From positions 1,915,312 through 1,979,311 of the forward strand of contig NZ_CP152020.1 of the NCBI RefSeq assembly GCF_038624605.1: a stretch of 64,000 nucleotides of DNA. Direction: 5' to 3'. The position numbers and the translations under genes are program-made. A model generated the notes under the pieces. That model had not been told where the DNA came from and ran no database searches. It saw only the letters and a list, made by a program, of their open reading frames with translations. Source of the DNA: Psychrobacillus sp. FSL K6-4046 (GTDB lineage Bacteria; Bacillota; Bacilli; Bacillales_A; Planococcaceae). Shown piece by piece: positions 1 through 64,000 of the stretch (positions are counted from its first letter, which is position 1; each line of letters opens with the position of its first letter).

Positions 1-339
1 CATCTTTGGACTAAGCCTCCAGACATACTTAACGTTTTTATATTTGTCTATCATTTGATTTTATGTGACAGAGCCCAAATTATGACCTTTTCTATTAAAC
101 ATATATATAAGCTGTTCATAAAATAAATACTATCAAACCAATGAGAGAAATGAATCAAAAACATAGGAGAAATCCGAACCGTAATGACGGCGAGTCCTAA
201 TTGGAGAGGGATATTTTAAATGATTTCCTGTGTTAAAAAAAGACTTCTATAGGAAGGGTATATAACTAGCTGTAATACTACTTGAATTGAATAATTAACT
301 AAAAATCTTCCCATACTTCATCACAAAGGGGGAGTCGTA
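1..339. other. Non-coding region upstream of the ger operon
   Basis: No gene is recognised here. Only very short open frames occur, for example a basic 16-codon frame at 150-200. The last 50 bases hold the probable promoter and ribosome binding site of the germination operon. Confidence 0.5.
288..318 (+). promoter_or_regulatory. Possible sigma-G promoter of the ger operon
   Basis: TGAATA at 288-293 and CATACTT at 312-318, with an 18-base spacer, resemble the forespore sigma-G pattern (GNATR, then CATNNTA). That factor normally drives germinant-receptor operons. The last -10 base deviates, and the predicted start site would fall almost on the Shine-Dalgarno sequence at 325-334, so this is tentative. 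Confidence 0.35.
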
Positions 340-1878
340 TTGCAACAGAAAACAGAAATACACAAAGAAATCCAACGACTTAATAAACAATTCCTCCACT
401 CATCTGATTTCATATCAAAAGAAATCCCTTTGGGACCAAATGAGCGTGTTATTCTTTGTTTTTATTCTTCCCTTGTGAAAAAAAGTGAAATAGATCACCT
501 ACTTTACTTACTAAGAGCATCAAGAAAAACGGTCTCAGGCTCTGAGTCATATACAGCACAAAACAAATCCAAGCTGATTGAAAACATTCATTCTGATCAG
601 GTAGAAAATAATGCTCAGTTAGAGCTAAGCGAACAATTGCCTTTAACGACACCAATACTAGACGATTCAGTAACCATTACAACGGAGCCATATAATAATC
701 AAAAACTAATCGAATATGTTTGCAATGGTGAATCAATTGTAATACTGCTAGATACAAATGAAATGATTAGACTTAATAGCCCTAACTTTGTATACCGAAC
801 ACCAGATGAACCCGCCAATGAAGAAGTTTTACGAGGATCACACGAAGGATTTGTAGAGAATTATGATTCAAATGTTTCTCTAATTAGAAAACGTATAAAA
901 AATAATAAGCTTATTGTTAAAAAGATTGTAATTGGAAAAGAGACTAATACTCTTGTTTATTATTTTTATATGGAAGATGTAGTGGATCAGGAGGCACTAA
1001 AAACGGTAGAGGAACGTTTAAACGGAATTGATATTGATATGTTTTATAGTGGGGGGCAGCTTAGCGATTATTTAGATGATCAAGTTTGGTCCCCGTTCCC
1101 ACAACTTTTAAATACAGAGTGACCAGACCGAGTCGTTGCTAATATACTAGAAGGCAAAATAGCTATAATGACAGATATTACACCAACCGCTCTCATAGGT
1201 CCTGTAACATTTTTCTCATTTTATCAATCTCCGGATGATTTTAACTCACGCGTTTTAGTAGGAACGTTTTACCGGGTAATGCGGATATTAAGCTTCTTAA
1301 CAGCTATCTTTTTACCGGCATTCTATATTGCGATTGTCAGTTTTCATTTTGAAGTATTACCGCTTGAATTAGCAAACAAAGTAAAGTCAGATATTAATCA
1401 AATTCCATATCGCCCACTTATTGAAGCACTAATCATGGAAGTTACTATTGAATTAATTCGAGAGGCGAGTGTTCGTCTACCGAAATCGATTGGACAGACT
1501 ATTGGTATCGTTGGGGGACTAGTCATAGGCGAATCGATTGTGAGTGCAGGCTTAGTATCGAACTTAATGGTAATTGTCGTTGCATTTACAGCCATTTCGA
1601 GTTTTGTGGCACCATCTGTGGAGCTTAACACATCTATTCGGGTTTTACGCTTTCCATTTATGATCTTGGCTTCGCTGTTTGGCTTTTTTGGTATTATGAT
1701 TGGGACCTTTATATTAGTCATACATTTATTGAATTTAAGTTCATTAAAAAGACCATATTTTTCACCAATTATTCCATTTGAACCAAAAGAACTGCATAAG
1801 ATTTTCTTCCGAGAGCCCTATTATAAAGCTAAAAATCAGGTTACAAGTTTTTCGCCGAAAAAGGATGATGAGGCGTGA
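340..1878 (+). pseudogene. Spore germination protein GerA family, A subunit, interrupted by an in-frame TGA
   Basis: The A subunit of a nutrient germinant receptor sits in the spore inner membrane and senses germinants together with its B and C partners. The frame begins at TTG 340, after AAAGGGGGAG at 325-334. Codons 1-260 give the hydrophilic N-terminal domain, which ends in SPFPQLLNTE. TGA at 1120-1122 then stops it. The same frame continues without a gap: PDRVVANILEGKIAIMTD follows, then ALIGPVTFFSFYQSPDDFN and at least four membrane segments, up to 1878. GerA proteins normally read TERPDRV here, so the stop replaces an Arg codon, most simply CGA to TGA. Full length would be 512 residues, normal for the family. 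The downstream piece has an ATG at 1168 but no good ribosome site. The operon is probably inactive unless the stop is read through or is a sequence error. Confidence 0.9.
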
Positions 1879-2921
1879 AGATAGAATTAACGAAAGTACA
1901 ATTATTCCTTTTAATGTTCGTTATGCAAACCGGTTTCGTGTATACCTCTTTTCAAAATGTTTTAATCCAGCATGGTAAACGGGACTCTACGATTCAATTC
2001 ATCATAGTAGCCATTTTGTTCTTTTTACTATTACTGTTTTATGAGCGAATGCATATGTTTTTCTTTTTGAATCGTTTTACAAAAATATTATATCTTGCGT
2101 ATTGGTCGTTTTACATTATTGTATTCATCGTTTATATTACCTATGTGTTAACTACGTGGGTATTTCCAAATACCCCCAATATTGTTCTAATAGCCATTTT
2201 TTTATCTGTATGTTTTTACGCGAGTGTTAGCAGACCTGAAACAGCCGTCAACATTGGGGTAGTGTTACTGCCAATGCTTTTCTTATTTCTCATCTTTATG
2301 TTTCTAGCGGTTCCAAATCTACATATTACGAATTTGCTACCACTGTTTCACGAGGGAAAGGATAAGTGGATGTTGGGGTTAATTTATTCGACGTATGCTT
2401 TTGGGGGGGCAGAAATGTTTGTTCTGCTACGGAAGTATGTACTAGAGAACAAAAAGATTAAAAGTAAAGTGTTGGCCACGTATGTCATTGTTTTGACAGG
2501 CTTTTATTTTATGTCGATTTTATTTACACTGATGTTCTTTTCACTTGATGAAATTATTTTAATCCCTGAACCGATTTTATATATACTTCATTCATTAGAG
2601 GTTACATTTGTTAAGCGTCTCGATTTATTTTTTATTTATATTTGGTTATCTTGGTCGTTAGTAGCAATAGTGAATTACGTACTTGTAATGCGACTCGTTT
2701 ATTTCGAAAACAAACGAAAAGCTCCAGTCCTCCAGCAACTTATTTTTTTTATTAGTATTGGCGTGATTGCTAGCGTTCTTACCCGTTTTGCTGTACTTGA
2801 CATTTTTAAAAATTACTTAGTTTATGTAAATATCACATTTTCATTTTTATTACCTATTCTTATCATCGTAGTCAATATAATAAGGAGGCGATCTTTATCC
2901 AAATTCGATTCTTCATCTTAG
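1875..2921 (+). CDS. Spore germination protein GerB family (receptor B subunit, APC-type permease)
   Basis: This is the B subunit of the germinant receptor, an integral inner-membrane protein of the amino acid-polyamine-organocation type that helps bind the germinant. The 348 residues form about ten hydrophobic segments separated by short charged loops, and the protein ends in a basic tail (IIRRRSLSKFDSSS). Length and topology fit GerAB/GerKB. GTG at 1875 overlaps the gerA stop by 4 bases, so translation is coupled. No damage is visible in this gene, unlike its two neighbours. Specificity cannot be told from sequence. Confidence 0.9.
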   Translation: MKIELTKVQLFLLMFVMQTGFVYTSFQNVLIQHGKRDSTIQFIIVAILFFLLLLFYERMHMFFFLNRFTKILYLAYWSFYIIVFIVYITYVLTTWVFPNTPNIVLIAIFLSVCFYASVSRPETAVNIGVVLLPMLFLFLIFMFLAVPNLHITNLLPLFHEGKDKWMLGLIYSTYAFGGAEMFVLLRKYVLENKKIKSKVLATYVIVLTGFYFMSILFTLMFFSLDEIILIPEPILYILHSLEVTFVKRLDLFFIYIWLSWSLVAIVNYVLVMRLVYFENKRKAPVLQQLIFFISIGVIASVLTRFAVLDIFKNYLVYVNITFSFLLPILIIVVNIIRRRSLSKFDSSS

Positions 2922-3958
2922 TGTTAGTACCGCTAATACTAGTAGGTTGTTGGGATGAGCGGCTTTATAAAAACTCATCAGTAGTCTCACTGACTGGATT
3001 TGAAGGGAAAATGGGCGATGTTAAGGGGTATTATGCATATCCGGAAGCAACAACGGAGGAAATGAAGACAATAGTAATTACTGGCGAGGGCGTATCACCA
3101 CGAGCTGTCCGACAAAGTGCTGAGATAAAAGTAGAGCAAACATTGGATTTATCTGTACTGTCAACAATCCTTATTTCTAAAGATACTGCAAAAAATGATA
3201 TTTATGAGTATTTAGATATTTATTTTCGAGATGCGGCCAATCCGATTACTTCAAAAGTAGCCATTATAGAAGGTGAGATGAAGCCCTTTTTTGAACTGAA
3301 TGAACAAAAGCAAAGTACATCGGGAGAATTTTATAATCGTTTTATTACTAGTTTGGAAGAAAACTCAATGGTCATTCCCTATACTTTGCAAACAGCAGGG
3401 TCAATCCTTTTTGAAAAGGCGCAAGATTTAGCACTTCCATATATCAAAATGGATAAGGAAGGTAGACCGATAGCAGACGGTGTAGCGTTATTTTCAGGTC
3501 GTTCGTTTTCCGGCGAAACCTTAAATCCAGAGCAAGGGGTTCTATTAAATATTTTAAATGAGACACTTGGACATTCCACTCGGATTACTTACTTATATGA
3601 AGGGAGTCCGGTGTCAATCCGTATCAATAAATCAAAGAGAAATATAACTGTTTTAGAAACTGAAATAAAAATCGATCAAAAAATTGAAGTTGTCGTGACA
3701 GAATTTCCGCAAGATCATTTAAAAGATAAACAAATTCGAAATAAGCTTCAACAATTTCTTACGGATAACGTAGAAAAAGATATGAATGAAGTAATGGAAA
3801 AATTACAAAAAGCAAAAAGTGATGCAATTGGACTTGGCCGAATTGTCCGAGCATATCATCCTAGTTTGTACAATGAAGATTGGAACGAACATTTTTCAAC
3901 ATTAAATATACCCGTAAAAGTCAATGTTGAATTAGTGAAAACTGGAATATTGTACTAG
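2897..3958 (+). CDS. Spore germination lipoprotein GerC family, with no canonical start codon
   Basis: This is the C subunit of the germinant receptor, a diacylglycerol-anchored lipoprotein. The body is typical: lipobox LVGC followed by WDERLYKNS, and the family C-terminal part with GRIVRAYHPSLYNEDWNEHF. The first usable start, GTG at 2921, gives a signal peptide of only nine residues with no positive charge. The same frame extends upstream to IQIRFFILVLVPLILVGC, a proper lipoprotein signal with an Arg. AAGGAGG at 2882-2888 lies eight bases before ATC at 2897, exactly where ATG would be expected. Either ATC is used as a rare weak start or an ATG was mutated. The frame overlaps the end of gerB by 25 bases. 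Function is in doubt because of this start and because of the stop in gerA. Confidence 0.8.
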   Translation: MQIRFFILVLVPLILVGCWDERLYKNSSVVSLTGFEGKMGDVKGYYAYPEATTEEMKTIVITGEGVSPRAVRQSAEIKVEQTLDLSVLSTILISKDTAKNDIYEYLDIYFRDAANPITSKVAIIEGEMKPFFELNEQKQSTSGEFYNRFITSLEENSMVIPYTLQTAGSILFEKAQDLALPYIKMDKEGRPIADGVALFSGRSFSGETLNPEQGVLLNILNETLGHSTRITYLYEGSPVSIRINKSKRNITVLETEIKIDQKIEVVVTEFPQDHLKDKQIRNKLQQFLTDNVEKDMNEVMEKLQKAKSDAIGLGRIVRAYHPSLYNEDWNEHFSTLNIPVKVNVELVKTGILY

Positions 3959-3981
3959 AAAAAATTCTGATAAATCAAATA

Positions 3982-4020
3982 ACCCTACAAGTAGGCTCTT
4001 AAAAAGCATACTTGTAGGGT
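3982..4020 (+). terminator. Perfect 12-bp hairpin after gerC
   Basis: ACCCTACAAGTA at 3982-3993 pairs with TACTTGTAGGGT at 4009-4020 across a 15-base loop. No clear T-run follows, so it may be a transcript-stabilising hairpin or a weak terminator. Confidence 0.45.
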
Positions 4021-4119
4021 ACTGTAGTTCAAAGTTTATAAGTCGAAAGCGGAGCAAATATAAAAAACTTTACTTTATCCTACCCATACTTTTCAAGGTG
4101 TTTTTTTAAATTTAGCTTG

Positions 4120-5871
4120 TCATGAATATCTCGGAGCTTTAATAATAACGTAACCATTTTCTCCAAGGGTAATCGTACTACCATCGATACGCGCTGAATC
4201 GCTATAAATTATCTCATGCTCGCTTGCTTCGCTTAACACTATTGACTGCTCATATTGTTCTGGGTTAAATAACACTGTGATAGAATATTTTTCATTGAAT
4301 TTTTCATAACCAAAAATCCCATTTTCAGTAGTAGGAAGGATAAACCTAACTGAGCCTTCGTTGGCAAGCAGCCTTTCTTGCTTACGTATACTAATAAGTT
4401 CTTTAATGTGGTTTTTTAAATCAAGGTTATGTGTCGACTCATCCCAATCCATACATTTTCTACAACCAGGGTCCTGACCACCAGTTAAGCCAATCTCATC
4501 TCCGTAGTATATACATGGCGTCCCCATGAAAGTTAGTAGAAGGGTAAATATTTGCTTCACTTTACCTATATTGACGTCACATTCTGTTAATAATCTAGCA
4601 GTGTCATGGCTACCAACTAAATTAAATGTATAGTCAAAAACATTTTTAGGATAGTTATAGTAAACCCTTGTGATATTTTCTACAAACTGTGTAGAATTAA
4701 TGCTTTCATTTACTAAAAGATTAAATAGATTTGTTTTGAACGGATAGTTCATTACTGCATCGAACTGATCTCCACGAAGCCACGGCATGGAGTCATGCCA
4801 AATTTCACCTAGAATATATACGTCAGGCTTAATTGCTTTAACAGTTTCCCTAAACTCACGCCAGAATTTATGGTCCACTTCATTTGCCACATCTAATCTC
4901 CAACCATCGATGTCATATTCCTCTATCCAAAATGCACCTACATCCATTAAATACTTTTTCACTTCCGGATTGGCAGTATTTAGCTTCGGCATAGACTCGA
5001 CAAAACCAAATGCCTCATAGTTGGGTCTTTCACCACCCCGAACAGGATAACTATGGATATGAAACCAATCCTTATATCGTGAACTTTCCCCATTAACTAA
5101 AACATCTTGGAACGGTGGGAAGTAGTAGCCACTATGATTAAAAACAGCGTCTAACATCACTTTAATGCCACGCTTATGACACTCTTTTACAAGTCGCTTC
5201 AACGATTCTTTGTCTCCAAACTGTGGGTCTATTTCCAAATAATCAATTGTATCGTATTTATGATTGGAGCTTGCCTTGAACACAGGAGTGAAGTAAATAC
5301 CGTTTACACCTAAATCACTCAAATAGTCTAAATGCTGAATGACACCTGCGAAATCCCCACCAAAGAAATTGTTTATAGCGGGGGGCTCGCTGCCCCAGGC
5401 TTTAGCCGTTGGAGGATCTATAGAAGGATCACCGTTAGCAAAGCGTTCTGGGAAAATTTGATACCAAATGGTGTCCTTTACCCAGGCTGGTGCGTCAAAA
5501 AGGTCAGTATTGTGCAAATAAGGAAAACAAAAATAGTAGTCTGAATCTTTAGGGGGAGTAGAGTAAAACCCTTTTTCTGTATAAATTACTTCTTCATTAC
5601 TAGAAATTAACTTAAAGCCATATCGGATTCTATTTGTTTCTGAGAAAATCTTAATCTCCCAATAATCATGTACGCCGTCTGTGCCAGCTAAGTACATCCT
5701 TTCCATATCATGCATCCATTCACCATCTGCCCAAATGTATGGGTCTCCATGAATCAGTAAAACTTCTTGAAGGTCATTTGCTTTCGTTTTTAATCGTATG
5801 TGTAACGTTTTGTTATCGAGTAAATAAGCTAGGTTATCTACTGGTCTATGAAATACAGCGGACTTTTCCAT
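4120..5871 (-). CDS. Neopullulanase/cyclomaltodextrinase (GH13), cytoplasmic
   Basis: This enzyme hydrolyses imported cyclodextrins, pullulan-type and malto-oligosaccharides in the cytoplasm; it has no signal peptide. The 583 residues comprise an N-terminal CBM34-type beta domain (about 1-125), the GH13 barrel, and a C-terminal beta domain. Nucleophile D327 lies in DGWRLDVANEVDH, acid E356 in ILGEIWHD, and D423 in VGSHDTARLL. These positions agree closely with the well-studied Geobacillus neopullulanase. ATG 5871 is chosen over an in-frame start at 5904 because AAAGGAG lies just before it and the family starts here. The gene is divergent from the maltodextrin operon and shares its control region, as in Bacillus where a neopullulanase gene precedes mdxE. 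Confidence 0.93.
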   Translation of the reverse strand: MEKSAVFHRPVDNLAYLLDNKTLHIRLKTKANDLQEVLLIHGDPYIWADGEWMHDMERMYLAGTDGVHDYWEIKIFSETNRIRYGFKLISSNEEVIYTEKGFYSTPPKDSDYYFCFPYLHNTDLFDAPAWVKDTIWYQIFPERFANGDPSIDPPTAKAWGSEPPAINNFFGGDFAGVIQHLDYLSDLGVNGIYFTPVFKASSNHKYDTIDYLEIDPQFGDKESLKRLVKECHKRGIKVMLDAVFNHSGYYFPPFQDVLVNGESSRYKDWFHIHSYPVRGGERPNYEAFGFVESMPKLNTANPEVKKYLMDVGAFWIEEYDIDGWRLDVANEVDHKFWREFRETVKAIKPDVYILGEIWHDSMPWLRGDQFDAVMNYPFKTNLFNLLVNESINSTQFVENITRVYYNYPKNVFDYTFNLVGSHDTARLLTECDVNIGKVKQIFTLLLTFMGTPCIYYGDEIGLTGGQDPGCRKCMDWDESTHNLDLKNHIKELISIRKQERLLANEGSVRFILPTTENGIFGYEKFNEKYSITVLFNPEQYEQSIVLSEASEHEIIYSDSARIDGSTITLGENGYVIIKAPRYS

Positions 5872-5930
5872 ATGATTGCTCCTTTTTAGAAGTGAGAACA
5901 GCACACTTCATATTATGAAATAAAATATTT

Positions 5931-5960
5931 TTTATAAATATTAAAAAAAGTATTGTGCAA
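5931..5960 (-). promoter_or_regulatory. Probable promoter of the neopullulanase gene
   Basis: On the minus strand TTGCAC (5955-5960) and TATAAA (5931-5936) are 18 bases apart. The -35 overlaps the TTGTGCAA operator half-site at 5953-5960, so a bound regulator would block it. Confidence 0.5.
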
Positions 5961-6001
5961 ACTTACTTTAAATGTATAATAAAACCATAAGTTGTGCAAT
6001 C
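5953..6001. promoter_or_regulatory. Two MalR-like operator half-sites
   Basis: TTGTGCAAAC at 5953-5962 and TTGTGCAATC at 5992-6001 are direct copies 39 bases apart. They match the left arm of the fuller palindrome at 6124-6143. A plus-strand TATAAT at 5975-5980 lies between them. They are probably binding sites of the LacI-type regulator encoded at the end of the operon. Confidence 0.5.
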
Positions 6002-6008
6002 GCTTTCA
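5995..6008. promoter_or_regulatory. cre-like CcpA site (one mismatch)
   Basis: TGCAATCGCTTTCA fits the catabolite-responsive element TGWNANCGNTNWCA except at its third base. It lies between the divergent neopullulanase and mdxE genes and overlaps an operator half-site. Confidence 0.5.
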
Positions 6009-6100
6009 TAACATTTTATTGAAACATTATGATTCTATTTATCTTAATATACTAGAAATAACTAGAATAAGTAGATTAGCATGTTCATATTCTAATTTTA

Positions 6101-6114
6101 TGTGAGCGTTTTCA
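6101..6114. promoter_or_regulatory. cre site (CcpA) before mdxE
   Basis: TGTGAGCGTTTTCA matches the cre consensus at every constrained position. It lies 70 bases before the mdxE start, where CcpA would block transcription in the presence of a preferred sugar. Confidence 0.75.
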
Positions 6115-6123
6115 TTTATACAT

Positions 6124-6143
6124 TTGTGCAAACGGTTGTACAA
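6124..6143. promoter_or_regulatory. Palindromic LacI-family (MalR) operator before mdxE
   Basis: TTGTGCAAACGGTTGTACAA is a near-perfect palindrome with the central CG typical of LacI-family operators. It lies 40 bases upstream of the mdxE start and just downstream of the cre site. Confidence 0.65.
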
Positions 6144-6183
6144 CTTTAGGAAAAGAGATAAACAATTGGGAGGGTTAAAAGAA

Positions 6184-7476
6184 ATGAAAAAAACACTATC
6201 ATTCTTATCGATTCTAGTTTTATTGATGGCTATGTTAGCTGCATGCGGACCAGATCGAGAAACAAGCACGGGGTCATCTAACACAGGTGATAAAGAAAGT
6301 GAAGGCAACACGGAAGAACCAGCAAAGCCTGAAAAACTTGTTGTATGGGAAGATACAGATAAATCTGTAGCCTTAAAACCTGCAATTGAGTCTTTTGAAA
6401 AGGAATATGGGATTAAAGTAGAATTTAAAGAATTAGGAATGGCAGATAAGATGCGCGACCAGCTACGTATGGATGGTCCATCGGGAACTGGTGCTGACGT
6501 TGTTACTTTGCCGCATGACCAAATTGGTCAGGTAGTTACAGAAGGGCTTCTTCAAGAAATTGAAGTAAGTGACGAAGTACTTTCTACATTTAGTGAGTCT
6601 TCTGTAAATGCACAAAAATATGATGGAAAACTTTACGGGCTTCCAAAAGCAACGGAAACACCTGTATTTATTTATAACAAAGCTCTTATGACAGAAGCAC
6701 CAGAAACAATGGATGAAGTATATGAGTTTTCTAAAGGCTTTACAGATGGTAAAAAGTTTGGCTTCATTGCAACTTGGGATGACTTCTATTTTGCACATGG
6801 TGTAATTGCTGGTATGGGCGGATACGTTTTCAAAGAAAATGATGGCGCTCTTGATAGAGACGACATTGGTTTAAACAACGAAGGAGCAGTTGAAGGAGCT
6901 TCTTATATCCAAAAATGGTATTCAGAAGGTCTTTTCCCTAAAGGGATTATTGGGGAAAGCGGTGGTTCTACAAGAGATGGACTATTTAACGAAGGTAAAA
7001 TTGCTTCCGTTATGAATGGTCCTTGGTCTTTCCAAAGCATGAAGGATGCTGGAATTGACATCGGTATTTCTGCAATTCCTAAGCTTCCTAATGGTGAACC
7101 TATGAAAACGTTCATGGGAGTTAAAGGGTGGCATGTAACAGCATTCACTGAACATAAATATTGGTCTACAAAATTAGTAGAGTGGTTAACAAATGAAGAA
7201 AATGCAAAAATTCGCTTTGAAACAACACAAGAAATTCCTCCAGTTAAAACATTAATCGACGATCCGATTATTGCAGACAACGAAGGGGCGAAAGCAGTAG
7301 CACTTCAATCTCAATATGCAGTACCAATGCCAAACATTCCAGAAATGTCAGAGGTATGGGGTCCTGCAGCATCAGCACTACAAACTATTGCAACAGGAAA
7401 AGCAGAGCCACAAGCAGCAATGGATGATGCAGTTAAAAACATCAAAACAAATATTGAAACAAATCACCCTAACTGA
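6184..7476 (+). CDS. mdxE: Maltodextrin ABC transporter, substrate-binding lipoprotein
   Basis: This protein captures maltose and maltodextrins outside the membrane and hands them to the MdxFG permease. It has a lipoprotein signal ending in AACG, a Ser/Thr/Glu-rich linker, and then a solute-binding fold beginning KLVVWEDTD. It has the aromatic-rich sugar-binding character of the MalE class (KEFGIKVEF-like start, GPWSFQSMKDAGIDIG). ATG 6184 follows GGGAGGG at 6168-6174; an upstream in-frame start at 6124 falls in the operator. The protein is 430 residues, normal for the family. The operon has no ATPase gene, so the importer presumably shares an MsmX-type ATPase encoded elsewhere, as in Bacillus. 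Confidence 0.92.
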   Translation: MKKTLSFLSILVLLMAMLAACGPDRETSTGSSNTGDKESEGNTEEPAKPEKLVVWEDTDKSVALKPAIESFEKEYGIKVEFKELGMADKMRDQLRMDGPSGTGADVVTLPHDQIGQVVTEGLLQEIEVSDEVLSTFSESSVNAQKYDGKLYGLPKATETPVFIYNKALMTEAPETMDEVYEFSKGFTDGKKFGFIATWDDFYFAHGVIAGMGGYVFKENDGALDRDDIGLNNEGAVEGASYIQKWYSEGLFPKGIIGESGGSTRDGLFNEGKIASVMNGPWSFQSMKDAGIDIGISAIPKLPNGEPMKTFMGVKGWHVTAFTEHKYWSTKLVEWLTNEENAKIRFETTQEIPPVKTLIDDPIIADNEGAKAVALQSQYAVPMPNIPEMSEVWGPAASALQTIATGKAEPQAAMDDAVKNIKTNIETNHPN

Positions 7477-7489
7477 TGATTTAAATTGC

Positions 7490-7523
7490 AAAGGCATGTT
7501 TCCTATCATGGGAACATGGCTTT
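7490..7523 (+). terminator. Hairpin between mdxE and mdxF
   Basis: AAAGGCATGTTTCC at 7490-7503 pairs, with one mismatch and one wobble, with GGGAACATGGCTTT at 7510-7523. The weak T-run suggests partial termination or mRNA protection. Either would let the binding protein be made in excess over the permease. Confidence 0.6.
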
Positions 7524-7590
7524 GCTTATATATAATATAATTTTGAAAAGAAATTCTCCTTTCAAAGGAAAGAGGGAGGCCGCTTTAGCG

Positions 7591-8871
7591 ATGGACAATA
7601 ATGTCACAAACAAACATAGAAAAACTGCTGGGCTTTTATCGATTATTCCAGGTATGGGTCAGCTTTATAATAAACAGTATGTTAAAGGAATCATTTTCTT
7701 AGTTTTAACAGTAGCTTTTTTCAGTAGCTTCTATCAAACCCTTAACTGGGGCTTTTGGGGACTAATTACGCTTGGAGAAATTCCAGGTTTAGATCATTCC
7801 GTGTTCCTTTTAGTTGATGGAGTTATTGCCTTACTCGTAGCAGCAATCGGGTTAGGTATATATGCTTTTAATATTTATGATGCCTATAACAATGGAAAAA
7901 AGAGAGATGAAGGCTTTGAGTTAAATAGCGTAAGAGAGCAGTACCATAACTTATTAGATAATGGTTTTCCATATTTAATGATTTCCCCTGGATTTTTACT
8001 GTTAATCTTTGTAGTTATTTTCCCAATCTTTTTCGTTATCCTTCTTTCATTTACAAACTATGACCTGTATCATACGCCACCTGCAAAGCTAGTGGACTGG
8101 GTTGGTATACAAAACTATATAGACATTTTTAAATTAGAATTGTGGCGCTCTACATTCTTCAGCGTGCTCGGATGGACGATTGTTTGGACTTTTGGAGCTA
8201 CAACACTCCAGGTTGCAGTTGGTATATTCCTTGCAGTTGTCATTAATCAAAAAGATTTAAAAGGAAAAGCGGTTTTCCGTACGATTTTAATACTTCCTTG
8301 GGCAGTTCCAGCATTTATATCTATCTTAATATTTTCTGGTATGTTCAATGAATCATTCGGGGTTATTAACGATGGAATTTTAAGCTTTCTTGGTATAGAC
8401 CCTGTACCGTGGATGACTTCTGAAATGTGGACCCGTATTGCATTAATAGGAATACAATCCTGGCTTGGATTCCCATTTGTTTTTGCAATGACTACAGGTG
8501 TTCTGCAATCGATCCCTGATGAACTATACGAGGCAGCTAACGTAGATGGAGCATCTATTTGGCAAAAGTTCAAAAGCATTACTTTGCCGATGGTTTTATA
8601 TGCAACTGCACCTATTATAATCACGCAATATACGTTTAACTTTAACAACTTCAATGTTATTTTCTTATTCAACGGTGGTGGCCCTGCATTACCTGGTCAA
8701 AATGCCGGAGGAACAGATATTTTAATCTCTTGGATTTACAAGCTAACGATGACTTCTGCTCAATATGGTAAGGCTGCAGCAATTACGATGCTTTTATCAT
8801 TAGTTGTAGTAGCAGTAGCTTTATGGCAGTTCAAACGTACAAATTCATTCAAAGAGGAGGATATGATGTGA
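7591..8871 (+). CDS. mdxF: Maltodextrin ABC transporter permease MdxF
   Basis: This is one of the two membrane subunits that form the maltodextrin channel. The first 110 residues carry an extra domain with three hydrophobic stretches (KTAGLLSIIPGMGQLYNKQ), which is a mark of MdxF compared with shorter sugar permeases. Six membrane helices follow, with the EAA loop that docks the ATPase (ELYEAANVDGASIWQKFKSI). ATG 7591 follows AGAGGGAGG at 7571-7579; an earlier in-frame ATG at 7486 lies inside the hairpin and is rejected. The protein has 426 residues. Two bases separate it from mdxG. Confidence 0.92.
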   Translation: MDNNVTNKHRKTAGLLSIIPGMGQLYNKQYVKGIIFLVLTVAFFSSFYQTLNWGFWGLITLGEIPGLDHSVFLLVDGVIALLVAAIGLGIYAFNIYDAYNNGKKRDEGFELNSVREQYHNLLDNGFPYLMISPGFLLLIFVVIFPIFFVILLSFTNYDLYHTPPAKLVDWVGIQNYIDIFKLELWRSTFFSVLGWTIVWTFGATTLQVAVGIFLAVVINQKDLKGKAVFRTILILPWAVPAFISILIFSGMFNESFGVINDGILSFLGIDPVPWMTSEMWTRIALIGIQSWLGFPFVFAMTTGVLQSIPDELYEAANVDGASIWQKFKSITLPMVLYATAPIIITQYTFNFNNFNVIFLFNGGGPALPGQNAGGTDILISWIYKLTMTSAQYGKAAAITMLLSLVVVAVALWQFKRTNSFKEEDMM

Positions 8872-8872
8872 T

Positions 8873-9715
8873 ATGAATACGAAAACAGAGAAAATTATTA
8901 GACTGACACTTTCGTACTTTATTCTCTTAGTAGCTGCTCTAGTCGTTATCTATCCGCTTCTTTGGGTAATTGGGTCATCACTAAATCCAGGTCAGAGTCT
9001 TTCCGGGTCTACTATGTTTCCTGAAAACCCGACTTTTAAGCATTACTTAGAGTTGTTTGATATGGAAAACTCTAATTATGTTTTATGGTATATCAACTCA
9101 ATGAAGATTAGCTTGATCACGATGGCTTTATCGGTCATCAGTGTATCACTAACCGCATATGCCTTCTCACGTTATCGCTTTGTCGGACGCAAAAATGGCC
9201 TACTAACGTTTTTAGTGCTACAAATGATTCCTAACTTTGCAGCGCTAATTGCAATCTTTGTTTTAGCTCAAAGAACTGGTCTTTTAGACACTCATTTAGG
9301 ATTAATTTTAATCTATACAGGCGGCCAAATACCGATGAATACGTGGCTAATGAAAGGGTATCTCGATACCATTCCAAAAGAGCTTGATGAATCTGCAAGG
9401 ATGGACGGTGCTGGACACCTTCGTATTTTTTGGCAGATCATTATGCCGCTAGCAAAGCCTATTATTTCAGTAGTTGCGTTGTTTTCTTTTATCGCTCCAT
9501 TCGGAGACTTTATATTGGCTCGCGTAATGCTTCGCTCAGAGGAAAAATTTACGATGGGCGTGGGGCTGTATGAGCTAGTATCTAAGCAATTTGGGAATGA
9601 GTTCACCACTTTTGCTGCGGGCTCCGTATTAATCGCAATTCCGATAACTATTTTGTTCTTAGCGTTCCAAAAGTATTTTGTTTCCGGACTAACTGCTGGG
9701 GGAACAAAGGGATAA
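8873..9715 (+). CDS. mdxG: Maltodextrin ABC transporter permease MdxG
   Basis: This is the second channel subunit of the maltodextrin importer. Its 280 residues form six helices. The EAA loop reads ELDESARMDGAGHLRIFWQI, followed by IIMPLAKPIISVVALFSF, typical of MalG proteins. The Shine-Dalgarno sequence is GAGGAGG at 8854-8860, inside the end of mdxF. The product must pair with MdxF and an ATPase encoded outside the window. Confidence 0.92.
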   Translation: MNTKTEKIIRLTLSYFILLVAALVVIYPLLWVIGSSLNPGQSLSGSTMFPENPTFKHYLELFDMENSNYVLWYINSMKISLITMALSVISVSLTAYAFSRYRFVGRKNGLLTFLVLQMIPNFAALIAIFVLAQRTGLLDTHLGLILIYTGGQIPMNTWLMKGYLDTIPKELDESARMDGAGHLRIFWQIIMPLAKPIISVVALFSFIAPFGDFILARVMLRSEEKFTMGVGLYELVSKQFGNEFTTFAAGSVLIAIPITILFLAFQKYFVSGLTAGGTKG

Positions 9716-9743
9716 TAATGTTCAAAGAAACTATCGGGGGTGT

Positions 9744-11282
9744 ATGACTATAAAAAGGGGTAGACATTTACTTTTCATTCTTATACTTTTAGTTAGCTTC
9801 CAGCCACTTTCAGTCTTTGCCAGTGGAGAGCGTACGATGCAGGATGAGATTATATATATGATCATGGTAGATCGTTTTCATAATGGTGATCCGTCCAATG
9901 ATAAGGATGCTAACCCTGATGACCCTTATGCTTATCATGGTGGCGATTTTAAAGGAATTACGGATAAGCTAGATCATATAGAAGAAATGGGTTTCACAGC
10001 TATATGGCTGACCCCGATCTTTGAAAATATGCCAAAAGGGTACCATGGCTATTGGACAAAGGATTACTATAAAACAAACGAATATTTCGGAACAATGGAT
10101 GAATTTAAGACCCTTGTTGATGAAGCACATAAAAGAGATATAAAAATTATCTTAGATTTTGTTGTCAATCATGTGGGACCAAATCATGACTGGCTAAGTG
10201 ACCCTTCTAAGGAAGACTGGTTTCATCCCCAACAACCCATAACTAATTGGAATGACCAGCAGGAAGTAGAAAATGGCTGGCTATATGATTTACCAGACTT
10301 AGATCAAAGCAATCCAGAGGTAGCTGCCTATTTAATAGATGCAGCGAAATGGTGGATAGAAGAAACAGATATAGATGGTTTCCGTTTAGATACAGTCAAA
10401 CATGTATCAAAGGATTATTGGAAAGAATTCGTTTCTGCTGTAAAGGCTGAAAAGGAAGACTTATATTTGATAGGGGAAGTGTGGCATGACAATTCAAATG
10501 TCGTTGCCAGCTATGAGGAGACAGGAATAGATAGCTTTTTTGACTTTTCCCAAAATGGTAGTCTGCGCACTGCTTTCGAGAGATCAAATCAATCACTTGG
10601 CTGGCTGTTCTCAAATGCTGAAAGAAACGAGAAGGTTTTTGATCGGTCCCATTTGCTTGGACAGTTTGTCGATAACCACGATATGACAAGGTTTAGTCAT
10701 CTGGTGATCAATCAAAAAGAAAATCCTTTGACTCAGCTTAAGCAAAGTCTCACCTTTCTATATACCGCTCCTGGAGTGCCTATCATTTATTATGGTACGG
10801 AGATGGCGATGGATGGAGGAAATGACCCGGATAATCGTCGTATGCTGGATTTTAATACAGAAAAAAATGTAGTTGACTACATATCAAAGCTTGGAGCAAT
10901 AAGAAAAGAGCATCCAGCTTTGACCAATGGTGAGATGGAGCTGCTATATGAAGAAGAAGGGACCGCAGTTTATTCTAGAAAACTAGATGGAGAGACAATT
11001 GTTGTTGCCATAAACAACATGTCGAGTGATCAAACCATTGTGCTTAAGGATAAGCTTGAAAATGGGAAACGGTTAGTTAGCCAGCTCACTGAAGCTATCG
11101 TTAAGTCGAATGGGAATGAATACTCGATTAAATTAGAGAGTGGTCAAGCAGAAATCTTCGAGCTAGCTGAGAAGCCAGGACCTAACTGGTTATTTATAGT
11201 TCTTTCATCTGCAGTAATTGTGTCATTCATCATTATTCTTATACTAGGAATTAAAGAAGTGAACAAACGGTCTAGATTGTAA
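9744..11282 (+). CDS. Membrane-anchored extracellular alpha-amylase (GH13)
   Basis: This enzyme cuts starch or long maltodextrins at the cell surface into pieces the MdxEFG importer can take. It has an N-terminal signal peptide (basic start, hydrophobic core, cleavage near FASG), a GH13 barrel, a C-terminal beta domain, and a single membrane helix at about residues 483-504 followed by a basic tail (KEVNKRSRL). The enzyme is therefore probably tethered with its domain outside. Catalytic residues are D216 (GFRLDTVKH), E245 (LIGEVWHD) and D313 (DNHDMTRF). The start ATG 9744 follows a G-rich sequence. It has 512 residues and sits between transporter and glucosidase genes in one operon. The exact product pattern cannot be predicted. 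Confidence 0.9.
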   Translation: MTIKRGRHLLFILILLVSFQPLSVFASGERTMQDEIIYMIMVDRFHNGDPSNDKDANPDDPYAYHGGDFKGITDKLDHIEEMGFTAIWLTPIFENMPKGYHGYWTKDYYKTNEYFGTMDEFKTLVDEAHKRDIKIILDFVVNHVGPNHDWLSDPSKEDWFHPQQPITNWNDQQEVENGWLYDLPDLDQSNPEVAAYLIDAAKWWIEETDIDGFRLDTVKHVSKDYWKEFVSAVKAEKEDLYLIGEVWHDNSNVVASYEETGIDSFFDFSQNGSLRTAFERSNQSLGWLFSNAERNEKVFDRSHLLGQFVDNHDMTRFSHLVINQKENPLTQLKQSLTFLYTAPGVPIIYYGTEMAMDGGNDPDNRRMLDFNTEKNVVDYISKLGAIRKEHPALTNGEMELLYEEEGTAVYSRKLDGETIVVAINNMSSDQTIVLKDKLENGKRLVSQLTEAIVKSNGNEYSIKLESGQAEIFELAEKPGPNWLFIVLSSAVIVSFIIILILGIKEVNKRSRL

Positions 11283-11363
11283 GGACTGAAAGAAGCTTTA
11301 AAAGAAAGTCTAAAAGTTATGGGATAGATGTACACAACTCATAACGAAGGGAGTATTTTTTAT

Positions 11364-13028
11364 ATGAATCGAAATTGGTGGAAAGAAGCGGTCAGCTATC
11401 AGGTTTATCCTAGAAGCTTTATGGATAGCAATGGTGATGGCATAGGAGATTTGCGTGGAATCATAACAAAGCTTGATTACTTAAAAGATTTAGGAATAGA
11501 TGTCATTTGGGTATCTCCCTTTTTTAAATCCCCAAATGCGGATAATGGCTACGATATTAGCGACTATCAAGGGATTTCAGAGCAATTTGGAGATATGAAG
11601 GATTTTGATGAATTATTAACAGAAACGCATGCACGAGGTATGAAGCTTATTTTAGACCTTGTTATCAATCATACAAGTGATGAGCATCCATGGTTTATAG
11701 AGTCACGGTCCTCTAAAGATAACCCAAAGAGAGACTGGTATATTTGGCGTGATGGCAAAGGAACGGAGCCACCAAACAATTGGGAAAGTATTTTTTCTGG
11801 GAGCGCATGGGAATATGATACGGCAACGGAACAATATTACATGCACCTTTTTGCGATCAAACAACCAGATTTAAATTGGGAAAACGAAGAAGTAAGAACG
11901 GAATTATATAAGATGGTTAATTGGTGGCTGGATAAGGGGATAGATGGTTTCCGTGTAGATGCGATCAGTCATATTAAAAAACGAGAAGGCTTTCCAGACA
12001 TGCCAAATCCGGAGGGACAGCAGTTTGTTTCCTCTTTTGATATGCATACAAACCAACCAGGCATTCAAACATTCCTAAGTGAATTAAAGGAAGAAACGTT
12101 CTCTAAATATGACATCATGACGGTTGGAGAAGCTAATGGTGTTGGTATAGAAGAGGCAGATGAATGGGTTGGTGAGTCAAACGGGAAATTTAGTATGATC
12201 TTCCAATTTGAACATTTAGGGCTTTGGAACAAGGATGCCAATAAATCTGTGGATGTCATTGGTCTAAAAAAGACGCTAACAAAATGGCAAAAGGGACTCC
12301 ATGAAAGAGGCTGGAATGCGCTATTTTTAGAAAATCATGATCAAACAAGAAGTGTTTCTAGCTGGGGAAATGACCAGGAATATTGGAATGAGAGTGCTAA
12401 AATGCTTGGGGCCTGCTATTTCCTTATGCAGGGCACACCTTTCATCTACCAGGGGCAAGAAATTGGTATGACAAATGTCCAACTACCTTCTATAGATGAT
12501 TACGATGATATTGGTATGCGTAACTTCTATGAGATAGAAATAGCAAAGGGTCGTCCACATCTTGAAGTGATGGAAACTATTTGGACTAGTGGAAGAGATA
12601 ATTCACGAACTCCAATGCAGTGGGATAACACAGATAATGCCGGGTTTACTACAGGTACACCTTGGATGAAAGTGAATCCGAACTATTCCTCTATTAATGT
12701 AGAGGCTCAATTAGAGGACGAACATTCTATTTACCACTTTTTTAAGAGTATGATTAAGCTTCGCAAGGAACATGAAGTGTTTGTTTATGGGGCATATAAT
12801 CTTCTTTTAGAAACTGATCCAGATGTATATGTCTATACAAGATACTTAGATAATGTATTTGCGGTTGTCCTATGCAATTTCCGTAACAAGACAGTAGAAC
12901 TGGACCTTCATGAGGTGGAGCAAAAGGATTATCGCCTCGTGCTAAGTAATTTTGAGGGGGCACCTCATACATTAACCAAAAAGGCGACTTTAAAGCCCTA
13001 TGAGACCAGAGTATATCTGTCTAAATAA
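11364..13028 (+). CDS. Alpha-glucosidase (GH13, MalL/oligo-1,6-glucosidase family)
   Basis: This cytoplasmic exo-enzyme releases glucose from the non-reducing end of imported malto-oligosaccharides. It begins NWWKEAVSYQVYPRSFMDSNGDGIGDL, the family signature. Catalytic residues are D199 (GFRVDAISH), E256 (TVGEANGV) and D326 (ENHDQTRS). The residue after the nucleophile is Ala. In this subfamily Val there marks preference for alpha-1,6 bonds, and Ala or Thr marks alpha-1,4, so maltase activity is the better guess. ATG 11364 follows AAGGGAG; an in-frame ATG at 11328 has no ribosome site. The protein is 554 residues. It completes the starch pathway of this operon. Confidence 0.92.
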   Translation: MNRNWWKEAVSYQVYPRSFMDSNGDGIGDLRGIITKLDYLKDLGIDVIWVSPFFKSPNADNGYDISDYQGISEQFGDMKDFDELLTETHARGMKLILDLVINHTSDEHPWFIESRSSKDNPKRDWYIWRDGKGTEPPNNWESIFSGSAWEYDTATEQYYMHLFAIKQPDLNWENEEVRTELYKMVNWWLDKGIDGFRVDAISHIKKREGFPDMPNPEGQQFVSSFDMHTNQPGIQTFLSELKEETFSKYDIMTVGEANGVGIEEADEWVGESNGKFSMIFQFEHLGLWNKDANKSVDVIGLKKTLTKWQKGLHERGWNALFLENHDQTRSVSSWGNDQEYWNESAKMLGACYFLMQGTPFIYQGQEIGMTNVQLPSIDDYDDIGMRNFYEIEIAKGRPHLEVMETIWTSGRDNSRTPMQWDNTDNAGFTTGTPWMKVNPNYSSINVEAQLEDEHSIYHFFKSMIKLRKEHEVFVYGAYNLLLETDPDVYVYTRYLDNVFAVVLCNFRNKTVELDLHEVEQKDYRLVLSNFEGAPHTLTKKATLKPYETRVYLSK

Positions 13029-13128
13029 TAGGTTTAACTTCTATAGAGACTAGTTAATAACTTTCCTTATCTATATAATGATATTCTAAAGAATATTGAA
13101 GAAAACAGAAAAAGAGTGGTGAATTCCT

Positions 13129-14181
13129 TTGGCGGTTACGATTAAAGATGTAGCAAAATTAGCAGATGTAGCTCCCTCGACGGTCTCTCGGGTAATTGCC
13201 AATAATCCCCGCATTAGTGACAAAACTAAGAAGCGTGTAAGAGAGGCGATGGAGCAGCTAGGTTATCATCCTAATTTCATTGCTCGAAGTCTAGCAAATC
13301 AATCCACGAAAGTAATTGGCCTGGTATTACCGCCTTCTTCAGGTGCTTTCTTTCAAAACCCTTTCTTTGCAGAGGTTATGCACGGACTAAGCGATGGTGT
13401 GCATGAAAAACATTATGCCCTTCAAATGACTACTGGAACGACAGAAGAAGAACTATTTGATGGAGTAGTACAGATGGTCCAAGGCGGCAGAGTGGATGGA
13501 ATTATACTTCTTTACTCTCGTGTTAATGATGAGATTTTAAGTTATTTAAGAACACGCCATTTCCCATTTGTGATGATCGGTAAGCCTTTTGAGCATGTAG
13601 AAAAAATAACTCATGTAGATAATGACAACTTTCTAGCAGCTAAAGAGGCGACTGAGTATCTGATAGGACTTGGACATAAGCATATTGGTTTCATTGGAGG
13701 TAGCCCAAGCCTAACCGTTACATTGGACCGACTTCAAGGTTATAAGAATGCTTTGAGCGAGGAAGATCTGCCATTATTAGAGGACTATATCATTCATTCT
13801 GAATACTTCTTGAGAGAAGGTGGCCAGCAAGCGGTCAACAAACTATTCTCAGCAAGTGTTTCTCCAACCGCTTTAATCGTAACGGATGATTTGATGGCCT
13901 TAGGTGTAGTTAACACGCTTACGAAAATGGCAATCGACATTCCAAACCAGGTCTCTATCATAAGCTTCAACAATGCGTTGTTTGCAGAAATGTCTCGACC
14001 ACCGTTGACATCCATTAATATCAATATTGTGGAGTTAGGTTATCAGGCAGCCAGAAGCTTAATTCAAATACTGGAGAATGAGAACGAACCTGTAAAGCGC
14101 ATTATCATTCCACATCAGCTTGTGGTTCGTAACTCTTGTGCAATCTCACAAAAAGCAATTATAAAAGATAGTACAGTTTAA
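13129..14181 (+). CDS. malR: LacI-family maltose operon regulator
   Basis: This is a DNA-binding regulator expected to control the maltodextrin genes through the TTGTGCAA-type operators at 5953-6143. The N-terminal helix-turn-helix reads TIKDVAKLADVAPSTVSRVI, with the hinge helix near residues 48-60 (HPNFIARSLANQS). A periplasmic-binding-type effector domain follows to residue 350. TTG 13129 follows AGTGGTG. It is the last gene of the locus, 100 bases after the glucosidase, and is followed by a good terminator. The name rests on family and position. Confidence 0.88.
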   Translation: MAVTIKDVAKLADVAPSTVSRVIANNPRISDKTKKRVREAMEQLGYHPNFIARSLANQSTKVIGLVLPPSSGAFFQNPFFAEVMHGLSDGVHEKHYALQMTTGTTEEELFDGVVQMVQGGRVDGIILLYSRVNDEILSYLRTRHFPFVMIGKPFEHVEKITHVDNDNFLAAKEATEYLIGLGHKHIGFIGGSPSLTVTLDRLQGYKNALSEEDLPLLEDYIIHSEYFLREGGQQAVNKLFSASVSPTALIVTDDLMALGVVNTLTKMAIDIPNQVSIISFNNALFAEMSRPPLTSININIVELGYQAARSLIQILENENEPVKRIIIPHQLVVRNSCAISQKAIIKDSTV

Positions 14182-14195
14182 GTTAAACTAAATGG

Positions 14196-14229
14196 TGGTT
14201 ATCCATGAAATATGGGTAACCATTTTTTA
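14196..14229 (+). terminator. Terminator of the maltodextrin operon
   Basis: TGGTTATCCAT at 14196-14206 pairs with ATGGGTAACCA at 14212-14222 (one G-U pair), followed by TTTTTTATT. Confidence 0.85.
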
Positions 14230-14309
14230 TTATAATTTTATTATGTAAACCAAAAACTATTTCTATTATTCTAAAAATATTTTATACTCTTTATAAGGAG
14301 GGATATATT

Positions 14310-14852
14310 ATGTTTACATATGCAATTGATGACAAAATTACATTAAAAATGCTAGATTTACGAGACTCCGTACAATTGTTCTCTTTAACTGTAGGGTCTA
14401 AGAATTCTTTAAGAGAATGGCTACCGTTTATCGATTATACAAAAACGGTTGCTGATACGGAGAACTTCATCCAATCGACGATGAAGCAGTTCAGCGAAAA
14501 CAATGGAATCCAAGCAGGAATATGGTATGAAGGCAATCTTGCAGGTGTTATCGGATTTCATAAAATAGACTGGAATAACAAATCCACAAGCATCGGGTAT
14601 TGGTTGGGCGAAGATTATGTGGGTAATGGACTCATGACGAAGTCCGTAAAAGCATTTGTAGATTATGCTTTAATCGATTTAGGATTGAATCGAGTAGAAA
14701 TTCGCGCTGCAGTAGAGAACAAGAAAAGCAGAGCAATTCCTGAAAGGCTTGGTTTTACCCATGAAGGCACCATTCGTCAATCGGAATGGCTATACGATCA
14801 TTATGTGGATCATGAGGTCTACGGTATGCTAGCAAGTGACTGGAAGAAATAG
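14310..14852 (+). CDS. GNAT acetyltransferase, RimJ/RimL (ribosomal-protein-Ser acetyltransferase) type
   Basis: This protein transfers acetyl from acetyl-CoA to an amino group, perhaps a protein N-terminus. Its 180 residues show the RimL pattern: SLREWLPFID near residue 31, IGYWLGEDYVGNGLMTKSVKAFVDYA as motif A, and NRVEIRAAVENKKSRAIPERLGFTHEG as motif B. GGAGGG precedes ATG 14310. It is a single gene with its own terminator. The true substrate is unknown. Confidence 0.88.
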   Translation: MFTYAIDDKITLKMLDLRDSVQLFSLTVGSKNSLREWLPFIDYTKTVADTENFIQSTMKQFSENNGIQAGIWYEGNLAGVIGFHKIDWNNKSTSIGYWLGEDYVGNGLMTKSVKAFVDYALIDLGLNRVEIRAAVENKKSRAIPERLGFTHEGTIRQSEWLYDHYVDHEVYGMLASDWKK

Positions 14853-14862
14853 ATTGAACAAG

Positions 14863-14895
14863 CGCCGAGCAGTTTAATACCTGCTCGGCGTTTTT
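14863..14895 (+). terminator. Terminator of the RimL-like gene
   Basis: CGCCGAGCAG at 14863-14872 and CTGCTCGGCG at 14881-14890 form a perfect 10-bp stem, followed by TTTTT. Confidence 0.9.
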
Positions 14896-14994
14896 GTATT
14901 CAAATATTTAGTAACAAACAACGGACTTGTTTAAAGATAAAAATGTATAGTCAATCATACGATAGTAGAAGAACATGAAGAAGGGACAGGTCTT

Positions 14995-15810
14995 ATGATT
15001 GCTTACATATCTACGCTCAGTCCGGTATTGCAGGCATTGTTAGCGACTATATTTACTTGGGGCATGACAGCATTAGGTGCAGCTCTAGTTTTCACTACAA
15101 AATCAGTAAATCAAAAGTTAATGGACGGCATGCTTGGCTCGGCTGGAGGAATCATGATAGCGGCAAGCTTTTGGTCGCTTCTTGCTCCTGCTATTGAAAT
15201 GTCAAAGGAAGGGGCATTCCCTGCCTGGTTTCCAGCAGCTACCGGATTTTTACTAGGTGGATTCTTCTTGTGGCTCGCCGATAAACTCATTCCACATATG
15301 CATCCTTCCTCAAACTCGAACCAAACAGAAGGGATAAAACCTAAAGGCAAAAGAAGAAGTACGTTGCTTGTGTTTGCGATCACCCTTCATAATATCCCAG
15401 AGGGTCTTGCAGTAGGCGTTGCTTTTGGAGCAGTCGCGGTAGGGCTAGATGCCTCATCTCTTACTGCAGCACTAGCATTAGCAATAGGCATTGGTATTCA
15501 GAATCTACCGGAGGGTGCAGCGGTTGCATTACCTTTGAGAAGAGATGGCATGTCTCGTAGAAAGAGCTTCTTTTATGGGCAATTTTCCGGAATGGTCGAG
15601 CCGATAGCTGCGGTAGTCGGTGTCCTTGCAGTCTCCTTTATGTCCCCTATTCTACCTTTTGCACTCGCATTCGCAGCTGGAGCAATGATTTTTGTTGTGG
15701 TGGAGGAGGTAATTCCCGGCTCCCAGGAGTATGGGAATGGTGATTTAGCAACGGTGTGCTTGATGATCGGATTTACAATCATGATGATTCTAGATGTTGC
15801 TTTTGGGTAG
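14995..15810 (+). CDS. ZIP-family divalent metal transporter
   Basis: This membrane carrier takes up zinc or a related divalent metal. Its 271 residues form about eight hydrophobic segments. The two metal-site helices carry HNIPEGLAVGVAFG and QNLPEGAAVALPL, the hallmarks of the ZupT/GufA branch. A charged cytoplasmic loop with HPSSNSNQTEG joins helices 3 and 4. GAAGGGACAG lies before ATG 14995. It is a single gene, convergent with the RNase J gene. The metal cannot be fixed from sequence. Confidence 0.9.
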   Translation: MIAYISTLSPVLQALLATIFTWGMTALGAALVFTTKSVNQKLMDGMLGSAGGIMIAASFWSLLAPAIEMSKEGAFPAWFPAATGFLLGGFFLWLADKLIPHMHPSSNSNQTEGIKPKGKRRSTLLVFAITLHNIPEGLAVGVAFGAVAVGLDASSLTAALALAIGIGIQNLPEGAAVALPLRRDGMSRRKSFFYGQFSGMVEPIAAVVGVLAVSFMSPILPFALAFAAGAMIFVVVEEVIPGSQEYGNGDLATVCLMIGFTIMMILDVAFG

Positions 15811-15830
15811 ACCAAAATTCTTTTCAAAAA

Positions 15831-15858
15831 GCGCATCCTACTATAAGTTAGGATGCGC
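15831..15858. terminator. Shared bidirectional terminator, ZIP gene and RNase J gene
   Basis: GCGCATCCTA at 15831-15840 pairs perfectly with TAGGATGCGC at 15849-15858. The T-run is best on the minus strand (AAAAA at 15826-15830 on plus), so it mainly serves the RNase J gene. Confidence 0.8.
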
Positions 15859-15866
15859 TAGTGTGT

Positions 15867-17537
15867 TTATATTTCAATAAGGATTGGCAGAATCATGGGT
15901 TTTTTCTTTGTACGAGCATATATTAGGTTTTCTACCGAGTTTTTAATATTCTTTTTGAGTGTACGCTGATTCTTATTGTTATCCCATTTTTCTACTGTTG
16001 TACGAACGGTTTGATTGATTAAATTGATTAGCTCTTCAGAGTCTGGACCATATACAAAGCCTCGAGTTAGAGTATCAGGTCCATTTAATACTTTTTTCAA
16101 TCCTTTTTGTAAACTAATGACGATCACAACCATCCCGTCTCCAGCAAGAACTCTTCGATCACGTAGAATAATCTCTCCAACATCTCCAATGCCTGATCCA
16201 TCTACAAAGACGTCACCTGCTTCTACGGACCGTGTTTGTATGACCTCATTAGTATCTACAATATCCACAACATCTCCATTGTTCAGTAGAAAAATATTAG
16301 ATCGTTTAACACCCACGGAATGTGCTAGCTCGCGATGTATATGGAGCATGCGATATTCTCCATGGATCGGGACAAAGTACTTTGGCTTCATCAATGTTAG
16401 CATGAGCTTCAGCTCTTCCTGGTAAGCATGACCTGAAACGTGCATACCAGTCTTGCTTCCAGAGCCATAAATCACGTTAGCTCCTAATCTTAACAGATTA
16501 TCGACTACCCTTGTGACATTCGTTTCATTACCAGGGATGGGGCTAGATGAAAAGATTACGGTATCCTCAGGATGAACCTCGAGTTTACGAAACCTAGAGC
16601 TTGCCAGTCTTGAAAGAGCAGCCATAGGCTCACCCTGTCCACCAGTACAAAGAATCGTCACTTCCTCGGGAGACATGGTTGGCACCTCACTTTCCTCCAG
16701 TAACATTCCTTCCGGTATTCTCAAATACCCACGCTGCATAGCAACTCGAACGACATTCACCATACTTCTACCGAGTAAGAGGATCTTTCTATTGTTTCTA
16801 ATGCAAACGTCTACTATTTGCTGTACACGATGAACATTGGAAGCAAAGGTCGTAATAAAAATTTTACGCGTTGCCTTCCTAAAGGTTTCATCTAAATGCT
16901 CTTCTATAAGCTTCTCAGAAGGGGAGGAGCCAGGTCTCTCTGCATTCGTACTTTCAGAAAGAAGCAACAGCACACCTTCTTGACCGATTGCCGCCATTCG
17001 ATGAATGTCTGCAGCTTGTTTATCCACGGGAGTCCAGTCAAACTTAAAGTCTCCCGTATGAACGATTGTGCCTAATGGAGTTTGAAAAGTAATTCCTAAG
17101 CAATCTGGTATACTATGGCTTGTTCGGAAGAAGGTTGTCCGTATGGTACCGAGCCTTAAAACACTATCCTCATCTATCAAAAATAGCTTACTATCCCTAA
17201 GAATCCCATGCTCCTTTAACTTAATCTCAATTAGACCAAGTGTGAGGTTTGTTGCATAGACTGGCACATTCAGCTGCTTTAGAAAGTAAGGGATTGCTCC
17301 AATATGGTCCTCATGTCCATGGGTGACGATCAATCCACGTATTTTGCTTTCATTTTCCTGCAGATATGTAATATCAGGAATAATTAAATCAACACCTGGA
17401 AGACTTTCATCTGGAAATTTACCACCACAGTCAATAATCACAATATCATCGTATGATTCAATCACATACATATTCTTTCCAATTTCATTTATACCACCAA
17501 GTGCAAATACAGATACGGACGAATTTTTAGTAGTCAA
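15867..17537 (-). CDS. Ribonuclease J family protein (extra paralogue)
   Basis: This is an RNA-processing and 5'-3' exonuclease of the metallo-beta-lactamase/beta-CASP class. The zinc motif is intact: THGHEDHIGA near residue 74, HSIPDCLG, and HTGDFKFD. The beta-CASP part holds FASNVHRVQQ and SSPIPGNE, then HVSGHAYQEELKLM, and the C-terminal KKKPMILPILIEI ending is shared by RNases J. Several stretches (GEIGKNMYVIE, NAERPGSSPSE, VKRSNIFLLNNGDVVDI) look closer to B. subtilis J2 than J1, yet J2 has lost the HGHEDH residues and this protein keeps them. TTG 17537 follows GGGAGGT. It is a single gene, so I do not assign rnjA or rnjB. Confidence 0.88.
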   Translation of the reverse strand: MTTKNSSVSVFALGGINEIGKNMYVIESYDDIVIIDCGGKFPDESLPGVDLIIPDITYLQENESKIRGLIVTHGHEDHIGAIPYFLKQLNVPVYATNLTLGLIEIKLKEHGILRDSKLFLIDEDSVLRLGTIRTTFFRTSHSIPDCLGITFQTPLGTIVHTGDFKFDWTPVDKQAADIHRMAAIGQEGVLLLLSESTNAERPGSSPSEKLIEEHLDETFRKATRKIFITTFASNVHRVQQIVDVCIRNNRKILLLGRSMVNVVRVAMQRGYLRIPEGMLLEESEVPTMSPEEVTILCTGGQGEPMAALSRLASSRFRKLEVHPEDTVIFSSSPIPGNETNVTRVVDNLLRLGANVIYGSGSKTGMHVSGHAYQEELKLMLTLMKPKYFVPIHGEYRMLHIHRELAHSVGVKRSNIFLLNNGDVVDIVDTNEVIQTRSVEAGDVFVDGSGIGDVGEIILRDRRVLAGDGMVVIVISLQKGLKKVLNGPDTLTRGFVYGPDSEELINLINQTVRTTVEKWDNNKNQRTLKKNIKNSVENLIYARTKKKPMILPILIEI

Positions 17538-17669
17538 AAAGATACCTCCCGATTCAATAAACTATTTTAAGTATGAACTTTAAACAATTATTTATGAGAG
17601 AAATATCGGAAAAGGTAATATTTACTACTTTGGAAAATAAACAAATAATCAGTTAAAAATATATTGGCT

Positions 17670-17708
17670 AATATGTCACGTTGTGATATAGTCATGATGT
17701 GACATATT
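17670..17708. promoter_or_regulatory. PadR operator (10-bp inverted repeat)
   Basis: AATATGTCAC at 17670-17679 and GTGACATATT at 17699-17708 form a perfect inverted repeat just before the PadR gene. The ATGT...ACAT arms fit PadR-family operators, so autorepression is likely. Confidence 0.7.
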
Positions 17709-17727
17709 ATAAAGAGGGTGGAGCAGC

Positions 17728-18060
17728 TTGGAGAAATTAATTAAGAAATACATACCGATGACGGAGACCGCATTTTATATCCTCTTTTCTTTGACAGAAC
17801 CACGTCATGGATACGGAATTATTAAAAGAGTAGAAGAGCTGACAAATGGAAGGCTTCATCTAGGTTCGGGAACGATTTATGGAACGCTCACTAAAATGCA
17901 AAAAGATGAAATGATCACTGTCTTTTCAGATGAAAAAAGAAAAACAATTTATGAAATTACAGGAATAGGTAAACTGATTATGCGAAAGGAAATGGAGAGG
18001 TTACAAGAAGTGCAAAACAATATTTCGGTTTATAAGGGGGAGTTTGATGAAGAGATTTAG
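17728..18060 (+). CDS. PadR-family transcriptional regulator
   Basis: This is a small winged-helix repressor. Its 110 residues begin KKYIPMTETAFYILFSLTEPRHGYGIIKRVEELTNGR and continue LGSGTIYGTLTKMQKD, the family signature. A short C-terminal helix serves for dimerisation. TTG 17728 follows AGAGGGTGGAG. The gene overlaps the downstream DUF2812 gene by 14-17 bases. PadR/DUF2812 pairs are common in Firmicutes, so it probably controls both genes through the palindrome upstream. Confidence 0.9.
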   Translation: MEKLIKKYIPMTETAFYILFSLTEPRHGYGIIKRVEELTNGRLHLGSGTIYGTLTKMQKDEMITVFSDEKRKTIYEITGIGKLIMRKEMERLQEVQNNISVYKGEFDEEI

Positions 18061-19132
18061 ATGGTTTTGGAGCTACCGTATACAATCGACCGAGAAATGG
18101 CTAGAAAGCATGGCTTTGAAAGGTTTTATGTTAAAAGATTTCAATAGATTCACACGTATATTTACATTTAATAAAACAACACCTAGCAAAGTAACCTATT
18201 CGATACAATTCAAATCTTGCAGTTTACCCGATCGGTTACAAAAAGCCGGCTGGCGAGATCCATTAAAGGCGGGTAAATGGAGTATTCTCAAAAATGAAGC
18301 ATCTCATGTTCCGTTTTATCCATCTAGCGATAGCTTGTTTAAACGGATTCGATTACATGCATATTTATTTTTGATCATATCCATCTTTTATTTATCCACA
18401 AGTCCCGTAAATTTCTTGATTTTAAAATCATTTGATGATAATAATCCTAACTTTGCATCTATTATTATTCCGTTACTTATATTATTACTATTAGCAAGTG
18501 TTACGATTTTTGTCTTTATATCCTATAGAGCATATGAAAAATATATGTTTAATCTTAACGAAGAGGTCAAAAATAGTAGAAAGAGAATAAGGAAAATCCG
18601 TTTAGCATGGATGTATCAACCGCTTCAAACTAAAAAGTGGTTAGATGAAATGCACAGGAAAGGCTATGAGCTTGATCGCGTATATGCTGCCATATTTACT
18701 TTTGTTCCTTCTAAGCATGAAAAAATAGCATATGAGGTTACTTTTGAGCCTAAGCTGAAATCCGATTATTATACGCTTCACAAGGAAATCGGATGGAAGC
18801 TTAAGTATACGTCCAATATGTCCGTGCTGAATTACTCTATCTGGTCAATGCCTTATAGTGAGCAAGCACCTAAACCTTCGTTCACTTATGATATAGCAGA
18901 AAAACGACAGCAAATAAAAAAAGCATTTAAAATGAATATAACAATCACTCTATTCCTATTACTAGTTTTAGGCCAATCCTTGTATATGCAGTGGGTATTA
19001 GATATGCCTTCGTCTACATTTACTATTGTATTAAAGTACCTTATAACATTTATGACGTTTTTCTGGATTATTTTAACCATCAAAGTTATTATTGGATATA
19101 AAAAAGAGATGAACTTACTGAAGGAGTTTTAA
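18047..19132 (+). CDS. DUF2812 membrane protein
   Basis: The function is unknown. The 361 residues hold two copies of a DUF2812-like unit: residues 1-90 (FRWFWSYRIQSTEKWLESMALKGF) and about 180-265 (IRLAWMYQPLQTKKWLDEMHRKGYELDRV). Each is followed by a pair of hydrophobic helices. The repeated motif is W-L-[ED]-x-M-x-x-K-G. The start is ATG 18047; ATG 18044 is equally possible. The gene is translationally coupled to the PadR gene before it. In other Firmicutes this pair often occurs with stress or membrane-damage responses, but nothing here proves that role. Confidence 0.88.
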   Translation: MKRFRWFWSYRIQSTEKWLESMALKGFMLKDFNRFTRIFTFNKTTPSKVTYSIQFKSCSLPDRLQKAGWRDPLKAGKWSILKNEASHVPFYPSSDSLFKRIRLHAYLFLIISIFYLSTSPVNFLILKSFDDNNPNFASIIIPLLILLLLASVTIFVFISYRAYEKYMFNLNEEVKNSRKRIRKIRLAWMYQPLQTKKWLDEMHRKGYELDRVYAAIFTFVPSKHEKIAYEVTFEPKLKSDYYTLHKEIGWKLKYTSNMSVLNYSIWSMPYSEQAPKPSFTYDIAEKRQQIKKAFKMNITITLFLLLVLGQSLYMQWVLDMPSSTFTIVLKYLITFMTFFWIILTIKVIIGYKKEMNLLKEF

Positions 19133-19134
19133 AA

Positions 19135-19162
19135 AAGAATCCTAGCGATAGGGTTCTTTTCT
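19135..19162 (+). terminator. Terminator of the PadR-DUF2812 operon
   Basis: AAAGAATCCTA and TAGGGTTCTTT flank the loop GCGA (one wobble pair), followed by TTCTT. Confidence 0.75.
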
Positions 19163-19238
19163 TAATTTCAGTTATAATAATTGAAACTTTCCAAATATTC
19201 AAACGTATGTATACTAGCGTGTAGAAGGAGAGGGTGTC

Positions 19239-19418
19239 ATGCACTGGATTATGTGGGTTTTTTGGGGCTTTTTTTTAGGTATCATACTAGCTGCCTATCT
19301 TGTGGATCGTTTAGGTAGTAGAAAATATAATCTGGAGCATAAGAAAACAATGAATCAGGTAGCTGCCCAAGCCAACTCAGATAGAGAAGTAGATCGATAT
19401 AACAATCAGTCATTTTAA
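19239..19418 (+). CDS. Small single-pass membrane protein, unknown function
   Basis: A 59-residue protein begins at ATG 19239, eight to ten bases after AGAAGGAGAGGG. Residues 1-22 are a hydrophobic, Trp-rich helix (MHWIMWVFWGFFLGIILAAY). A short hydrophilic tail follows, rich in Asn, Gln and charged residues, ending DREVDRYNNQSF. The strong ribosome site and tidy composition support a real gene. I do not recognise a family. It stands alone between two transcription units. Confidence 0.65.
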   Translation: MHWIMWVFWGFFLGIILAAYLVDRLGSRKYNLEHKKTMNQVAAQANSDREVDRYNNQSF

Positions 19419-19498
19419 AAGAAGAAAAAAGATAAGAAGTCTGCTTTTATGTAAACGAGAACTAAACCGGTTAATAAAGTAAAAGTTTAGGAGAAAAT

Positions 19499-20624
19499 AT
19501 GAAAACAATAAATACTAAACTAGAAGAAATAGACGCTTTAATAAATGGAGTTATAGAAGAACAAGGAGTTGGAATTAGTGTCTCTATTGTTAAAAATGGG
19601 AAACTAATTTTTGCTAAAGGCTATGGATACGCTCAGCTGGAACCTACCCCTAAATTAATTGATGAAAATACGTATATGAGTATTCAGAGTGTAACTAAAA
19701 ATTTTGTTTCAGTATGTATGATGAAATTAGTCGAAGAGGACTTGATTCATCTAGATAAGCCTATCGTACATTATCTGCCCTACTTTCGGACAAAAGAGAA
19801 AGGCTCGAGTGATCATATCACAGTAAGGCAAGTATTAAGTCACACTTCTGGTTTCCCAGCAGATTTAGGGATAGCCAATTTGGTTGCGCCAAATGTAAGG
19901 GAGATTTATTCAGATACACCAACTGAATGGAGTGAGGCTTTAGCCCATTATCGGTTAAAAGAAGAAGAGGTAACTAGTATCCATAGTAGAGAGGATATCA
20001 CTAGATGGTTTCGCAAGGTTGAGTTAGATTACCCTCCTGGACATACTTGGAACTATTGTACGGATGCTTATGTTATTTTAGGAGATTTGATAGAGAAGGT
20101 TACAGGTGAAAGCTGGGAATCCTTCCTTCAAAATCGGTTTATTACACCATTACAAATGAAGAGAACTACGGCAGATGTCCGTATCATAATGGACGATGAC
20201 AATTATGCTAAATATTATACCTGATAAAATTGAAACACCTTATCCAACGAATTCATTGGCTGCTCCGATAGGCTTCCTTTACTCTACCGCAACAGATTTG
20301 GCAGCCTATATGTTGTTTCATTTGAACAAAGAATTTAACCAGTTACTTGACGTTTCTTCAAAAAAGGAAATGCAAAGTCGAGAGAGTCGAGTTTCTCAAG
20401 ACTGGGATAACGAGACGAATACATGCTTTTATGGGCTAGGGTGGTTTATAGAGGATTATAAGGGCCATACCATAGTAGAGCATGGCGGAGGGCAAATGGC
20501 AGTTAGAGCATTAATATCATTAGTACCAGAGGAAAGTATTGGCATCGCCATTCTTTTAAACTTTGATAGTAGCGTCCATCGTGATATCAGTAGCAAGATC
20601 ATGGATATCATGCTAGATTTATAG
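19499..20624 (+). pseudogene. Serine hydrolase (beta-lactamase/PBP-like), frameshifted
   Basis: This is a relative of class C beta-lactamases and DD-peptidases that would act on an ester or amide through an active Ser. The first frame, from ATG 19499, carries the SxxK box (SVTK near residue 67) and YPPGHTWNYCTDAY, then ends at a TGA at 20222-20224. The continuation lies in the next frame (PDKIETPYPTNSLAAPIGFLYST, then HGGGQMAVRALIS) to 20624. One extra base near 20212-20220 (in TATTATACC) explains it. The second-motif Asn of YxN is Thr here. There is no signal peptide. It is probably inactive unless the frameshift is a sequence error. Confidence 0.85.
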
Positions 20625-20694
20625 ATTTTATTAATCGATTTAAATCATAGTTTGAATCTTCAACGTATATGATAAGTAGAAGGGGTGTTTGTTG

Positions 20695-21387
20695 ATGAGT
20701 AGATATTCAATAGCTGAATTTATAAAAAGTACGGAGCAGGAAGATAAGGGAGAAGGCTTTTTTGAATTAGAAACAGAACGTCTACTGGAGGTTAATCTGG
20801 AGGGGCTAGTTTGGGCAAAGGCAGGATCCATGGTTGCTTATCATGGAAAGATTAAGTTTGAGCGTGAGGGCGTTTTTGAGCAGGGGATGGGTGCAATGTT
20901 CAAAAAAGCTTTAACAGGGGAAGGCGCCTCGCTTATGAAAGCAAATGGCCATGGTAAGTTATATCTTGCCGACAGTGGAAAGAAAATCATTATCCTTCAT
21001 CTACAAAATGAAGCGATCTTTGTAAATGGGAATGATTTGCTAGCTTTTGAGCCTACGATTAAGCATAATATTAAAATCATGAAAAAAGTGGCAGGAATGA
21101 TGTCTGGGGGCTTGTTTAATGTAAAGTGTGAAGGAACTGGTTTAGTGGCTATTACATCTCATTACGAGCCTCTTACATTGCGTGTGACTCCAGGAAAGCC
21201 TGTTTTTACAGATCCTAATGCTACCGTGGCTTGGTCCGGCAACCTTCAGCCTGATTTCCAAACAGACGTCTCCTTTAAAACCTTCGTGGGTAGAGGTAGT
21301 GGAGAGTCGATTCAAATGAAGTTCCAAGGAGACGGCTTTGTTATTGTACAACCTTATGAAGAGGTATATTTCCAAAGGCAGAGTTAA
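20695..21387 (+). CDS. AIM24 family protein
   Basis: The molecular role is unknown; the family is named after a yeast mitochondrial protein and folds as a beta-helix. The 230 residues contain the typical pieces LLEVNLEGLVWAKAGSMVAYHG, then MKANGHGKLYLADSGKKI, GNDLLAFEPTIKHNIKIMKKV, and the C-terminal GSGESIQMKFQGDGFVIVQPYEE. ATG 20695 follows AAGGGGTG at 20680-20687; TTG 20689 or 20692 are possible. It is a single gene after the broken hydrolase, and its terminator is shared with the convergent gene. Confidence 0.85.
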   Translation: MSRYSIAEFIKSTEQEDKGEGFFELETERLLEVNLEGLVWAKAGSMVAYHGKIKFEREGVFEQGMGAMFKKALTGEGASLMKANGHGKLYLADSGKKIIILHLQNEAIFVNGNDLLAFEPTIKHNIKIMKKVAGMMSGGLFNVKCEGTGLVAITSHYEPLTLRVTPGKPVFTDPNATVAWSGNLQPDFQTDVSFKTFVGRGSGESIQMKFQGDGFVIVQPYEEVYFQRQS

Positions 21388-21437
21388 GTGTTAGCAATAT
21401 ATTTCGAAAAAATTCACCATAATAAATGGCATACAAA

Positions 21438-21466
21438 ACGCTCAGAGTAATTCTGAGCGTTTTTTC
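21438..21466. terminator. Bidirectional terminator, AIM24 gene and serine hydrolase
   Basis: ACGCTCAGA at 21438-21446 pairs perfectly with TCTGAGCGT at 21452-21460, with T-runs on both strands. It overlaps the last codons of the minus-strand gene. Confidence 0.85.
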
Positions 21467-22941
21467 GTATAATTCTTATCCTTGAATGATATTCGATAAT
21501 AGATTCTTAAAACGGTAAGAACCACACCAATCATGAAAACTATAGCTAGTAAGAACAGCGCAGCTGGAAAAAGACCAAATACATTCATTGTGGTCGAACT
21601 ATTATTTTGTAACGTGGGAACAATAAAAAACAACCATCCGATTAATAATGATGGAACTATTTGAGGCATTAATCCAAGGACAAATCTCCAAGCGGTTTGT
21701 TTTTTCCGTTCCTTAGACCATCTTTTACTCCGCAGAATACCTCTAATTCCTAATAACAAATAGATCATTGTAATAACTCCAAGTGATAAATCAATGATTT
21801 TAGATACTGGAGCTTTTAGTTCAGGTTTTTGCCCCTCAGTCAATTGGATAATACCTGTACTTATCTCATAAGCGTGTTCAATTGTAGGAGTAAAGCTATT
21901 TAATAGAACTGCAACTGCATAACCACTATTCGGTATTATATCTTGTTGCGCTTGATAGGTTGTTTCCACCCCGCTATGTGAAATGCGTGCTGGCTTTACA
22001 TTAGGTGAGCTTAATTCCCAACCAAGACTATATTTTTCACTTCCAAGTTGTGGAGAATAAGTTTCTTCTAATAATTCTTTTGATAGTAATTGTTCTCCTT
22101 CTTCAGATTTACCCTCGTTTGTTTGCATAGAAAGCCATTTACCCATATCAGATGCTGTAGATATAATACTTCCAGCCCCCATATTCATCGCTTCTAGCTC
22201 TGACCAAGGCATTGCCTTTCCATATACGGTTACATATCCTCTAGGTAGACCAACTACTAAGTCTCCCGAATTAACATTAGCAAGTGAATCGTCCATTCCA
22301 AGCGGAGAGAATAACTTTTGATTAAGATATTCAGAGAATTCCTGTTCACTAATTTTTTCTACTAAAAGTGCTATGATCCAGTAATTTGCGTTACTATAGT
22401 AATATTTCTCTCCTGGGTTTGCTTGAAGCCTCCAATCACTTAAACGTTCTACTCCCGCTTTTAAATTATTCGCTGGTGGGACAATGATCGGATTTGGTAT
22501 ACCTGATGTATGACTCAAAAGTTGACGAATCGTAACTTCCTTCCAGCGTGAATCATCAAGTGTGACCTCTGGCAAATACTTAATTACTCGATCATCGAGT
22601 TGTACTTTACCTTCCTCAACAAGCTGTAAAACAGCAAATGCAGAAAATGATTTAGATGCGGAACCAATTCTCATTAACGATTTTTCCGTTATAGGATTCC
22701 CTTCAGAATCGTGACCATATCCTTTTTCATATATTAATTGACCGTTTTTTACAACTACTATGGAAGCACCAGGTAGTCCGTGCTGCTTTAAATAGCTAGT
22801 GACAAACTTATCAATGTCTTCAGTTTTAAAGGTGTGATTAGCGTATACTTCACCTAAAAAGGGAAAGGGTAACTTAGCTAATAGGATAAATATTAATACA
22901 AGAACAAAGCCTAGTTTCTTCGTATCAATAGATTTTTTCAA
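21442..22941 (-). CDS. Secreted/membrane serine hydrolase (beta-lactamase superfamily, FmtA/PBP4*-like)
   Basis: This is a surface enzyme that probably acts on peptidoglycan or teichoic acid esters, or on D-amino peptides. A signal sequence or helix at residues 8-33 is followed by the catalytic domain with SASK (SxxK), YYYSNANY (YxN) and SHSG (HxG). About three membrane helices follow at the C-terminal end (IIDLSLGVITMIYLLLGIRG onward). The 499-residue architecture matches Bacillus PbpE-related esterases with a membrane tail. TTG 22941 follows AGGAGG. It is a single gene and, unlike the paralogue at 19.5-20.6 kb, all motifs are intact. Confidence 0.88.
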   Translation of the reverse strand: MKKSIDTKKLGFVLVLIFILLAKLPFPFLGEVYANHTFKTEDIDKFVTSYLKQHGLPGASIVVVKNGQLIYEKGYGHDSEGNPITEKSLMRIGSASKSFSAFAVLQLVEEGKVQLDDRVIKYLPEVTLDDSRWKEVTIRQLLSHTSGIPNPIIVPPANNLKAGVERLSDWRLQANPGEKYYYSNANYWIIALLVEKISEQEFSEYLNQKLFSPLGMDDSLANVNSGDLVVGLPRGYVTVYGKAMPWSELEAMNMGAGSIISTASDMGKWLSMQTNEGKSEEGEQLLSKELLEETYSPQLGSEKYSLGWELSSPNVKPARISHSGVETTYQAQQDIIPNSGYAVAVLLNSFTPTIEHAYEISTGIIQLTEGQKPELKAPVSKIIDLSLGVITMIYLLLGIRGILRSKRWSKERKKQTAWRFVLGLMPQIVPSLLIGWLFFIVPTLQNNSSTTMNVFGLFPAALFLLAIVFMIGVVLTVLRIYYRISFKDKNYTKKRSELL

Positions 22942-23170
22942 TACTTTTCCTCCTGTATTTTTCTTATTTTACAGAAATATTCCATCTATTAACTCATCAT
23001 ACCGTAATAGTGTTAACTGGTTATCAGGCTCGTGGCTAAAATTGTCTAAGTCTGCAGTCTTATCTAGTCTTTTGTTTAATAATACTAGAGGAGAGGAGGT
23101 GAAGGGGGAAGCATACTGATTTAAAATCTCCATATTCAGCACATCCCATTGCTTATTTATGTAAAATCTA

Positions 23171-23209
23171 AAAACAGGTTCCTCATCTTAAGAAAGAGGA
23201 ACCTGTTTT
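23171..23209 (-). terminator. Terminator of the general-stress SDR gene
   Basis: AAAACAGGTTCCTC (23171-23184) pairs perfectly with GAGGAACCTGTTTT (23196-23209). On the minus strand TTTTTAGATTTTA follows. Confidence 0.9.
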
Positions 23210-23227
23210 AGGATGATATACAACGTA

Positions 23228-24085
23228 TTACAAAGGAGTACCGCCGTTAATATGAAGTACTTGTCCAGTTACATAAGACGAATCTTCAGATGCTAAGTAT
23301 ACATAGCCCGAAGCCAACTCGCTTGGATGACCTGGTCGTTTCATAGGTGTCTGACTACCGAAACCATCCACCTCATCAGCAGCAAAGGAGGCAGGAATAA
23401 GCGGCGTCCATATTGGTCCTGGAGCTACAGCATTTACTCTAATTCCTTGTTCTACAAGGGAACCTGCTAGTGAACGAGTAAACGTTAAAATAGCACCCTT
23501 TGTAGCGGAATAATCAATCAAATTAGGTGCACCTTGGAATGCAGTGATAGAAGTAGTGTTAATAATCGTACTTCCTTCTTTTAAATGATCAAGCGCAGCT
23601 TTAGTCAAATGGAACATACTAAACACGTTTGTACGGAAAGTTTTCTCCATTTGTTCAGCTGTTATATCTTTCAGAGATGTTTGAGTATGCTGTTCACCAG
23701 CGTTATTAACTAGTATATCGAGCTTTCCAAATTCGCCGATTACTTTACTTATAATTTCCTGACAAACAGACTCCTCACCAATATCTCCAGGTAGTAGTAA
23801 ACATTTTTTTCCTTCGTTCTCTACAATTTTTTTGGTTTCTTCCGCATCCTCATGCTCATCTAAGTAGGAGATTGCTACATCTGCACCTTCTTTAGCATAA
23901 GCTACTGCTACTGCTCGTCCAATACCACTATCTCCACCAGTGATTAAAGCAATTTTTCCGGCTAGTCTTTGAGATTTACCAGCAAGGTTTTGAGAGAAGT
24001 CAGGTCTTGGCTCCATTTCTGCTTCAATTCCTGGTTGACGTTTCTGTTCTTGTGCTGGAATTTTTTCATTTTTTCGGTTTTCCAC
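23228..24085 (-). CDS. SDR oxidoreductase, general stress protein 39 (YdaD/YhdF) type
   Basis: This is an NAD(P)-dependent short-chain dehydrogenase. The N-terminal tail (QEQKRQPGIEAEMEPRPDF) is typical of the GSP39 group. TGGDSGIGRAVAVAYAKEGA is the nucleotide site, NNAGEQH follows, then S, YSATKGA (catalytic Y and K) and the ending GQVLHINGG. The family is 285-290 residues long. GTG 24085 is chosen because AGAAGGGA lies nine bases before it; ATG 24094 is too close to that site, and the longer start at 24151 is not family-like. A sigma-B-type promoter lies upstream, in keeping with stress control. The substrate is unknown. Confidence 0.9.
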   Translation of the reverse strand: MENRKNEKIPAQEQKRQPGIEAEMEPRPDFSQNLAGKSQRLAGKIALITGGDSGIGRAVAVAYAKEGADVAISYLDEHEDAEETKKIVENEGKKCLLLPGDIGEESVCQEIISKVIGEFGKLDILVNNAGEQHTQTSLKDITAEQMEKTFRTNVFSMFHLTKAALDHLKEGSTIINTTSITAFQGAPNLIDYSATKGAILTFTRSLAGSLVEQGIRVNAVAPGPIWTPLIPASFAADEVDGFGSQTPMKRPGHPSELASGYVYLASEDSSYVTGQVLHINGGTPL

Positions 24086-24138
24086 TAGAATCATTCCCTT
24101 CTTGATTGCTAATTGTAATTTTCCATTATAATGATTAA

Positions 24139-24163
24139 TTACCCATAGCAATAATGACCAAAC
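24139..24163 (-). promoter_or_regulatory. Sigma-B-type promoter of the SDR gene
   Basis: On the minus strand GTTTGG (24158-24163) and GGGTAA (24139-24144) are 13 bases apart. This fits the sigma-B pattern GTTT, 12-15 bases, GGGWAW. The B. subtilis relative is a sigma-B gene. Confidence 0.65.
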
Positions 24164-24258
24164 ATAAAAGGGAATATACGACTGGAGAAAAGGTTTAAGT
24201 AAAAGGGAAGGAAGATCATCGAAAATGCTTTGTATAAAGGATACAATTACTAGTTTCC

Positions 24259-24768
24259 TTACCCCTCCACAAAAATAGCAGATAGAACGGCACCAACCGC
24301 TTGTATCCAGCTACCCACGGTATTGATCTCTTGATTTTTTTGGCTATTAGGGGGATATCTAACCGCTAAGGCTTGATAAGAAGCCCCTATGACCTGAATA
24401 ACATCACCTATATTATTTAAAGCATTTTGTATAGATTGGTTTCCTGTGAAATCAATCGTTAATGCTCCACCAACTGCCTCGATCAAATCACCTTGTGAAC
24501 TTAATACCGAGCTAACATTTTCATTTTCTATAAACTCTGCTTGTAAGGATACCAAGTTTCCAATCGCCTCCAGCTGGCTGCCTACAACGAATAAATAATC
24601 CTGATTTTGAGGGATTAGACTACTTCCAATAGCCTGTAATGCCAAACCAATGACATTTAAATCGTTTAGTATCTCATCTGATAAAACGGATGAAGGAGTG
24701 CTTCCTATAGCAGATAAAACAGTTCCTATTGCTTCAATCCAAGCACTTATTTGTGATTCAGTCCACAT
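24259..24768 (-). CDS. Repetitive small protein (DUF6944-like)
   Basis: This 169-residue protein has no signal peptide or Cys. Six or seven imperfect copies of a motif G-x-x-[LI]-x-[AV]-[IV]-G recur about every 22-30 residues: TVLSAIGS, LALQAIGSS, SQLEAIGN, DLIEAVGG, DVIQVIGAS, SWIQAVGAVLSAI. These look like amphipathic helices that could pack as a solenoid or bundle. It resembles the DUF6944 family of repetitive Bacillus proteins; this is from memory and less sure than the repeat itself. ATG 24768 has a weak GGA site; TTG 24774 is the alternative. It is a single gene. Confidence 0.75.
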   Translation of the reverse strand: MWTESQISAWIEAIGTVLSAIGSTPSSVLSDEILNDLNVIGLALQAIGSSLIPQNQDYLFVVGSQLEAIGNLVSLQAEFIENENVSSVLSSQGDLIEAVGGALTIDFTGNQSIQNALNNIGDVIQVIGASYQALAVRYPPNSQKNQEINTVGSWIQAVGAVLSAIFVEG

Positions 24769-25027
24769 TTTCAATCATTCCAATAACAGTTGATTCGACC
24801 CTTTATTAGTATATGTCAGCATCTTTGAGGGAGTTAGACAGTTATTATTATGGAAAACAGACCTTGTGCTAAGGAACTACAAATATAGGAAAATAGGAAG
24901 ATTTTAACTACTATTATATAATTCTTTTCAAAAATAATATAAAATACACACAAAGTACACATAAGGCCTTTATAGTGAGCCTTAGGGGTGATGACTAAGA
25001 TTGAGGGAGAAATGGGTGTCTTAAACT

Positions 25028-25708
25028 ATGAAACTAAAGGTATTGTTGATTGAGGATGACATGTTGATGAGGGAATTTATAACAGACTATTTCAAAAGGG
25101 ATAATTGGGAAATTTATGAAGCAGATGACGGAAAAGCAGGGATTGAATGTTTCAATCAAACAAACTTTGACTTAGTTATTTTAGATATCATGTTGCCTAA
25201 AATGGATGGATGGTCTGTATGCAAGTACATTCGTGAAAAATCGGAGGTACCTATCATAATTATTACCGCAAAATCAGAAGACGATGATCAAATCTTGGGA
25301 TTTGAGCTAGGTGCAGATGAGTATGTTACTAAGCCTCTAAGTCCAAGGGTATTGGTAGCCCGTGCCAATGCATTGATAAAAAGAAGGGAAGGTATTGTCG
25401 TACAGGATGGAGAGACGGAGATTTACGGGAATATACGTATTAATCGATCGGCACATACCGTTTCGGTTGCTCACGAAAAGATACTTCTCTCACCAAAAGA
25501 GTATGATTTGTTCATCTTTCTTATCAAGCATTATGGCAAGGTATTACACCGAGAATATATTTTAAACGCTGTATGGGGGTATGACTATATGGGAGATTTA
25601 CGCACCGTAGATACACATATAAAAAAGTTAAGAGCGAAGCTTGGAGTAGAAGGGAAATATATTTATACCGTTATACGATCTGGCTATAAATTTGAAGTGG
25701 AATCATGA
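25028..25708 (+). CDS. Response regulator, OmpR/PhoB family
   Basis: This is a two-component transcription factor. The receiver domain holds the acidic pair at D10-D11, phospho-acceptor D53 (VILDIMLP) and Lys in YVTKPLS. The winged-helix output domain at about 130-225 carries KEYDLFIFLIKHYGKVLHRE and TVDTHIKKLRAKLG. It overlaps the sensor kinase gene by 4 bases (ATGA), so the two are made together. Targets are unknown; the downstream lipoprotein and the surface transglycosylase are plausible partners by position only. Confidence 0.93.
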   Translation: MKLKVLLIEDDMLMREFITDYFKRDNWEIYEADDGKAGIECFNQTNFDLVILDIMLPKMDGWSVCKYIREKSEVPIIIITAKSEDDDQILGFELGADEYVTKPLSPRVLVARANALIKRREGIVVQDGETEIYGNIRINRSAHTVSVAHEKILLSPKEYDLFIFLIKHYGKVLHREYILNAVWGYDYMGDLRTVDTHIKKLRAKLGVEGKYIYTVIRSGYKFEVES

Positions 25709-27450
25709 GAAGAAATAGTGTGGTTTTTAAACTGTTTATTGTAACAACTACTCTTATTTTAATTGTTTTTTCTTTTATCATGCTAGCTGAAGTGTTCTTT
25801 TTCGAAAAGTTCTACCATTCGTCAAAGGTACAAACATTAGAAGAGAATATGATTTATTTAAAAGATCAAATCAATAAAGAGGAACTAAATGAACAACAAA
25901 TAAACGAGCAAATTGCTTCCTTAATGAATCAAAAAGATGCAACAATTTCTATACTAAATGAATACTTTAACCACATCCCAATAGAACCATATTATATCGA
26001 GCTAAACGTTGACCAAACCTTGATCTCTATTCGAATTCCCAATGAGGGGATGGAGGTGGGATCACTTCCACAAGAACTCGAGATTGGCAATACATTAGTT
26101 ATAGATGGAATTTTCATAGATGAAAAAAATAAAATTTTACAGCCAGTTGAGATTAACCCTCCTCAATTTAGGGACGTCCAAATGGGACTGTCAAGAGTGC
26201 ATGGAAAGGTAACTGATTTTCTACTACCAGAACAAAGGTCATACAACCCTCTCTATCAAGACACTCTCATCGATGAAGTCTTAAATGATTGGATACCTAA
26301 TTCTCGAGAATTATCACTTTTGAAAGATGGATCTGTCGTACAAAGACAATGGCAGGACAAATGGAGTGGAGTAAATTACATTGTCTTAACATCCGCACTA
26401 GAGGATCAGGACAGGTATTTAATGGTTATGGCTTCTTTACAGCCTGTTGGAGAGGCCGTCGAGGTACTTCAACAATACTTTATCTTAATAGCTCCTATTG
26501 TTATTGCTCTGGTTATTATCCTGTCTATGATTTACTCTAGGATTGTTTCAAGACCGATAAGAATGTTAAGCCGTTCTGCAACGCGCTTAGCTAAACTCGA
26601 CTTTTCTGAGCAAATAGAAATCCGTTCCAAGGATGAATTTGGTGGGCTTGCGCGAGACATGAATTCCTTATCGAATAATTTACAAGCAGCTTTAAATGAT
26701 TTAACACTTGCAAATGGGAAACTACAAGGGGAAATAAAAGAGAAACAGCAGGCTGAGAAACTTCGCAAACAGTTAATTGCAAACCTCTCTCATGAGCTGA
26801 AAACCCCTCTTGGAATTATAAAAGGCTTCGCTGAAGGCTTGCAGGATAATATAGCTAAAGAAAAAAGCGAACGGTATCTATCTCTGATCGTTAGTGAAAC
26901 AGATCGGATGAATGCCTTAATTTTAGATATGCTAGAGCTTTCGAAATATGAGGCAAAGGCTATCCGCTTACAGATGGAAAACTTCTCTTTAACCGATTTA
27001 ATAGAGAATGTAGCTGAATCTTTTTCTCAGCAGTTGGAGAGCAAGCGATTATTACTCAGCTATGACTTTGAAGCTGATCAAATATTAGTTAAAGCAGATT
27101 ACAGAAGAATTGAACAGGTTATCTTGAATCTTTTGAGCAATGCAATTCGGCATGCTTCCGAGAATACTATAATAACCGTTAGTATTACTCGAACAGAGGT
27201 GAGTAAAGTGACAGTAATAATAGAAAATGTTGGCTCATTCATCGCGGAGGAAGAGCTAAGCAATATTTGGGAACAATTCTACCGTATTGAAAACTCACGA
27301 AACCGCAAATCCGGTGGTACCGGTTTGGGGCTAGCCATAGTGAAACATATACTCGAGCTTCATCAAAGTGAATATCGAGGGATGAATACAAATCAAGGAG
27401 TAGCATTTTCTTTTACATTAAATGAGGATAGGGGAGAACAAGATGAATAA
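25705..27450 (+). CDS. Membrane sensor histidine kinase
   Basis: This protein senses an unknown extracellular signal and phosphorylates the regulator encoded just before it. Membrane helices lie at about 9-32 and 256-277 and enclose a roughly 220-residue outside domain without a recognised fold. A HAMP segment (about 278-330), a short coiled coil, HisKA with phospho-acceptor His 363 (NLSHELKTPLG), and an HATPase domain with NLLSNAIRHA and GGTGLGLAIVKHI follow. It has 581 residues. Its stop overlaps the start of the lipoprotein gene, making a three-gene coupled unit. Confidence 0.93.
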   Translation: MRRNSVVFKLFIVTTTLILIVFSFIMLAEVFFFEKFYHSSKVQTLEENMIYLKDQINKEELNEQQINEQIASLMNQKDATISILNEYFNHIPIEPYYIELNVDQTLISIRIPNEGMEVGSLPQELEIGNTLVIDGIFIDEKNKILQPVEINPPQFRDVQMGLSRVHGKVTDFLLPEQRSYNPLYQDTLIDEVLNDWIPNSRELSLLKDGSVVQRQWQDKWSGVNYIVLTSALEDQDRYLMVMASLQPVGEAVEVLQQYFILIAPIVIALVIILSMIYSRIVSRPIRMLSRSATRLAKLDFSEQIEIRSKDEFGGLARDMNSLSNNLQAALNDLTLANGKLQGEIKEKQQAEKLRKQLIANLSHELKTPLGIIKGFAEGLQDNIAKEKSERYLSLIVSETDRMNALILDMLELSKYEAKAIRLQMENFSLTDLIENVAESFSQQLESKRLLLSYDFEADQILVKADYRRIEQVILNLLSNAIRHASENTIITVSITRTEVSKVTVIIENVGSFIAEEELSNIWEQFYRIENSRNRKSGGTGLGLAIVKHILELHQSEYRGMNTNQGVAFSFTLNEDRGEQDE

Positions 27451-27955
27451 ATCTATTTACATTATAGCTATAACGGTACTTTTCTTTACCAGCGGCTGTG
27501 GAACACAAATAAATTCTACTACATCTGACAAGTCGGAAGATAGTCAAAATGAATCAACAGCAGCAAAAGGAACATCGGATAACGAAAAAGAAACTAAAAC
27601 TGAAGACAATAAACTGAAACAAGTGACGGACGAGGAGATTTTAATTGTTATTGACCAAACAGCTAAACCAATTGAAGGGAATAGCTTTGACTTTGTCATA
27701 AAAGAAGTACCAGAGGGATTCTCCTTAACAGAAATGCAGTGGATTTCAAATAAAAGTCAAGTTATTAATACTGTTCAAGAAGCCATTGAACATGGAGCTA
27801 GCGGAGAAAAAGGGTTCTATATTAGTGGAAACGGCGAGTATTCCGGGTTCTTCTATTCTGATGCTATGAAAGGCGAGGAAGGTCAGGTTAAATTTATTTT
27901 CAAGGATGACCAGGGAAATGAGTTAACTTGGGAAAAAACTCTAACTTTATATTAA
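27443..27955 (+). CDS. Lipoprotein coupled to the two-component system
   Basis: ATG 27443 lies inside the end of the kinase gene, with GGGGAG at 27431-27436. The 170-residue product has a lipoprotein signal (lipobox TSGC), a long charged Ser/Asn/Lys/Glu linker (about 25-55), and a compact beta-rich domain. I do not recognise the domain. Because translation is coupled to the kinase, it may be a ligand-binding or signal-relay partner on the outer face, or an output of the same signal. An earlier in-frame start at 27422 would add no function. Confidence 0.75.
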   Translation: MNKSIYIIAITVLFFTSGCGTQINSTTSDKSEDSQNESTAAKGTSDNEKETKTEDNKLKQVTDEEILIVIDQTAKPIEGNSFDFVIKEVPEGFSLTEMQWISNKSQVINTVQEAIEHGASGEKGFYISGNGEYSGFFYSDAMKGEEGQVKFIFKDDQGNELTWEKTLTLY

Positions 27956-28078
27956 TATCTGTATCTGATTATCTTTTTTTCTAAATCCACCTTTTGTAAT
28001 TAATAAAGCTCATCTTTAATATTTTATGGTAAAATATACTAATAAATATAAAATATTCAATGAATGGAGTATTTATTA

Positions 28079-29311
28079 ATGAAAATATCTAGAATCATTG
28101 CGGGCCATATAACTTGTTTGGTACTACTAGTTGGAATATATGATACAGCTTCAGCCGAGCCGACATGGGAAGCTAAATGTTCTTCATATGGAGATATTAA
28201 GCAAAATCAAAATCCATCATATCAACATATGAATTGCCTACTTACAAATGCAGCTTTAGATGCTAATATTCCTCCGGAGGTTGTGAAAGCTGTGGCGTCC
28301 AAAGAAAATGGTGGATGGAAACAATTTAATGAAAATGGACAACCAATCGTTTCAACGGACCAAGGGATAGGTATTATGCAGATAACTAATCAGGCAGCTT
28401 ATGACCAAGAACGATTAAAATACCATGTCACCTACAATATTCAGGCTGGTGTGGAAATCCTTAAGAGTATGTATCAACGTAATGATCTACCGAAAATAAA
28501 AGGAGCAGGACCAGAAATTATCGAGAGCTGGTATTTTCCAGTCATGGCTTATAACGGTATAAAACCAGCTAATAGCCCTGTTTATAAATCCAATGGTTTA
28601 AATAATACCGAGGCATATCAGGAGAAGGTCTTTTCTTTTATCGAAAAGGACAGTTACTTGAACAATTCTAAATTAGGAAAGCTAGACTTCCGTTCAGAGG
28701 ACTTTGAATATGATACTAGCAGCACCGAAAACATAGTTTTTAAGAAGAAAGAGTACACATTTACGAGTCCTATGCATGCTTCCTCGTATCATTTCCAAAA
28801 AGGAGACAAGGTTAGTGTAGCTCAAGACAATGTAAGGCTAAGATCGCAACCCAGCACTTCATCTGCTTCAACTACTTTAGGTAAGAATACGACCTTAATT
28901 ATTGAAGGAACATTTTTATATGACCAGTCACTAACGAGCATAAATCAATTTGTATGGTATCCAGTTAGAACAGAAGACAAAAAACATGTTGGTTTTATAT
29001 CCTCTGCTTACATTAACAAAAAAACGAATACTCAACCTGTTAAAAAGGTAATGTGGGGGAAAACTGAACTTAAACTAGGACAAATAGGTAAAGTTACTAT
29101 CCTATCGAATACAAACCTAGTAAAAATGGATAGCAACGGTTCATTGACGACTGTCCGTACGCTTAAAAAAGGCGAAGAATACCGCGTATATAATTACAAG
29201 AGCAACAATGGCGGATTATATGGCGTAGGCGGGGGGAGCTACATCCAGAAGTCCTCCAATATAAAATACGAAACGCCATCTAAAAGCAAGCTAGCGTTAC
29301 TGGGACAATAA
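28079..29311 (+). CDS. Secreted lytic transglycosylase (SLT domain) with SH3b-like region
   Basis: This is a peptidoglycan hydrolase exported through a signal peptide cleaved near ASAEP. Residues about 50-190 form an SLT/GH23-like domain: AVASKENGGWK carries the likely catalytic Glu, GIGIMQITNQAAYD is the family G-x-M-Q-I segment, and the helix with VMAYNGIKPA follows. From about 235, FQKGDKVSVAQDNVRLRSQPSTSS looks like a bacterial SH3 (cell-wall-binding) repeat, and a second beta-rich part lies at 325-400. ATG 28079 follows TGGAG; the in-frame ATG at 28064 lies before that site. It has 410 residues. Confidence 0.85.
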   Translation: MKISRIIAGHITCLVLLVGIYDTASAEPTWEAKCSSYGDIKQNQNPSYQHMNCLLTNAALDANIPPEVVKAVASKENGGWKQFNENGQPIVSTDQGIGIMQITNQAAYDQERLKYHVTYNIQAGVEILKSMYQRNDLPKIKGAGPEIIESWYFPVMAYNGIKPANSPVYKSNGLNNTEAYQEKVFSFIEKDSYLNNSKLGKLDFRSEDFEYDTSSTENIVFKKKEYTFTSPMHASSYHFQKGDKVSVAQDNVRLRSQPSTSSASTTLGKNTTLIIEGTFLYDQSLTSINQFVWYPVRTEDKKHVGFISSAYINKKTNTQPVKKVMWGKTELKLGQIGKVTILSNTNLVKMDSNGSLTTVRTLKKGEEYRVYNYKSNNGGLYGVGGGSYIQKSSNIKYETPSKSKLALLGQ

Positions 29312-29326
29312 AAAGTATTCATTTTA

Positions 29327-29363
29327 AACCATTCTACGACTTGAAGTAGAATGGTTCTTTTTT
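29327..29363 (+). terminator. Terminator of the transglycosylase gene
   Basis: AACCATTCTAC (29327-29337) pairs perfectly with GTAGAATGGTT (29346-29356), followed by CTTTTTT. Confidence 0.92.
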
Positions 29364-29491
29364 GTTTAATTGGAAATCCAAGGTTGCAATAATGTAATGT
29401 GAACGTCATCTAAAGCGAAGGCTCTTTGTAAAAATCTCCCCTATAATAGGGTTATAGCAAGGAAGATTAAAAAACAAAGGGGCTAAAAAAA

Positions 29492-30067
29492 ATGAAAAAA
29501 TTACTAATTATATTTCTTACTACCGTTATAGCAACAACCGTATTAACAGGGTGCAATCTTTTGGCAAAAGCTAATGGGGTCATTCTGTATGGCGAACAAC
29601 AAGATATTATAGATTCTGTAGAGCGTGATAAAAAAGAAATAATCGAAGAAGAACAGTTCACTATTAAAATGATAGAGCAAGGTCAACAAAAGGTAATGGT
29701 TCTAACGGAAGAAACAGCAAAAGAACTTGTAAGCAAACAATTAATCCGAGAAATAACTAACCAAGAAAAAGGAAAAACAAAAGTAGCTAAGTCTCTTTCG
29801 AAAGTTTCAGAAGGTGAGGGATTACTTTTCGCAAAGCAAAAGGTGGAAAAACTGGATGCTATGGAAAACGTAAAATATGAAGGTAATTTAATCATTGGTG
29901 AAGGTAGAGCATACACAGATATGTTCCTAATCGTCACTAATGCAGATTATGATGCAATAGAAGGTACGGAAAAAACGATGGCTGTACTTAAATATGATAA
30001 AGATCCGAGTGCTGATGGATTGAAATATGATGTAGAAAAAACTCAGCTAGTTAGAATAGAAAACTAA
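29492..30067 (+). CDS. Putative lipoprotein, unknown function
   Basis: The 191-residue product begins with a clear lipoprotein signal (KKLLIIFLTTVIATTVLTGC). The rest is hydrophilic, with an EEE-rich helix, a Lys-rich middle, and a C-terminal alpha/beta part (AYTDMFLIVTNADYDAIEG). No family is recognised. AAAGGGGC precedes ATG 29492. It has its own terminator, so it is a single-gene unit. Confidence 0.75.
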   Translation: MKKLLIIFLTTVIATTVLTGCNLLAKANGVILYGEQQDIIDSVERDKKEIIEEEQFTIKMIEQGQQKVMVLTEETAKELVSKQLIREITNQEKGKTKVAKSLSKVSEGEGLLFAKQKVEKLDAMENVKYEGNLIIGEGRAYTDMFLIVTNADYDAIEGTEKTMAVLKYDKDPSADGLKYDVEKTQLVRIEN

Positions 30068-30074
30068 TACAGTA

Positions 30075-30108
30075 AGGACTGTCTATTATAGGCAGTCCTA
30101 TTTTATTT
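30075..30108 (+). terminator. Terminator of the lipoprotein gene
   Basis: AGGACTGTCT (30075-30084) pairs with AGGCAGTCCT (30090-30099) with one wobble, followed by ATTTTATTTT. Confidence 0.75.
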
Positions 30109-30290
30109 TCTAAGATTTTGAGAATCTACGCTTATTGTAATTACTTTGAGATAGTTTATAACAAAAATTAAAAAAATTTTTATTGTCTAGTTGATATTGT
30201 GAAAAAGTAATAATATGATTCTTATATTGATTAAATTGAAAAAAGATTATATCTTAATGTTCTTGCTATGTATTAGAGAGAAGGTTCAGC

Positions 30291-31163
30291 ATGAAGAAGT
30301 ATAAAGGTGAATTATTAATGATTATTACCGCTGTTATGTGGGGGAGCGGATTTGTTGGAATGTCAGTAGGCTTAGAACATTGGAGTGTAATGCAATTAAT
30401 GGCGCTTCGTTTTACATTAGCAACAGTTCTATTAGCCATTATTTTCTCTAAAAAACTAAAACTAATTTCTAAAAGTGTTTTCTGGAAAGGCTCTATATTA
30501 GGTGCTATTCTATTTATTGCGTTTTCATTACAAACACTAGGGCTTGAGTATACAACTCCCTCAAAAAATGCCTTTTTAACAGCTATTAATGTGATCATTG
30601 TACCTATTATTGCTTACATCATTTATAAACGTCGATTTGACCACTTTGAGATTTTGGCAGCTATCATCGCGATTGTAGGTATTGGATTTTTATCTCTACA
30701 AGATTCATTTACAATTAATGTCGGAGATATGTTATCAATTCTGTGTGCATTCGCGTTTGCATTTGATATTTTTTATACGAATATCTTCGTAAAAAAAGAA
30801 GATGCACTAGCATTAACAATTGTCCAATTCTTCGTAGCTTCGATTTTTAGTTGGATTGGTGTTCTTATACTTGGAGAAATTCCTACTTCAGCAAGTGTGG
30901 AGGGCGTTTTAACAATAATATATCTAGCTGTTTTTTGTACTTTAATTGCTTATGTATGTCAAAATATTGGAATGCAGTATGCAGATCCAACAAAATCTGC
31001 GTTAATTCTGTCGACAGAGTCCTTATTTGGAACATTTTTCTCGGTATTATTATTAGGTGAAATTTTAACAGGGAGAATGATTTTTGGAAGCTGCTTGATA
31101 TTTACCGCTATTATTATCGCGGAAGTGAAACCATCCTTTAAAAAGTCTATAATAAACGCTTAA
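30291..31163 (+). CDS. EamA/DMT-family transporter
   Basis: This is a ten-helix membrane carrier of the drug/metabolite superfamily, usually an exporter of amino acids or small metabolites. Two EamA repeats are visible: the first contains MWGSGFVGMSVGLEHWS and ends with TTPSKNAFLTAINVIIVPI, and the second ends with ADPTKSALILSTESLFGTFFSVLLLGE. It has 290 residues, usual for the family. ATG 30291 follows GAGAAGG. It is a single gene; the substrate is unknown. Confidence 0.9.
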   Translation: MKKYKGELLMIITAVMWGSGFVGMSVGLEHWSVMQLMALRFTLATVLLAIIFSKKLKLISKSVFWKGSILGAILFIAFSLQTLGLEYTTPSKNAFLTAINVIIVPIIAYIIYKRRFDHFEILAAIIAIVGIGFLSLQDSFTINVGDMLSILCAFAFAFDIFYTNIFVKKEDALALTIVQFFVASIFSWIGVLILGEIPTSASVEGVLTIIYLAVFCTLIAYVCQNIGMQYADPTKSALILSTESLFGTFFSVLLLGEILTGRMIFGSCLIFTAIIIAEVKPSFKKSIINA

Positions 31164-31421
31164 CAACAAAACTGGGCTTACATATTATCTGGAGTCTGGT
31201 TTTTTGTTTCTATGGTGTAAAAGCCTAATTATAAACAAGTCTGATTTTTACCCAAAAGATCTACAATTTTTTGATAAAGGAAGTAATCAAGTCGTTGAAA
31301 TGCTTAATTTCATCACTCATTTCAACCCAACACGTTCAAAGAGTAACGTTTTATATATTTTAGTATATTAATTGAACTGAGAATACGTAATCGAAAAAAA
31401 TAGTTTGAACAGAAGGCATGA

Positions 31422-31556
31422 GGTGTTCTGTGCGAAATCGGCTTTTTAAGTAACAATTCCGATGTGAGTAAGCTAGATACCCTCGCTAAGAGTCAGGCAG
31501 CAGGAAGGGCTGTTGCTGAGCGAATCAAGAACTATATCGAAACATTGCCGGAATAA
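31422..31556 (+). pseudogene. 3' remnant of an N-acetylmuramoyl-L-alanine amidase gene
   Basis: The frame 31422-31556 has no start codon and follows a TGA at 31419-31421. It encodes 44 residues: GVLCEIGFLSNNSDVSKLD, then TLAKSQAAGRAVAERIKNYIETLPE. The first part is the conserved E-x-G-F-[LI]-S-N end of amidase_3 (CwlC/LytC type) domains, including the zinc-site Glu. Nothing upstream in any frame restores the rest, so only the last quarter of the domain survives. It marks an old deletion in this gene-poor stretch. Confidence 0.75.
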
Positions 31557-31569
31557 TAAATCCAAAAAA

Positions 31570-31598
31570 GAAGGGGTGTCGGATTTCCGAACTCCTTC
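31570..31598. terminator. Imperfect hairpin between the amidase remnant and the lipoprotein pseudogene
   Basis: GAAGGGGTGTCGG and CCGAACTCCTTC pair with one bulge. A-rich and T-containing flanks could serve both strands. Confidence 0.45.
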
Positions 31599-31605
31599 TC
31601 TTATT

Positions 31606-32087
31606 CTATCTGGCACCCAAGTATACGTACTCCAGTTGATTGTCCTTGCCGTAATGGAACACGACTAGACTGTTGCTGTCGTATTGAGGGTTGTACATGT
31701 AATAGCCTATCTCGGTCATTTCATCGTCTTTGTTAAAGAAACCGATGTGTTTTGATTGTTTGGCCAGTTCGACTTCGAACGGTGCGTTGTTCTCCGGTTC
31801 TTTAAGGTGTATCGCTTTGTTTATCACTTCGAACTCGACGGGGAACTCGGCTTTTAGCGTCTCGAAATCCTCAGCTGCAAGTAGATCCATGAAACGTCTC
31901 GAAGTTCTGTCGGTTTCCTGTAGGAACGAGCTGTAATCACTCATGATGTCCTTTAACTCTTGGTTCTCTTTTTGTAGTGCCTCGATTTCCTTCTTGTAGT
32001 CTGTACCTGCGCCCATATTGTCTTTCTCGTCCGAGCAACCGGCTAAAATAATCGAAAAACGAGTGCTACTGTCAGTAGTTTTTCCAA
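31606..32087 (-). pseudogene. Lipoprotein with coiled coil, frameshifted in its signal peptide
   Basis: The main frame encodes a 140-residue domain beginning LAGCSDEKDN, with a coiled coil (EIEALQKENQELKDIMSDY) and a C-terminal alpha/beta part. Its natural upstream part is in another frame: TTG 32087, nine bases after AAAGGAGG, gives MEKLLTVALVF and then runs into a stop. Adding one T to the five-T tract (A-run at 32055-32059 on plus) joins the two as TVALVFSIILAGC, a perfect lipoprotein signal. The frame also stays open upstream to 32229, but that part has no signal peptide and no ribosome site. The family is unknown. It may be a real loss or a homopolymer error. Confidence 0.75.
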
Positions 32088-32229
32088 ATATTCCATCCTC
32101 CTTTTGTGTCAACACCTGAAATTGTATATTATCATTATTAGGAAAAAGTATTTTATTATATTGAAAACTGGCTTTTAGATTAAAAATATACAAAGAAGAA
32201 TTTGACTTCCTTCTTTGGTGAATTATCAT

Positions 32230-33489
32230 GGGAACTTTTTACAATTCTTTATGAATGAAAATCTGTTGAAATGATTAAAAATTGAAAGACTAAAGGATAC
32301 GTTTGCAAATTATAGAGATAATCTTACTATATTAGTAACAAAGGTAACAGATGAAGTTCCAGTAGCTCTAATAAGCTATTTAGCAAGTGAATTCAATTGT
32401 GTACTGTAAGTATTGCTTTAATGACTACTCAATTAGTTATTTGTAGAGGAGAAGAAAGATCTGCGATTAGAATGACTTTTTAAGTGAAGTGATCGCAAAT
32501 TAAACAGCAAAACTATATTTAATCATTTAAATTAACACCACTAAAAAGGGATAAAATAATATTTCTAACATAAAAAACTGAATTAATATTTGAAAAAGGA
32601 GTGTCTGGATATTATTGTACGAAGTGACGGTAGATTCTTGTTCATGTACATATACGGGAAGGTAAGTGATTGGTTATTGCTATTACTAAAAATATTTTAG
32701 TTTACATAATATAAATTATACGGAGTTACGTTTCATTACATAAGTATACTTGAAACAGTGAGATATTTGAGAAAAACGTGCTTTTTTTGGTTTGTTTATA
32801 AAATTACATTAGATTTATTGGTAGCATTAAAATTTATATTTTTTCTTCTTAATGTTTGTTTGCAATTCTTAGCCTTACTTTCGATTTTAATTCCTTCTTA
32901 TATATTCCTTCTTTTAATAGTTCAATTTATCTTACAATATTCCGTTAGAATTTTTGATCATCCAGATCTACAAATATTCTTTCTCTTTATATCTGTATCA
33001 CAGAAAAAATTTTGCCTTCTGAAGTTTTCAACATCTTCCTCTTAAATGGAAAATGTTATATGTGTATACGACGAGTTAATGTGTCCTTTGTCAAATATTC
33101 ATGTCAGCTAGTCGGATAGTTATACTGGTAATTAGTAAGCAAACTTTTTCTATTAGAACACTATAATAAACTCATTTCGCCTATGCTCCCTCTTCGTAGA
33201 CAGTAGACACCTATTGTTCTAAAGGGATTTAGTAGAAGAATTATTCCCTATTATAAGCGTTATAGATTTACGAAATAAGCCTATACGGGCTTATTCTAGC
33301 GCCATTCTTCATCCAAAACTTCCAATAAACATAAACAGAACACTTGTTTCCATCCCGTAAAATTCATCATTTTGGATAAAAAACGCCTGCTATTTTCCAA
33401 CAGATTTTTCATTTTTATCTAATAGCTAGATAAAGCATACTTATAAAGTACCTCAATAATTCCAATTACTTCTTCATCGAAATATTTGT
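32230..33489. other. Gene-poor AT-rich region
   Basis: No intact gene is recognised over 1.26 kb. 32275-32483 shows degraded coding (KDTFANYRDNLTILVTKV, VPVALISYLASEFN, a frameshift at about 32406, then SIALMTTQLVICRGEERSAI) without a start codon. A 95-codon frame at 32758-33045 is only a low-complexity hydrophobic run in AT-rich DNA, with no ribosome site. A hairpin AATAAGCC/GGCTTATT lies at 33275-33296. Confidence 0.5.
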
Positions 33490-33975
33490 TCATTTCCAAG
33501 TCTGATCTAACTTGTTTGAATAAAATTCAATCGCCTTTTTATAGCTTTGAATATGTTCATCATTCGACGTCTCCATTATATTTTTCAGTAAAAGTTCCAT
33601 CGCTTGCTGATGGCTCTCTAAATTGTAAAGAGTCATCGCTAAAAAAACTTGCATGGCTCTATTAGTTGGAAATTGTTTTAGCCCCTGCTCCAAGGTTTTT
33701 TGGGACTTATCATACTCTCCCAGAGTTCTATATGTGCTTCCAAGGCCAATAAATGCCCCTTCCTGGTCTTTTTCAGGTAAACCTAGGCTAATTGCTGTCT
33801 CATAAAACGGAACGGCCTGTGACTCGTCTCCTAGTGTGTCAAAGCTCCAGGCACATTGATAGTTAATATAAGCATCTTGAGGAAATTCTTTGACCAATTG
33901 AAGAAAAATACGGTTCGATTCTAATAATTGGCCCTCTTTTCTTAAATGTAATGCTTGTTCTATCATTTTTTCCAT
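33490..33975 (-). CDS. Tetratricopeptide-repeat protein
   Basis: The 161 residues form about four TPR helix pairs: ALHLRKEGQLLESNRIFLQLV, INYQCAWSFDTLGDESQAVPFY, AFIGLGSTYRTLGEYDKSQKT and MQVFLAMTLYNLESHQQAMEL. TPRs hold protein partners, so it is probably a cytoplasmic scaffold; no enzyme domain is present. GGAAGGTGAG precedes ATG 33975. It is a single gene. Similar small TPR proteins occur widely in Bacillales without a known function. Confidence 0.85.
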   Translation of the reverse strand: MEKMIEQALHLRKEGQLLESNRIFLQLVKEFPQDAYINYQCAWSFDTLGDESQAVPFYETAISLGLPEKDQEGAFIGLGSTYRTLGEYDKSQKTLEQGLKQFPTNRAMQVFLAMTLYNLESHQQAMELLLKNIMETSNDEHIQSYKKAIEFYSNKLDQTWK

Positions 33976-34268
33976 CGTAACTCACCTTCCACTTTTAAAA
34001 GATACTAACCTTTATATAAAGAATACAATAGCTTGGCAATTTCAGACAATAGGTTACTTGCTGCTCACTCAGTCTCTGCTATCTAGAGAATCTGCTCCTA
34101 TACGTTACTAATGCTCATCCGTTAAAAGCCTTTTTAGATCGTGCTGTTCTTTATCCATAAATCTATGAAAATGTACGCAACTTACCTATACTGTATTAAA
34201 ATTATTATGTTACGTTTAATGTGGATGTACGTACTTATACTACCTAAAGATAGAAAGGGCGATCTTAT

Positions 34269-34991
34269 ATGAGAACAAGTGAGATTGCTAAAAAAGCGCA
34301 AATTCATCCAAATACCGTTCGTCTCTACGAGGAGTGGAAGTTTATCTCTCCCGTTCCTAGAAAAGAAAATGGCTACCGGGAATATAGTGAGATTCATTTA
34401 CGACAACTATATATTGCTCGGCTTGCCTTTAAACAAGAGTTTATCCAAAATAATTTACGTAAGAAGGCTACCGAAATTGTTTTACTTAGCGGAAAGGAAT
34501 TGTTTCATAAAAGTTTGCTGTCTGCCAAAGCCTATCTAAGCTTCTTACATTCGGAATACGACTATATGACGAAGGCTATTCAGTCGGTGGATAAATTGCT
34601 TCATGAGGAAACAACAAATTTGCCCATTTTCACACATAAAGAGACTTGCAAACAACTGCAATTAACAGAGGAAACGGTTCGAAACTGGGAGCGGAACGGT
34701 TTATTTGCAGTTTCTCGAAGTGCACAAAATCGTCGTCAGTATGCGGCTTCAGATATGCAAAAGCTATTGATCATTCGTACATTACGTAGCGCCCATTTCT
34801 CTATCGCAAGTATCCTTCACCTTTTTGAAGAAATTGAATCGGTAAACCATGTAACAGATATTCAATCCCTTTTGAGCTCTGCTAAATTTAAAGATGAATT
34901 TTACCATGTAACCGATGAACTGGAAGTAAACCTAAAAAAAGCAATGAATAACGTTAAGTTAATCATTGCGATTTTAGAAAAGCTACAATAA
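34269..34991 (+). CDS. MerR-family regulator with two DNA-binding domains
   Basis: The 240 residues contain two MerR-type winged helices. The first is at residues 1-70 (RTSEIAKKAQIHPNTVRLYEEWKFI, then REYSEIHLRQL) and the second at about 119-185 (THKETCKQLQLTEETVRNWE, then RRQYAASDMQKLLIIRTLR). A usual MerR has one such domain plus a long dimer helix and effector region. Here the second head replaces the effector part, with a short helical tail. AAAGGG precedes ATG 34269. Its 3' end overlaps the convergent helD gene by 9 bases. Confidence 0.85.
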   Translation: MRTSEIAKKAQIHPNTVRLYEEWKFISPVPRKENGYREYSEIHLRQLYIARLAFKQEFIQNNLRKKATEIVLLSGKELFHKSLLSAKAYLSFLHSEYDYMTKAIQSVDKLLHEETTNLPIFTHKETCKQLQLTEETVRNWERNGLFAVSRSAQNRRQYAASDMQKLLIIRTLRSAHFSIASILHLFEEIESVNHVTDIQSLLSSAKFKDEFYHVTDELEVNLKKAMNNVKLIIAILEKLQ

Positions 34992-37004
34992 TGGAGATTT
35001 GTTGTTTGCATCGATGAACATTGTTAATTGGTGCATTGCTCTTGTAGTGGCTATATAAAGTAAGCCTTGGTCATATGACGTATGGTAGTTAAACTCATCT
35101 ACAAAGGGAACCAAAACTGCATCAAATTCTAAGCCCTTTGCATACTGGATGGTTGTGACAAGAAGGCCAGCTTCAAATTTTTCTGTTTGTCCATCTAAAA
35201 CATGAAATGGAACGGTTAAGCTGCTTATAAGCCTATTTAAATCGTTTTCTGTCTTACAAATGATAGCAGTTGTTTTATAATCATTTTGAATCATTTGATG
35301 AATCATCGCTATCATCTCATCAAAAGTCTCATAAATCATTTCTTCTGGCTCTTCCCCGTGACGAGCAATTGGATGAATATCACCGGTTCGCATAAATTTC
35401 TTTGCGTACATGGCTATTTCATAGGAGGATCGATAAGTTGTCGTCAATTCTACATATTCTACACTAGAGAATATGTTTTCAAAGGATTCCTTGGAAATAG
35501 TTTCATATGGCAGTAATGCTTGGCTGAAGTCACCTATTATAGTCCGCTTACAGTTAAACACTTTCGATAGAACTGCATATTGAATTGGCGTATAATCTTG
35601 CATTTCATCGAGCACAAAATGTTGTACCAGCTCGAAGGTTTTAATGCCTTTAAAATATAACTGAACGTATAGATACGGATATACGTCATTGAATTCAAAC
35701 GTCTTTTTTGAGTACTTAAATAAATCTTCTCCTAGTTCCTCTAAGAAATGACGATAGATAACTAATGGAGTCGTGTATAACAATCGTTTTTTTAATCTCT
35801 TCACAATCTCATTCTTACTTGGATATGTCCCTTCCCCGTTTCGTTTAGCTTTTAATACCTGAAGAATATCATCAGCCAGCAGCTCTAAACGAGTAGCGAC
35901 CGGTTCTTTTCGATACTGAAAGAAACGTCCATTTAAATAATCAGCTGTAAATTCTGTATCTGAAATCGATATGGATTCTTTCTTTAATAACTTTGTATCT
36001 AAGTCGCTTAAGAATGTGTTTAGTTGTTCCACAAATGAATAATTAGACTTTTTTTTCGCACGTGTAGCTAGCTCTCCAGAAGGGTCCATTATAATTGCTC
36101 GCGTTTCCTGCTCATAGGAAGTGAACGTGACAGCCGGCGGCAATAAGCTTTCCGTCAGATCATCAATAGTAAAGGAACGGATAGGCTGCTCACCTAGCTC
36201 TGGCAATACGGACGAGATATAGTCCCCAAATACTTTATTTGGAGACAGTATGAAAATTCGATCTGCACGTAGGGTATCTCTATATTTATAAAGGTAATAA
36301 GCTATACGGTGTAATGCAACTGCAGTTTTCCCTGACCCAGCAACCCCTTGTATAATGACGTTATAGGCTGATTCATTACGCACAATCTTGTTTTGCTCTT
36401 TTTGAATGGAAGTGACGATTGTTTTCATCTTCTCGCTAGCATGTTGATTGAGTGTTTGTTGTAGAACCTCATCTTGAATCGTCAATGAGCTTTCTACGAC
36501 ATATTTAATCTGTGAGTTTTCGATTTTGATTTGACGTTTGCCTATGAGTTCTCCTTCAAAACATCTTCTCATGGCTTCGTAGTAAGCTTTCCCTAGCTCA
36601 AATTCATAATACATATTACAAATAGGGGCACGCCAGTCATAGATAAGCGAAGTACCTTCTTCATCTCTAAAACCAAATCGCCCAATTTAAAAGGTTTCCG
36701 CATCGTCCTGTTCTTCACCATTATAGACAAAATCAAATCGACCGAAATAAGGTGACTCAATCAGCTTTTTTATTTGTTCTCTTTCTAATACTTGTGCAAG
36801 CCCTTGTTTATCAATCATATTTAGCGTCTGTTGATAATCATACACTTCAAATTTATCGAGCTCATTTTTATACTCAATCGTATATTTTTGTAATTCTTTA
36901 TAGTTTTGATCCTGATTATTTATATCTTCAGATAGACGTTGATAAGCTTCTTCAAGGTCAGCTTCAATCTTTTCAAAATATGTTATCTCTTTTTTATCCA
37001 TCAT
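34983..37004 (-). pseudogene. helD: RNA polymerase recycling motor HelD (UvrD-like), interrupted by an in-frame TAA
   Basis: HelD is an ATPase that pushes into RNA polymerase and releases it from stalled complexes. From ATG 37004 (GGGAGGG site) the frame gives the N-terminal coiled coil and then LIESPYFGRFDFVYNGEE...ETF before TAA at 36687-36689. The same frame continues at once with IGRFGFRDEEGTSLIYDWRAPICNMYYEFELG, the conserved HelD segment. It then has Walker A (GVAGSGKTAVALHRIAYYLY), the 1A/2A helicase parts (LDEMQDYTPIQY, TTTYRSSYEIA) and the C-terminal IATTRAMHQL. HelD proteins usually have an aromatic residue at the stop, so TAC or TAT to TAA is likely. The whole frame is 673 codons. 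The distal part could be translated from ATG 36614, but without the polymerase-contacting arm. Confidence 0.88.
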
Positions 37005-37084
37005 TGTTTGCCCTCCCTTTAAACACCAAAGCCAATTCTAACAATTATTATTTCGCTGGGGTTATAATGGAGGGTTTGACCACA

Positions 37085-37210
37085 AGAAAAGCGCAAGCGC
37101 CTGTCACTGCCCAGACAGGCAAATGGGAAAATGCGAGGAGGCAGTTCCTCAGCCACCGCAGTATTTTCCTATTTGACCCCGAGGGGCAAGGCGGTGGAGC
37201 TAGACATCAA
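37085..37210. repeat. GC-rich, highly structured intergenic element
   Basis: This segment is clearly richer in G and C than its neighbours and folds densely. It has GCGCAAGCGC; CCTGTC and GACAGG; CAAATGGGAAAAT and ATTTTCCTATTTG; GAGGA and TCCTC; and CCACCGC and GCGGTGG as nested or adjacent arms. It resembles short interspersed repeats that I recall in Bacillaceae genomes (starting GAAAAGCGCAAGCGCC). The copy number in this genome cannot be seen here, and no second copy is in the window. Confidence 0.5.
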
Positions 37211-37246
37211 TTTATTACAGGTTAAGAATTTTATAATTTAAACCAT

Positions 37247-37275
37247 AAAAAAAGACGGGCAGCGAACTACCCATC
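37247..37275 (-). terminator. Terminator of cstA
   Basis: On the minus strand GATGGGTAG and CTGCCCGTC close a TTCG loop (two G-U pairs), followed by TTTTTTT. Confidence 0.88.
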
Positions 37276-37283
37276 TCGTTTGT

Positions 37284-38735
37284 TTAAGGAACTGGTACTC
37301 CCTTTGTTTCCACTAAATCAACTTGTAAGCCTTCTTTTTTATTTTTCTTCGCCTTCATAAAGAAGAGTACAGTAATAATTACCGTAAAGATTAGAGCACC
37401 AATATGTGCTGTTCCGTAAGCTAATCCAAACCCAAGCTTTGCGTCATTTAGTATATAGACTGCTATCATGTCGGTAATAAAAAGTGCAGGAATTAAGCTG
37501 ACATAGTAATTCTTCCCTTTTACCATTAGATACATCGTAGCAATCCATAAAGCTAGTGCAGATGTTCCTTGGTTTGCAAAAGAGAAATATCTCCATAAAA
37601 TATTAAAATCTATTTTCGTTAATAGGAATGAAATTGCAAACAATGGTATCGCGATTGCAAGACGTTTAGTTAATTTTGCTTGATTGATATTTAAATAATC
37701 AGCAATAATCGAACGGGCTGCACGGAATGCTGTGTCCCCTGATGTGATCGGTAGTACAATTACACCTAATACAGCAATTGTTCCACCTACTGCTCCTAGT
37801 AAGGTCATAGATACCTCTTTAACTACTAAAGAAGCAGTACCCTCATTGATTAATCCTTGTAACCCTTGCCCATCGAACATGCTCATTGCAGCAGCAGCCC
37901 AAATCATTGCGATAACTGCTTCGGTAATCATCATTCCGTAAAAAATATACCGTCCCTGACTCTCATTTTGAGTAGTCCTAGAAATAATCGGAGATTGTGT
38001 TGCGTGAAAGCCAGATAAAGCTCCACAAGTAATCGTTAAGAATAGGATTGGGAATATAGGTAGCCCTGCTGGGTGCATATTCGTTAAAGTCAATTCAGGA
38101 ATTGTATAATCAGAGAACATTAATGCTCCGCCAACTCCAAGTGTCCCGATTAATAAAACTGCACCGAAGATTGGGTAAAAGCGACCAATGATTTTGTCAA
38201 TTGGTAATACTGTGGATAAGAAATAATAAATAAAGATAGCTGCAATAATATAACCTAGTGCTATTCTATTATCCAGGAGTGCGCTAAATAAGGAAGCTGG
38301 TGTAGTAACAAACACAGTACCAACTAGTAATAGCAATAAAAGTGCAAAAACATTTACTAAGTGTTTGGAAAACTTTCCTAGGAATTTCCCCGCAAGTTCA
38401 GGAATATGTGCTCCACGGTTCCGAATGGAAATCATGCCTGTTAAATAATCATGTACTGCTCCAGCAAAAATAGCTCCTACGACAATCCAGATAAAGGCAA
38501 CAGGTCCATATAAAGCTCCCATGATCGGTCCGAAGATTGGTCCTGTCCCGGCTATGTTTAGTAATTGTATTAAAGCGTTTTTATTCTTGCTCATAGGTAC
38601 ATAATCTACCCCGTCTTGATTAGCATAGGCGGGTGTCATTCTGTCTTCTTTGGGACCAAATATTTTTTCAATAAACTTCCCGTACGTAAAATAAGCAATC
38701 ACAAGGATCACAATTGCAATTAAAAAGGTAAACAT
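37284..38735 (-). CDS. cstA: Carbon starvation protein CstA family (pyruvate/peptide uptake)
   Basis: This large membrane transporter is linked with peptide or pyruvate uptake when carbon runs short. Its 483 residues form about 13 hydrophobic segments. The N-terminal signature is present: TPAYANQDGVDYVPMSKNKN and NIAGTGPIFGPIMGALYGP, then GAVHDYLTGMISIRNRG. The length fits the shorter Gram-positive CstA type rather than the roughly 600-700-residue enteric one. GAGGGGG precedes ATG 38735. It is a single gene with its own terminator. No clear cre site was seen upstream. Confidence 0.92.
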   Translation of the reverse strand: MFTFLIAIVILVIAYFTYGKFIEKIFGPKEDRMTPAYANQDGVDYVPMSKNKNALIQLLNIAGTGPIFGPIMGALYGPVAFIWIVVGAIFAGAVHDYLTGMISIRNRGAHIPELAGKFLGKFSKHLVNVFALLLLLLVGTVFVTTPASLFSALLDNRIALGYIIAAIFIYYFLSTVLPIDKIIGRFYPIFGAVLLIGTLGVGGALMFSDYTIPELTLTNMHPAGLPIFPILFLTITCGALSGFHATQSPIISRTTQNESQGRYIFYGMMITEAVIAMIWAAAAMSMFDGQGLQGLINEGTASLVVKEVSMTLLGAVGGTIAVLGVIVLPITSGDTAFRAARSIIADYLNINQAKLTKRLAIAIPLFAISFLLTKIDFNILWRYFSFANQGTSALALWIATMYLMVKGKNYYVSLIPALFITDMIAVYILNDAKLGFGLAYGTAHIGALIFTVIITVLFFMKAKKNKKEGLQVDLVETKGVPVP

Positions 38736-39070
38736 GTTTTTCCCCCTCTATAATTATTTTTCAATTTTAAATTTAAAACCTATATTTCTCAGTCGAAACA
38801 TTATTCAAAAATCCTTTTATTATGTAACCGTTTTCTTGTATTTATATTTATCTTCTAAAGTAGTTATTCCTTTTTATATAATTATAATTTCTTATTATCT
38901 AACCCGTGAGGAACTCTGATGAACCCGCAATTTATTAATTATATTGCACACACAATCTCAGAAAAAGATTAATACACTTTATTGATAGATCACTTTCTTG
39001 GCTATGTACGTGACCAAATTATTGAAAAGACAGCATTTCCATTTCACAGCACAAATTAACGTTTAATGTA
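38736..39070. other. Intergenic region with a possible broken mini-gene
   Basis: This region holds the cstA leader. At 38919-39059 lies a 46-codon plus-strand frame (MNPQFINYIAHTISEKD, in-frame TAA at 38970-38972, then YTLLIDHFLGYVRDQIIEKT) after a GAGG site. It looks like coding sequence with one nonsense change, but I do not know the family. Nothing else is recognised. Confidence 0.4.
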
Positions 39071-39298
39071 TTAATGAACGTCTATATTAGGATCACGTTG
39101 ATCTCTATGACGTCTATGAAAAAATCTCCATAAGTAATAGATGATCCAGGCAATAAAAATTATCACTTGTGGAATGTAAGTGTATTTAGGATTAATAAAT
39201 AATAAGGTTATACTGCATGCGACAGCTGTCGGCAATATAATATAAAACCACATCCTAACTTCCTTGTTTTTAAAACTCAAATCAAATCGCTCGCTCAT
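39071..39298 (-). CDS. Small two-helix membrane protein, unknown function
   Basis: The 75 residues begin MSERFDLSFKNKEVRMWFY. Two hydrophobic helices (ILPTAVACSITLLFI and IPQVIIFIAWIIYYLW) follow, and then a very basic tail (RFFHRRHRDQRDPNIDVH). ATG 39298 follows GGTGGGGAG; the upstream in-frame ATG at 39322 lies before that site. It lies 50 bases after the RDD gene on the same strand and may be cotranscribed with it. Confidence 0.65.
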   Translation of the reverse strand: MSERFDLSFKNKEVRMWFYIILPTAVACSITLLFINPKYTYIPQVIIFIAWIIYYLWRFFHRRHRDQRDPNIDVH

Positions 39299-39351
39299 CC
39301 GCTCCCCACCATTTCTCTGCATGTATACTAAGAGAATAAGAAATTAATAAT

Positions 39352-39843
39352 CTAAAGACGTATAGTTTCTCTCTCTCCCGTTAATAATTCCTCTTCAGAT
39401 GAATAATGCATTTTTTTCTTATTACTTGGAACTACTATTGTCCCACCTATTAAATCGTGTATACCTCGCTTGTCTTTGCGAAATATGATCATAAAAAAGC
39501 TTACGACGGTAGTTATACCAAAACTTACAACCCCCAATAAGTACCTGCCGACTAGTTCTCTTAATAGCATATTTTGGAAGGTTACCAGTTCTCCATCTAC
39601 ACGAACTATTTTAATGTTGAGCATTTTCTTGCTAGCGGTATAGCCGCTCCAAACGACTGGGAGAATCGTTAAATATAATGCAAAGATTGCGTCCCAATAT
39701 TTGCTGTCTATAAAACTTCTATCAAAATCACCTTTGACAATGAATGAAATGATAATAGCCAGTAATAAAAAGAGTAAGCTATCCACTAAAAATGCTATAA
39801 TTCTTCTGGGAGCACTTGCTAGGTTAAATAATATTCTTTCCAT
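39352..39843 (-). CDS. RDD-family membrane protein
   Basis: The 163 residues carry three membrane helices and the RDD pattern: RRIIAFLVDSLLFLLL with the Arg and Asp in helix 1, and KKMLNIKIVRVDGELVTFQNMLLREL in the centre. DKRGIHDLIGGTIVV follows near the end. RDD proteins are small integral membrane proteins, some linked to ion exchange, without a settled role. GAAGGAGAG precedes ATG 39843. Confidence 0.88.
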   Translation of the reverse strand: MERILFNLASAPRRIIAFLVDSLLFLLLAIIISFIVKGDFDRSFIDSKYWDAIFALYLTILPVVWSGYTASKKMLNIKIVRVDGELVTFQNMLLRELVGRYLLGVVSFGITTVVSFFMIIFRKDKRGIHDLIGGTIVVPSNKKKMHYSSEEELLTGERETIRL

Positions 39844-40001
39844 AGTTTTTCACTCTCCTTCTCTTCAAGTAATCTTTTATTTAACTCTTTATTCAGACAA
39901 ATACAATATTAATTATACTATGTAAATCTAAATAAACTATTATTTTGTCAGAAAATATAGGAATTACCATATTTATTACACATTTTTTAGGAGTGTATAT
40001 T

Positions 40002-40409
40002 TTGAAGCCAATTATTCATTTACGTATCACGTATTTGGCACTTACTTTGCTCATGATCGTATCTGGACTAGCTTCTAGAAAATATGATTACTTGCTTATA
40101 GAAATCGTAGCCGAAAATGCGGGTGACGCTCTTTGGGCAGCCATGGTGTACTTTGGGGCACGATTCATTTTCGTTACTAAACCACCTCTTCTTTCCTTAT
40201 GCATCAGTTTAATCTTTTGTTTTGGAATTGAATTTAGTCAGTTATATCAAGGTCAGTGGATGAATAGTATTCGAGGAACTACGCTTGGGGCTTTAATATT
40301 TGGAAGTGGATTTTTAATCGAAGATCTTTGGAGATATACATTAGGTGTAGGTATAGCATATTTGTTTGATGCTTTATGGAACAAGTTCCCTAAACAAACC
40401 ACCTCCTAA
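40002..40409 (+). CDS. DUF2809 membrane protein
   Basis: The 135 residues form four helices. SRKYDYLLIEIVAENAGDALWAAMVYFGARF and FCFGIEFSQLYQGQWMNSIRGTTLG are the conserved DUF2809 segments, with acidic and aromatic residues buried in the membrane. It is related in look to VanZ-type proteins, but no activity is known. TTG 40002 follows TAGGAGTG at 39988-39995. The longer frame from 39945 lacks a ribosome site and adds unrelated residues. Confidence 0.8.
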   Translation: MKPIIHLRITYLALTLLMIVSGLASRKYDYLLIEIVAENAGDALWAAMVYFGARFIFVTKPPLLSLCISLIFCFGIEFSQLYQGQWMNSIRGTTLGALIFGSGFLIEDLWRYTLGVGIAYLFDALWNKFPKQTTS

Positions 40410-40422
40410 CTAAATACATTTA

Positions 40423-40890
40423 TTAAAATTGAAATATACTTATATGATAATCATCCTCAGGAAAGTCTCCTAAATAATCTAGGTCACAGCTCATATAAAA
40501 TGACTTAAGCTTGTTATTTCCGGACCAGCAGTCTAAATACATATCTTTTTTGTGTTCCTTAGAAAAAGAACGGCAAAAGTTAATAATGGAGGCACCAAGG
40601 TTTTTACCTTGATATTCAGGTAGAATAGCAATTCTTCCTACATAGAGACTGTTTGGGTTAATATGAAGGCTATTTAGTCGAGGGATAGGCGTTATCATAA
40701 AAGTTCCCACTATCTCATTATCTAGCTCCATCTTAAAGACTAAGCCTTGCTTTATTTCCTCTTCCACAATGGATGATGGCCACGGATAAGACCATTGCTC
40801 AATTCCTTTCCTTAATAGTTTCAGCGTCGTTTTGTCTAGAATATTTATAATGGAAACGAGATCATTTCTTTCAGCCAGTTTCATATTCAT
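40423..40890 (-). CDS. GNAT-family acetyltransferase
   Basis: The 155 residues carry LYVGRIAILPEYQGKNLGASIINFCRSF, which is the acetyl-CoA-binding motif A (Q-G-K-N-L-G variant). CWSGNNKLKSFYMSCDLDYLGDF is the C-terminal motif B. The acceptor is unknown. AAAGGGAGTGATG precedes ATG 40890. A likely minus-strand promoter is TTAACA, 17 bases, TATGCT at about 40917-40945. It is next to a type I toxin locus transcribed towards it. Confidence 0.85.
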   Translation of the reverse strand: MNMKLAERNDLVSIINILDKTTLKLLRKGIEQWSYPWPSSIVEEEIKQGLVFKMELDNEIVGTFMITPIPRLNSLHINPNSLYVGRIAILPEYQGKNLGASIINFCRSFSKEHKKDMYLDCWSGNNKLKSFYMSCDLDYLGDFPEDDYHISIFQF

Positions 40891-40927
40891 TTCATCACTC
40901 CCTTTAGATTGATACTAGCATAAAATA

Positions 40928-40957
40928 TTGGTATACTCGTGTTAAGAAATGTATAAA
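40928..40957 (+). promoter_or_regulatory. Possible promoter of the antitoxin RNA
   Basis: TTGGTA (40928-40933) and TATAAA (40952-40957), 18 bases apart, would start a plus-strand RNA near 40964. Confidence 0.4.
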
Positions 40958-40959
40958 AT

Positions 40960-40995
40960 AAAAAAACCGCTTAGATGTTGGTAGCATCCGAGCGG
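40960..40995 (-). terminator. Terminator of the toxin mRNA
   Basis: On the minus strand CCGCTCGGATG and CATCTAAGCGG form a stem with one or two mismatches, followed by TTTTTTT. The toxin transcript therefore has a long 3' untranslated part. Confidence 0.7.
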
Positions 40996-41084
40996 CAAAA
41001 TAGACTAGTTCCCTTCAATGGGGATTGGCTCTTAAGGCAAAGTAACCCATCCGAGCGCTAACTCACAGGTGGGTTACTTTTTTT
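40964..41084 (+). ncRNA. Predicted antisense RNA (type I antitoxin)
   Basis: A roughly 120-base RNA would run from the promoter at 40928-40957 to the terminator at 41042-41084. It is fully complementary to the 3' part of the toxin mRNA, including the last toxin codons. This convergent 3' overlap is the arrangement of known holin-like or Fst-type toxin loci. It is a prediction from position and signals only. Confidence 0.5.
41042..41084. terminator. Hairpin at the toxin/antitoxin overlap
   Basis: GTAACCCA (41042-41049) and TGGGTTAC (41070-41077) pair perfectly, followed by TTTTTTT on the plus strand. It overlaps the toxin stop codon, and on the minus strand it is only a stem without a long T-run. 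Confidence 0.75.
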
Positions 41085-41169
41085 GTGTCATTGAAAGTGC
41101 CAAAGTAATTAAAGCAATAATTAGCGAACCAAAGCTAATCATAATTACAAGGGATTCAAATACAGTCAA
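41074..41169 (-). CDS. Holin-like type I toxin peptide
   Basis: This 31-residue peptide (TTG 41169 to TAA 41074) has an acidic start (MTVFESLVIM), one membrane helix (ISFGSLIIALITLALSM) and a TQKK tail. That is the pattern of the putative holin-like toxin family: a short helix that damages the membrane when overproduced. A strong GGAGGGAGG site lies about ten bases upstream (41179-41189 region). A possible promoter with TATAAT lies near 41250 on the minus strand. The mRNA continues to about 40960 and is covered by a plus-strand RNA. Confidence 0.8.
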   Translation of the reverse strand: MTVFESLVIMISFGSLIIALITLALSMTQKK

Positions 41170-41292
41170 AAAGGCAGCACCTCCCTCCTGTCTCGCTTTG
41201 CCGTGACATAAGGGATCATTGTGCCAACCACCCATGAGATTACTAATCTATTTGATTTCTATTATATCTCATAACTCTCCCATATATAAACT

Positions 41293-41799
41293 TTAATCCT
41301 TTCCTAATGTAGAGCTTCTTCTTTCTAATAATACGACGTCTCTCCAGACACCGTTTAGCTTACCCATTTGTTTGCGCGTACCGACTGTTTTAAACCCATA
41401 TTTTTTATGTAAGTGAATACTTCCTTCATTTTCTGGAAAGATCATGGATTGAACTGTCCAAAATCCTTGTTCTTCACTTTCTTCGATCAAATGCTTTAAA
41501 AGCTTTCCGCCAATCCCCATGCCGGTCGCGGAACCAGATATATAAATGCTTACTTCAGCAACTCCAGAAAAGGCCTCTCGACTTGAAATTGGGCTTAGGG
41601 CAACCCAGCCTACGACTTGATCCTCCAACACCGCTACATATCTGCAATTGGCTGTATGGCTAGCATCCCATTCCTCCCATGTAGGAGCCTCCGTTTGAAA
41701 GGTTGCGTTTCCGGTTTGAATACCCTCTTTAAAAATCGCGCGCACCTTTTCCCAATCGTTCTCTATCAGTTTCCTGATAGCTATCTCTTTATGAATCAT
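41293..41799 (-). CDS. GNAT acetyltransferase, phosphinothricin acetyltransferase (Pat) type
   Basis: This protein acetylates a small amine, possibly an amino-acid-like herbicide or methionine derivative. The 168 residues show the Pat pattern: IRKLIENDWEKVRAIFKEGIQTGNATFQTEAPTWEEWD, then GWVALSPISSREAFSGVAEVSIYI, GMGIGGKLLKHLIEESE, and NEGSIHLHKKYGFKTVGTRKQMGKLNG. ATG 41799 follows AAGGGA; earlier in-frame ATGs at 41844, 41832 and 41814 lack a good site. It is a single gene upstream of the toxin locus on the same strand. Confidence 0.88.
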   Translation of the reverse strand: MIHKEIAIRKLIENDWEKVRAIFKEGIQTGNATFQTEAPTWEEWDASHTANCRYVAVLEDQVVGWVALSPISSREAFSGVAEVSIYISGSATGMGIGGKLLKHLIEESEEQGFWTVQSMIFPENEGSIHLHKKYGFKTVGTRKQMGKLNGVWRDVVLLERRSSTLGKD

Positions 41800-41880
41800 G
41801 CCTAATCCCTTCATTTCTCCATGTTTTCTCATATTATACGACAAGTAATTATGAGTTTATATATAAATATAATAAAAAAC

Positions 41881-41920
41881 ACTTCTTCAAAGGAGAAATT
41901 CCTTGTAAGAAGTGCTTTTT
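41881..41920. terminator. Terminator of copCD
   Basis: ACTTCTTCAAAGGA (41881-41894) pairs with TCCTTGTAAGAAGT (41900-41913) with a small internal mismatch. T-runs flank both sides, with the better run on the minus strand. Confidence 0.8.
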
Positions 41921-41923
41921 TAG

Positions 41924-43030
41924 TTAATACGCTATTACGCTAAATGAGATGGCAAACAACGCACATAGGACTAATAAGATACTCATAATAAATGAGAATA
42001 TTGGTGGCATTTTTTTGATAAAGGAATAGATGCTAATAGCTAAAAAGGCCATAGCTAGAATACCAAAAGAAATACCTTTGTAATTTGCCACAAGCTCCAC
42101 TGTTAAAGGAACTAAAGAGCCTTCACTAGACGGGAAGATACCGAAGGCTTGTAAAAGTGTTTCATTTCTTAGCAACACATTGTTGTGTGGTGGTTCCTGC
42201 TGGCTCATAGCACCTGTTGCTGCAAAGATAAATAATACAATAACAGATTCTAACCGAGTCCAAGGTCGCGGATCTATATTTTCTTTTACACGTAGCTTTC
42301 TTTTCATCAAAAATCCATTAATGAATGCATAGCCTATTAAGGGAAGGATAAGTAAATGTTTGATCAGAAGGCTTTGACCATAAGGCTGTATCCATGAATT
42401 CGGATATTCCGTGATAGTCATCGAGTATGACATTAACGTAAGACCTGTCACAAAGATAATTGCAAAGCAAAAAACAGCCATTGTATGGAACCAACTTAAA
42501 AAGGCCATCCAATTCTCTTTGTTAATAGAAAACCAAGCTACCATTGTTAAAACACCTATCCAAACGATCACAGTCCCAAAATGGATAAAATGAGTGATAT
42601 AGCCTTGTATACCATAAACAGCGTGTGAGTGAGTAGTCCAGCTCATTGCTGCGACCATCGCAAGCAGTAATCCAATCCCCAAAATAGGATAGGCAGGTGA
42701 ATTTCTATCGTCAAATAAACAAATAAAGACTGCTAGAAAAATGGTGATCACAATCGATACGATCCAAGCCTTACCTATTTCAAACGTCAATAATACTGAT
42801 TCTAATACATAGAGAAAACTGTATTCCTCTAGCAAATAAATCATTATATTGAATACTGGCATAAAGGAAAATACTGCTATACCAGCAACTGCAATTAACT
42901 TTGCCTTTTTAGAAACTACAATTGTTGGCTTTAGATCTTCTGGGATGAGTGAAAATATAAAGCTCCCCATTAACAATGCAAAGCAGGCATATAGAAAGGC
43001 TTCGCTAATGGTTGATAAAAGCATCATCAT
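41924..43030 (-). CDS. copD: CopD-family copper resistance membrane protein
   Basis: This inner-membrane partner of CopC is thought to move copper into the cell. The 368 residues have about nine helices. The copper-type motif THSHAVYGIQGYITHFIHFGTVIVWIGVL (His-rich, near residues 130-160) is the core of the CopD domain, and HNNVLLRN lies in an outer loop. The start ATG 43030 overlaps the copC stop (ATGA), so the two are coupled. Length fits the C-terminal half of Bacillus YcnJ, which fuses CopC and CopD; here they are separate genes. Confidence 0.88.
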   Translation of the reverse strand: MMMLLSTISEAFLYACFALLMGSFIFSLIPEDLKPTIVVSKKAKLIAVAGIAVFSFMPVFNIMIYLLEEYSFLYVLESVLLTFEIGKAWIVSIVITIFLAVFICLFDDRNSPAYPILGIGLLLAMVAAMSWTTHSHAVYGIQGYITHFIHFGTVIVWIGVLTMVAWFSINKENWMAFLSWFHTMAVFCFAIIFVTGLTLMSYSMTITEYPNSWIQPYGQSLLIKHLLILPLIGYAFINGFLMKRKLRVKENIDPRPWTRLESVIVLFIFAATGAMSQQEPPHNNVLLRNETLLQAFGIFPSSEGSLVPLTVELVANYKGISFGILAMAFLAISIYSFIKKMPPIFSFIMSILLVLCALFAISFSVIAY

Positions 43031-43563
43031 TTTTTATTTCGCCCATTTATCACCCAGAAACTAGCAGCTAAAACAATTACTAAACCGATAATCATCCATG
43101 TAAAGAAACCGTTGGAGGATGAGTCACTTTCCACCTCGTTTGTCTCTACGATAGGAGCAGCCTCTTCAACATCAGTCTTAGCTTCTTCAGTTATCTCCGC
43201 TGGATTTTCAACAACAGGAAGATTTACGGTAAATGATAGGTCTCCTTGAATCGGATGTCCATCAGCACCTATGATATTCCATGTTAGTGTATACTCTCCA
43301 TTATCCATACCTTCTACTGTTCCAGTCATTAGATCATCGACAACAACAATGTCTTTTACCGGAATCTCTTTATTATTTGTTCCTTTTATCTTAAAAGAAC
43401 TAGTTTGTTCTATCTTAGTTAAAAAAGTAAGTGTTATTTCTTCTATTGGATCTGTGATTGTACTTCCATCCGAAGGATTTGAGCTTTCTAAACCTGTATG
43501 AGCAAAAGCTTTCCCTCCAAATAGAAATAAACAGATCGCAATTAAGCTTAATATTTTTTTCAT
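43027..43563 (-). CDS. copC: CopC-domain copper-binding protein, membrane-anchored
   Basis: This extracytoplasmic Cu(II)-binding protein probably feeds CopD. A signal peptide ends at FGGKAFA, leaving His as the first mature residue (HTGLESSNPSDG). Together with the later DGHPIQGDLSF (Asp and His) this gives the copper-binding set of CopC. An acidic linker follows (EITEEAKTDVEEAAPIVE), then a C-terminal membrane helix (FTWMIIGLVIVLAASFWVI). ATG 43563 follows GGAGGT; the longer frame to 43668 is rejected because it precedes that site. The protein has 178 residues. Confidence 0.9.
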   Translation of the reverse strand: MKKILSLIAICLFLFGGKAFAHTGLESSNPSDGSTITDPIEEITLTFLTKIEQTSSFKIKGTNNKEIPVKDIVVVDDLMTGTVEGMDNGEYTLTWNIIGADGHPIQGDLSFTVNLPVVENPAEITEEAKTDVEEAAPIVETNEVESDSSSNGFFTWMIIGLVIVLAASFWVINGRNKK

Positions 43564-43715
43564 AAGTTTGACCTCCAAAGTAGTATGTATGCTTAAATAA
43601 ATATAGTGCTCTCTATTACTTATACCACATTCTATAGAATTACGATAAAGATTGAATTTTACAATCAATTTCTCTAATATGGAAGATGTAAACTATTATA
43701 AAGGGAGAGATTCAT

Positions 43716-43940
43716 ATGGCTAAATCACATGCCAAGAAAAAAAGACTTCATCAGCTAAGAACAACTGGAAAAGATGTATCATCGATGAGAAATGACATTG
43801 AATTCAGCACTCATGTTAGAAAAACTAAAACTAAAAAGGAAAAATTGCATCACCTTCATAACAAACATAAAAAGCATTTCCAACAAGGTTTATACCCCGA
43901 TGGAAATGCTTTTTATTATGTTCATGCAGTTGGTATCTGA
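43716..43940 (+). CDS. Small basic protein, YqkK-like, reading through its own terminator
   Basis: The 74-residue product begins MAKSHAKKKRLHQLRTTGKD and is very rich in Lys, His and Arg. It resembles small Bacillus proteins of the YqkK type, which end shortly after a KHKK stretch. AAAGGGAGAG precedes ATG 43716. Here the frame continues past HKKHFQQ into the terminator hairpin (AAAAGCATTTCC and GGAAATGCTTTT), so the last 18 codons are non-coding sequence being read as protein. A natural stop near codon 58-60 may have been lost. Confidence 0.7.
   Translation: MAKSHAKKKRLHQLRTTGKDVSSMRNDIEFSTHVRKTKTKKEKLHHLHNKHKKHFQQGLYPDGNAFYYVHAVGI
43869..43918. terminator. Bidirectional terminator between the basic-protein and MFS genes
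   Basis: AAAAAGCATTTCC (43869-43881) pairs with GGAAATGCTTTTT (43902-43914), with T-runs on both strands. Confidence 0.85.
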
Positions 43941-45124
43941 AACGATAGCTTTCTTTTTTGAATTTGCAACAGAAAAATAGTTGTTAACCCTATACTAAAT
44001 ACACCGAATATGACCATCATGTACGGAAGACCAATTAAATCTAACATGGCACCTGTCGATAACAAAACAATCTGGAACGAAATTCGGTCCAGCATATTTC
44101 GAAAAGAGAAGAATCGACCATGATACTCTTTCGGCACTTGCTTTTGGAAAATGGTTAATGCTGTTGGATAAAAACAACCAATAGAGAAACCAAACAAAGC
44201 AAAGCTTACTAGTGTTAATATTGGGTTTGCAACAAAATACATAGATATCTCAGCAAGACCAATGACAAATACGAAAGTGAAGAGAATAGATTTAGTGCTA
44301 TATCTTTTCCCAATATACTTAATAGCAAGGGTACCAATCATGAAGGCTACACCCTCGACTGCATAAATGACTCCCTTTATAGAAGATGAATCTTGAATCT
44401 CACTAATATTAATGACGATCAAGTTAAAGGAACCTAAAAATAAAACAGGTATTAAGGTTAGGAGTAGTGTAAGCATGACAGGCATATTCCCTTTAAGCAT
44501 AGGAAAAACCTCTTTAAAACCATCTCTTCTAGGTCCATTACTCACTAGCATTTTTTCTTTAGCAGTTTCGTCGATTCGGAGCATAAAAGTAAAAGCAAGA
44601 ATACCTGCATAAGCAATCATTGAAATAATATACAGAGATTGGATGGGCCAGTAAACTAATGCAAGCCCTCCAATTGCAGTACCTGCTACTCTAGCAATAG
44701 TGGAAACATTCATATGCCAACCATTTAACTGAAGTAAATCCTCATCCTTAACAATTAACGGCAGAGTAGCCTGTAAAGCTGGAAAGTAAAAGGATGCGGA
44801 TACCTGCAGACTTATTAGAAATAATAACATCCACCAAATGGATCCTGTAGCAATAGCAACAAACATAAATAACACACTAAATAGTCGACCGATACCAGAA
44901 AGGATTAATACTTTTTTCTTATTGGACTGGTCGATGATTCTACCTGCTAGTGGGCCTACAAGAATTCCTGCAAGTAAACCACTAGCAAGCAGCAAGGACT
45001 TGTGGAAATCAGAGGGGACCTTTTCCTGCATAAATTCCAGGTTTCCTATTATACCGCTCCAAAGTCCTAATCCAGCAACTAATTCCCCTATTAGAACAAT
45101 CCAAACGTTTCTATTTCTCCACAT
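43922..45124 (-). CDS. Major facilitator superfamily transporter
   Basis: This is a 12-helix exporter of the enterobactin/macrolide-efflux-like branch (MFS_3 or related). The 400 residues contain GLLAGILVGPLAGRIIDQSNKKKVLILSG, a form of the MFS loop 2-3 motif. VSTIARVAGTAIGGLALVYWP in helix 5 and GCFYPTALTIFQKQVPKEYHGRFFSFRNMLDR in the second half follow. GAGGG precedes ATG 45124. It follows parC on the same strand after 16 bases, so it may be read from the parEC operon. The substrate is unknown. Confidence 0.9.
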   Translation of the reverse strand: MWRNRNVWIVLIGELVAGLGLWSGIIGNLEFMQEKVPSDFHKSLLLASGLLAGILVGPLAGRIIDQSNKKKVLILSGIGRLFSVLFMFVAIATGSIWWMLLFLISLQVSASFYFPALQATLPLIVKDEDLLQLNGWHMNVSTIARVAGTAIGGLALVYWPIQSLYIISMIAYAGILAFTFMLRIDETAKEKMLVSNGPRRDGFKEVFPMLKGNMPVMLTLLLTLIPVLFLGSFNLIVINISEIQDSSSIKGVIYAVEGVAFMIGTLAIKYIGKRYSTKSILFTFVFVIGLAEISMYFVANPILTLVSFALFGFSIGCFYPTALTIFQKQVPKEYHGRFFSFRNMLDRISFQIVLLSTGAMLDLIGLPYMMVIFGVFSIGLTTIFLLQIQKRKLSFQIPTA

Positions 45125-45140
45125 ATCCTTTTTCCCTCTT

Positions 45141-47573
45141 TTAGGATTCTTGTTCTACTGGCTTCTTCCAAGCTCTTAGAAGTTGCCCATCCTTCTCTGT
45201 ATCTATCACAAATGAGCCATTAGAATAACGATCTGTTGGACGGAAGCTATTCACTTCAATCGTTTCCTGATGTCCTTTTACCGTTTCTACTACTAAGCCT
45301 TCTGACTTGTTAGCTAAAACAACTGCAAACACGCGATGCGGGTTAGTTTTTAATTCTCTAAGTGTCACAAGTCCTCTTTTTGCCCGAGCTCCTGGCTCGA
45401 CTTCAGAAAGGTGCATTCGTTTAATGGAACCACGCTGAGTGATCAGCATAATGTCTTCCGTACTTTGTTGTGATATTACGTTTACACTTACGACATAATC
45501 ATCCTCTTTAAGATTGATCCCTTTCACGCCACTTGTTTTTACTCCTGTAATTGGCACTTCGTCTAAAGAGAAGCGAACAGAATAACTTAAATGAGTTGTC
45601 ATTAGTATTTCATCTGACGGTGCTACTAGCTGAGCCAATATAAGCTCATCTGTTGGCTTGAGTTTAATCGTTTTTATAGGTCGAGCATAACGCTGTACTA
45701 CGTAATCTGAAAGGAGTGAGCGTTTAATCTGTCCTTCTTTCGTTGCAGTTAAAACGCATAAGTCTAAATCAAATGATTCAATACCGATGACGTTTATAAT
45801 TGTCTCATTTGCATCAAGAGGAACAATGCTAGATATATGCTGACCAAGGTCCTTCCATCGAATATCAGGCAATTCATGCACTGGCTGATAAATATAGTTC
45901 CCTTTCGATGTGAACAACAGCAGGTGGTGCTGGGTGTTGATGGACTGCTGATAAAGAAGGTAATCCGACTCTTTTATAGCAAAGTCCTGTCCACTGGATG
46001 CATTAAAGGATCTCATGCCTGTTCGTTTAATGTAGCCATCCTTTGTAACCGTAACGATAACCTCTTCAGATGGTATAAGCACATCTAAAGTAACCTTTAT
46101 CTCTTCAATTTCATTTTCGATAACTGATTTACGTTGTTCAGCAAACTGCTTACGAACAACCTGTAGTTCTTTCTTGATGGTTTTCATCAAAACAGATTCC
46201 TTCGCAAGTATGTTTTCTAAACTCGTGATCAGCAGATTTAATTTTTTCTCTTCCTCTTGTAGCTCCGTTATATCTGTATTAGTTAAACGATATAGCTGCA
46301 AGGAAACGATTGCCTCCGCCTGTGCCTCAGAAAAGTCAAAGGATTTAATCAGATTGTTTTTGGCATCTTTTTTATCCTTAGAAGCACGTATCGTCTTAAT
46401 AACTTCATCTAAAATAGATAAGGCTTTCATCAAACCTGAGACAATATGGAGGCGCTCTTGAGCTTTATTCAGATCATGAATTGTTCTACGAGTAACAACC
46501 TCTTTTTGATGATTGATATATGCATCAAGTAATAAAGGCAATGTCATCATAGTTGGTCTACGATTATGAATGGCGATCATATTAAAATTATAGGTGATTT
46601 GTAAATCTGTATTTTTAAATAAGTATTGTAATATACCATGAGCATCAATTTCTTTTTTCATCTCTATTACAATACGCAATCCAGTTCGGTCTGATTCATC
46701 TCGAACATCTGCAATTCCATCTAAACGTTTGTCTAATCGTTGCTCGTCAATTTTTTTGACTAGATTAGCCTTATTGATTTCATATGGAATTTCAGTTATG
46801 ACGATTTGTTCTTTACCGCCTTTGATGGTTTCAATTTCAGCCTTAGAGCGAACAACGATTTTGCCTTTGCCCGTTTCATAAGCTTTTTTAATCCCCTCTA
46901 CGCCTTGGATAATCCCACCTGTTGGAAAATCTGGCCCTTTAATAACGGTCATGAGTTCGTCCACAGTACATGCTGGATTCTCCATGCGCATTAAAACGGC
47001 ATCAAGCGCCTCGTGTAGAGCATGTGGAGGTATATCTGTTGCATATCCTGCGGAAATCCCAGTTGCACCGTTTACTAGTAAATTAGGAAAACGAGCGGGG
47101 AGAACCATAGGCTCCATGTCCGAGTCATCGAAGTTAGGAATATAATCCACCGTATTCTTATTAATATCTCTTAATAGCTCATGAGAAATCGCAGAAAGCC
47201 TTGCTTCTGTATAACGCATAGCAGCTGGTGGATCTCCGTCCACTGAACCATTGTTCCCATGCATTTCAACCAGCATATGTCGCAATTTCCAGTCCTGACT
47301 CATACGCACCATCGCTTCATAGACTGAAGAGTCACCATGAGGATGGTAGTTACCAATTACAACTCCAACGGTCTTAGCTGACTTACGAAACGCCTTGTCA
47401 TTGGTGTTCCCTTCCTGAAGCATGGCAAATAATATACGACGCTGAACTGGCTTAAGTCCATCTCTAGCATCAGGTAAAGCGCGGTCTTGAATGATGTATT
47501 TACTATAACGTCCAAACCGATCACCTATAACTTCTTCTAAGGGTAAATTTTGATATCTTTCGGTTTGTGTCAT
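45141..47573 (-). CDS. parC: DNA topoisomerase IV subunit A
   Basis: This is the breakage-reunion subunit that separates linked daughter chromosomes. Its 810 residues carry [18 protein letters not shown], the active Tyr at 121 ([11 protein letters not shown]), and the C-terminal beta-propeller repeats. The quinolone region reads [16 protein letters not shown], with Ser 82 and Glu 86 in the positions that change in resistant strains, so it looks wild type. Its start overlaps the parE stop (ATGA). Length and the adjacent parE and plsY identify ParC rather than GyrA. Confidence 0.96.
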
Positions 47574-49540
47574 ACTAATTCATCCTCCGTGTGAATTCTG
47601 TCATTTTCTAAGATGTTAGAATCATCATCTAAACTAAAGTCAACATTTGCTTCTATCCATTTTCTGCGAGGTTCTACTTTATCCCCCATTAGAGTTGTTA
47701 TATGTCTCTCGGCACGTGCCCCATCTTCAATCGTTACTCGTATTAAAGTTCGAGTGTCAGGATTCATAGTTGTATCCCATAATTGATCGGCATTCATCTC
47801 ACCAAGACCTTTATAACGTTGTAGCATAACGCCTTTTCCAATTCTCTCCATCGCTGCATTGAGTTCTTTTTCGGTCCATGCATATTCGGAGACCTCTTTT
47901 TTCCCCATTCCTCTATATACCTTGTACAAAGGAGGCATGGCGATATAGATTTTGCCGTTTTCAATCAATGGCTTCATATATCGATAGAAGAACGTCAACA
48001 ATAGTACCTGGATATGTGCTCCATCTGTATCGGCATCTGTCATAATAACGATTTTGTCGTAAGCAATATCTTCTATCTTAAAGTCTGCTCCAACTCCACC
48101 GCCAATTGCATGAATAATCGTAGCAATTTCGATGTTCTTCATGATGTCAGTAAGCTTAGCCTTCTCCGTATTTATAACCTTTCCTCTTAGGGGAAGGATA
48201 GCTTGGAAAGTTCGATCTCTACCTTGCTTAGCAGAACCTCCAGCAGAGTCACCCTCTACTAGATAAAGCTCGTTTTTCTTTGCATTTCTAGATTGAGCAG
48301 GAGTAAGTTTACCTGATAATAACTCGGATGGTTTGCGCTTTTTCCCATTTCGAGCATCTTCACGTGCTTTTCTTGCTGCTTCTCGAGCATGCTGAGCACG
48401 AATCCCTTTTCGGATTAAAGAGGCGGACAACTCGGAGTTTTCTTCGAGGATGTATTGTAGCTTTTCAGACACAACAGAATCTACCGCACTTCTTGCTTCA
48501 CTAGTACCCAGTTTCCCTTTCGTTTGCCCTTCGAATTGCAAAAGATTCTCGGGAATTCTAAGAGATACGATAGCGGAGATTCCTTCACGAATGTCCGAGC
48601 CATCTAAGTTTTTATCTTTTTCCTTTAATAATCCTGTTTTTCTAGCATAATCATTAAATACACGTGTCAACGCCGACTTGGCACCTGTTTCATGTGTACC
48701 GCCGTCTCTAGTTCTCACGTTATTTACAAAGGATAAAATCGTTTCTGAATAGCCGTCATTAAACTGGAAAGCGAATTCCACTTCAATTTCTTCGTGGCTG
48801 CCTTCCATATAAAACACTGGATGTAAAACGTCTTTCTCTTCATTCAAATAAGCAACGAAAGCTTCGATGCCTGTTTCATAATAAAACACATCGTGGGCTT
48901 CGGTACGTTCATCAAATAATTCGATTTTTAATCCTTTTAAGAGGAAAGCGGATTCTCTAAGTCTTTCGCAAAGTGTTTCATAGTTAAATTTAGTAGTAGA
49001 GAAGATTTTGGTATCTGGTAAGAAATGTACGGATGTTCCCGTTTCTTTTGTAGTCCCTATTTGGTTTAGCGATTCGACTACTTTCCCACCATTTTCAAAG
49101 CGTTGTGCAAATTTTTTCCCATCTCTATGAATGACTACATCTACATATGAGGAGAGAGCATTTACTACAGAGGCACCTACACCATGTAGACCTCCACTTG
49201 TTTTATAGCCGCCTTGTCCAAATTTACCACCTGCGTGTAGTACAGTAAAAATCACTTCCGCAGTAGGAACGCCTGTCTTATGCATACCAGTAGGCATACC
49301 TCGTCCAAAATCTCTTACCGTTATACTTTGGTCTGAATGGATTGTAACTATAATATGTTCACCGAATCCAGCAAGGCTTTCATCCACCGCATTATCTACT
49401 ATTTCATAGACCAAATGGTGAAGACCTCTAGAATCTGTTGATCCAATATACATTCCCGGTCTTTTTCTTACGGCCTCCAAGCCCTCAAGCACCTGAATAT
49501 CATCATCGCCATAGCTTGTTAAATTATTGTTTTTACTCAA
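47570..49540 (-). CDS. parE: DNA topoisomerase IV subunit B
   Basis: This is the ATPase subunit of topoisomerase IV. Its 656 residues begin with [20 protein letters not shown] (GHKL ATP site, with [10 protein letters not shown]). [11 protein letters not shown] follows, then the Toprim part with [39 protein letters not shown], and [22 protein letters not shown] 49540 follows GGAGGG. It is divergent from plsY, the same arrangement as in B. subtilis. Confidence 0.96.
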
Positions 49541-49586
49541 TTCGTTCCCTCCAAAAAAACAAAACGTTTGTTCTTCTTTCTATTTA

Positions 49587-49615
49587 AGCCTACAAACAGA
49601 TTGTCATTATGTCAA
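49587..49615 (-). promoter_or_regulatory. Probable sigma-A promoter of parE-parC
   Basis: On the minus strand TTGACA (49610-49615) is followed after 17 bases by TAGGCT (49587-49592). Confidence 0.55.
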
Positions 49616-49905
49616 TAGCGCTGAAGGACAGGCCAGACTTCAATTGTAGTGAAAGTTCAATTAGAATGCAATCTACCCTTTTCATGCATTCTCTATTCAC
49701 CTAGATAATTCCTTCTTTACTTTTAAACAATGTTTTCATCCAGTTGCTTAAAAGACCAATTGTATATTAAGTATATCGTATAAACTTGGAATTTTTCATT
49801 AGGAACCTACTTAAAATTTTTTTATAATAGGTTTTACACTTACTTTGTGGTCCAAAAAGACTTATATTGCGCTCGAACTCTCCGTTATAACGACATTACT
49901 TGTCA

Positions 49906-49935
49906 TTGAATAAAAAGTTGTCTACATGGTAAAAT
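49906..49935 (+). promoter_or_regulatory. Probable sigma-A promoter of plsY
   Basis: TTGAAT (49906-49911) and TAAAAT (49930-49935) are 18 bases apart, about 49 bases before the plsY start. Confidence 0.5.
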
Positions 49936-49983
49936 AAGAAAGTTATTATATTCATTAATAGATACATATAGAAGGAGCACACT

Positions 49984-50589
49984 ATGACAATATTCATTTT
50001 ACTTTTGCTTGCTTATTTAATCGGATCAATCCCATCAGGATTATGGGTTGGAAAGCTATTTTATAACATTGATATACGTGAGCATGGTAGTGGCAATCTT
50101 GGTGGAACTAACACTTTCCGAACGCTCGGTAAAAAGGCTGGATTGGCCGTAACAATTATGGACATTCTTAAAGGGACAGCAGCCACTTTGTTAGGCTTGC
50201 TTCCGTTTTTTGCTTCAACAAACGTGCATCCTCTAATTTTAGGGGTAGTTGCTGTAATTGGACATATTTATCCTGTGTTCGCTGGGTTTAAAGGCGGAAA
50301 AGCAGTGGCTACATCAGGCGGGATCCTATTAGGCTACAACTGGCCAATATTTGTAATATTAGTTGTAGGATTTTTTATTATATTAAAAATAACCAAAATG
50401 GTCTCTCTAACCTCTATGTGTTTAGCCATCATTGCACTCATCTACTCTATTGTTTACTATTTTACGGTCAAAGAAGATTGGCCACTAATCGTAATCGTAT
50501 TTTTACTTGCAATCTTTATTTTCTATCGTCATCGTTCGAATATAGAGCGCATTAAAAATGGAACTGAGCCAAAGGTCAAGTGGATTTAA
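49984..50589 (+). CDS. plsY: Glycerol-3-phosphate acyltransferase PlsY (acyl-phosphate dependent)
   Basis: This enzyme makes lysophosphatidic acid from acyl-phosphate and glycerol-3-phosphate, the first membrane step of phospholipid synthesis. It is an integral membrane protein of 201 residues. Motif 1 reads GSGNLGGTNTFRTLGKKAG, motif 2 GHIYPVFAGFKGGKAVATSGG, and motif 3 lies near the C-terminal FYRHRSNIERIKNGTEPK. AGAAGGAG precedes ATG 49984. Its position beside parE matches B. subtilis yneS. Confidence 0.96.
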   Translation: MTIFILLLLAYLIGSIPSGLWVGKLFYNIDIREHGSGNLGGTNTFRTLGKKAGLAVTIMDILKGTAATLLGLLPFFASTNVHPLILGVVAVIGHIYPVFAGFKGGKAVATSGGILLGYNWPIFVILVVGFFIILKITKMVSLTSMCLAIIALIYSIVYYFTVKEDWPLIVIVFLLAIFIFYRHRSNIERIKNGTEPKVKWI

Positions 50590-50711
50590 CTATTGAATCG
50601 AAGCTTCCTGCTGCTAAAGAGTTAAACAAATTCTTTGCGGAACCTATTAAAAAGCTTTAGACTAAACCCATGAAAAACATCGTAAAATTTAAAGAAAGCT
50701 TGGTGGTTCGC

Positions 50712-51005
50712 ATGAAAATCAATATCTCTAGTGATGCTTTAAAATGGTTCCGCGAGGAAATGGAAGCAGAAAAAGGAGACAAAATTCGTTTCTATGCTCG
50801 ATATGGAGGCTCAAGTCCAATACAAGAGGCTTTCTCACTAGGTGTGACAAAGGATACTCCATTCGAACCATCTGTAACTCTCTTACATGAAGAGATCATG
50901 TTCTTTATAGAAGAGAGAGATGAATGGTATTTCACTGGACATGACCTTTATGTTTCATTTAATGACCAATCAAATGAGCTTGAATATTCCTATAAAAAAA
51001 GCTAG
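50712..51005 (+). CDS. HesB/IscA-fold protein, YneR-like, without cluster cysteines
   Basis: The 97 residues have the HesB fold pattern (INISSDALKWFREEMEAEKGDKIRFYARYGGSSPIQEAFSLGV). They lack the three Cys that hold iron-sulfur clusters in true IscA proteins, so it is not a cluster carrier in the usual sense. This fits B. subtilis YneR, which also sits next to plsY. ATG 50712 follows GGTGG; the earlier in-frame ATG at 50670 has no site. Its function is unknown. Confidence 0.85.
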   Translation: MKINISSDALKWFREEMEAEKGDKIRFYARYGGSSPIQEAFSLGVTKDTPFEPSVTLLHEEIMFFIEERDEWYFTGHDLYVSFNDQSNELEYSYKKS

Positions 51006-51011
51006 ATAGCG

Positions 51012-51048
51012 AAAGGCAGTAACGTATAAAAGCGTTACTGCCTTTTTT
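51012..51048 (+). terminator. Terminator of the yneR-like gene
   Basis: AAAGGCAGTAACG (51012-51024) pairs perfectly with CGTTACTGCC and following T bases (51033 onward), ending in TTTTTT. Confidence 0.92.
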
Positions 51049-51180
51049 ATTGAAAAGGCTATTTAAATGACTTGTTTGATTTTTCGTAAGATAGTTTTGT
51101 TTAAAGTGTTACACTTAAACTGCATAGGTTAGTCTAAGTAGGATTGAGCATTATTACGTTGAATACTTTAGGACATATAT

Positions 51181-51384
51181 TTACTTATCCTTCTTCAACC
51201 CGTAAATAAATATAATTAAACTTATTATAAAAAAGACAGAAAAAAATAATTTGAAAAGTATATGTGAGGTTACTGCTTCGGATACTTCTCCCGTCAGTTG
51301 TCCAATCCGTAAACATGAATAAATAAATCCTAATGAAAATAAGAAAACAAAGCCCATTGCCTTGTATGAAAATGAAATCATCAT
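51181..51384 (-). CDS. Small two-helix membrane protein, unknown function
   Basis: The 67 residues hold two hydrophobic helices (SYKAMGFVFLFSLGFIYSCL and FKLFFSVFFIISLIIFIYGL) joined by a short polar loop, and end in KKDK. GAGGAGGT lies just before ATG 51384, so the gene is likely real. ATG 51381 is an alternative start. It is a single gene, and I know no family. Confidence 0.65.
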   Translation of the reverse strand: MMISFSYKAMGFVFLFSLGFIYSCLRIGQLTGEVSEAVTSHILFKLFFSVFFIISLIIFIYGLKKDK

Positions 51385-51414
51385 GTAACCTCCTCTTCTG
51401 GTAAATTTTATCAT

Positions 51415-51782
51415 ATGGATGAAGTTTTATATAGACAATATTATGATGAAGGTACTTAATTAACTAACGGGTTGTGTTAGAAAAAAATAATATCAAAGTA
51501 AAATGAGCCAGGATAAAATATCCTAGCTCATCTTTTATGAGTATTTTTATCAACCTATCCCTTTAACATAGCCATTCAAAAAAGAGCGGTTATTAGACAT
51601 TCCATTGTAAGTATTTAAGGAATTTTAATTTTTATACTGTCTACCCTGGCTGATTTTATAAAAAACTACAAAAATCGTAATTGTGGTAAAATTAGGGTTA
51701 TAGTACAATTTGAGGGAGGAGATTTTCACTAATATTTATTTGTTTGGAATATGACTTTTCTAAAAAGAGGGAGGAATTTATC
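51415..51782. other. Intergenic region with an orphan hairpin
   Basis: No gene is recognised. ATGAGCCAGGATA (51503-51515) and TATCCTAGCTCAT (51519-51531) form a strong stem with A- and T-rich flanks. It looks like a terminator but no gene ends next to it. Confidence 0.5.
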
Positions 51783-52133
51783 ATGCTATTTATGTTAATC
51801 GTAAAAGCCTCAAGGAATTCAGAAGCCGGAAATCTCCCGAGCCCAGAGCTCATGGAAGCCATGACAAAATTTAATGAGGATCTAGTGAAGGCAGGCGTAC
51901 GTGTTATGGCTAAAGGATTACATCCAAGTTCCAATGGGATTCGCCTCTCATTCCCTATACCTGGGGAAAAGCCAGTGGTTTCAGAAGGTCCATTTACGGA
52001 ATCACAAGATTTAATTGCAGGGTTTATACTGATTGAAGTGGAATCAAAAGAAGAAGCGGTTGAGTGGGCGATGCAAATGCCTGACCCTCAAGGATATGGA
52101 GAAGGTCAGATTGAATTACGTCAAGTATTTTAA
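51783..52133 (+). CDS. YciI/DGPF-domain protein
   Basis: The 116 residues have the ferredoxin-like YciI/DGPF pattern: MLFMLIVKASRNSEAGNLPSPELMEAM, then VRVMAKGLHPSSNGIRLSF. VVSEGPFTESQDLIAGFILIEVESKEEAVEWAMQMP covers the DGPF-like strand (EGPF here). This group is found beside extracytoplasmic sigma factors or alone, with no settled reaction. GGGAGGA precedes ATG 51783. The earlier in-frame ATG at 51744 is less good. Confidence 0.88.
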   Translation: MLFMLIVKASRNSEAGNLPSPELMEAMTKFNEDLVKAGVRVMAKGLHPSSNGIRLSFPIPGEKPVVSEGPFTESQDLIAGFILIEVESKEEAVEWAMQMPDPQGYGEGQIELRQVF

Positions 52134-52180
52134 CGAACACCATCTTCTATGGATGCATTCTTACTTAAAAACAAAATAAA

Positions 52181-52215
52181 TGAGCTTGGATGCGAATCCA
52201 AGCTCACTTTTATTT
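52181..52215. terminator. Bidirectional terminator between the YciI-like and yneQ-like genes
   Basis: TGAGCTTGGAT (52181-52191) pairs perfectly with ATCCAAGCTCA (52196-52206), with A/T tracts on both sides. Confidence 0.88.
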
Positions 52216-52515
52216 TAATGGACGAAATCGTTTTAACTGTTCCAATAAATTCTCTTTTTCCATAATCTCAAGTTCATATTTACCAAAAAGATCGAAATGG
52301 GGGTAACCTTCCTTATAGTCAATCCACTCTTCCTTTAAGTCATACTGCTTTCCCCATTCGATGAGCTTATTAATATCGCTACATCCAACCTTAGTAACCG
52401 TTTTGCATCCTGGAAAGCGTTCATCCAACCAATAGTGAGTAAGAAAAGCGATTTCCTTGTTTTCCACTGACTGTTTCCAATTTTTTAACTCATCTCTATT
52501 AATACCAAATGCCAC
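52210..52515 (-). CDS. YneQ-like conserved protein, unknown function
   Basis: The 101 residues read MAFGINRDELKNWKQSVENKEIAFLTHYWLDERFPGCKTVTKVGC, then WGKQYDLKEEWIDYKEGYPHFDLFGKYE. This matches the small Bacillus YneQ family in size and in its place next to a YneP-type thioesterase. It is soluble, with one helix pair and many aromatic residues; the pattern H-Y-W-L-D-x-R-F-P is conserved. It follows the thioesterase gene by 2 bases, so they form an operon. No function is known. Confidence 0.8.
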   Translation of the reverse strand: MAFGINRDELKNWKQSVENKEIAFLTHYWLDERFPGCKTVTKVGCSDINKLIEWGKQYDLKEEWIDYKEGYPHFDLFGKYELEIMEKENLLEQLKRFRPLK

Positions 52516-52517
52516 TG

Positions 52518-52940
52518 TTAAGATTCCTTCACGATTTCTTTATATTTATTGTCCCAAGCTGCATCTATCTTAGCAAGTGATACCGGTCTAAAATCCTCTT
52601 TTCGAACGATGACATGCTCCGTTGTTGCTGTAGAAGACAGCGTGCCATCTGTATGTACAACTTCATAGCCATAGGTTGTTCTAAGTCTTCCATGCTTTTC
52701 AATCCAAGTGCGTACCTTGACTCTATCTCCATATTTGACAGGAGTCTTATAATTTATATTGACATTGGTCACTGGCGAAAGGTATCCGTCTTTCTCTAAA
52801 CCTGCATAGGAGAAACCTAAATCTTGTATGAGCTGAGTTCGCCCCATCTCTAACCAAACTAAATAGTTGGCATGATACACTACTCCCATTTGATCGGTCT
52901 CTGCGTATCGTACTTCAATTTCTTTTTCACTTATAAACAT
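52518..52940 (-). CDS. Acyl-CoA thioesterase, YneP/4HBT (hot-dog) type
   Basis: This enzyme hydrolyses an acyl-CoA. The 140 residues hold the 4HBT active-site motif VRYAETDQMGVVYHANYLVWLEMGR (Asp and nearby Tyr/His), then VNINYKTPVKYGDRVKVRTWIEKHGRLRTTYGYEV. It is a hot-dog fold without extra domains. GAGGTGAC precedes ATG 52940. It is the first gene of the two-gene yneP-yneQ operon. The fatty-acid genes upstream on the same strand are separated by a terminator. Confidence 0.9.
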   Translation of the reverse strand: MFISEKEIEVRYAETDQMGVVYHANYLVWLEMGRTQLIQDLGFSYAGLEKDGYLSPVTNVNINYKTPVKYGDRVKVRTWIEKHGRLRTTYGYEVVHTDGTLSSTATTEHVIVRKEDFRPVSLAKIDAAWDNKYKEIVKES

Positions 52941-52980
52941 TTCTTAGTCACCTCAACCTCTATTATACAAAAAGATAGCA

Positions 52981-53013
52981 AAAAAAGCTGGAAAGTGTTA
53001 CTCCACAGCTTTT
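52981..53013 (-). terminator. Terminator of the acyl-CoA synthetase operon
   Basis: On the minus strand AAAAGCTGTGGA and TTCCAGCTTTT form a stem with one bulge, followed by a T-run. It overlaps the last codons of the synthetase gene. Confidence 0.65.
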
Positions 53014-54482
53014 AAAGCCATCTCTTTTAATAGTTTCTTATTAATTTTACCTACATCTGTCCTTGGCAATTCTTCTAGAAAATAAATCTTCTTAGGAACC
53101 TTATAGCTTCCTAGCGTTACTTTACAATAATCAATCAGCTCCTGCTCTGACACAGATGAGCTAGCATAAGAAATAAAAGCAGTCACACACTCTCCCCATT
53201 TTACGTCCTCTAATCCTAGTACTGCTGCTTCCTTTACATTAGGATGCTCCGTAAGGCGTTGCTCGATCTCTAAAGGATAAATATTCTCTCCACCTGAAAT
53301 AATCATTTCCTTTTTACGTCCCACTATGAAGAAATCACCATCCTCGTCAAAGATTGCAAGATCTCCAGTTTTTAACCATTTGCCCTCAAATGTATTTTTT
53401 GTTTCCCCATCATTATTCCAGTAGTGCTTAAAAACGTGTCTCCCTGAAACGTATAGCTCCCCTACTTCATTTTTTTGACAAGGTTCCCCATTTTCGTTTA
53501 CTACTTTTACTTCATTGAATTGCATACACTTGCCTACTGTACCCTTTTTAAGCATAGCTTTCTCTGGATGGACGAAAAAGTTGTTTGGTCCTGCCTCCGT
53601 CAAACCGTAGCCTTCTTTAAACAAAATTCCAATCTCTTCAAACTTATTATAGATTGTGTGAGGACAAGGCGCCCCACCGGATAAAAAACACTTAACTGTA
53701 GGGAAAAGTGACTTATTGATGTACTCTGTATCTAACATTGCTTGATACATCGTCGGCACAAACAAAGACAGAGTAGTCTTGTAGGAGTCCAAGTATTTTA
53801 AAGCTTCCTCTGCTTGGAACTTGTTGCCTGTGACCACGGTACCCCCCGCCATTAAAATAGGTATGCATAGTGCGTTTAGTCCTCCAGTATGAAACATAGG
53901 CATATAGTTTAATGTACAGTCCTCTTCGTTTAATCCCCAGCTGATGATTGTATTGATCGCATTCCAATTGACATTGTCAAAGGATAGTACCGCTCCCTTA
54001 GGACTTCCAGTTGTCCCGCCTGTATAAATAATGAGCCAAGGATCATCCGGCTTCCAATCCGTGTTCAGATGGAAGTCACTATTATTGGAGAGTGTTATAC
54101 TCGACAAAATAATTGTTTTAAAGGTAGGGAAAAATGTACTTAAGTATCTATGCTCGTCATCGTAAATGACGGCCACTGGCGAACAATCATCTAGTATATA
54201 TTGTAATTCTTTGGTGCTTAACCGGAAATTTAACGGCACATAGATAAGTCCTTTCAAACCACAGGCGAACAATAATGCAAATAGTTCTATTCTATTATGA
54301 GAAAGAACCACGATTCTCTGCCCAGCTTTATATCCTTGTTGCTCAAAATAGTTGGCCCACCCACTTACTTGTTCCCATAATGCTTCATAGGTCCATTCCT
54401 TGCCACTACTACTATCTATTAAAGCCTTCTTAGTTGGAGAGAGGATAGCCCTTTTATAAATCCATGCTTGTTCAGATAACAT
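52998..54482 (-). CDS. Acyl-CoA synthetase (class I adenylate-forming)
   Basis: This enzyme activates a carboxylic acid with ATP and CoA. Its 494 residues carry the P-loop-like IIYTGGTTGSPKGAVLSF, then GYGLTEAGPNN, LKTGDLAIFDEDG, GRKKEMIISGGENIYPLEIE and a C-terminal DVGKINKKLLKE with the catalytic Lys. The chain is shorter than FadD-type enzymes and closer to MenE-like or benzoate/4-coumarate ligases. It follows the SDR gene by 18 bases. The importer, thiolase-like enzyme and hydrolase upstream suggest that the acid comes from outside or from an ester cleaved inside. The substrate is unknown. Confidence 0.9.
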   Translation of the reverse strand: MLSEQAWIYKRAILSPTKKALIDSSSGKEWTYEALWEQVSGWANYFEQQGYKAGQRIVVLSHNRIELFALLFACGLKGLIYVPLNFRLSTKELQYILDDCSPVAVIYDDEHRYLSTFFPTFKTIILSSITLSNNSDFHLNTDWKPDDPWLIIYTGGTTGSPKGAVLSFDNVNWNAINTIISWGLNEEDCTLNYMPMFHTGGLNALCIPILMAGGTVVTGNKFQAEEALKYLDSYKTTLSLFVPTMYQAMLDTEYINKSLFPTVKCFLSGGAPCPHTIYNKFEEIGILFKEGYGLTEAGPNNFFVHPEKAMLKKGTVGKCMQFNEVKVVNENGEPCQKNEVGELYVSGRHVFKHYWNNDGETKNTFEGKWLKTGDLAIFDEDGDFFIVGRKKEMIISGGENIYPLEIEQRLTEHPNVKEAAVLGLEDVKWGECVTAFISYASSSVSEQELIDYCKVTLGSYKVPKKIYFLEELPRTDVGKINKKLLKEMALKAVE

Positions 54483-54500
54483 CTTGGCAACACCCTTTCC

Positions 54501-55244
54501 TTACATCATGATACCGCCATCTACTTGTAGTACATGCCCGTGAACATAACTAGATTCATCGGAGGCTAAAAACAAATATGCATTTGCAATATCGCGTGGT
54601 TCTGCTAAACGTTGGAGGGCCACAACAGACTGCATCTGTTCAATAATTTTCTCAGGCATTTTCGCTACCATTTTCGTTAAAGTGAACCCCGGGGCTACAG
54701 CATTGACATTGAGGCCTTTTCTTCCTAGTTCTTTTGCCCATGTCTTCGTCATTCCTACCACCGCAGCCTTTGAAGCAGCGTAATTGGTCTGACCTACGTT
54801 TCCATAAACTCCACTAACGGAGGAAGTATTAATAATTTTTCCATATTGATTTCCTACCATGTATGGAACAACAGCCTGCGTGCAATTGAATACACCTTTT
54901 AGATTTACATCTAACACTCTACTAAAATCTTCTTCCGTCATTTTAGTTAGCATGGCATCACGAGTGATCCCTGCATTATTTATCAAAATATGAATCTCTC
55001 CAAACCGTTCAATCGTTTGGTCCACCATTGCATCAACACTTTTTCGATCTGCCACATCCACTTGGATAAAGAATGCCGAATAACCTTGTTCTCTTAATTC
55101 ATTTTCTAGAGATGTGCCTGCCTGTTGATCGAAATCAGCCAAAACTACTTTTGCTCCTTCTTCAACAAACCGTTGAACAGCCGCGGATCCTATACCGTTA
55201 GCGGCTCCAGTAATAATTGCTACTTTATCTTGAAGTCTCATCAT
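54501..55244 (-). CDS. SDR oxidoreductase, 3-oxoacyl-ACP/acetoacetyl-CoA reductase type
   Basis: This is an NADPH- or NADH-dependent reductase of 3-oxoacyl thioesters. Its 247 residues carry TGAANGIGSAAVQRFVEEGA, NNAGITRDAM, S (TSSVSGVYGNVGQ), YAASKAAV (catalytic Y and K) and the ending HVLQVDGGIMM. It reads like FabG or PhaB. In this operon a catabolic 3-hydroxyacyl-CoA role is as likely as fatty-acid synthesis. ATG 55244 and ATG 55241 are both possible after GAGGGGG. Its start overlaps the stop of an upstream open frame (TAATG). Confidence 0.9.
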   Translation of the reverse strand: MMRLQDKVAIITGAANGIGSAAVQRFVEEGAKVVLADFDQQAGTSLENELREQGYSAFFIQVDVADRKSVDAMVDQTIERFGEIHILINNAGITRDAMLTKMTEEDFSRVLDVNLKGVFNCTQAVVPYMVGNQYGKIINTSSVSGVYGNVGQTNYAASKAAVVGMTKTWAKELGRKGLNVNAVAPGFTLTKMVAKMPEKIIEQMQSVVALQRLAEPRDIANAYLFLASDESSYVHGHVLQVDGGIMM

Positions 55245-55246
55245 TA

Positions 55247-55468
55247 TTTTTCCCCCTCGTATATTAGTAATAAGAGCTCTTTCCGATAGAATTTCCAGTT
55301 GATCCGGACAGCTGGAGGATCTGTTGGATTTCCTATAGGAAGTGGTCGCCTCTTGGCTCCCTCACCCTTTTTATGTTTTACCTGTTTGACCCCTGCTTTA
55401 CCGAGGGAGCCAAAAAGGAAAAGTCTATTTTTAACATGACTAAATAAAGCTGACAGGTGCTTACCTGC
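55247..55468 (-). other. Open frame of 74 codons without a start codon, coupled to the SDR gene
   Basis: Between stops at 55469-55471 and 55244-55246 the minus strand is open for 74 codons but has no ATG, GTG or TTG in frame. It reads ...NRLFLFGSLGKAGVKQV, then RRPLPIGNPTDPPAVRINW, and ends LLLLIYEGEK. The final TAA overlaps the SDR ATG. A perfect inverted repeat TTGGCTCCCTC and GAGGGAGCCAA lies inside (about 55355-55410). It may be the 3' end of a gene cut by the IS110 insertion, or an interspersed repeat that I recall from related genomes. I do not recognise a protein family. Confidence 0.4.
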
Positions 55469-55498
55469 TTATTTGAGTTGCCTAACTTCATATCGTTT

Positions 55499-55544
55499 GG
55501 ACGAAGATTGGAGGATGCTCCATTTCAGTACTTCGTCCTTTTTT
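55499..55544 (+). terminator. Plus-strand terminator ahead of the IS110 element
   Basis: GGACGAAG (55499-55506) pairs perfectly with CTTCGTCC (55531-55538), with an inner GGAG/CTCC stem, followed by TTTTTT. No plus-strand gene ends here. It may shield the element, or end a short RNA. Confidence 0.65.
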
Positions 55545-55561
55545 ATTTCAATCTACTTTTC

Positions 55562-55805
55562 TCTCAGACCGTGCCCATGAGACAATGGAACGGACAAGGT
55601 TGACACAGGAAATAGCTTTTCCCCCTTGCGGGCACTTAGTGCACTGCTTAATAAGCCTGCTACCCATCGTTCATTATGGAAGGTCTAACCACTGGCTGCG
55701 ACGCTGAGGAAGAAGAGAGTGTAGCGCTCATTTTGGTCTTCTTTCACTTTGATTGCTAATAACGAGGCAGACATCGATGATTCTGATGGGCACCCAGGTC
55801 TGAGA
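55562..55805 (+). ncRNA. Predicted bridge RNA of the IS110 element
   Basis: TCTCAGACC (55562-55570) pairs perfectly with GGTCTGAGA (55797-55805), and GTGCCCAT (55571-55578) with ATGGGCAC (55786-55793). Together they make a 17-bp long-range stem with a 3-base bulge that closes about 207 bases of folded sequence (for example CCC/GGG and GCAC/GTGC). IS110-group elements carry their bridge RNA in this place, just upstream of the transposase, where its loops guide target and donor choice. The closing stem is seen; the RNA itself is inferred. Confidence 0.6.
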
Positions 55806-55841
55806 CAATCTTGATTAATCCCACCTTAGGAGGTGATTGGC

Positions 55842-57077
55842 ATGTCACAAATGCTAGTCGGTATCGACGTGAGTTTGCGCTCCCATCATGTCCATTTCAT
55901 GCATGGAGAGGGACATACGCTCGCTGATTTTTCTGTTTCCAATGATACAGAAGGTGCGAACACCTTAATTCAAAAGCTTTTAGGAACAGCGGAAAAAAAT
56001 CAGTGCGAACATATTAAAATTGGATTAGAAGCGACAGACCAGTATAGCTGGCACGTTGCTCATTATTTAAAGAATCAATTGCACAATTATGAACCAACGT
56101 TTCAAACAGCGGTTTATATGTTAAATGCACGTAAAGTATCTCGCTTTAAAAAGGGGTACGATACGTTACCGAAAAACGATCGAATTGACGCCTGGGTAAT
56201 TGCGGATCATTTACGCTTTGGACGTCTGCCACATGAAATGCAAGAAACCTTACAATATGAAGCACTTCGTCGTTTAACACGTACCCGATTCCATCTAATG
56301 CATGAAGTTGCACGTAATAAAACCTACATGATGAACCAACTGTTTTTAAAGTTTAGTGGCCTACGCCAAGATAACCCGTTCTCGAATACATTCGGTACGA
56401 CCAGTCTCGCTGTCATTGAAGAGCTAGATCCGGAAACCATTGCCGAGATGCCTTTAGAAGAACTGGTTGAGTTCTTACAGGAGAAAGGCAAAAAACGTTT
56501 TGCCGAGCCAGAAGAAATCGCTAAATATCTTCAAAAGCTTGCACGTAATTCCTTTCGATTAGACAAGGCCATGGCTGATCCCGTTAACATCTCACTATCC
56601 GTGATTTTAAGTACGATTCGCCATATGGAATCCCAAGTCAAACGTTTGGATAAGGAAATCGAGCGTATGATGAAAGGTTTCACCCAAACATTAACTTCCG
56701 TAAAAGGCATTGGACCCGTGTACGCAGCCGGCTTGCTCGCCGAAATTGGAGATATCAAGCGTTTTGATGACCACCACGCATTAGCGAAATATGCTGGACT
56801 CGTTTGGACACAGTATCAATCTGGCGAATTTGAAGCCGAAAATACTAGCCGGATGCGAACCGGCAATAAATACCTACGGTATTATCTTGTACAAGCAGCA
56901 GATGCGGTACGTAAATATGACACTGAATATAAAGCCTTTTATCAAAAGAAATACCAAGAAGTAACCAAGCACCAACATAAACGCGCTCTCGTCTTAACCG
57001 CTAGAAAACTAGTACGCCTCGTGCATTCGCTACTACGCACGAATCAGCTGTACATACCACCAGAAAGGAGAGACTGA
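55842..57077 (+). CDS. IS110-family transposase (DEDD)
   Basis: This is an RNA-guided recombinase. The N-terminal RuvC-like domain carries the DEDD set: D9 (GIDVS), E63 (GLEATDQYSW), and D113 and D116 (KNDRIDAW). A coiled-coil middle part follows. The C-terminal Transposase_20 domain has SVKGIGPVYAAGLLAEIGD and the Ser-containing YQSGEFEAENTSRMRTGNKY. The frame is intact at 411 residues from ATG 55842, after TAGGAGGTGAT; a slightly earlier in-frame ATG at 55833 precedes that site. The codon pattern is less AT-biased than its neighbours, which fits recent arrival. Confidence 0.93.
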   Translation: MSQMLVGIDVSLRSHHVHFMHGEGHTLADFSVSNDTEGANTLIQKLLGTAEKNQCEHIKIGLEATDQYSWHVAHYLKNQLHNYEPTFQTAVYMLNARKVSRFKKGYDTLPKNDRIDAWVIADHLRFGRLPHEMQETLQYEALRRLTRTRFHLMHEVARNKTYMMNQLFLKFSGLRQDNPFSNTFGTTSLAVIEELDPETIAEMPLEELVEFLQEKGKKRFAEPEEIAKYLQKLARNSFRLDKAMADPVNISLSVILSTIRHMESQVKRLDKEIERMMKGFTQTLTSVKGIGPVYAAGLLAEIGDIKRFDDHHALAKYAGLVWTQYQSGEFEAENTSRMRTGNKYLRYYLVQAADAVRKYDTEYKAFYQKKYQEVTKHQHKRALVLTARKLVRLVHSLLRTNQLYIPPERRD

Positions 57078-57211
57078 GTTAACCAACTCACAACCTTTCA
57101 CCCGTTAAATAACTTCCATTTTTTTCTTTTTTAAAAGCAGAAAAATGAGAGGTTTATTTGGTATGCGCAAAAAGTGTTCATTTGGAAAGTATCACTTAAG
57201 TAATTTCCAAT

Positions 57212-58135
57212 TCATTTCTTTTTTTCGCTTGACATATTACCACTGGGCTTTAAAAATGGTTCGACAGCACTTAGCAATTGCTCCAAATCATCAATTAAGG
57301 GAGAATGGCCACAGTTAACTAAAGGGATATATGTAGCATTGTCACCCAAATCTGCAACGATTTCTTGTGTCATTTGCTCTGAAACTACATAATCTCGATC
57401 TCCACGAATAACAAGAACTGGTATGGTTATATCCTTAGCCTGGTTAGTTCCTTTTGCGGCTCCATTATGCTCTTTACCAATATTAAATATATTTAAGCTG
57501 TGATACACATCAGCTAAATTTCGTTGTGTCAGCATATCGTCTAAATATTCTTCATATAATTGCTCATTCGGTTTACTTTGTGTATAGATTGCAGCATTCC
57601 ATACAGCCCTTAAGCCCTCTTTGTTTTTTGTATCATACAATCCTTGCATCGCCTTCGTTTTTGATGGATCATTCTCGATTTCCTCAATCGTTTGTAGTCT
57701 TTCATTATAGTTAGGCGTGCCATCTGCATTCGTCCCAAAGAATGGATATCCTCTGGTGGATGCTGACGCCAAGAGAACCAGTTTTTCACAATACCCAGGG
57801 CAATCAGCAACGAACTGCATACATACTGCGCCCCCAGTAGACCAGCCGATCAAGTCAAACTTCTTAAGGGAAAGGTGGTCGACAAAACCTTTTAAATCAT
57901 TTGAAAAATCCTTTATCCCATTTACTCGTGTATGATAAGTAGAGCCTCCAAAACCTCTCATATCCATAGCAATTACAGTAAATGAATCATCCAAAGCATC
58001 CATTAGTAGATCCCAATGCTTTGATGACGTCATATTGCCATGAACAAGTACGAGGATCCGCTTACCCCTTGCTCTTTCCCTATAAGTAATTGACTCCCCA
58101 TTTGCCAATGTTACTTTTTGTAATGTCATGTTCAT
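57212..58135 (-). CDS. Alpha/beta hydrolase
   Basis: This cytoplasmic hydrolase probably acts on an ester, lactone or C-C bond. Its 307 residues have the canonical set: oxyanion motif LVHGNMTSS, nucleophile elbow IGWSTGGAV with Ser 99, acid in IRGDRDYVV, and His in VNCGHSPLID. A helical cap lies between residues 125 and 220. ATG 58135 overlaps the KAS III-like stop (ATGA) and follows AAGGGAG. The longer frame from 58159 is rejected. It is translationally coupled in the importer operon, so it probably works on the imported compound or on a product of its CoA pathway. Confidence 0.9.
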   Translation of the reverse strand: MNMTLQKVTLANGESITYRERARGKRILVLVHGNMTSSKHWDLLMDALDDSFTVIAMDMRGFGGSTYHTRVNGIKDFSNDLKGFVDHLSLKKFDLIGWSTGGAVCMQFVADCPGYCEKLVLLASASTRGYPFFGTNADGTPNYNERLQTIEEIENDPSKTKAMQGLYDTKNKEGLRAVWNAAIYTQSKPNEQLYEEYLDDMLTQRNLADVYHSLNIFNIGKEHNGAAKGTNQAKDITIPVLVIRGDRDYVVSEQMTQEIVADLGDNATYIPLVNCGHSPLIDDLEQLLSAVEPFLKPSGNMSSEKKK

Positions 58136-59154
58136 ATATTTCTCCCTTCCATTCCCCATTTAATAACTATTGCTCCCCACGCGTAGCCAATGCCAGCACT
58201 TACTAGAACGACAATATCTCCACTTTTTATTTTCCCTGATTTTTCAGCTAATTCCAATGATATAATTTGATCCATCTGTCCGACGTGCCCATAATCACTT
58301 AAATAAATAGATTGTTCCGTATTCAAACCCAGCTCACCTAGGACATAATCATGTGCAGATCTTTTCATGTGAAGGATGGCAAGATAATCGATATCGTTGT
58401 CACTGTATCCGCTTTTCAAAAGCGCATTCCTAACAACCTTTAAAAAATTGTCCATCGATTTTTGTTCTAGTCTTGCCTTCATACCCTCGGGATCCATTAC
58501 ATCTAATCGATACAAACCATTCTCCAAATGTTCAGGTGATAAAGGTTGCTTAGTTCCTCCAACAGGCACCAATACATCCTCTGAAAAAGAGCCGTCCGTG
58601 ATTATATCCGTCTCTAAAACAGTATTTTTCTCGTAATCTCTTTTTAAAATCATTGCTGCTCCACCTGCACCTAGGTTGAACATGAAGCGCGTCCGATCAT
58701 TTGTATAGTCAATAAAGTCACTGTTTCTATAACCTCCCGCAAGCAAAACTGTTTGGATAGAGGGGTCAGCGAGCATCATGCTCTTTGCAACTTTCATTGC
58801 CATAATTGTTGTTCCACAACGTAGCGCCACATCAAAACCCCACGCGTGAAAGGCGCCAAGCTCTTCTTGAATCTTAATGGCAGCTGTCCAAAGGGGATAT
58901 TCCTTGTGCTCTTCCCCAATATAGATTATTAGATCGATAGATTTGGGATCCACATTTCCTTTTTGCAATGCTTTCTCCGCTGCCCATATTCCCATTGCAA
59001 CTGTATGATCATCTTTCCCTGGAATTGGCTTTTTTGAAATACCCATTTTGTTTTTGACTACTTCAATAGGGAGTTTGGAACGGAATGCGATTTCTTCAGC
59101 AGTCATTACATCTGTTGGAATATATATTCCAGTACTGACAATCCCTATCGTCAT
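58132..59154 (-). CDS. 3-oxoacyl-ACP synthase III-like (thiolase-fold) protein
   Basis: This is a thiolase-fold enzyme that would make or break a C-C bond on an acyl thioester. The 340 residues align with FabH: GIVSTGIYIPTDVMT at the start, C113 in the position of the active Cys (FDVALRCGTTI), H262 for the catalytic His (ILHMKRS, not the usual HQAN), and H290 in YGHVGQMD where FabH has the catalytic Asn (GNTSA). The active-site set is thus C-H-H rather than C-H-N. It is coupled to its neighbours on both sides (ATGA overlaps). It is more likely a special pathway enzyme than a fatty-acid starter enzyme. Confidence 0.88.
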   Translation of the reverse strand: MTIGIVSTGIYIPTDVMTAEEIAFRSKLPIEVVKNKMGISKKPIPGKDDHTVAMGIWAAEKALQKGNVDPKSIDLIIYIGEEHKEYPLWTAAIKIQEELGAFHAWGFDVALRCGTTIMAMKVAKSMMLADPSIQTVLLAGGYRNSDFIDYTNDRTRFMFNLGAGGAAMILKRDYEKNTVLETDIITDGSFSEDVLVPVGGTKQPLSPEHLENGLYRLDVMDPEGMKARLEQKSMDNFLKVVRNALLKSGYSDNDIDYLAILHMKRSAHDYVLGELGLNTEQSIYLSDYGHVGQMDQIISLELAEKSGKIKSGDIVVLVSAGIGYAWGAIVIKWGMEGRNI

Positions 59155-60164
59155 TTTGCTAACTCCCTCCTTTTAGTAGCCACTTCCACATTACTTTTTT
59201 TGTTTTTCCGTTTCCAGAAAGCATATTGAATGGTTCCAACTATGCCTCTAGGGAAGAAAATAACGGCGAGAATATAAATAATACCGAAGAATATAATCCA
59301 TCTTTCAAAAATCGGATGTTCCTTAGCTAGCCCAGAAAGATAATGCTGTGCTAATTCAATAACTCCTGCACCTATAATAGGACCAATAAGTGTGCCCACA
59401 CCGCCTATAATTGTCATTAATAATGCATCAAGTGTGATATCCATCGTCAGTACACTGGTATTGACAAAGCGTAACGATATCGCATATAACGATCCTGCTA
59501 GACTGGCAATTACACCCGCAACTACTGAAGCGATTACCTTATAATAGAGCGTGTTGTATCCAAGTGACTTTGTTCTTTGCTCGTTTTCTCTAACTCCAAT
59601 CAACACTTTACCTAGAGGAGAATTTACAAATCTTCTTAGGAATAGATAAACTAGGACGAGGCACCCCAATACCAATAGATAGAACACCATGCGATCTCTA
59701 AAAATTTCAGGAGCTCTAAATGTAAAGCCATCATTTCCATAGGTAAGAGTTCTCCACTTTTCTGCAAGGACAAGAAATAGTCCGGATACCGCCATTGTAA
59801 GCATGGCAAAGAAATGGCTTTTTAGACGTAGCGTTAACAATCCAACTAAAAAGCTAATAACCCCTGCAATAACCATACCTACAGCAATTGAAAGTATAAA
59901 TATTCCGACTGTTGACTCAAAGTGGTTTAACATGATAGCCGTGGAATATGCTCCCATACCGAAGAACATAGCATGACCAAAGGATACAATTCCTGTATAA
60001 CCGAGCAAAATATCATAGCTCATCGCTAATATGGAAAAGATGAATATTTGAGTCAGCAAAATAGTCCATGTTCTAGAATCTGAGACAAATGGAAATATGG
60101 TAAATGCAGCGATAATTAGCAACAATACGCCATGTTTAACTTGAAATGTAGATTTTAACTTCAT
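59151..60164 (-). CDS. Branched-chain-type (HAAT) ABC transporter permease, LivM-like
   Basis: This is one of two permease subunits of an importer of the hydrophobic amino acid type. The 337 residues have about nine helices, with the family segments SYDILLGYTGIVSFGHAMFFGMGAY and TMDITLDALLMTIIGGVGTLIGPIIGA, and the ATPase-docking loop around GKVLIGVRENEQRTKSLGYN. A basic tail (KRKNKKSNVEVATKRREL) ends it. It lies 7 bases after the LivH-like gene. The cargo is unlikely to be an amino acid given the enzymes that follow. Confidence 0.92.
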   Translation of the reverse strand: MKLKSTFQVKHGVLLLIIAAFTIFPFVSDSRTWTILLTQIFIFSILAMSYDILLGYTGIVSFGHAMFFGMGAYSTAIMLNHFESTVGIFILSIAVGMVIAGVISFLVGLLTLRLKSHFFAMLTMAVSGLFLVLAEKWRTLTYGNDGFTFRAPEIFRDRMVFYLLVLGCLVLVYLFLRRFVNSPLGKVLIGVRENEQRTKSLGYNTLYYKVIASVVAGVIASLAGSLYAISLRFVNTSVLTMDITLDALLMTIIGGVGTLIGPIIGAGVIELAQHYLSGLAKEHPIFERWIIFFGIIYILAVIFFPRGIVGTIQYAFWKRKNKKSNVEVATKRRELAK

Positions 60165-60171
60165 CCTTGTA

Positions 60172-61032
60172 TCATCCTTTCGCAGTAAACAAACCTTGCG
60201 GACGGAAGATTAATACGACTGCCATTAGCAGCATATTTACCGCAAGTGATAGAGCTGGAACATAATACGCCATGAAGCTCCCTGACAAACCTACTAAAAT
60301 AGCTGCCATTAATGATCCTGGAAAACTACCCATTCCACCAATGACTACTACTATGAAGGCTAATATTGCATACTCCATGCCCATTTCAGCGTATACCACA
60401 CCTGAATAGGGTGCCATTAAAGCACCACCTAACGCTGCAAGTGCTGCACCTGTCATAAAAACATATAAAAAAACCTTTTTTATATTTATACCTAACGCCT
60501 GCACCATTTCCTTGTTCATAACACCAGCGCGTACAGTTAGACCGATTTTTGTTCGTTTTAAAATGAATTGGAAAATACCAAACACGATGAATCCAATGGT
60601 GATGATAAATAAACGATATTTAATAATGATGACATCCCCAACCTCCCAGCTTCCAGCTAACAGAGGAGGTACTTTTGCTGGAATTTGGTTTGGTCCGAAA
60701 ACGACCTTCAGCATTTCAGAAAGAACAATCATGAAACCTAGAGTAATTAATATCTGCTGTACATGGTTTCCGTAAACAGGTGTGATAATTAGCTTTTCGG
60801 TTATGAACCCCAATAAAGCTCCCGTTAAAACAGCTCCTACCAGAGCTAAGGTAAAGCTATCGGTCAAACTGTAAAACCATACTCCAGAAAAAGCACCCCA
60901 GGCAAATAAGCCTCCATGCGCAAAGTTTAAGACATCCATTAACCCAAATATTAAGGTTAATCCAGCTGCCAATAAAAATATCAACATGCCAGTTGCCAAT
61001 CCGTTTATCAATAAATTGATGATCAACTCCAT
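60172..61032 (-). CDS. Branched-chain-type (HAAT) ABC transporter permease, LivH-like
   Basis: This is the second permease subunit. The 286 residues have about eight helices and the signature LLAAGLTLIFGLMDVLNFAHGGLFAWGAF, then GLTVRAGVMNKEMVQALGINIKKVF (docking loop) and ILAFIVVVIGGMGSFPGSLMAAILVG. GGAGGAAG precedes ATG 61032. It lies 13 bases after the LivF-like gene in the operon. Confidence 0.92.
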   Translation of the reverse strand: MELIINLLINGLATGMLIFLLAAGLTLIFGLMDVLNFAHGGLFAWGAFSGVWFYSLTDSFTLALVGAVLTGALLGFITEKLIITPVYGNHVQQILITLGFMIVLSEMLKVVFGPNQIPAKVPPLLAGSWEVGDVIIIKYRLFIITIGFIVFGIFQFILKRTKIGLTVRAGVMNKEMVQALGINIKKVFLYVFMTGAALAALGGALMAPYSGVVYAEMGMEYAILAFIVVVIGGMGSFPGSLMAAILVGLSGSFMAYYVPALSLAVNMLLMAVVLIFRPQGLFTAKG

Positions 61033-61045
61033 ATAGCTTCCTCCT

Positions 61046-61753
61046 TTACCCGATACCGAGGTATTTTCTCTTCAATTCTTCATCTTGGATTAGCTCACTC
61101 ATTTGTCCTGATTGAACAGTTTCTCCATCATCGATTAGTGTGTATGTATCCCCGATTTTACTTGCCATCATAAAATTTTGTTCTACCAGGATAATAGTAG
61201 TCTGCTTCTTCATCTCTATTATTGCTTCCATCACCTTTTCAATAACGACCGGTGCAAGACCTTTTGAAGGTTCGTCTATTAAGAGAAGTTTACTTTCATT
61301 AACGAAAGCCCTAGCCATCGAAAGCATTTGTTTTTGTCCTCCGGATAAATGCCCCCCATCCTTCTTCCAATACTTTTTAAGATCTGGGAATAGCTCTAGG
61401 ACATATTCCTGCCTTTCTTTTGCAGCATCATCATCCTTTCTCATGGCTACTTTTAAATTTTCCTCAACGGTTAATGCTCCAAATATACCTTGATCCTCGG
61501 GTACATAGCCGATACCACTTGAGGCAATCTGATGAGTAGCGTGCGAGGCAATTGATGAGTCATCGTATGTTATGATTCCTTTGGAGGCGGGTGTAAGGCC
61601 CATAATCGTTTTTAAAGTGGTCGTTTTCCCTGCTCCATTTCTACCAAGCAGTACACTCACTTCTCCTTCCCTCGCTTCAAAAGAGACTCCCTGCAAAATG
61701 TGATATTGACCAATATAAGTGTGAACGTTTTCTAATTTAAGCAAGGTGCTCAT
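61046..61753 (-). CDS. HAAT-type ABC transporter ATP-binding protein, LivF-like
   Basis: This is one of the two ATPase subunits. The 235 residues carry Walker A GRNGAGKTTTLK, the signature HLSGGQKQML, Walker B LLLIDEPSKGLAP, and the ending VQSGQMSELIQDEELKRKYLGIG typical of LivF. ATG 61753 follows GGGAGGT and lies inside the end of the LivG-like gene (17-base overlap). A longer start at 61792 is rejected. Confidence 0.92.
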   Translation of the reverse strand: MSTLLKLENVHTYIGQYHILQGVSFEAREGEVSVLLGRNGAGKTTTLKTIMGLTPASKGIITYDDSSIASHATHQIASSGIGYVPEDQGIFGALTVEENLKVAMRKDDDAAKERQEYVLELFPDLKKYWKKDGGHLSGGQKQMLSMARAFVNESKLLLIDEPSKGLAPVVIEKVMEAIIEMKKQTTIILVEQNFMMASKIGDTYTLIDDGETVQSGQMSELIQDEELKRKYLGIG

Positions 61754-62504
61754 CGTATAAACCTCCCAAATATGCATTTTGAACGGTTTCATTGTTCATG
61801 ATTTCATCAGGGCTACCATCTGCAAGTAGCCTTCCATTGAACAAAACCATAATAGAGTCGGAGAGGTCCAAAATCATATCCATCTTATGTTCAATCAACA
61901 AAATGGTTTTGTCTCCCTTTTGTTTAATCTGCTTGATCACATCTAATATTGCTGGAACCTCCTCTAAAGACATACCGGCGGTCGGCTCATCCAACAGCAG
62001 CACCTCTGTATCTAAAGCAAGAAGCATGGCAATTTCTAATTTTCTTTTTTCCCCATGAGAAAGCTCATTCGCAAAGGCATATGCTTTTTTAGACAGTAAA
62101 ACCATCTCCAACAGCTGTTCTGCCTCTTCCTGAAATTTATGGTAGCTACTAAAATGACGAAGCATTTGATAACGGACTTTCTGTTTCGATTGCACCGCAA
62201 GTCTAACATTTTCCATGACAGTGAGATTTGGGAATACATTTGTTATTTGAAAGGATCTACCTAAGCCTTGTCGCGTCCTCTCGATAGAAGAATACTTAGC
62301 CAAAGATCGACCTTTATAAAATACATCGCCTTCTGTTGGCTTCAATTCACCACTAATTAAATTAAAAAAAGTTGTCTTTCCAGCTCCATTTGGACCAATA
62401 ATCGATTTGAAATGTTTTTCGGGCATAGTAAAATTCACATGGTCTACTGCAATTTGACCTCCAAATTTAATTGTCAGGTTTTCCGTTCTTAATATAGGTT
62501 CCAT
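61737..62504 (-). CDS. HAAT-type ABC transporter ATP-binding protein, LivG-like
   Basis: This is the other ATPase subunit. The 255 residues begin LRTENLTIKFGGQIAVDHV, with Walker A GPNGAGKTTFFN, the LivG insert with GRSFQITNVFPNLTVMENVRLA, the signature ELSHGEKRKLEIAM, Walker B LLLDEPTAGMS, and VLFNGRLLADGSPDEI. It is the first ATPase gene after the binding-protein gene, with a 113-base gap that may hold an attenuator, though no clear hairpin was seen. Confidence 0.92.
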   Translation of the reverse strand: MEPILRTENLTIKFGGQIAVDHVNFTMPEKHFKSIIGPNGAGKTTFFNLISGELKPTEGDVFYKGRSLAKYSSIERTRQGLGRSFQITNVFPNLTVMENVRLAVQSKQKVRYQMLRHFSSYHKFQEEAEQLLEMVLLSKKAYAFANELSHGEKRKLEIAMLLALDTEVLLLDEPTAGMSLEEVPAILDVIKQIKQKGDKTILLIEHKMDMILDLSDSIMVLFNGRLLADGSPDEIMNNETVQNAYLGGLYDEHLA

Positions 62505-62617
62505 TCGAATTGACTCCTCTCTTAAACACTAACCTTGCTTTAGAAAAAATCTATAACAAGGTTAGTTTCATTCCTAATCCATGTTAGGCAGTCAGTTTCT
62601 TCAATTCTTTAATATCG

Positions 62618-63838
62618 TTACTTCTTGTTTATAATTGGTGGCTCCGTTTCTTCTGGTGACAATTCTCGAATCAGAACCGGTACTGGGTACGGGATACCAT
62701 CTTGTTTCTCTAGTTTAATAGAATATAAAGATTGAAGTGCCTGATGATCTTCCGCACGGAACGTCATTTTTCCTTTTGCAGTTTCAAAAGACATACCTTC
62801 CATCAACTTAATGAGCTCATTGGCATCTGTATTACCCTCAGATTTTTTTAGTGCTTCTACGATGGCAATGGCAGCTGACATACCACCAGGAGTGAACAGA
62901 TCAGGGACTTCTCCATTAAAACGTTTTTTATGCTCCTCAACTAACCAATCATTAATTTCATTGTCTGGTAATGTGTGATAATAAACCGAAAATCCCTCCA
63001 TACCAATTAGCGGCTCCATAATAGATAGAGCAGGGATATCTGGTGCACCCGTAGAGATTTTTATTCCTTTATCCTGCAATTTTAAGTCAGCAATTTGGTT
63101 CCAAGGTGAGTTAGCCCCAGCCCAAACGACGAAAAGATAATCTGGTTTCGCTTGAATTACCTTTTGTAGATTAGATGTGAAATCTGTTGCAGCAGGGTCA
63201 GCGTATTCCTCTAATACGATTTCTGCCCCCAGCTTTTCAGCTGCTGCTTTAAATGCTGTGACTCCATCCCAGCCGAAGGAATAATCTGGTGCGAAGGTCG
63301 CTATCTTCACTCCTTCTTTAGCAATCGCTGCTGCTCCTGCAACTGCATCCTGAGAAGAATTACGAGCCGTACGGAATATATATGGATTAAATTCAGAACC
63401 CGTGATACTATCAGCTACAGCAGGTTCTACGATCATAATCTTTTCATATTCCTCAGCAAGTGGCAGTACAGCTAACGTATCCCCAGAACTAGAGGAACCA
63501 ACTAAGAAGTCTACTTCATCCTCTTCCAAAAGCTTTGTCGCTTTTTGAACAGCAACCTCAGGTTTAGTCTCTGTATCCTCGTAAACAACCTCAATTTTCT
63601 TGCCAGCTATCTCCATTGTCCCGCCAGTCGCATACTCTAAACCAAGTTCAAAACCGTTTCTAGTTTGCTTCCCGTACGACTCCAGTGATCCAGTCAACGA
63701 AGCAAGTACACCAATTTTAATAGTCTCGCCTTCCTGCACCTCGCCTGAAACAGGAGTAGCTTCACCTGACTCCTCACTACAAGCCGCACTAAAAAATAAA
63801 ACCGATAATAGCATTAGAAATAGAATCCATTTTTTCAA
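62618..63838 (-). CDS. HAAT-type ABC transporter substrate-binding lipoprotein
   Basis: This protein binds the imported compound outside the membrane. The 406 residues begin with a lipoprotein signal (lipobox SAAC), then GEVQEGETIKIGVLASLTGSLESYG (start of the Peripla_BP_6 fold), YEDTETKPEVAVQKATKLLEEDEVDFLVGSSSSGDTLAVLP, and end with PIINKK. The GSSSSGDT ligand loop lacks the exact pattern of amino acid binders, in line with another cargo (aromatic or aliphatic acid, urea, or similar). TTG 63838 follows GGGAGGT. It is the first gene of the operon, after a CcpA site. Confidence 0.9.
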   Translation of the reverse strand: MKKWILFLMLLSVLFFSAACSEESGEATPVSGEVQEGETIKIGVLASLTGSLESYGKQTRNGFELGLEYATGGTMEIAGKKIEVVYEDTETKPEVAVQKATKLLEEDEVDFLVGSSSSGDTLAVLPLAEEYEKIMIVEPAVADSITGSEFNPYIFRTARNSSQDAVAGAAAIAKEGVKIATFAPDYSFGWDGVTAFKAAAEKLGAEIVLEEYADPAATDFTSNLQKVIQAKPDYLFVVWAGANSPWNQIADLKLQDKGIKISTGAPDIPALSIMEPLIGMEGFSVYYHTLPDNEINDWLVEEHKKRFNGEVPDLFTPGGMSAAIAIVEALKKSEGNTDANELIKLMEGMSFETAKGKMTFRAEDHQALQSLYSIKLEKQDGIPYPVPVLIRELSPEETEPPIINKK

Positions 63839-63861
63839 TGTTCTTAACCTCCCAATTATTT

Positions 63862-63875
63862 TGTAAGCGCTCTCA
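63862..63875. promoter_or_regulatory. cre site (CcpA) at the head of the importer operon
   Basis: TGTAAGCGCTCTCA matches the catabolite-responsive element at every constrained position. It lies 24 bases before the binding-protein start, inside the leader. CcpA there would block transcription when a better carbon source is present, so the operon is probably catabolic. Confidence 0.75.
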
Positions 63876-63957
63876 TGCTTCGTTTTAACTGTACAAAATC
63901 GGAGTTACAAATAAGTTGCAAAATTCTTGGCTAGGGCAATCATGTAAAATTAAAAAA

Positions 63958-64000
63958 GCTTCGAAAATTTTACTGTACGTAAATTTTCGAAGCCTTTTTT
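63958..64000. terminator. Bidirectional terminator at the window edge
   Basis: GCTTCGAAAATTT (63958-63970) pairs with AAATTTTCGAAGC (63981-63993), with T-runs on both strands. It probably ends a minus-strand gene lying beyond the window. Confidence 0.8.

What the first reader, a model, noticed from the sequence alone, without database searches (positions are those of the whole stretch)
55499..55841. Predicted IS110 bridge RNA with a 17-bp closing stem
Two perfectly paired arms at 55562-55578 and 55786-55805 enclose the folded non-coding end just upstream of an intact DEDD transposase. TGAGACAAT also occurs as a direct repeat next to both arms. Bridge RNAs guide IS110-type recombination, so a new intact element of this kind gives a new guide RNA and target rule. 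A separate terminator at 55499-55544 sits just outside.
Basis: partly seen in the sequence, partly recalled or inferred. Interest (0 to 1): 0.75.

Follow-up and report, generated by a model that had tools for sequence, protein, structure and literature searches.

The report
IS110 bridge RNA aimed at ribosome-binding sites
A mobile DNA element in a soil-type bacterium carries a predicted guide RNA whose target loop matches the start-of-translation (Shine-Dalgarno) signal of genes, and its copies sit at such signals; this extends a known type of RNA-guided jumping gene.

Summary
The window holds an intact 1,992-bp IS110-group element (55258-57249), one of seven identical copies in a Psychrobacillus-like genome. 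The arms 55562-55578/55786-55805 form 17 pairs with a 3-nt bulge, and this closing helix covaries in 29 sequences (own plus 28 relatives, down to 41% protein identity). All four guide segments can be placed at 55615-55767; target and donor guides track the DNA at each element's own ends (0 of 5000 permutations reach the observed match, three tests). The left target guide (UUUUCCCCCU) spells the complement of a Shine-Dalgarno sequence: 7 of 7 own copies sit 6-7 nt from the start of an ORF of 73 or more codons, and the two sites tested are empty in a same-species genome. Corrections: the element ends were misplaced; the 'separate terminator' at 55499-55544 is more likely the bridge RNA's 5' stem-loop; a second helix (55594-55602 with 55806-55814) would cross the closing stem as a pseudoknot; the TGAGACAAT repeat is not conserved. 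RNA expression and activity are untested. New variant of a known kind; Shine-Dalgarno targeting was already reported for IS900.

The parts
55258..57249 (+). IS110-group insertion element, 1,992 bp counting one CT core; one of seven identical copies in the genome (identical stretch incl. target-derived bases 55252-57250)
55252..55257 (+). left target CCCC + core CT; on the minus strand AGGGGG, the Shine-Dalgarno of the SDR-like ORF 54501-55244
57248..57250 (+). right core CT followed by T of the right target
55260..55265 (+). -10-like TATATT; with TTGACA at 57229-57234 it forms TTGACA-17-TATATT only across the circle junction
   Evidence: similar boxes in 27 of 27 families with both ends extracted, but the end searches themselves required TTGA[CT] and GTA
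57229..57234 (+). -35-like TTGACA at the right end
55499..55538 (+). hairpin, probably the bridge RNA's 5' stem-loop; in this subgroup followed by a T-run and so also terminator-like
   Evidence: strong local hairpin at this place in 15 of 15 group I sequences (mean -21.2 vs -11.4 kcal/mol, 0 of 180 shuffles as good); T-run in L009, L023, L025, L027, L036, L052, L032, L033, not in L034, L071, L072, L073, L074, L075, L077
55562..55578 (+). 5' arm of closing helix
55786..55805 (+). 3' arm of closing helix
55594..55602 (+). 5' strand of helix B (would form a pseudoknot with the closing helix)
55806..55814 (+). 3' strand of helix B, 13 nt before the transposase Shine-Dalgarno
55615..55626 (+). left target guide GCUUUUCCCCCU
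55648..55655 (+). right target guide UUAAUAAG (AG = complement of the core)
55688..55697 (+). left donor guide ACCACUGGCU, matches ACCACTGG of the right end
55757..55767 (+). right donor guide UAAUAACGAGG, its CGAGG pairs with CCTCG at the left end
55842..57077 (+). IS110 DEDD transposase/recombinase, 411 aa from ATG 55842 (the ORF list starts it at GTG 55833, inside the Shine-Dalgarno)

Best explanation
A recently active IS110-group element whose left end encodes a bridge RNA. Inferred from the IS621 mechanism: excision forms a circle, the joined ends create a promoter, the transcript folds into a 5' stem-loop, a long closing helix, a target loop and a donor loop; the recombinase uses the target loop to find TTTTCCCC-CT-T-like DNA and the donor loop to hold its own ends (ACCACTGG.CT / CTCG), then recombines at CT. 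Because the left target guide is the complement of a Shine-Dalgarno sequence (AGGGGG), insertions land just upstream of genes with the left end facing the gene, leaving its Shine-Dalgarno and coding sequence intact but cutting it off from its upstream region. Shown here: element ends, copies, empty sites (2 of 2 tested), guide-target and guide-donor tracking, helix covariation, position at gene starts. Inferred: expression, processing, activity, junction promoter use, effect on the neighbouring gene.
For: Seven identical copies with different flanks. IS110 models hit well over cut-off; DEDD and Ser positions align with IS621 (residues named in PMC11208158, passages). Guide tracking: LTG 5.78 of 8 matches to its own left target vs 4.55 permuted (27 families); RTG 2.51 of 5 vs 1.87; LDG 7.11 of 8 vs 6.03; 0 of 5000 permutations each. 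Closing helix covaries in both groups. At 54 insertions of 28 families the Shine-Dalgarno position reads AGGAG or AGGGG in 48, AGGGA in 4, AGGCA and AGGAA once each (its AG comes from the CT core that the search demanded). 38 of 54 have an ORF of 50+ codons (or 30+ running off the locus) starting 4-15 nt away, 30 of them with ATG; own copies 7 of 7. The address alone can explain this: in 400 kb of the same genome [TC]CCCCCTT lies at such an ORF start in 13 of 15 cases, CCCCCTT 17 of 26, CCCCCT 27 of 62, random positions 555 of 6000 (the octamer was chosen after seeing the seven sites). Uninterrupted single sites in a same-species genome, 98% and 100% identical over 300 of 300 bases.
Against: No RNA data. 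The single-sequence fold is ordinary (z -1.25). In the own copies the right target agrees with the RTG in its first base in 7 of 7 but in the second in only 3 of 7. LDG tracking is within one element and so partly reflects relatedness. 16 of 54 insertions have no qualifying ORF at the Shine-Dalgarno position. No Rfam family matches inside the element. A T-run after the 55499-55538 hairpin could stop a junction transcript before the guides. The promoter scan of the inserted form finds no more sites than shuffles (1 vs 3.9).
Confidence: 0.92

Rival explanations
1. The structured region is only a 5' leader that controls transposase translation; target choice lies in the protein.
For: The region ends 13 nt before the transposase Shine-Dalgarno, with no terminator seen between them.
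Against: Short loop segments change together with flanking host DNA between families, which a mere leader would not do.
Confidence: 0.04
2. The sites are explained by survival: insertions hit widely, and only those just upstream of genes persist.
For: Insertions at gene starts spare coding sequence; 38 of 54 are at ORF starts.
Against: All seven own copies share CCCCCTT in one orientation, and that address (with T or C before it) lies at ORF starts in 13 of 15 genomic cases, so no extra selection is needed.
Confidence: 0.03
3. The RNA folds without the closing helix: the RNAalifold consensus for group I uses helix B plus pairings of the 3' arm with segments beside the target guides.
For: The consensus leaves the 5' arm outside this pairing and has 25 of 57 pairs with two-sided changes; helix B covaries on its own.
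Against: The group I alignment shifts the 5' arm by one base in some rows, the consensus shown holds no pseudoknot, arm pairing covaries in both groups, and the group II consensus has the closing helix.
Confidence: 0.15

Closest known systems
IS621 and its bridge RNA (PMC11208160: sections 6-7 and passages; PMC11208158: passages)
   Same: DEDD + Ser recombinase; CT core; RNA in the left end; 5' stem-loop, target loop then donor loop; LTG and LDG pair with the bottom strand, RTG and RDG with the top strand; short RTG; junction promoter.
   Different: The IS621 RNA is 177 nt, with target loop nt 34-98 and donor loop 110-177, and starts at the junction promoter; here a helix of 14-27 predicted pairs (17 in the window) closes both loops, a crossing helix is predicted, the left target guide lies about 360 nt inside the element, and the address is a Shine-Dalgarno.
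IS900 of Mycobacterium avium paratuberculosis
   Same: IS110 family; reported to target translation initiation signals (title of Doran et al. 1997, seen as a reference in PMC8141618, passages).
   Different: Its insertion point is between start codon and Shine-Dalgarno (recalled, from no call); here the Shine-Dalgarno stays with the host gene. IS900 itself was not examined.
IS1111-group elements with seekRNA (PMC11187229: start of abstract and passages)
   Same: RNA-guided DEDD transposase.
   Different: That paper describes a non-coding region downstream of the transposase and, for IS1111, subterminal inverted repeats; here the guides lie upstream and no inverted repeat was found.

Membership tests
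IS110 family, IS110 group | DEDD_Tnp_IS110 and Transposase_20 domains | tested here: met
   PF01548 101.4 bits (cut-off 29), PF02371 82.1 (21.3), NF033542 255.9 (140)
IS110 family, IS110 group | D, E, D, D in RuvC domain and Ser in Tnp domain | tested here: met
   GID, LEAT, KNDRIDA and QSG align with IS621 8wt6 (the N-terminal stretch alone scores only 7.4 bits); residue names from PMC11208158
IS110 family, IS110 group | no terminal inverted repeats | tested here: met
   longest exact word shared by the outer 80 bases is 6, reached by 232 of 300 shuffles
Bridge RNA | encoded in the left end with target loop before donor loop | tested here: met
   guide order LTG, RTG, LDG, RDG at 55615-55767
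Bridge RNA | guides track target and donor DNA in relatives | tested here: met
   0 of 5000 permutations for LTG, RTG, LDG; RDG not tested statistically: its CGAGG part differs only in L089 and G523 (CAAGG with TG at the left end) and L075
Bridge RNA | IS621-like fold without a helix closing both loops | tested here: not met
   closing helix covaries in 15 + 14 sequences; this lowers 'IS621-type fold', not 'works as a bridge RNA'
Bridge RNA | RNA is expressed and binds the recombinase | not testable with these tools
   needs RNA sequencing and a binding assay
IS1111 group / seekRNA | guide RNA downstream of transposase, subterminal inverted repeats | tested here: not met

The most novel reading that the evidence does not exclude
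A clade of IS110 elements across Bacilli carries a bridge RNA of a distinct architecture (long closing helix plus crossing helix) whose target guide is a built-in anti-Shine-Dalgarno that drifts among Shine-Dalgarno variants. The guide gives a genome-wide address that lies mostly just upstream of genes, in fixed orientation, and the crossing helix couples guide-RNA folding to transposase translation.
Probability: 0.4. Interest if true: 0.7.

Novelty: new variant of a known kind. Interest (0 to 1): 0.56.

Why it matters
It gives a natural bridge-RNA family whose address is a functional signal and not one locus, with 29 families and 17 distinct guide octamers next to their natural targets to calibrate pairing rules, and a differently built guide RNA that tests which parts of the IS621 scaffold matter. 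It also offers a guide-based explanation for why some IS110 elements, as reported for IS900, sit at translation starts.

Tried and rejected
Rfam at E up to 5: one chance miRNA match outside the element. Pattern scan of viral contigs: no relative found. Single-sequence fold as evidence: not significant. TGAGACAAT direct repeat as a functional pair: kept next to the 3' arm in 3 of 15 group I sequences, so incidental. Promoter scan of the inserted form: 1 site, shuffles give 3.9. RNAalifold on group I did not draw the closing helix; kept as a rival. Helix B in group II is weaker (4 of 5000 with tight windows; 30 of 5000 with wide ones). The partner-shuffle test of the upstream hairpin (0 of 5000) is not evidence of covariation, because the script had first picked the best hairpin of each sequence; I replaced it by a shuffled-sequence control. 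In alignment A3 only two of that hairpin's pairs show two-sided changes.

Rows dropped: L072 (contig ends) and L075 (left end over 800 nt away) have no left target in the counts; by eye L075's flank TATGTCCT resembles its guide CTTGTCCC. L083 had no guides extractable by pattern, L079 no ends, G594b no right end. L040-L044, L076, L087, L053, L026, L024, L031, L035, L038, L039, L049, L051 are partial, broken, lack the left end or were simply not taken up; second records of the same copies (L046-L048, L050, L058, L062, L064, L066) were left out. One search leaves out L070 and L078 (near-duplicates of L034 and L072); alignment A2 leaves out L089-L091. Named plasmid copies L143-L146 (4 of 410 records) were only looked at; both a left end and a left target guide were extracted for L143 (last 10 bases identical) and L145, not for L144 or L146; L145's left flank is the same as L094's.

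Full report
What is there. The window is part of a 3.89-Mb genome. G135 is labelled the same species, and its partial copies have the same contig coordinates as those of Psychrobacillus sp. BL-248-WT-3, so the genome is taken to be Psychrobacillus (inference). The transposase at 55842-57077 belongs to an element present in seven copies that are identical over 1,999 bases. With the CT core assigned as in IS621, the element runs 55258-57249. The ends proposed in the finding were off by about 220 bases on the left and about 40 or more on the right.

Target. The left flanks of the seven copies all end CCCCCT and the right flanks start CTT. On the minus strand this is AGGGGG, 6 or 7 nt before ATG (5), GTG (1) or TTG (1) of an ORF of 73 codons or more in all seven. 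In the window copy that is the SDR-like ORF 54501-55244; a hydrolase-like ORF, 57212-58159, lies on the other side, and its stop now lies inside the element. In the joined flanks the hydrolase frame would run up to the SDR start, so the element separates two neighbouring same-strand genes and replaces the hydrolase's last codons (read by eye). Empty sites: two of the seven sites were tested; G135 has both uninterrupted, 98% and 100% over 300 of 300 bases, with a single CCCCCTT.

Guides. Four segments in 55615-55767 fit the IS621 scheme (PMC11208160 sections 6 and 7): LTG GCUUUUCCCCCU, RTG UUAAUAAG, LDG ACCACUGGCU, RDG UAAUAACGAGG. Relatives came from genome contigs (22 loci), 261 genomes of the family (12 with a match, own included) and 398 of the class (23 with a match, own included). 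For 30 element families guides and ends were sought by pattern; guides were found in 29, left targets in 28 (54 insertions) and right ends in 29. Examples: L086 guide and flank share ATCTCTCCT; L084 ATCGCTCCT; L056 TCGCTCCT; on the right side L082 guide and flank CTGCT where most others have CTT; L032, L072, L078 and L089 guide CTA with flank CTA; on the donor side L034 CCGCTAG, L073 CCGCTTG, L056 CACAAG and L091 CCACTAG are shared by guide and element end; L089 and G523 have CAAGG with TG at the left end, the others CGAGG (L075 CGGGG) with CG. Permutation of guides among families never reached the observed matches in 5000 trials for LTG, RTG or LDG. Left and right targets are host DNA, so common descent of the element does not readily explain these two; the donor result is weaker in that respect. 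Poor cases exist, for example G616, L080, L091, L073 and L025, which match their left targets only in part, and two of four G600 sites, which differ within CCTCC.

Is Shine-Dalgarno targeting special? In 400 kb of the same genome, [TC]CCCCCTT, the octamer that covers all seven own sites, occurs 15 times and 13 are at ORF starts; CCCCCTT 17 of 26, CCCCCT 27 of 62, CCTCCT 103 of 237, random positions 555 of 6000. So the guide by itself points mostly at translation starts. Over 54 insertions of 28 families, 38 have a qualifying ORF. Window controls in the same call: CCCCCT 3 of 7, CCTCCT 6 of 21, ACTCCT 3 of 25, TCTCCT 3 of 32, CCTTCC 7 of 32, AAAAAA 19 of 204, GAAGAA 10 of 96, random positions 418 of 4000. 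Why 16 insertions fail was not examined. Of four named plasmid copies looked at, three show an annotated gene starting 12 to 14 nt from the left end: a sortase in Enterococcus raffinosus, an AbrB-like gene in Bacillus arachidis and a hypothetical protein in Priestia megaterium.

Fold. Arms of the closing helix pair much better with their own partner than with partners of relatives: -27.5 vs -22.7 kcal/mol (group I, 65-100% protein identity, n=15 with own) and -39.9 vs -24.7 (group II, 41-51%, n=14), 0 of 5000 in both; the helix has 14-21 predicted pairs in group I and 22-27 in group II. The test mixes close relatives, so the count is not a clean probability, but the group II stems share little sequence. 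A second helix, ACAAGGUUG with CAAUCUUGA, covaries in group I (-8.2 vs -5.45, 0 of 5000; 13 distinct, 0 of 5000) and less clearly in group II (4 of 5000; 30 of 5000 with wider windows). Its strands lie one inside and one outside the closing helix, so both together make a pseudoknot; alternation of the two is also possible, and RNAalifold's group I consensus takes helix B without the closing helix, while its group II consensus takes the closing helix.

Upstream hairpin. At 55499-55538 and the matching place in all 15 group I sequences lies a strong hairpin (best local fold -21.2 vs -11.4 kcal/mol, 0 of 180 shuffled sequences as good) with unrelated stem sequence in the more distant members. Most have two stems with a bulge on the 3' side; L075 and L077 do not. 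The 5' stem-loop of IS621 orthologues is described as structurally conserved with diverse sequence (PMC11208158, passage). A T-run follows in 8 of 15. I therefore read it as the RNA's 5' stem-loop, with moderate confidence; if it ends transcription in this subgroup, where transcription of the guide part starts is open. The stretch 55262-55548 folds more stably than shuffles (z -3.45, 1 of 200 as good); its consensus has two-sided changes in 6 of 59 pairs.

Promoter. Joining right and left ends gives TTGACA-17-TATATT. In 27 of 27 families with both ends extracted the same slots hold TTGACA or TTGACT and TAT.AT-like or TATA.T-like boxes, once TAATAT. The end searches required TTGA[CT] and GTA, so only the remaining bases and the constant distance to the core (CT in the expected place in 28 of 29 right ends) are independent.

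Known or new. Bridge RNAs, IS110 guide logic and junction promoters are known (PMC11208160, PMC11208158). IS900 is reported to target translation initiation signals (reference title in PMC8141618). Searches of the held library: 'bridge RNA' + IS110 + Shine-Dalgarno gave no paper; 'bridge RNA' + IS110 + target gave 19 (18 listed); 'bridge RNA' + pseudoknot + recombinase gave 2; IS900 and IS110 with ribosome-binding-site terms gave lists in which no title or abstract start described such an address (with 20 of 130 listed, 40, 67). Five papers were opened, in passages or named sections; the passages seen describe neither a Shine-Dalgarno address nor a closed or pseudoknotted bridge RNA. Supplementary lists could not be read. 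So the element is a new member, and the closed, probably pseudoknotted scaffold with a Shine-Dalgarno address is a new variant as far as I could see.

Noticed in passing
L001-L004 (own genome, 4 places): A second, distant IS110-type family (435-aa frame, about 26-27% identical) with four copies in the same genome; its ends and guide RNA were not worked out.
   Followed up: partly
55262-55498: The left-end leader upstream of the 5' stem-loop holds several hairpins (about 55283-55327, 55326-55343, 55353-55413, 55453-55468) and folds better than shuffles (z -3.45); its length varies widely in relatives. Role unknown.
   Followed up: partly
57212-58159 and 54501-55244: The element sits between two same-strand genes (hydrolase-like, SDR-like); the hydrolase ORF now ends inside the element, replacing its original last codons.
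   Followed up: partly
57078-57249: By eye the right end keeps similar stretches in relatives (TTCCA, a GAGGTTTATTTGGTATGC-like stretch, AATTTCCAATT before TTGACA), with no known role.
   Followed up: no
55615-55626 and 55828-55836: The left target guide resembles the 16S anti-Shine-Dalgarno (recalled) and might pair with the transposase's own AGGAGG; guides that differ from it might avoid self-targeting.
   Followed up: no
L038, L039 / G135: The same-species draft genome breaks off inside two copies at contig ends; the right flank of one matches that of own copy L014 at its start.
   Followed up: no
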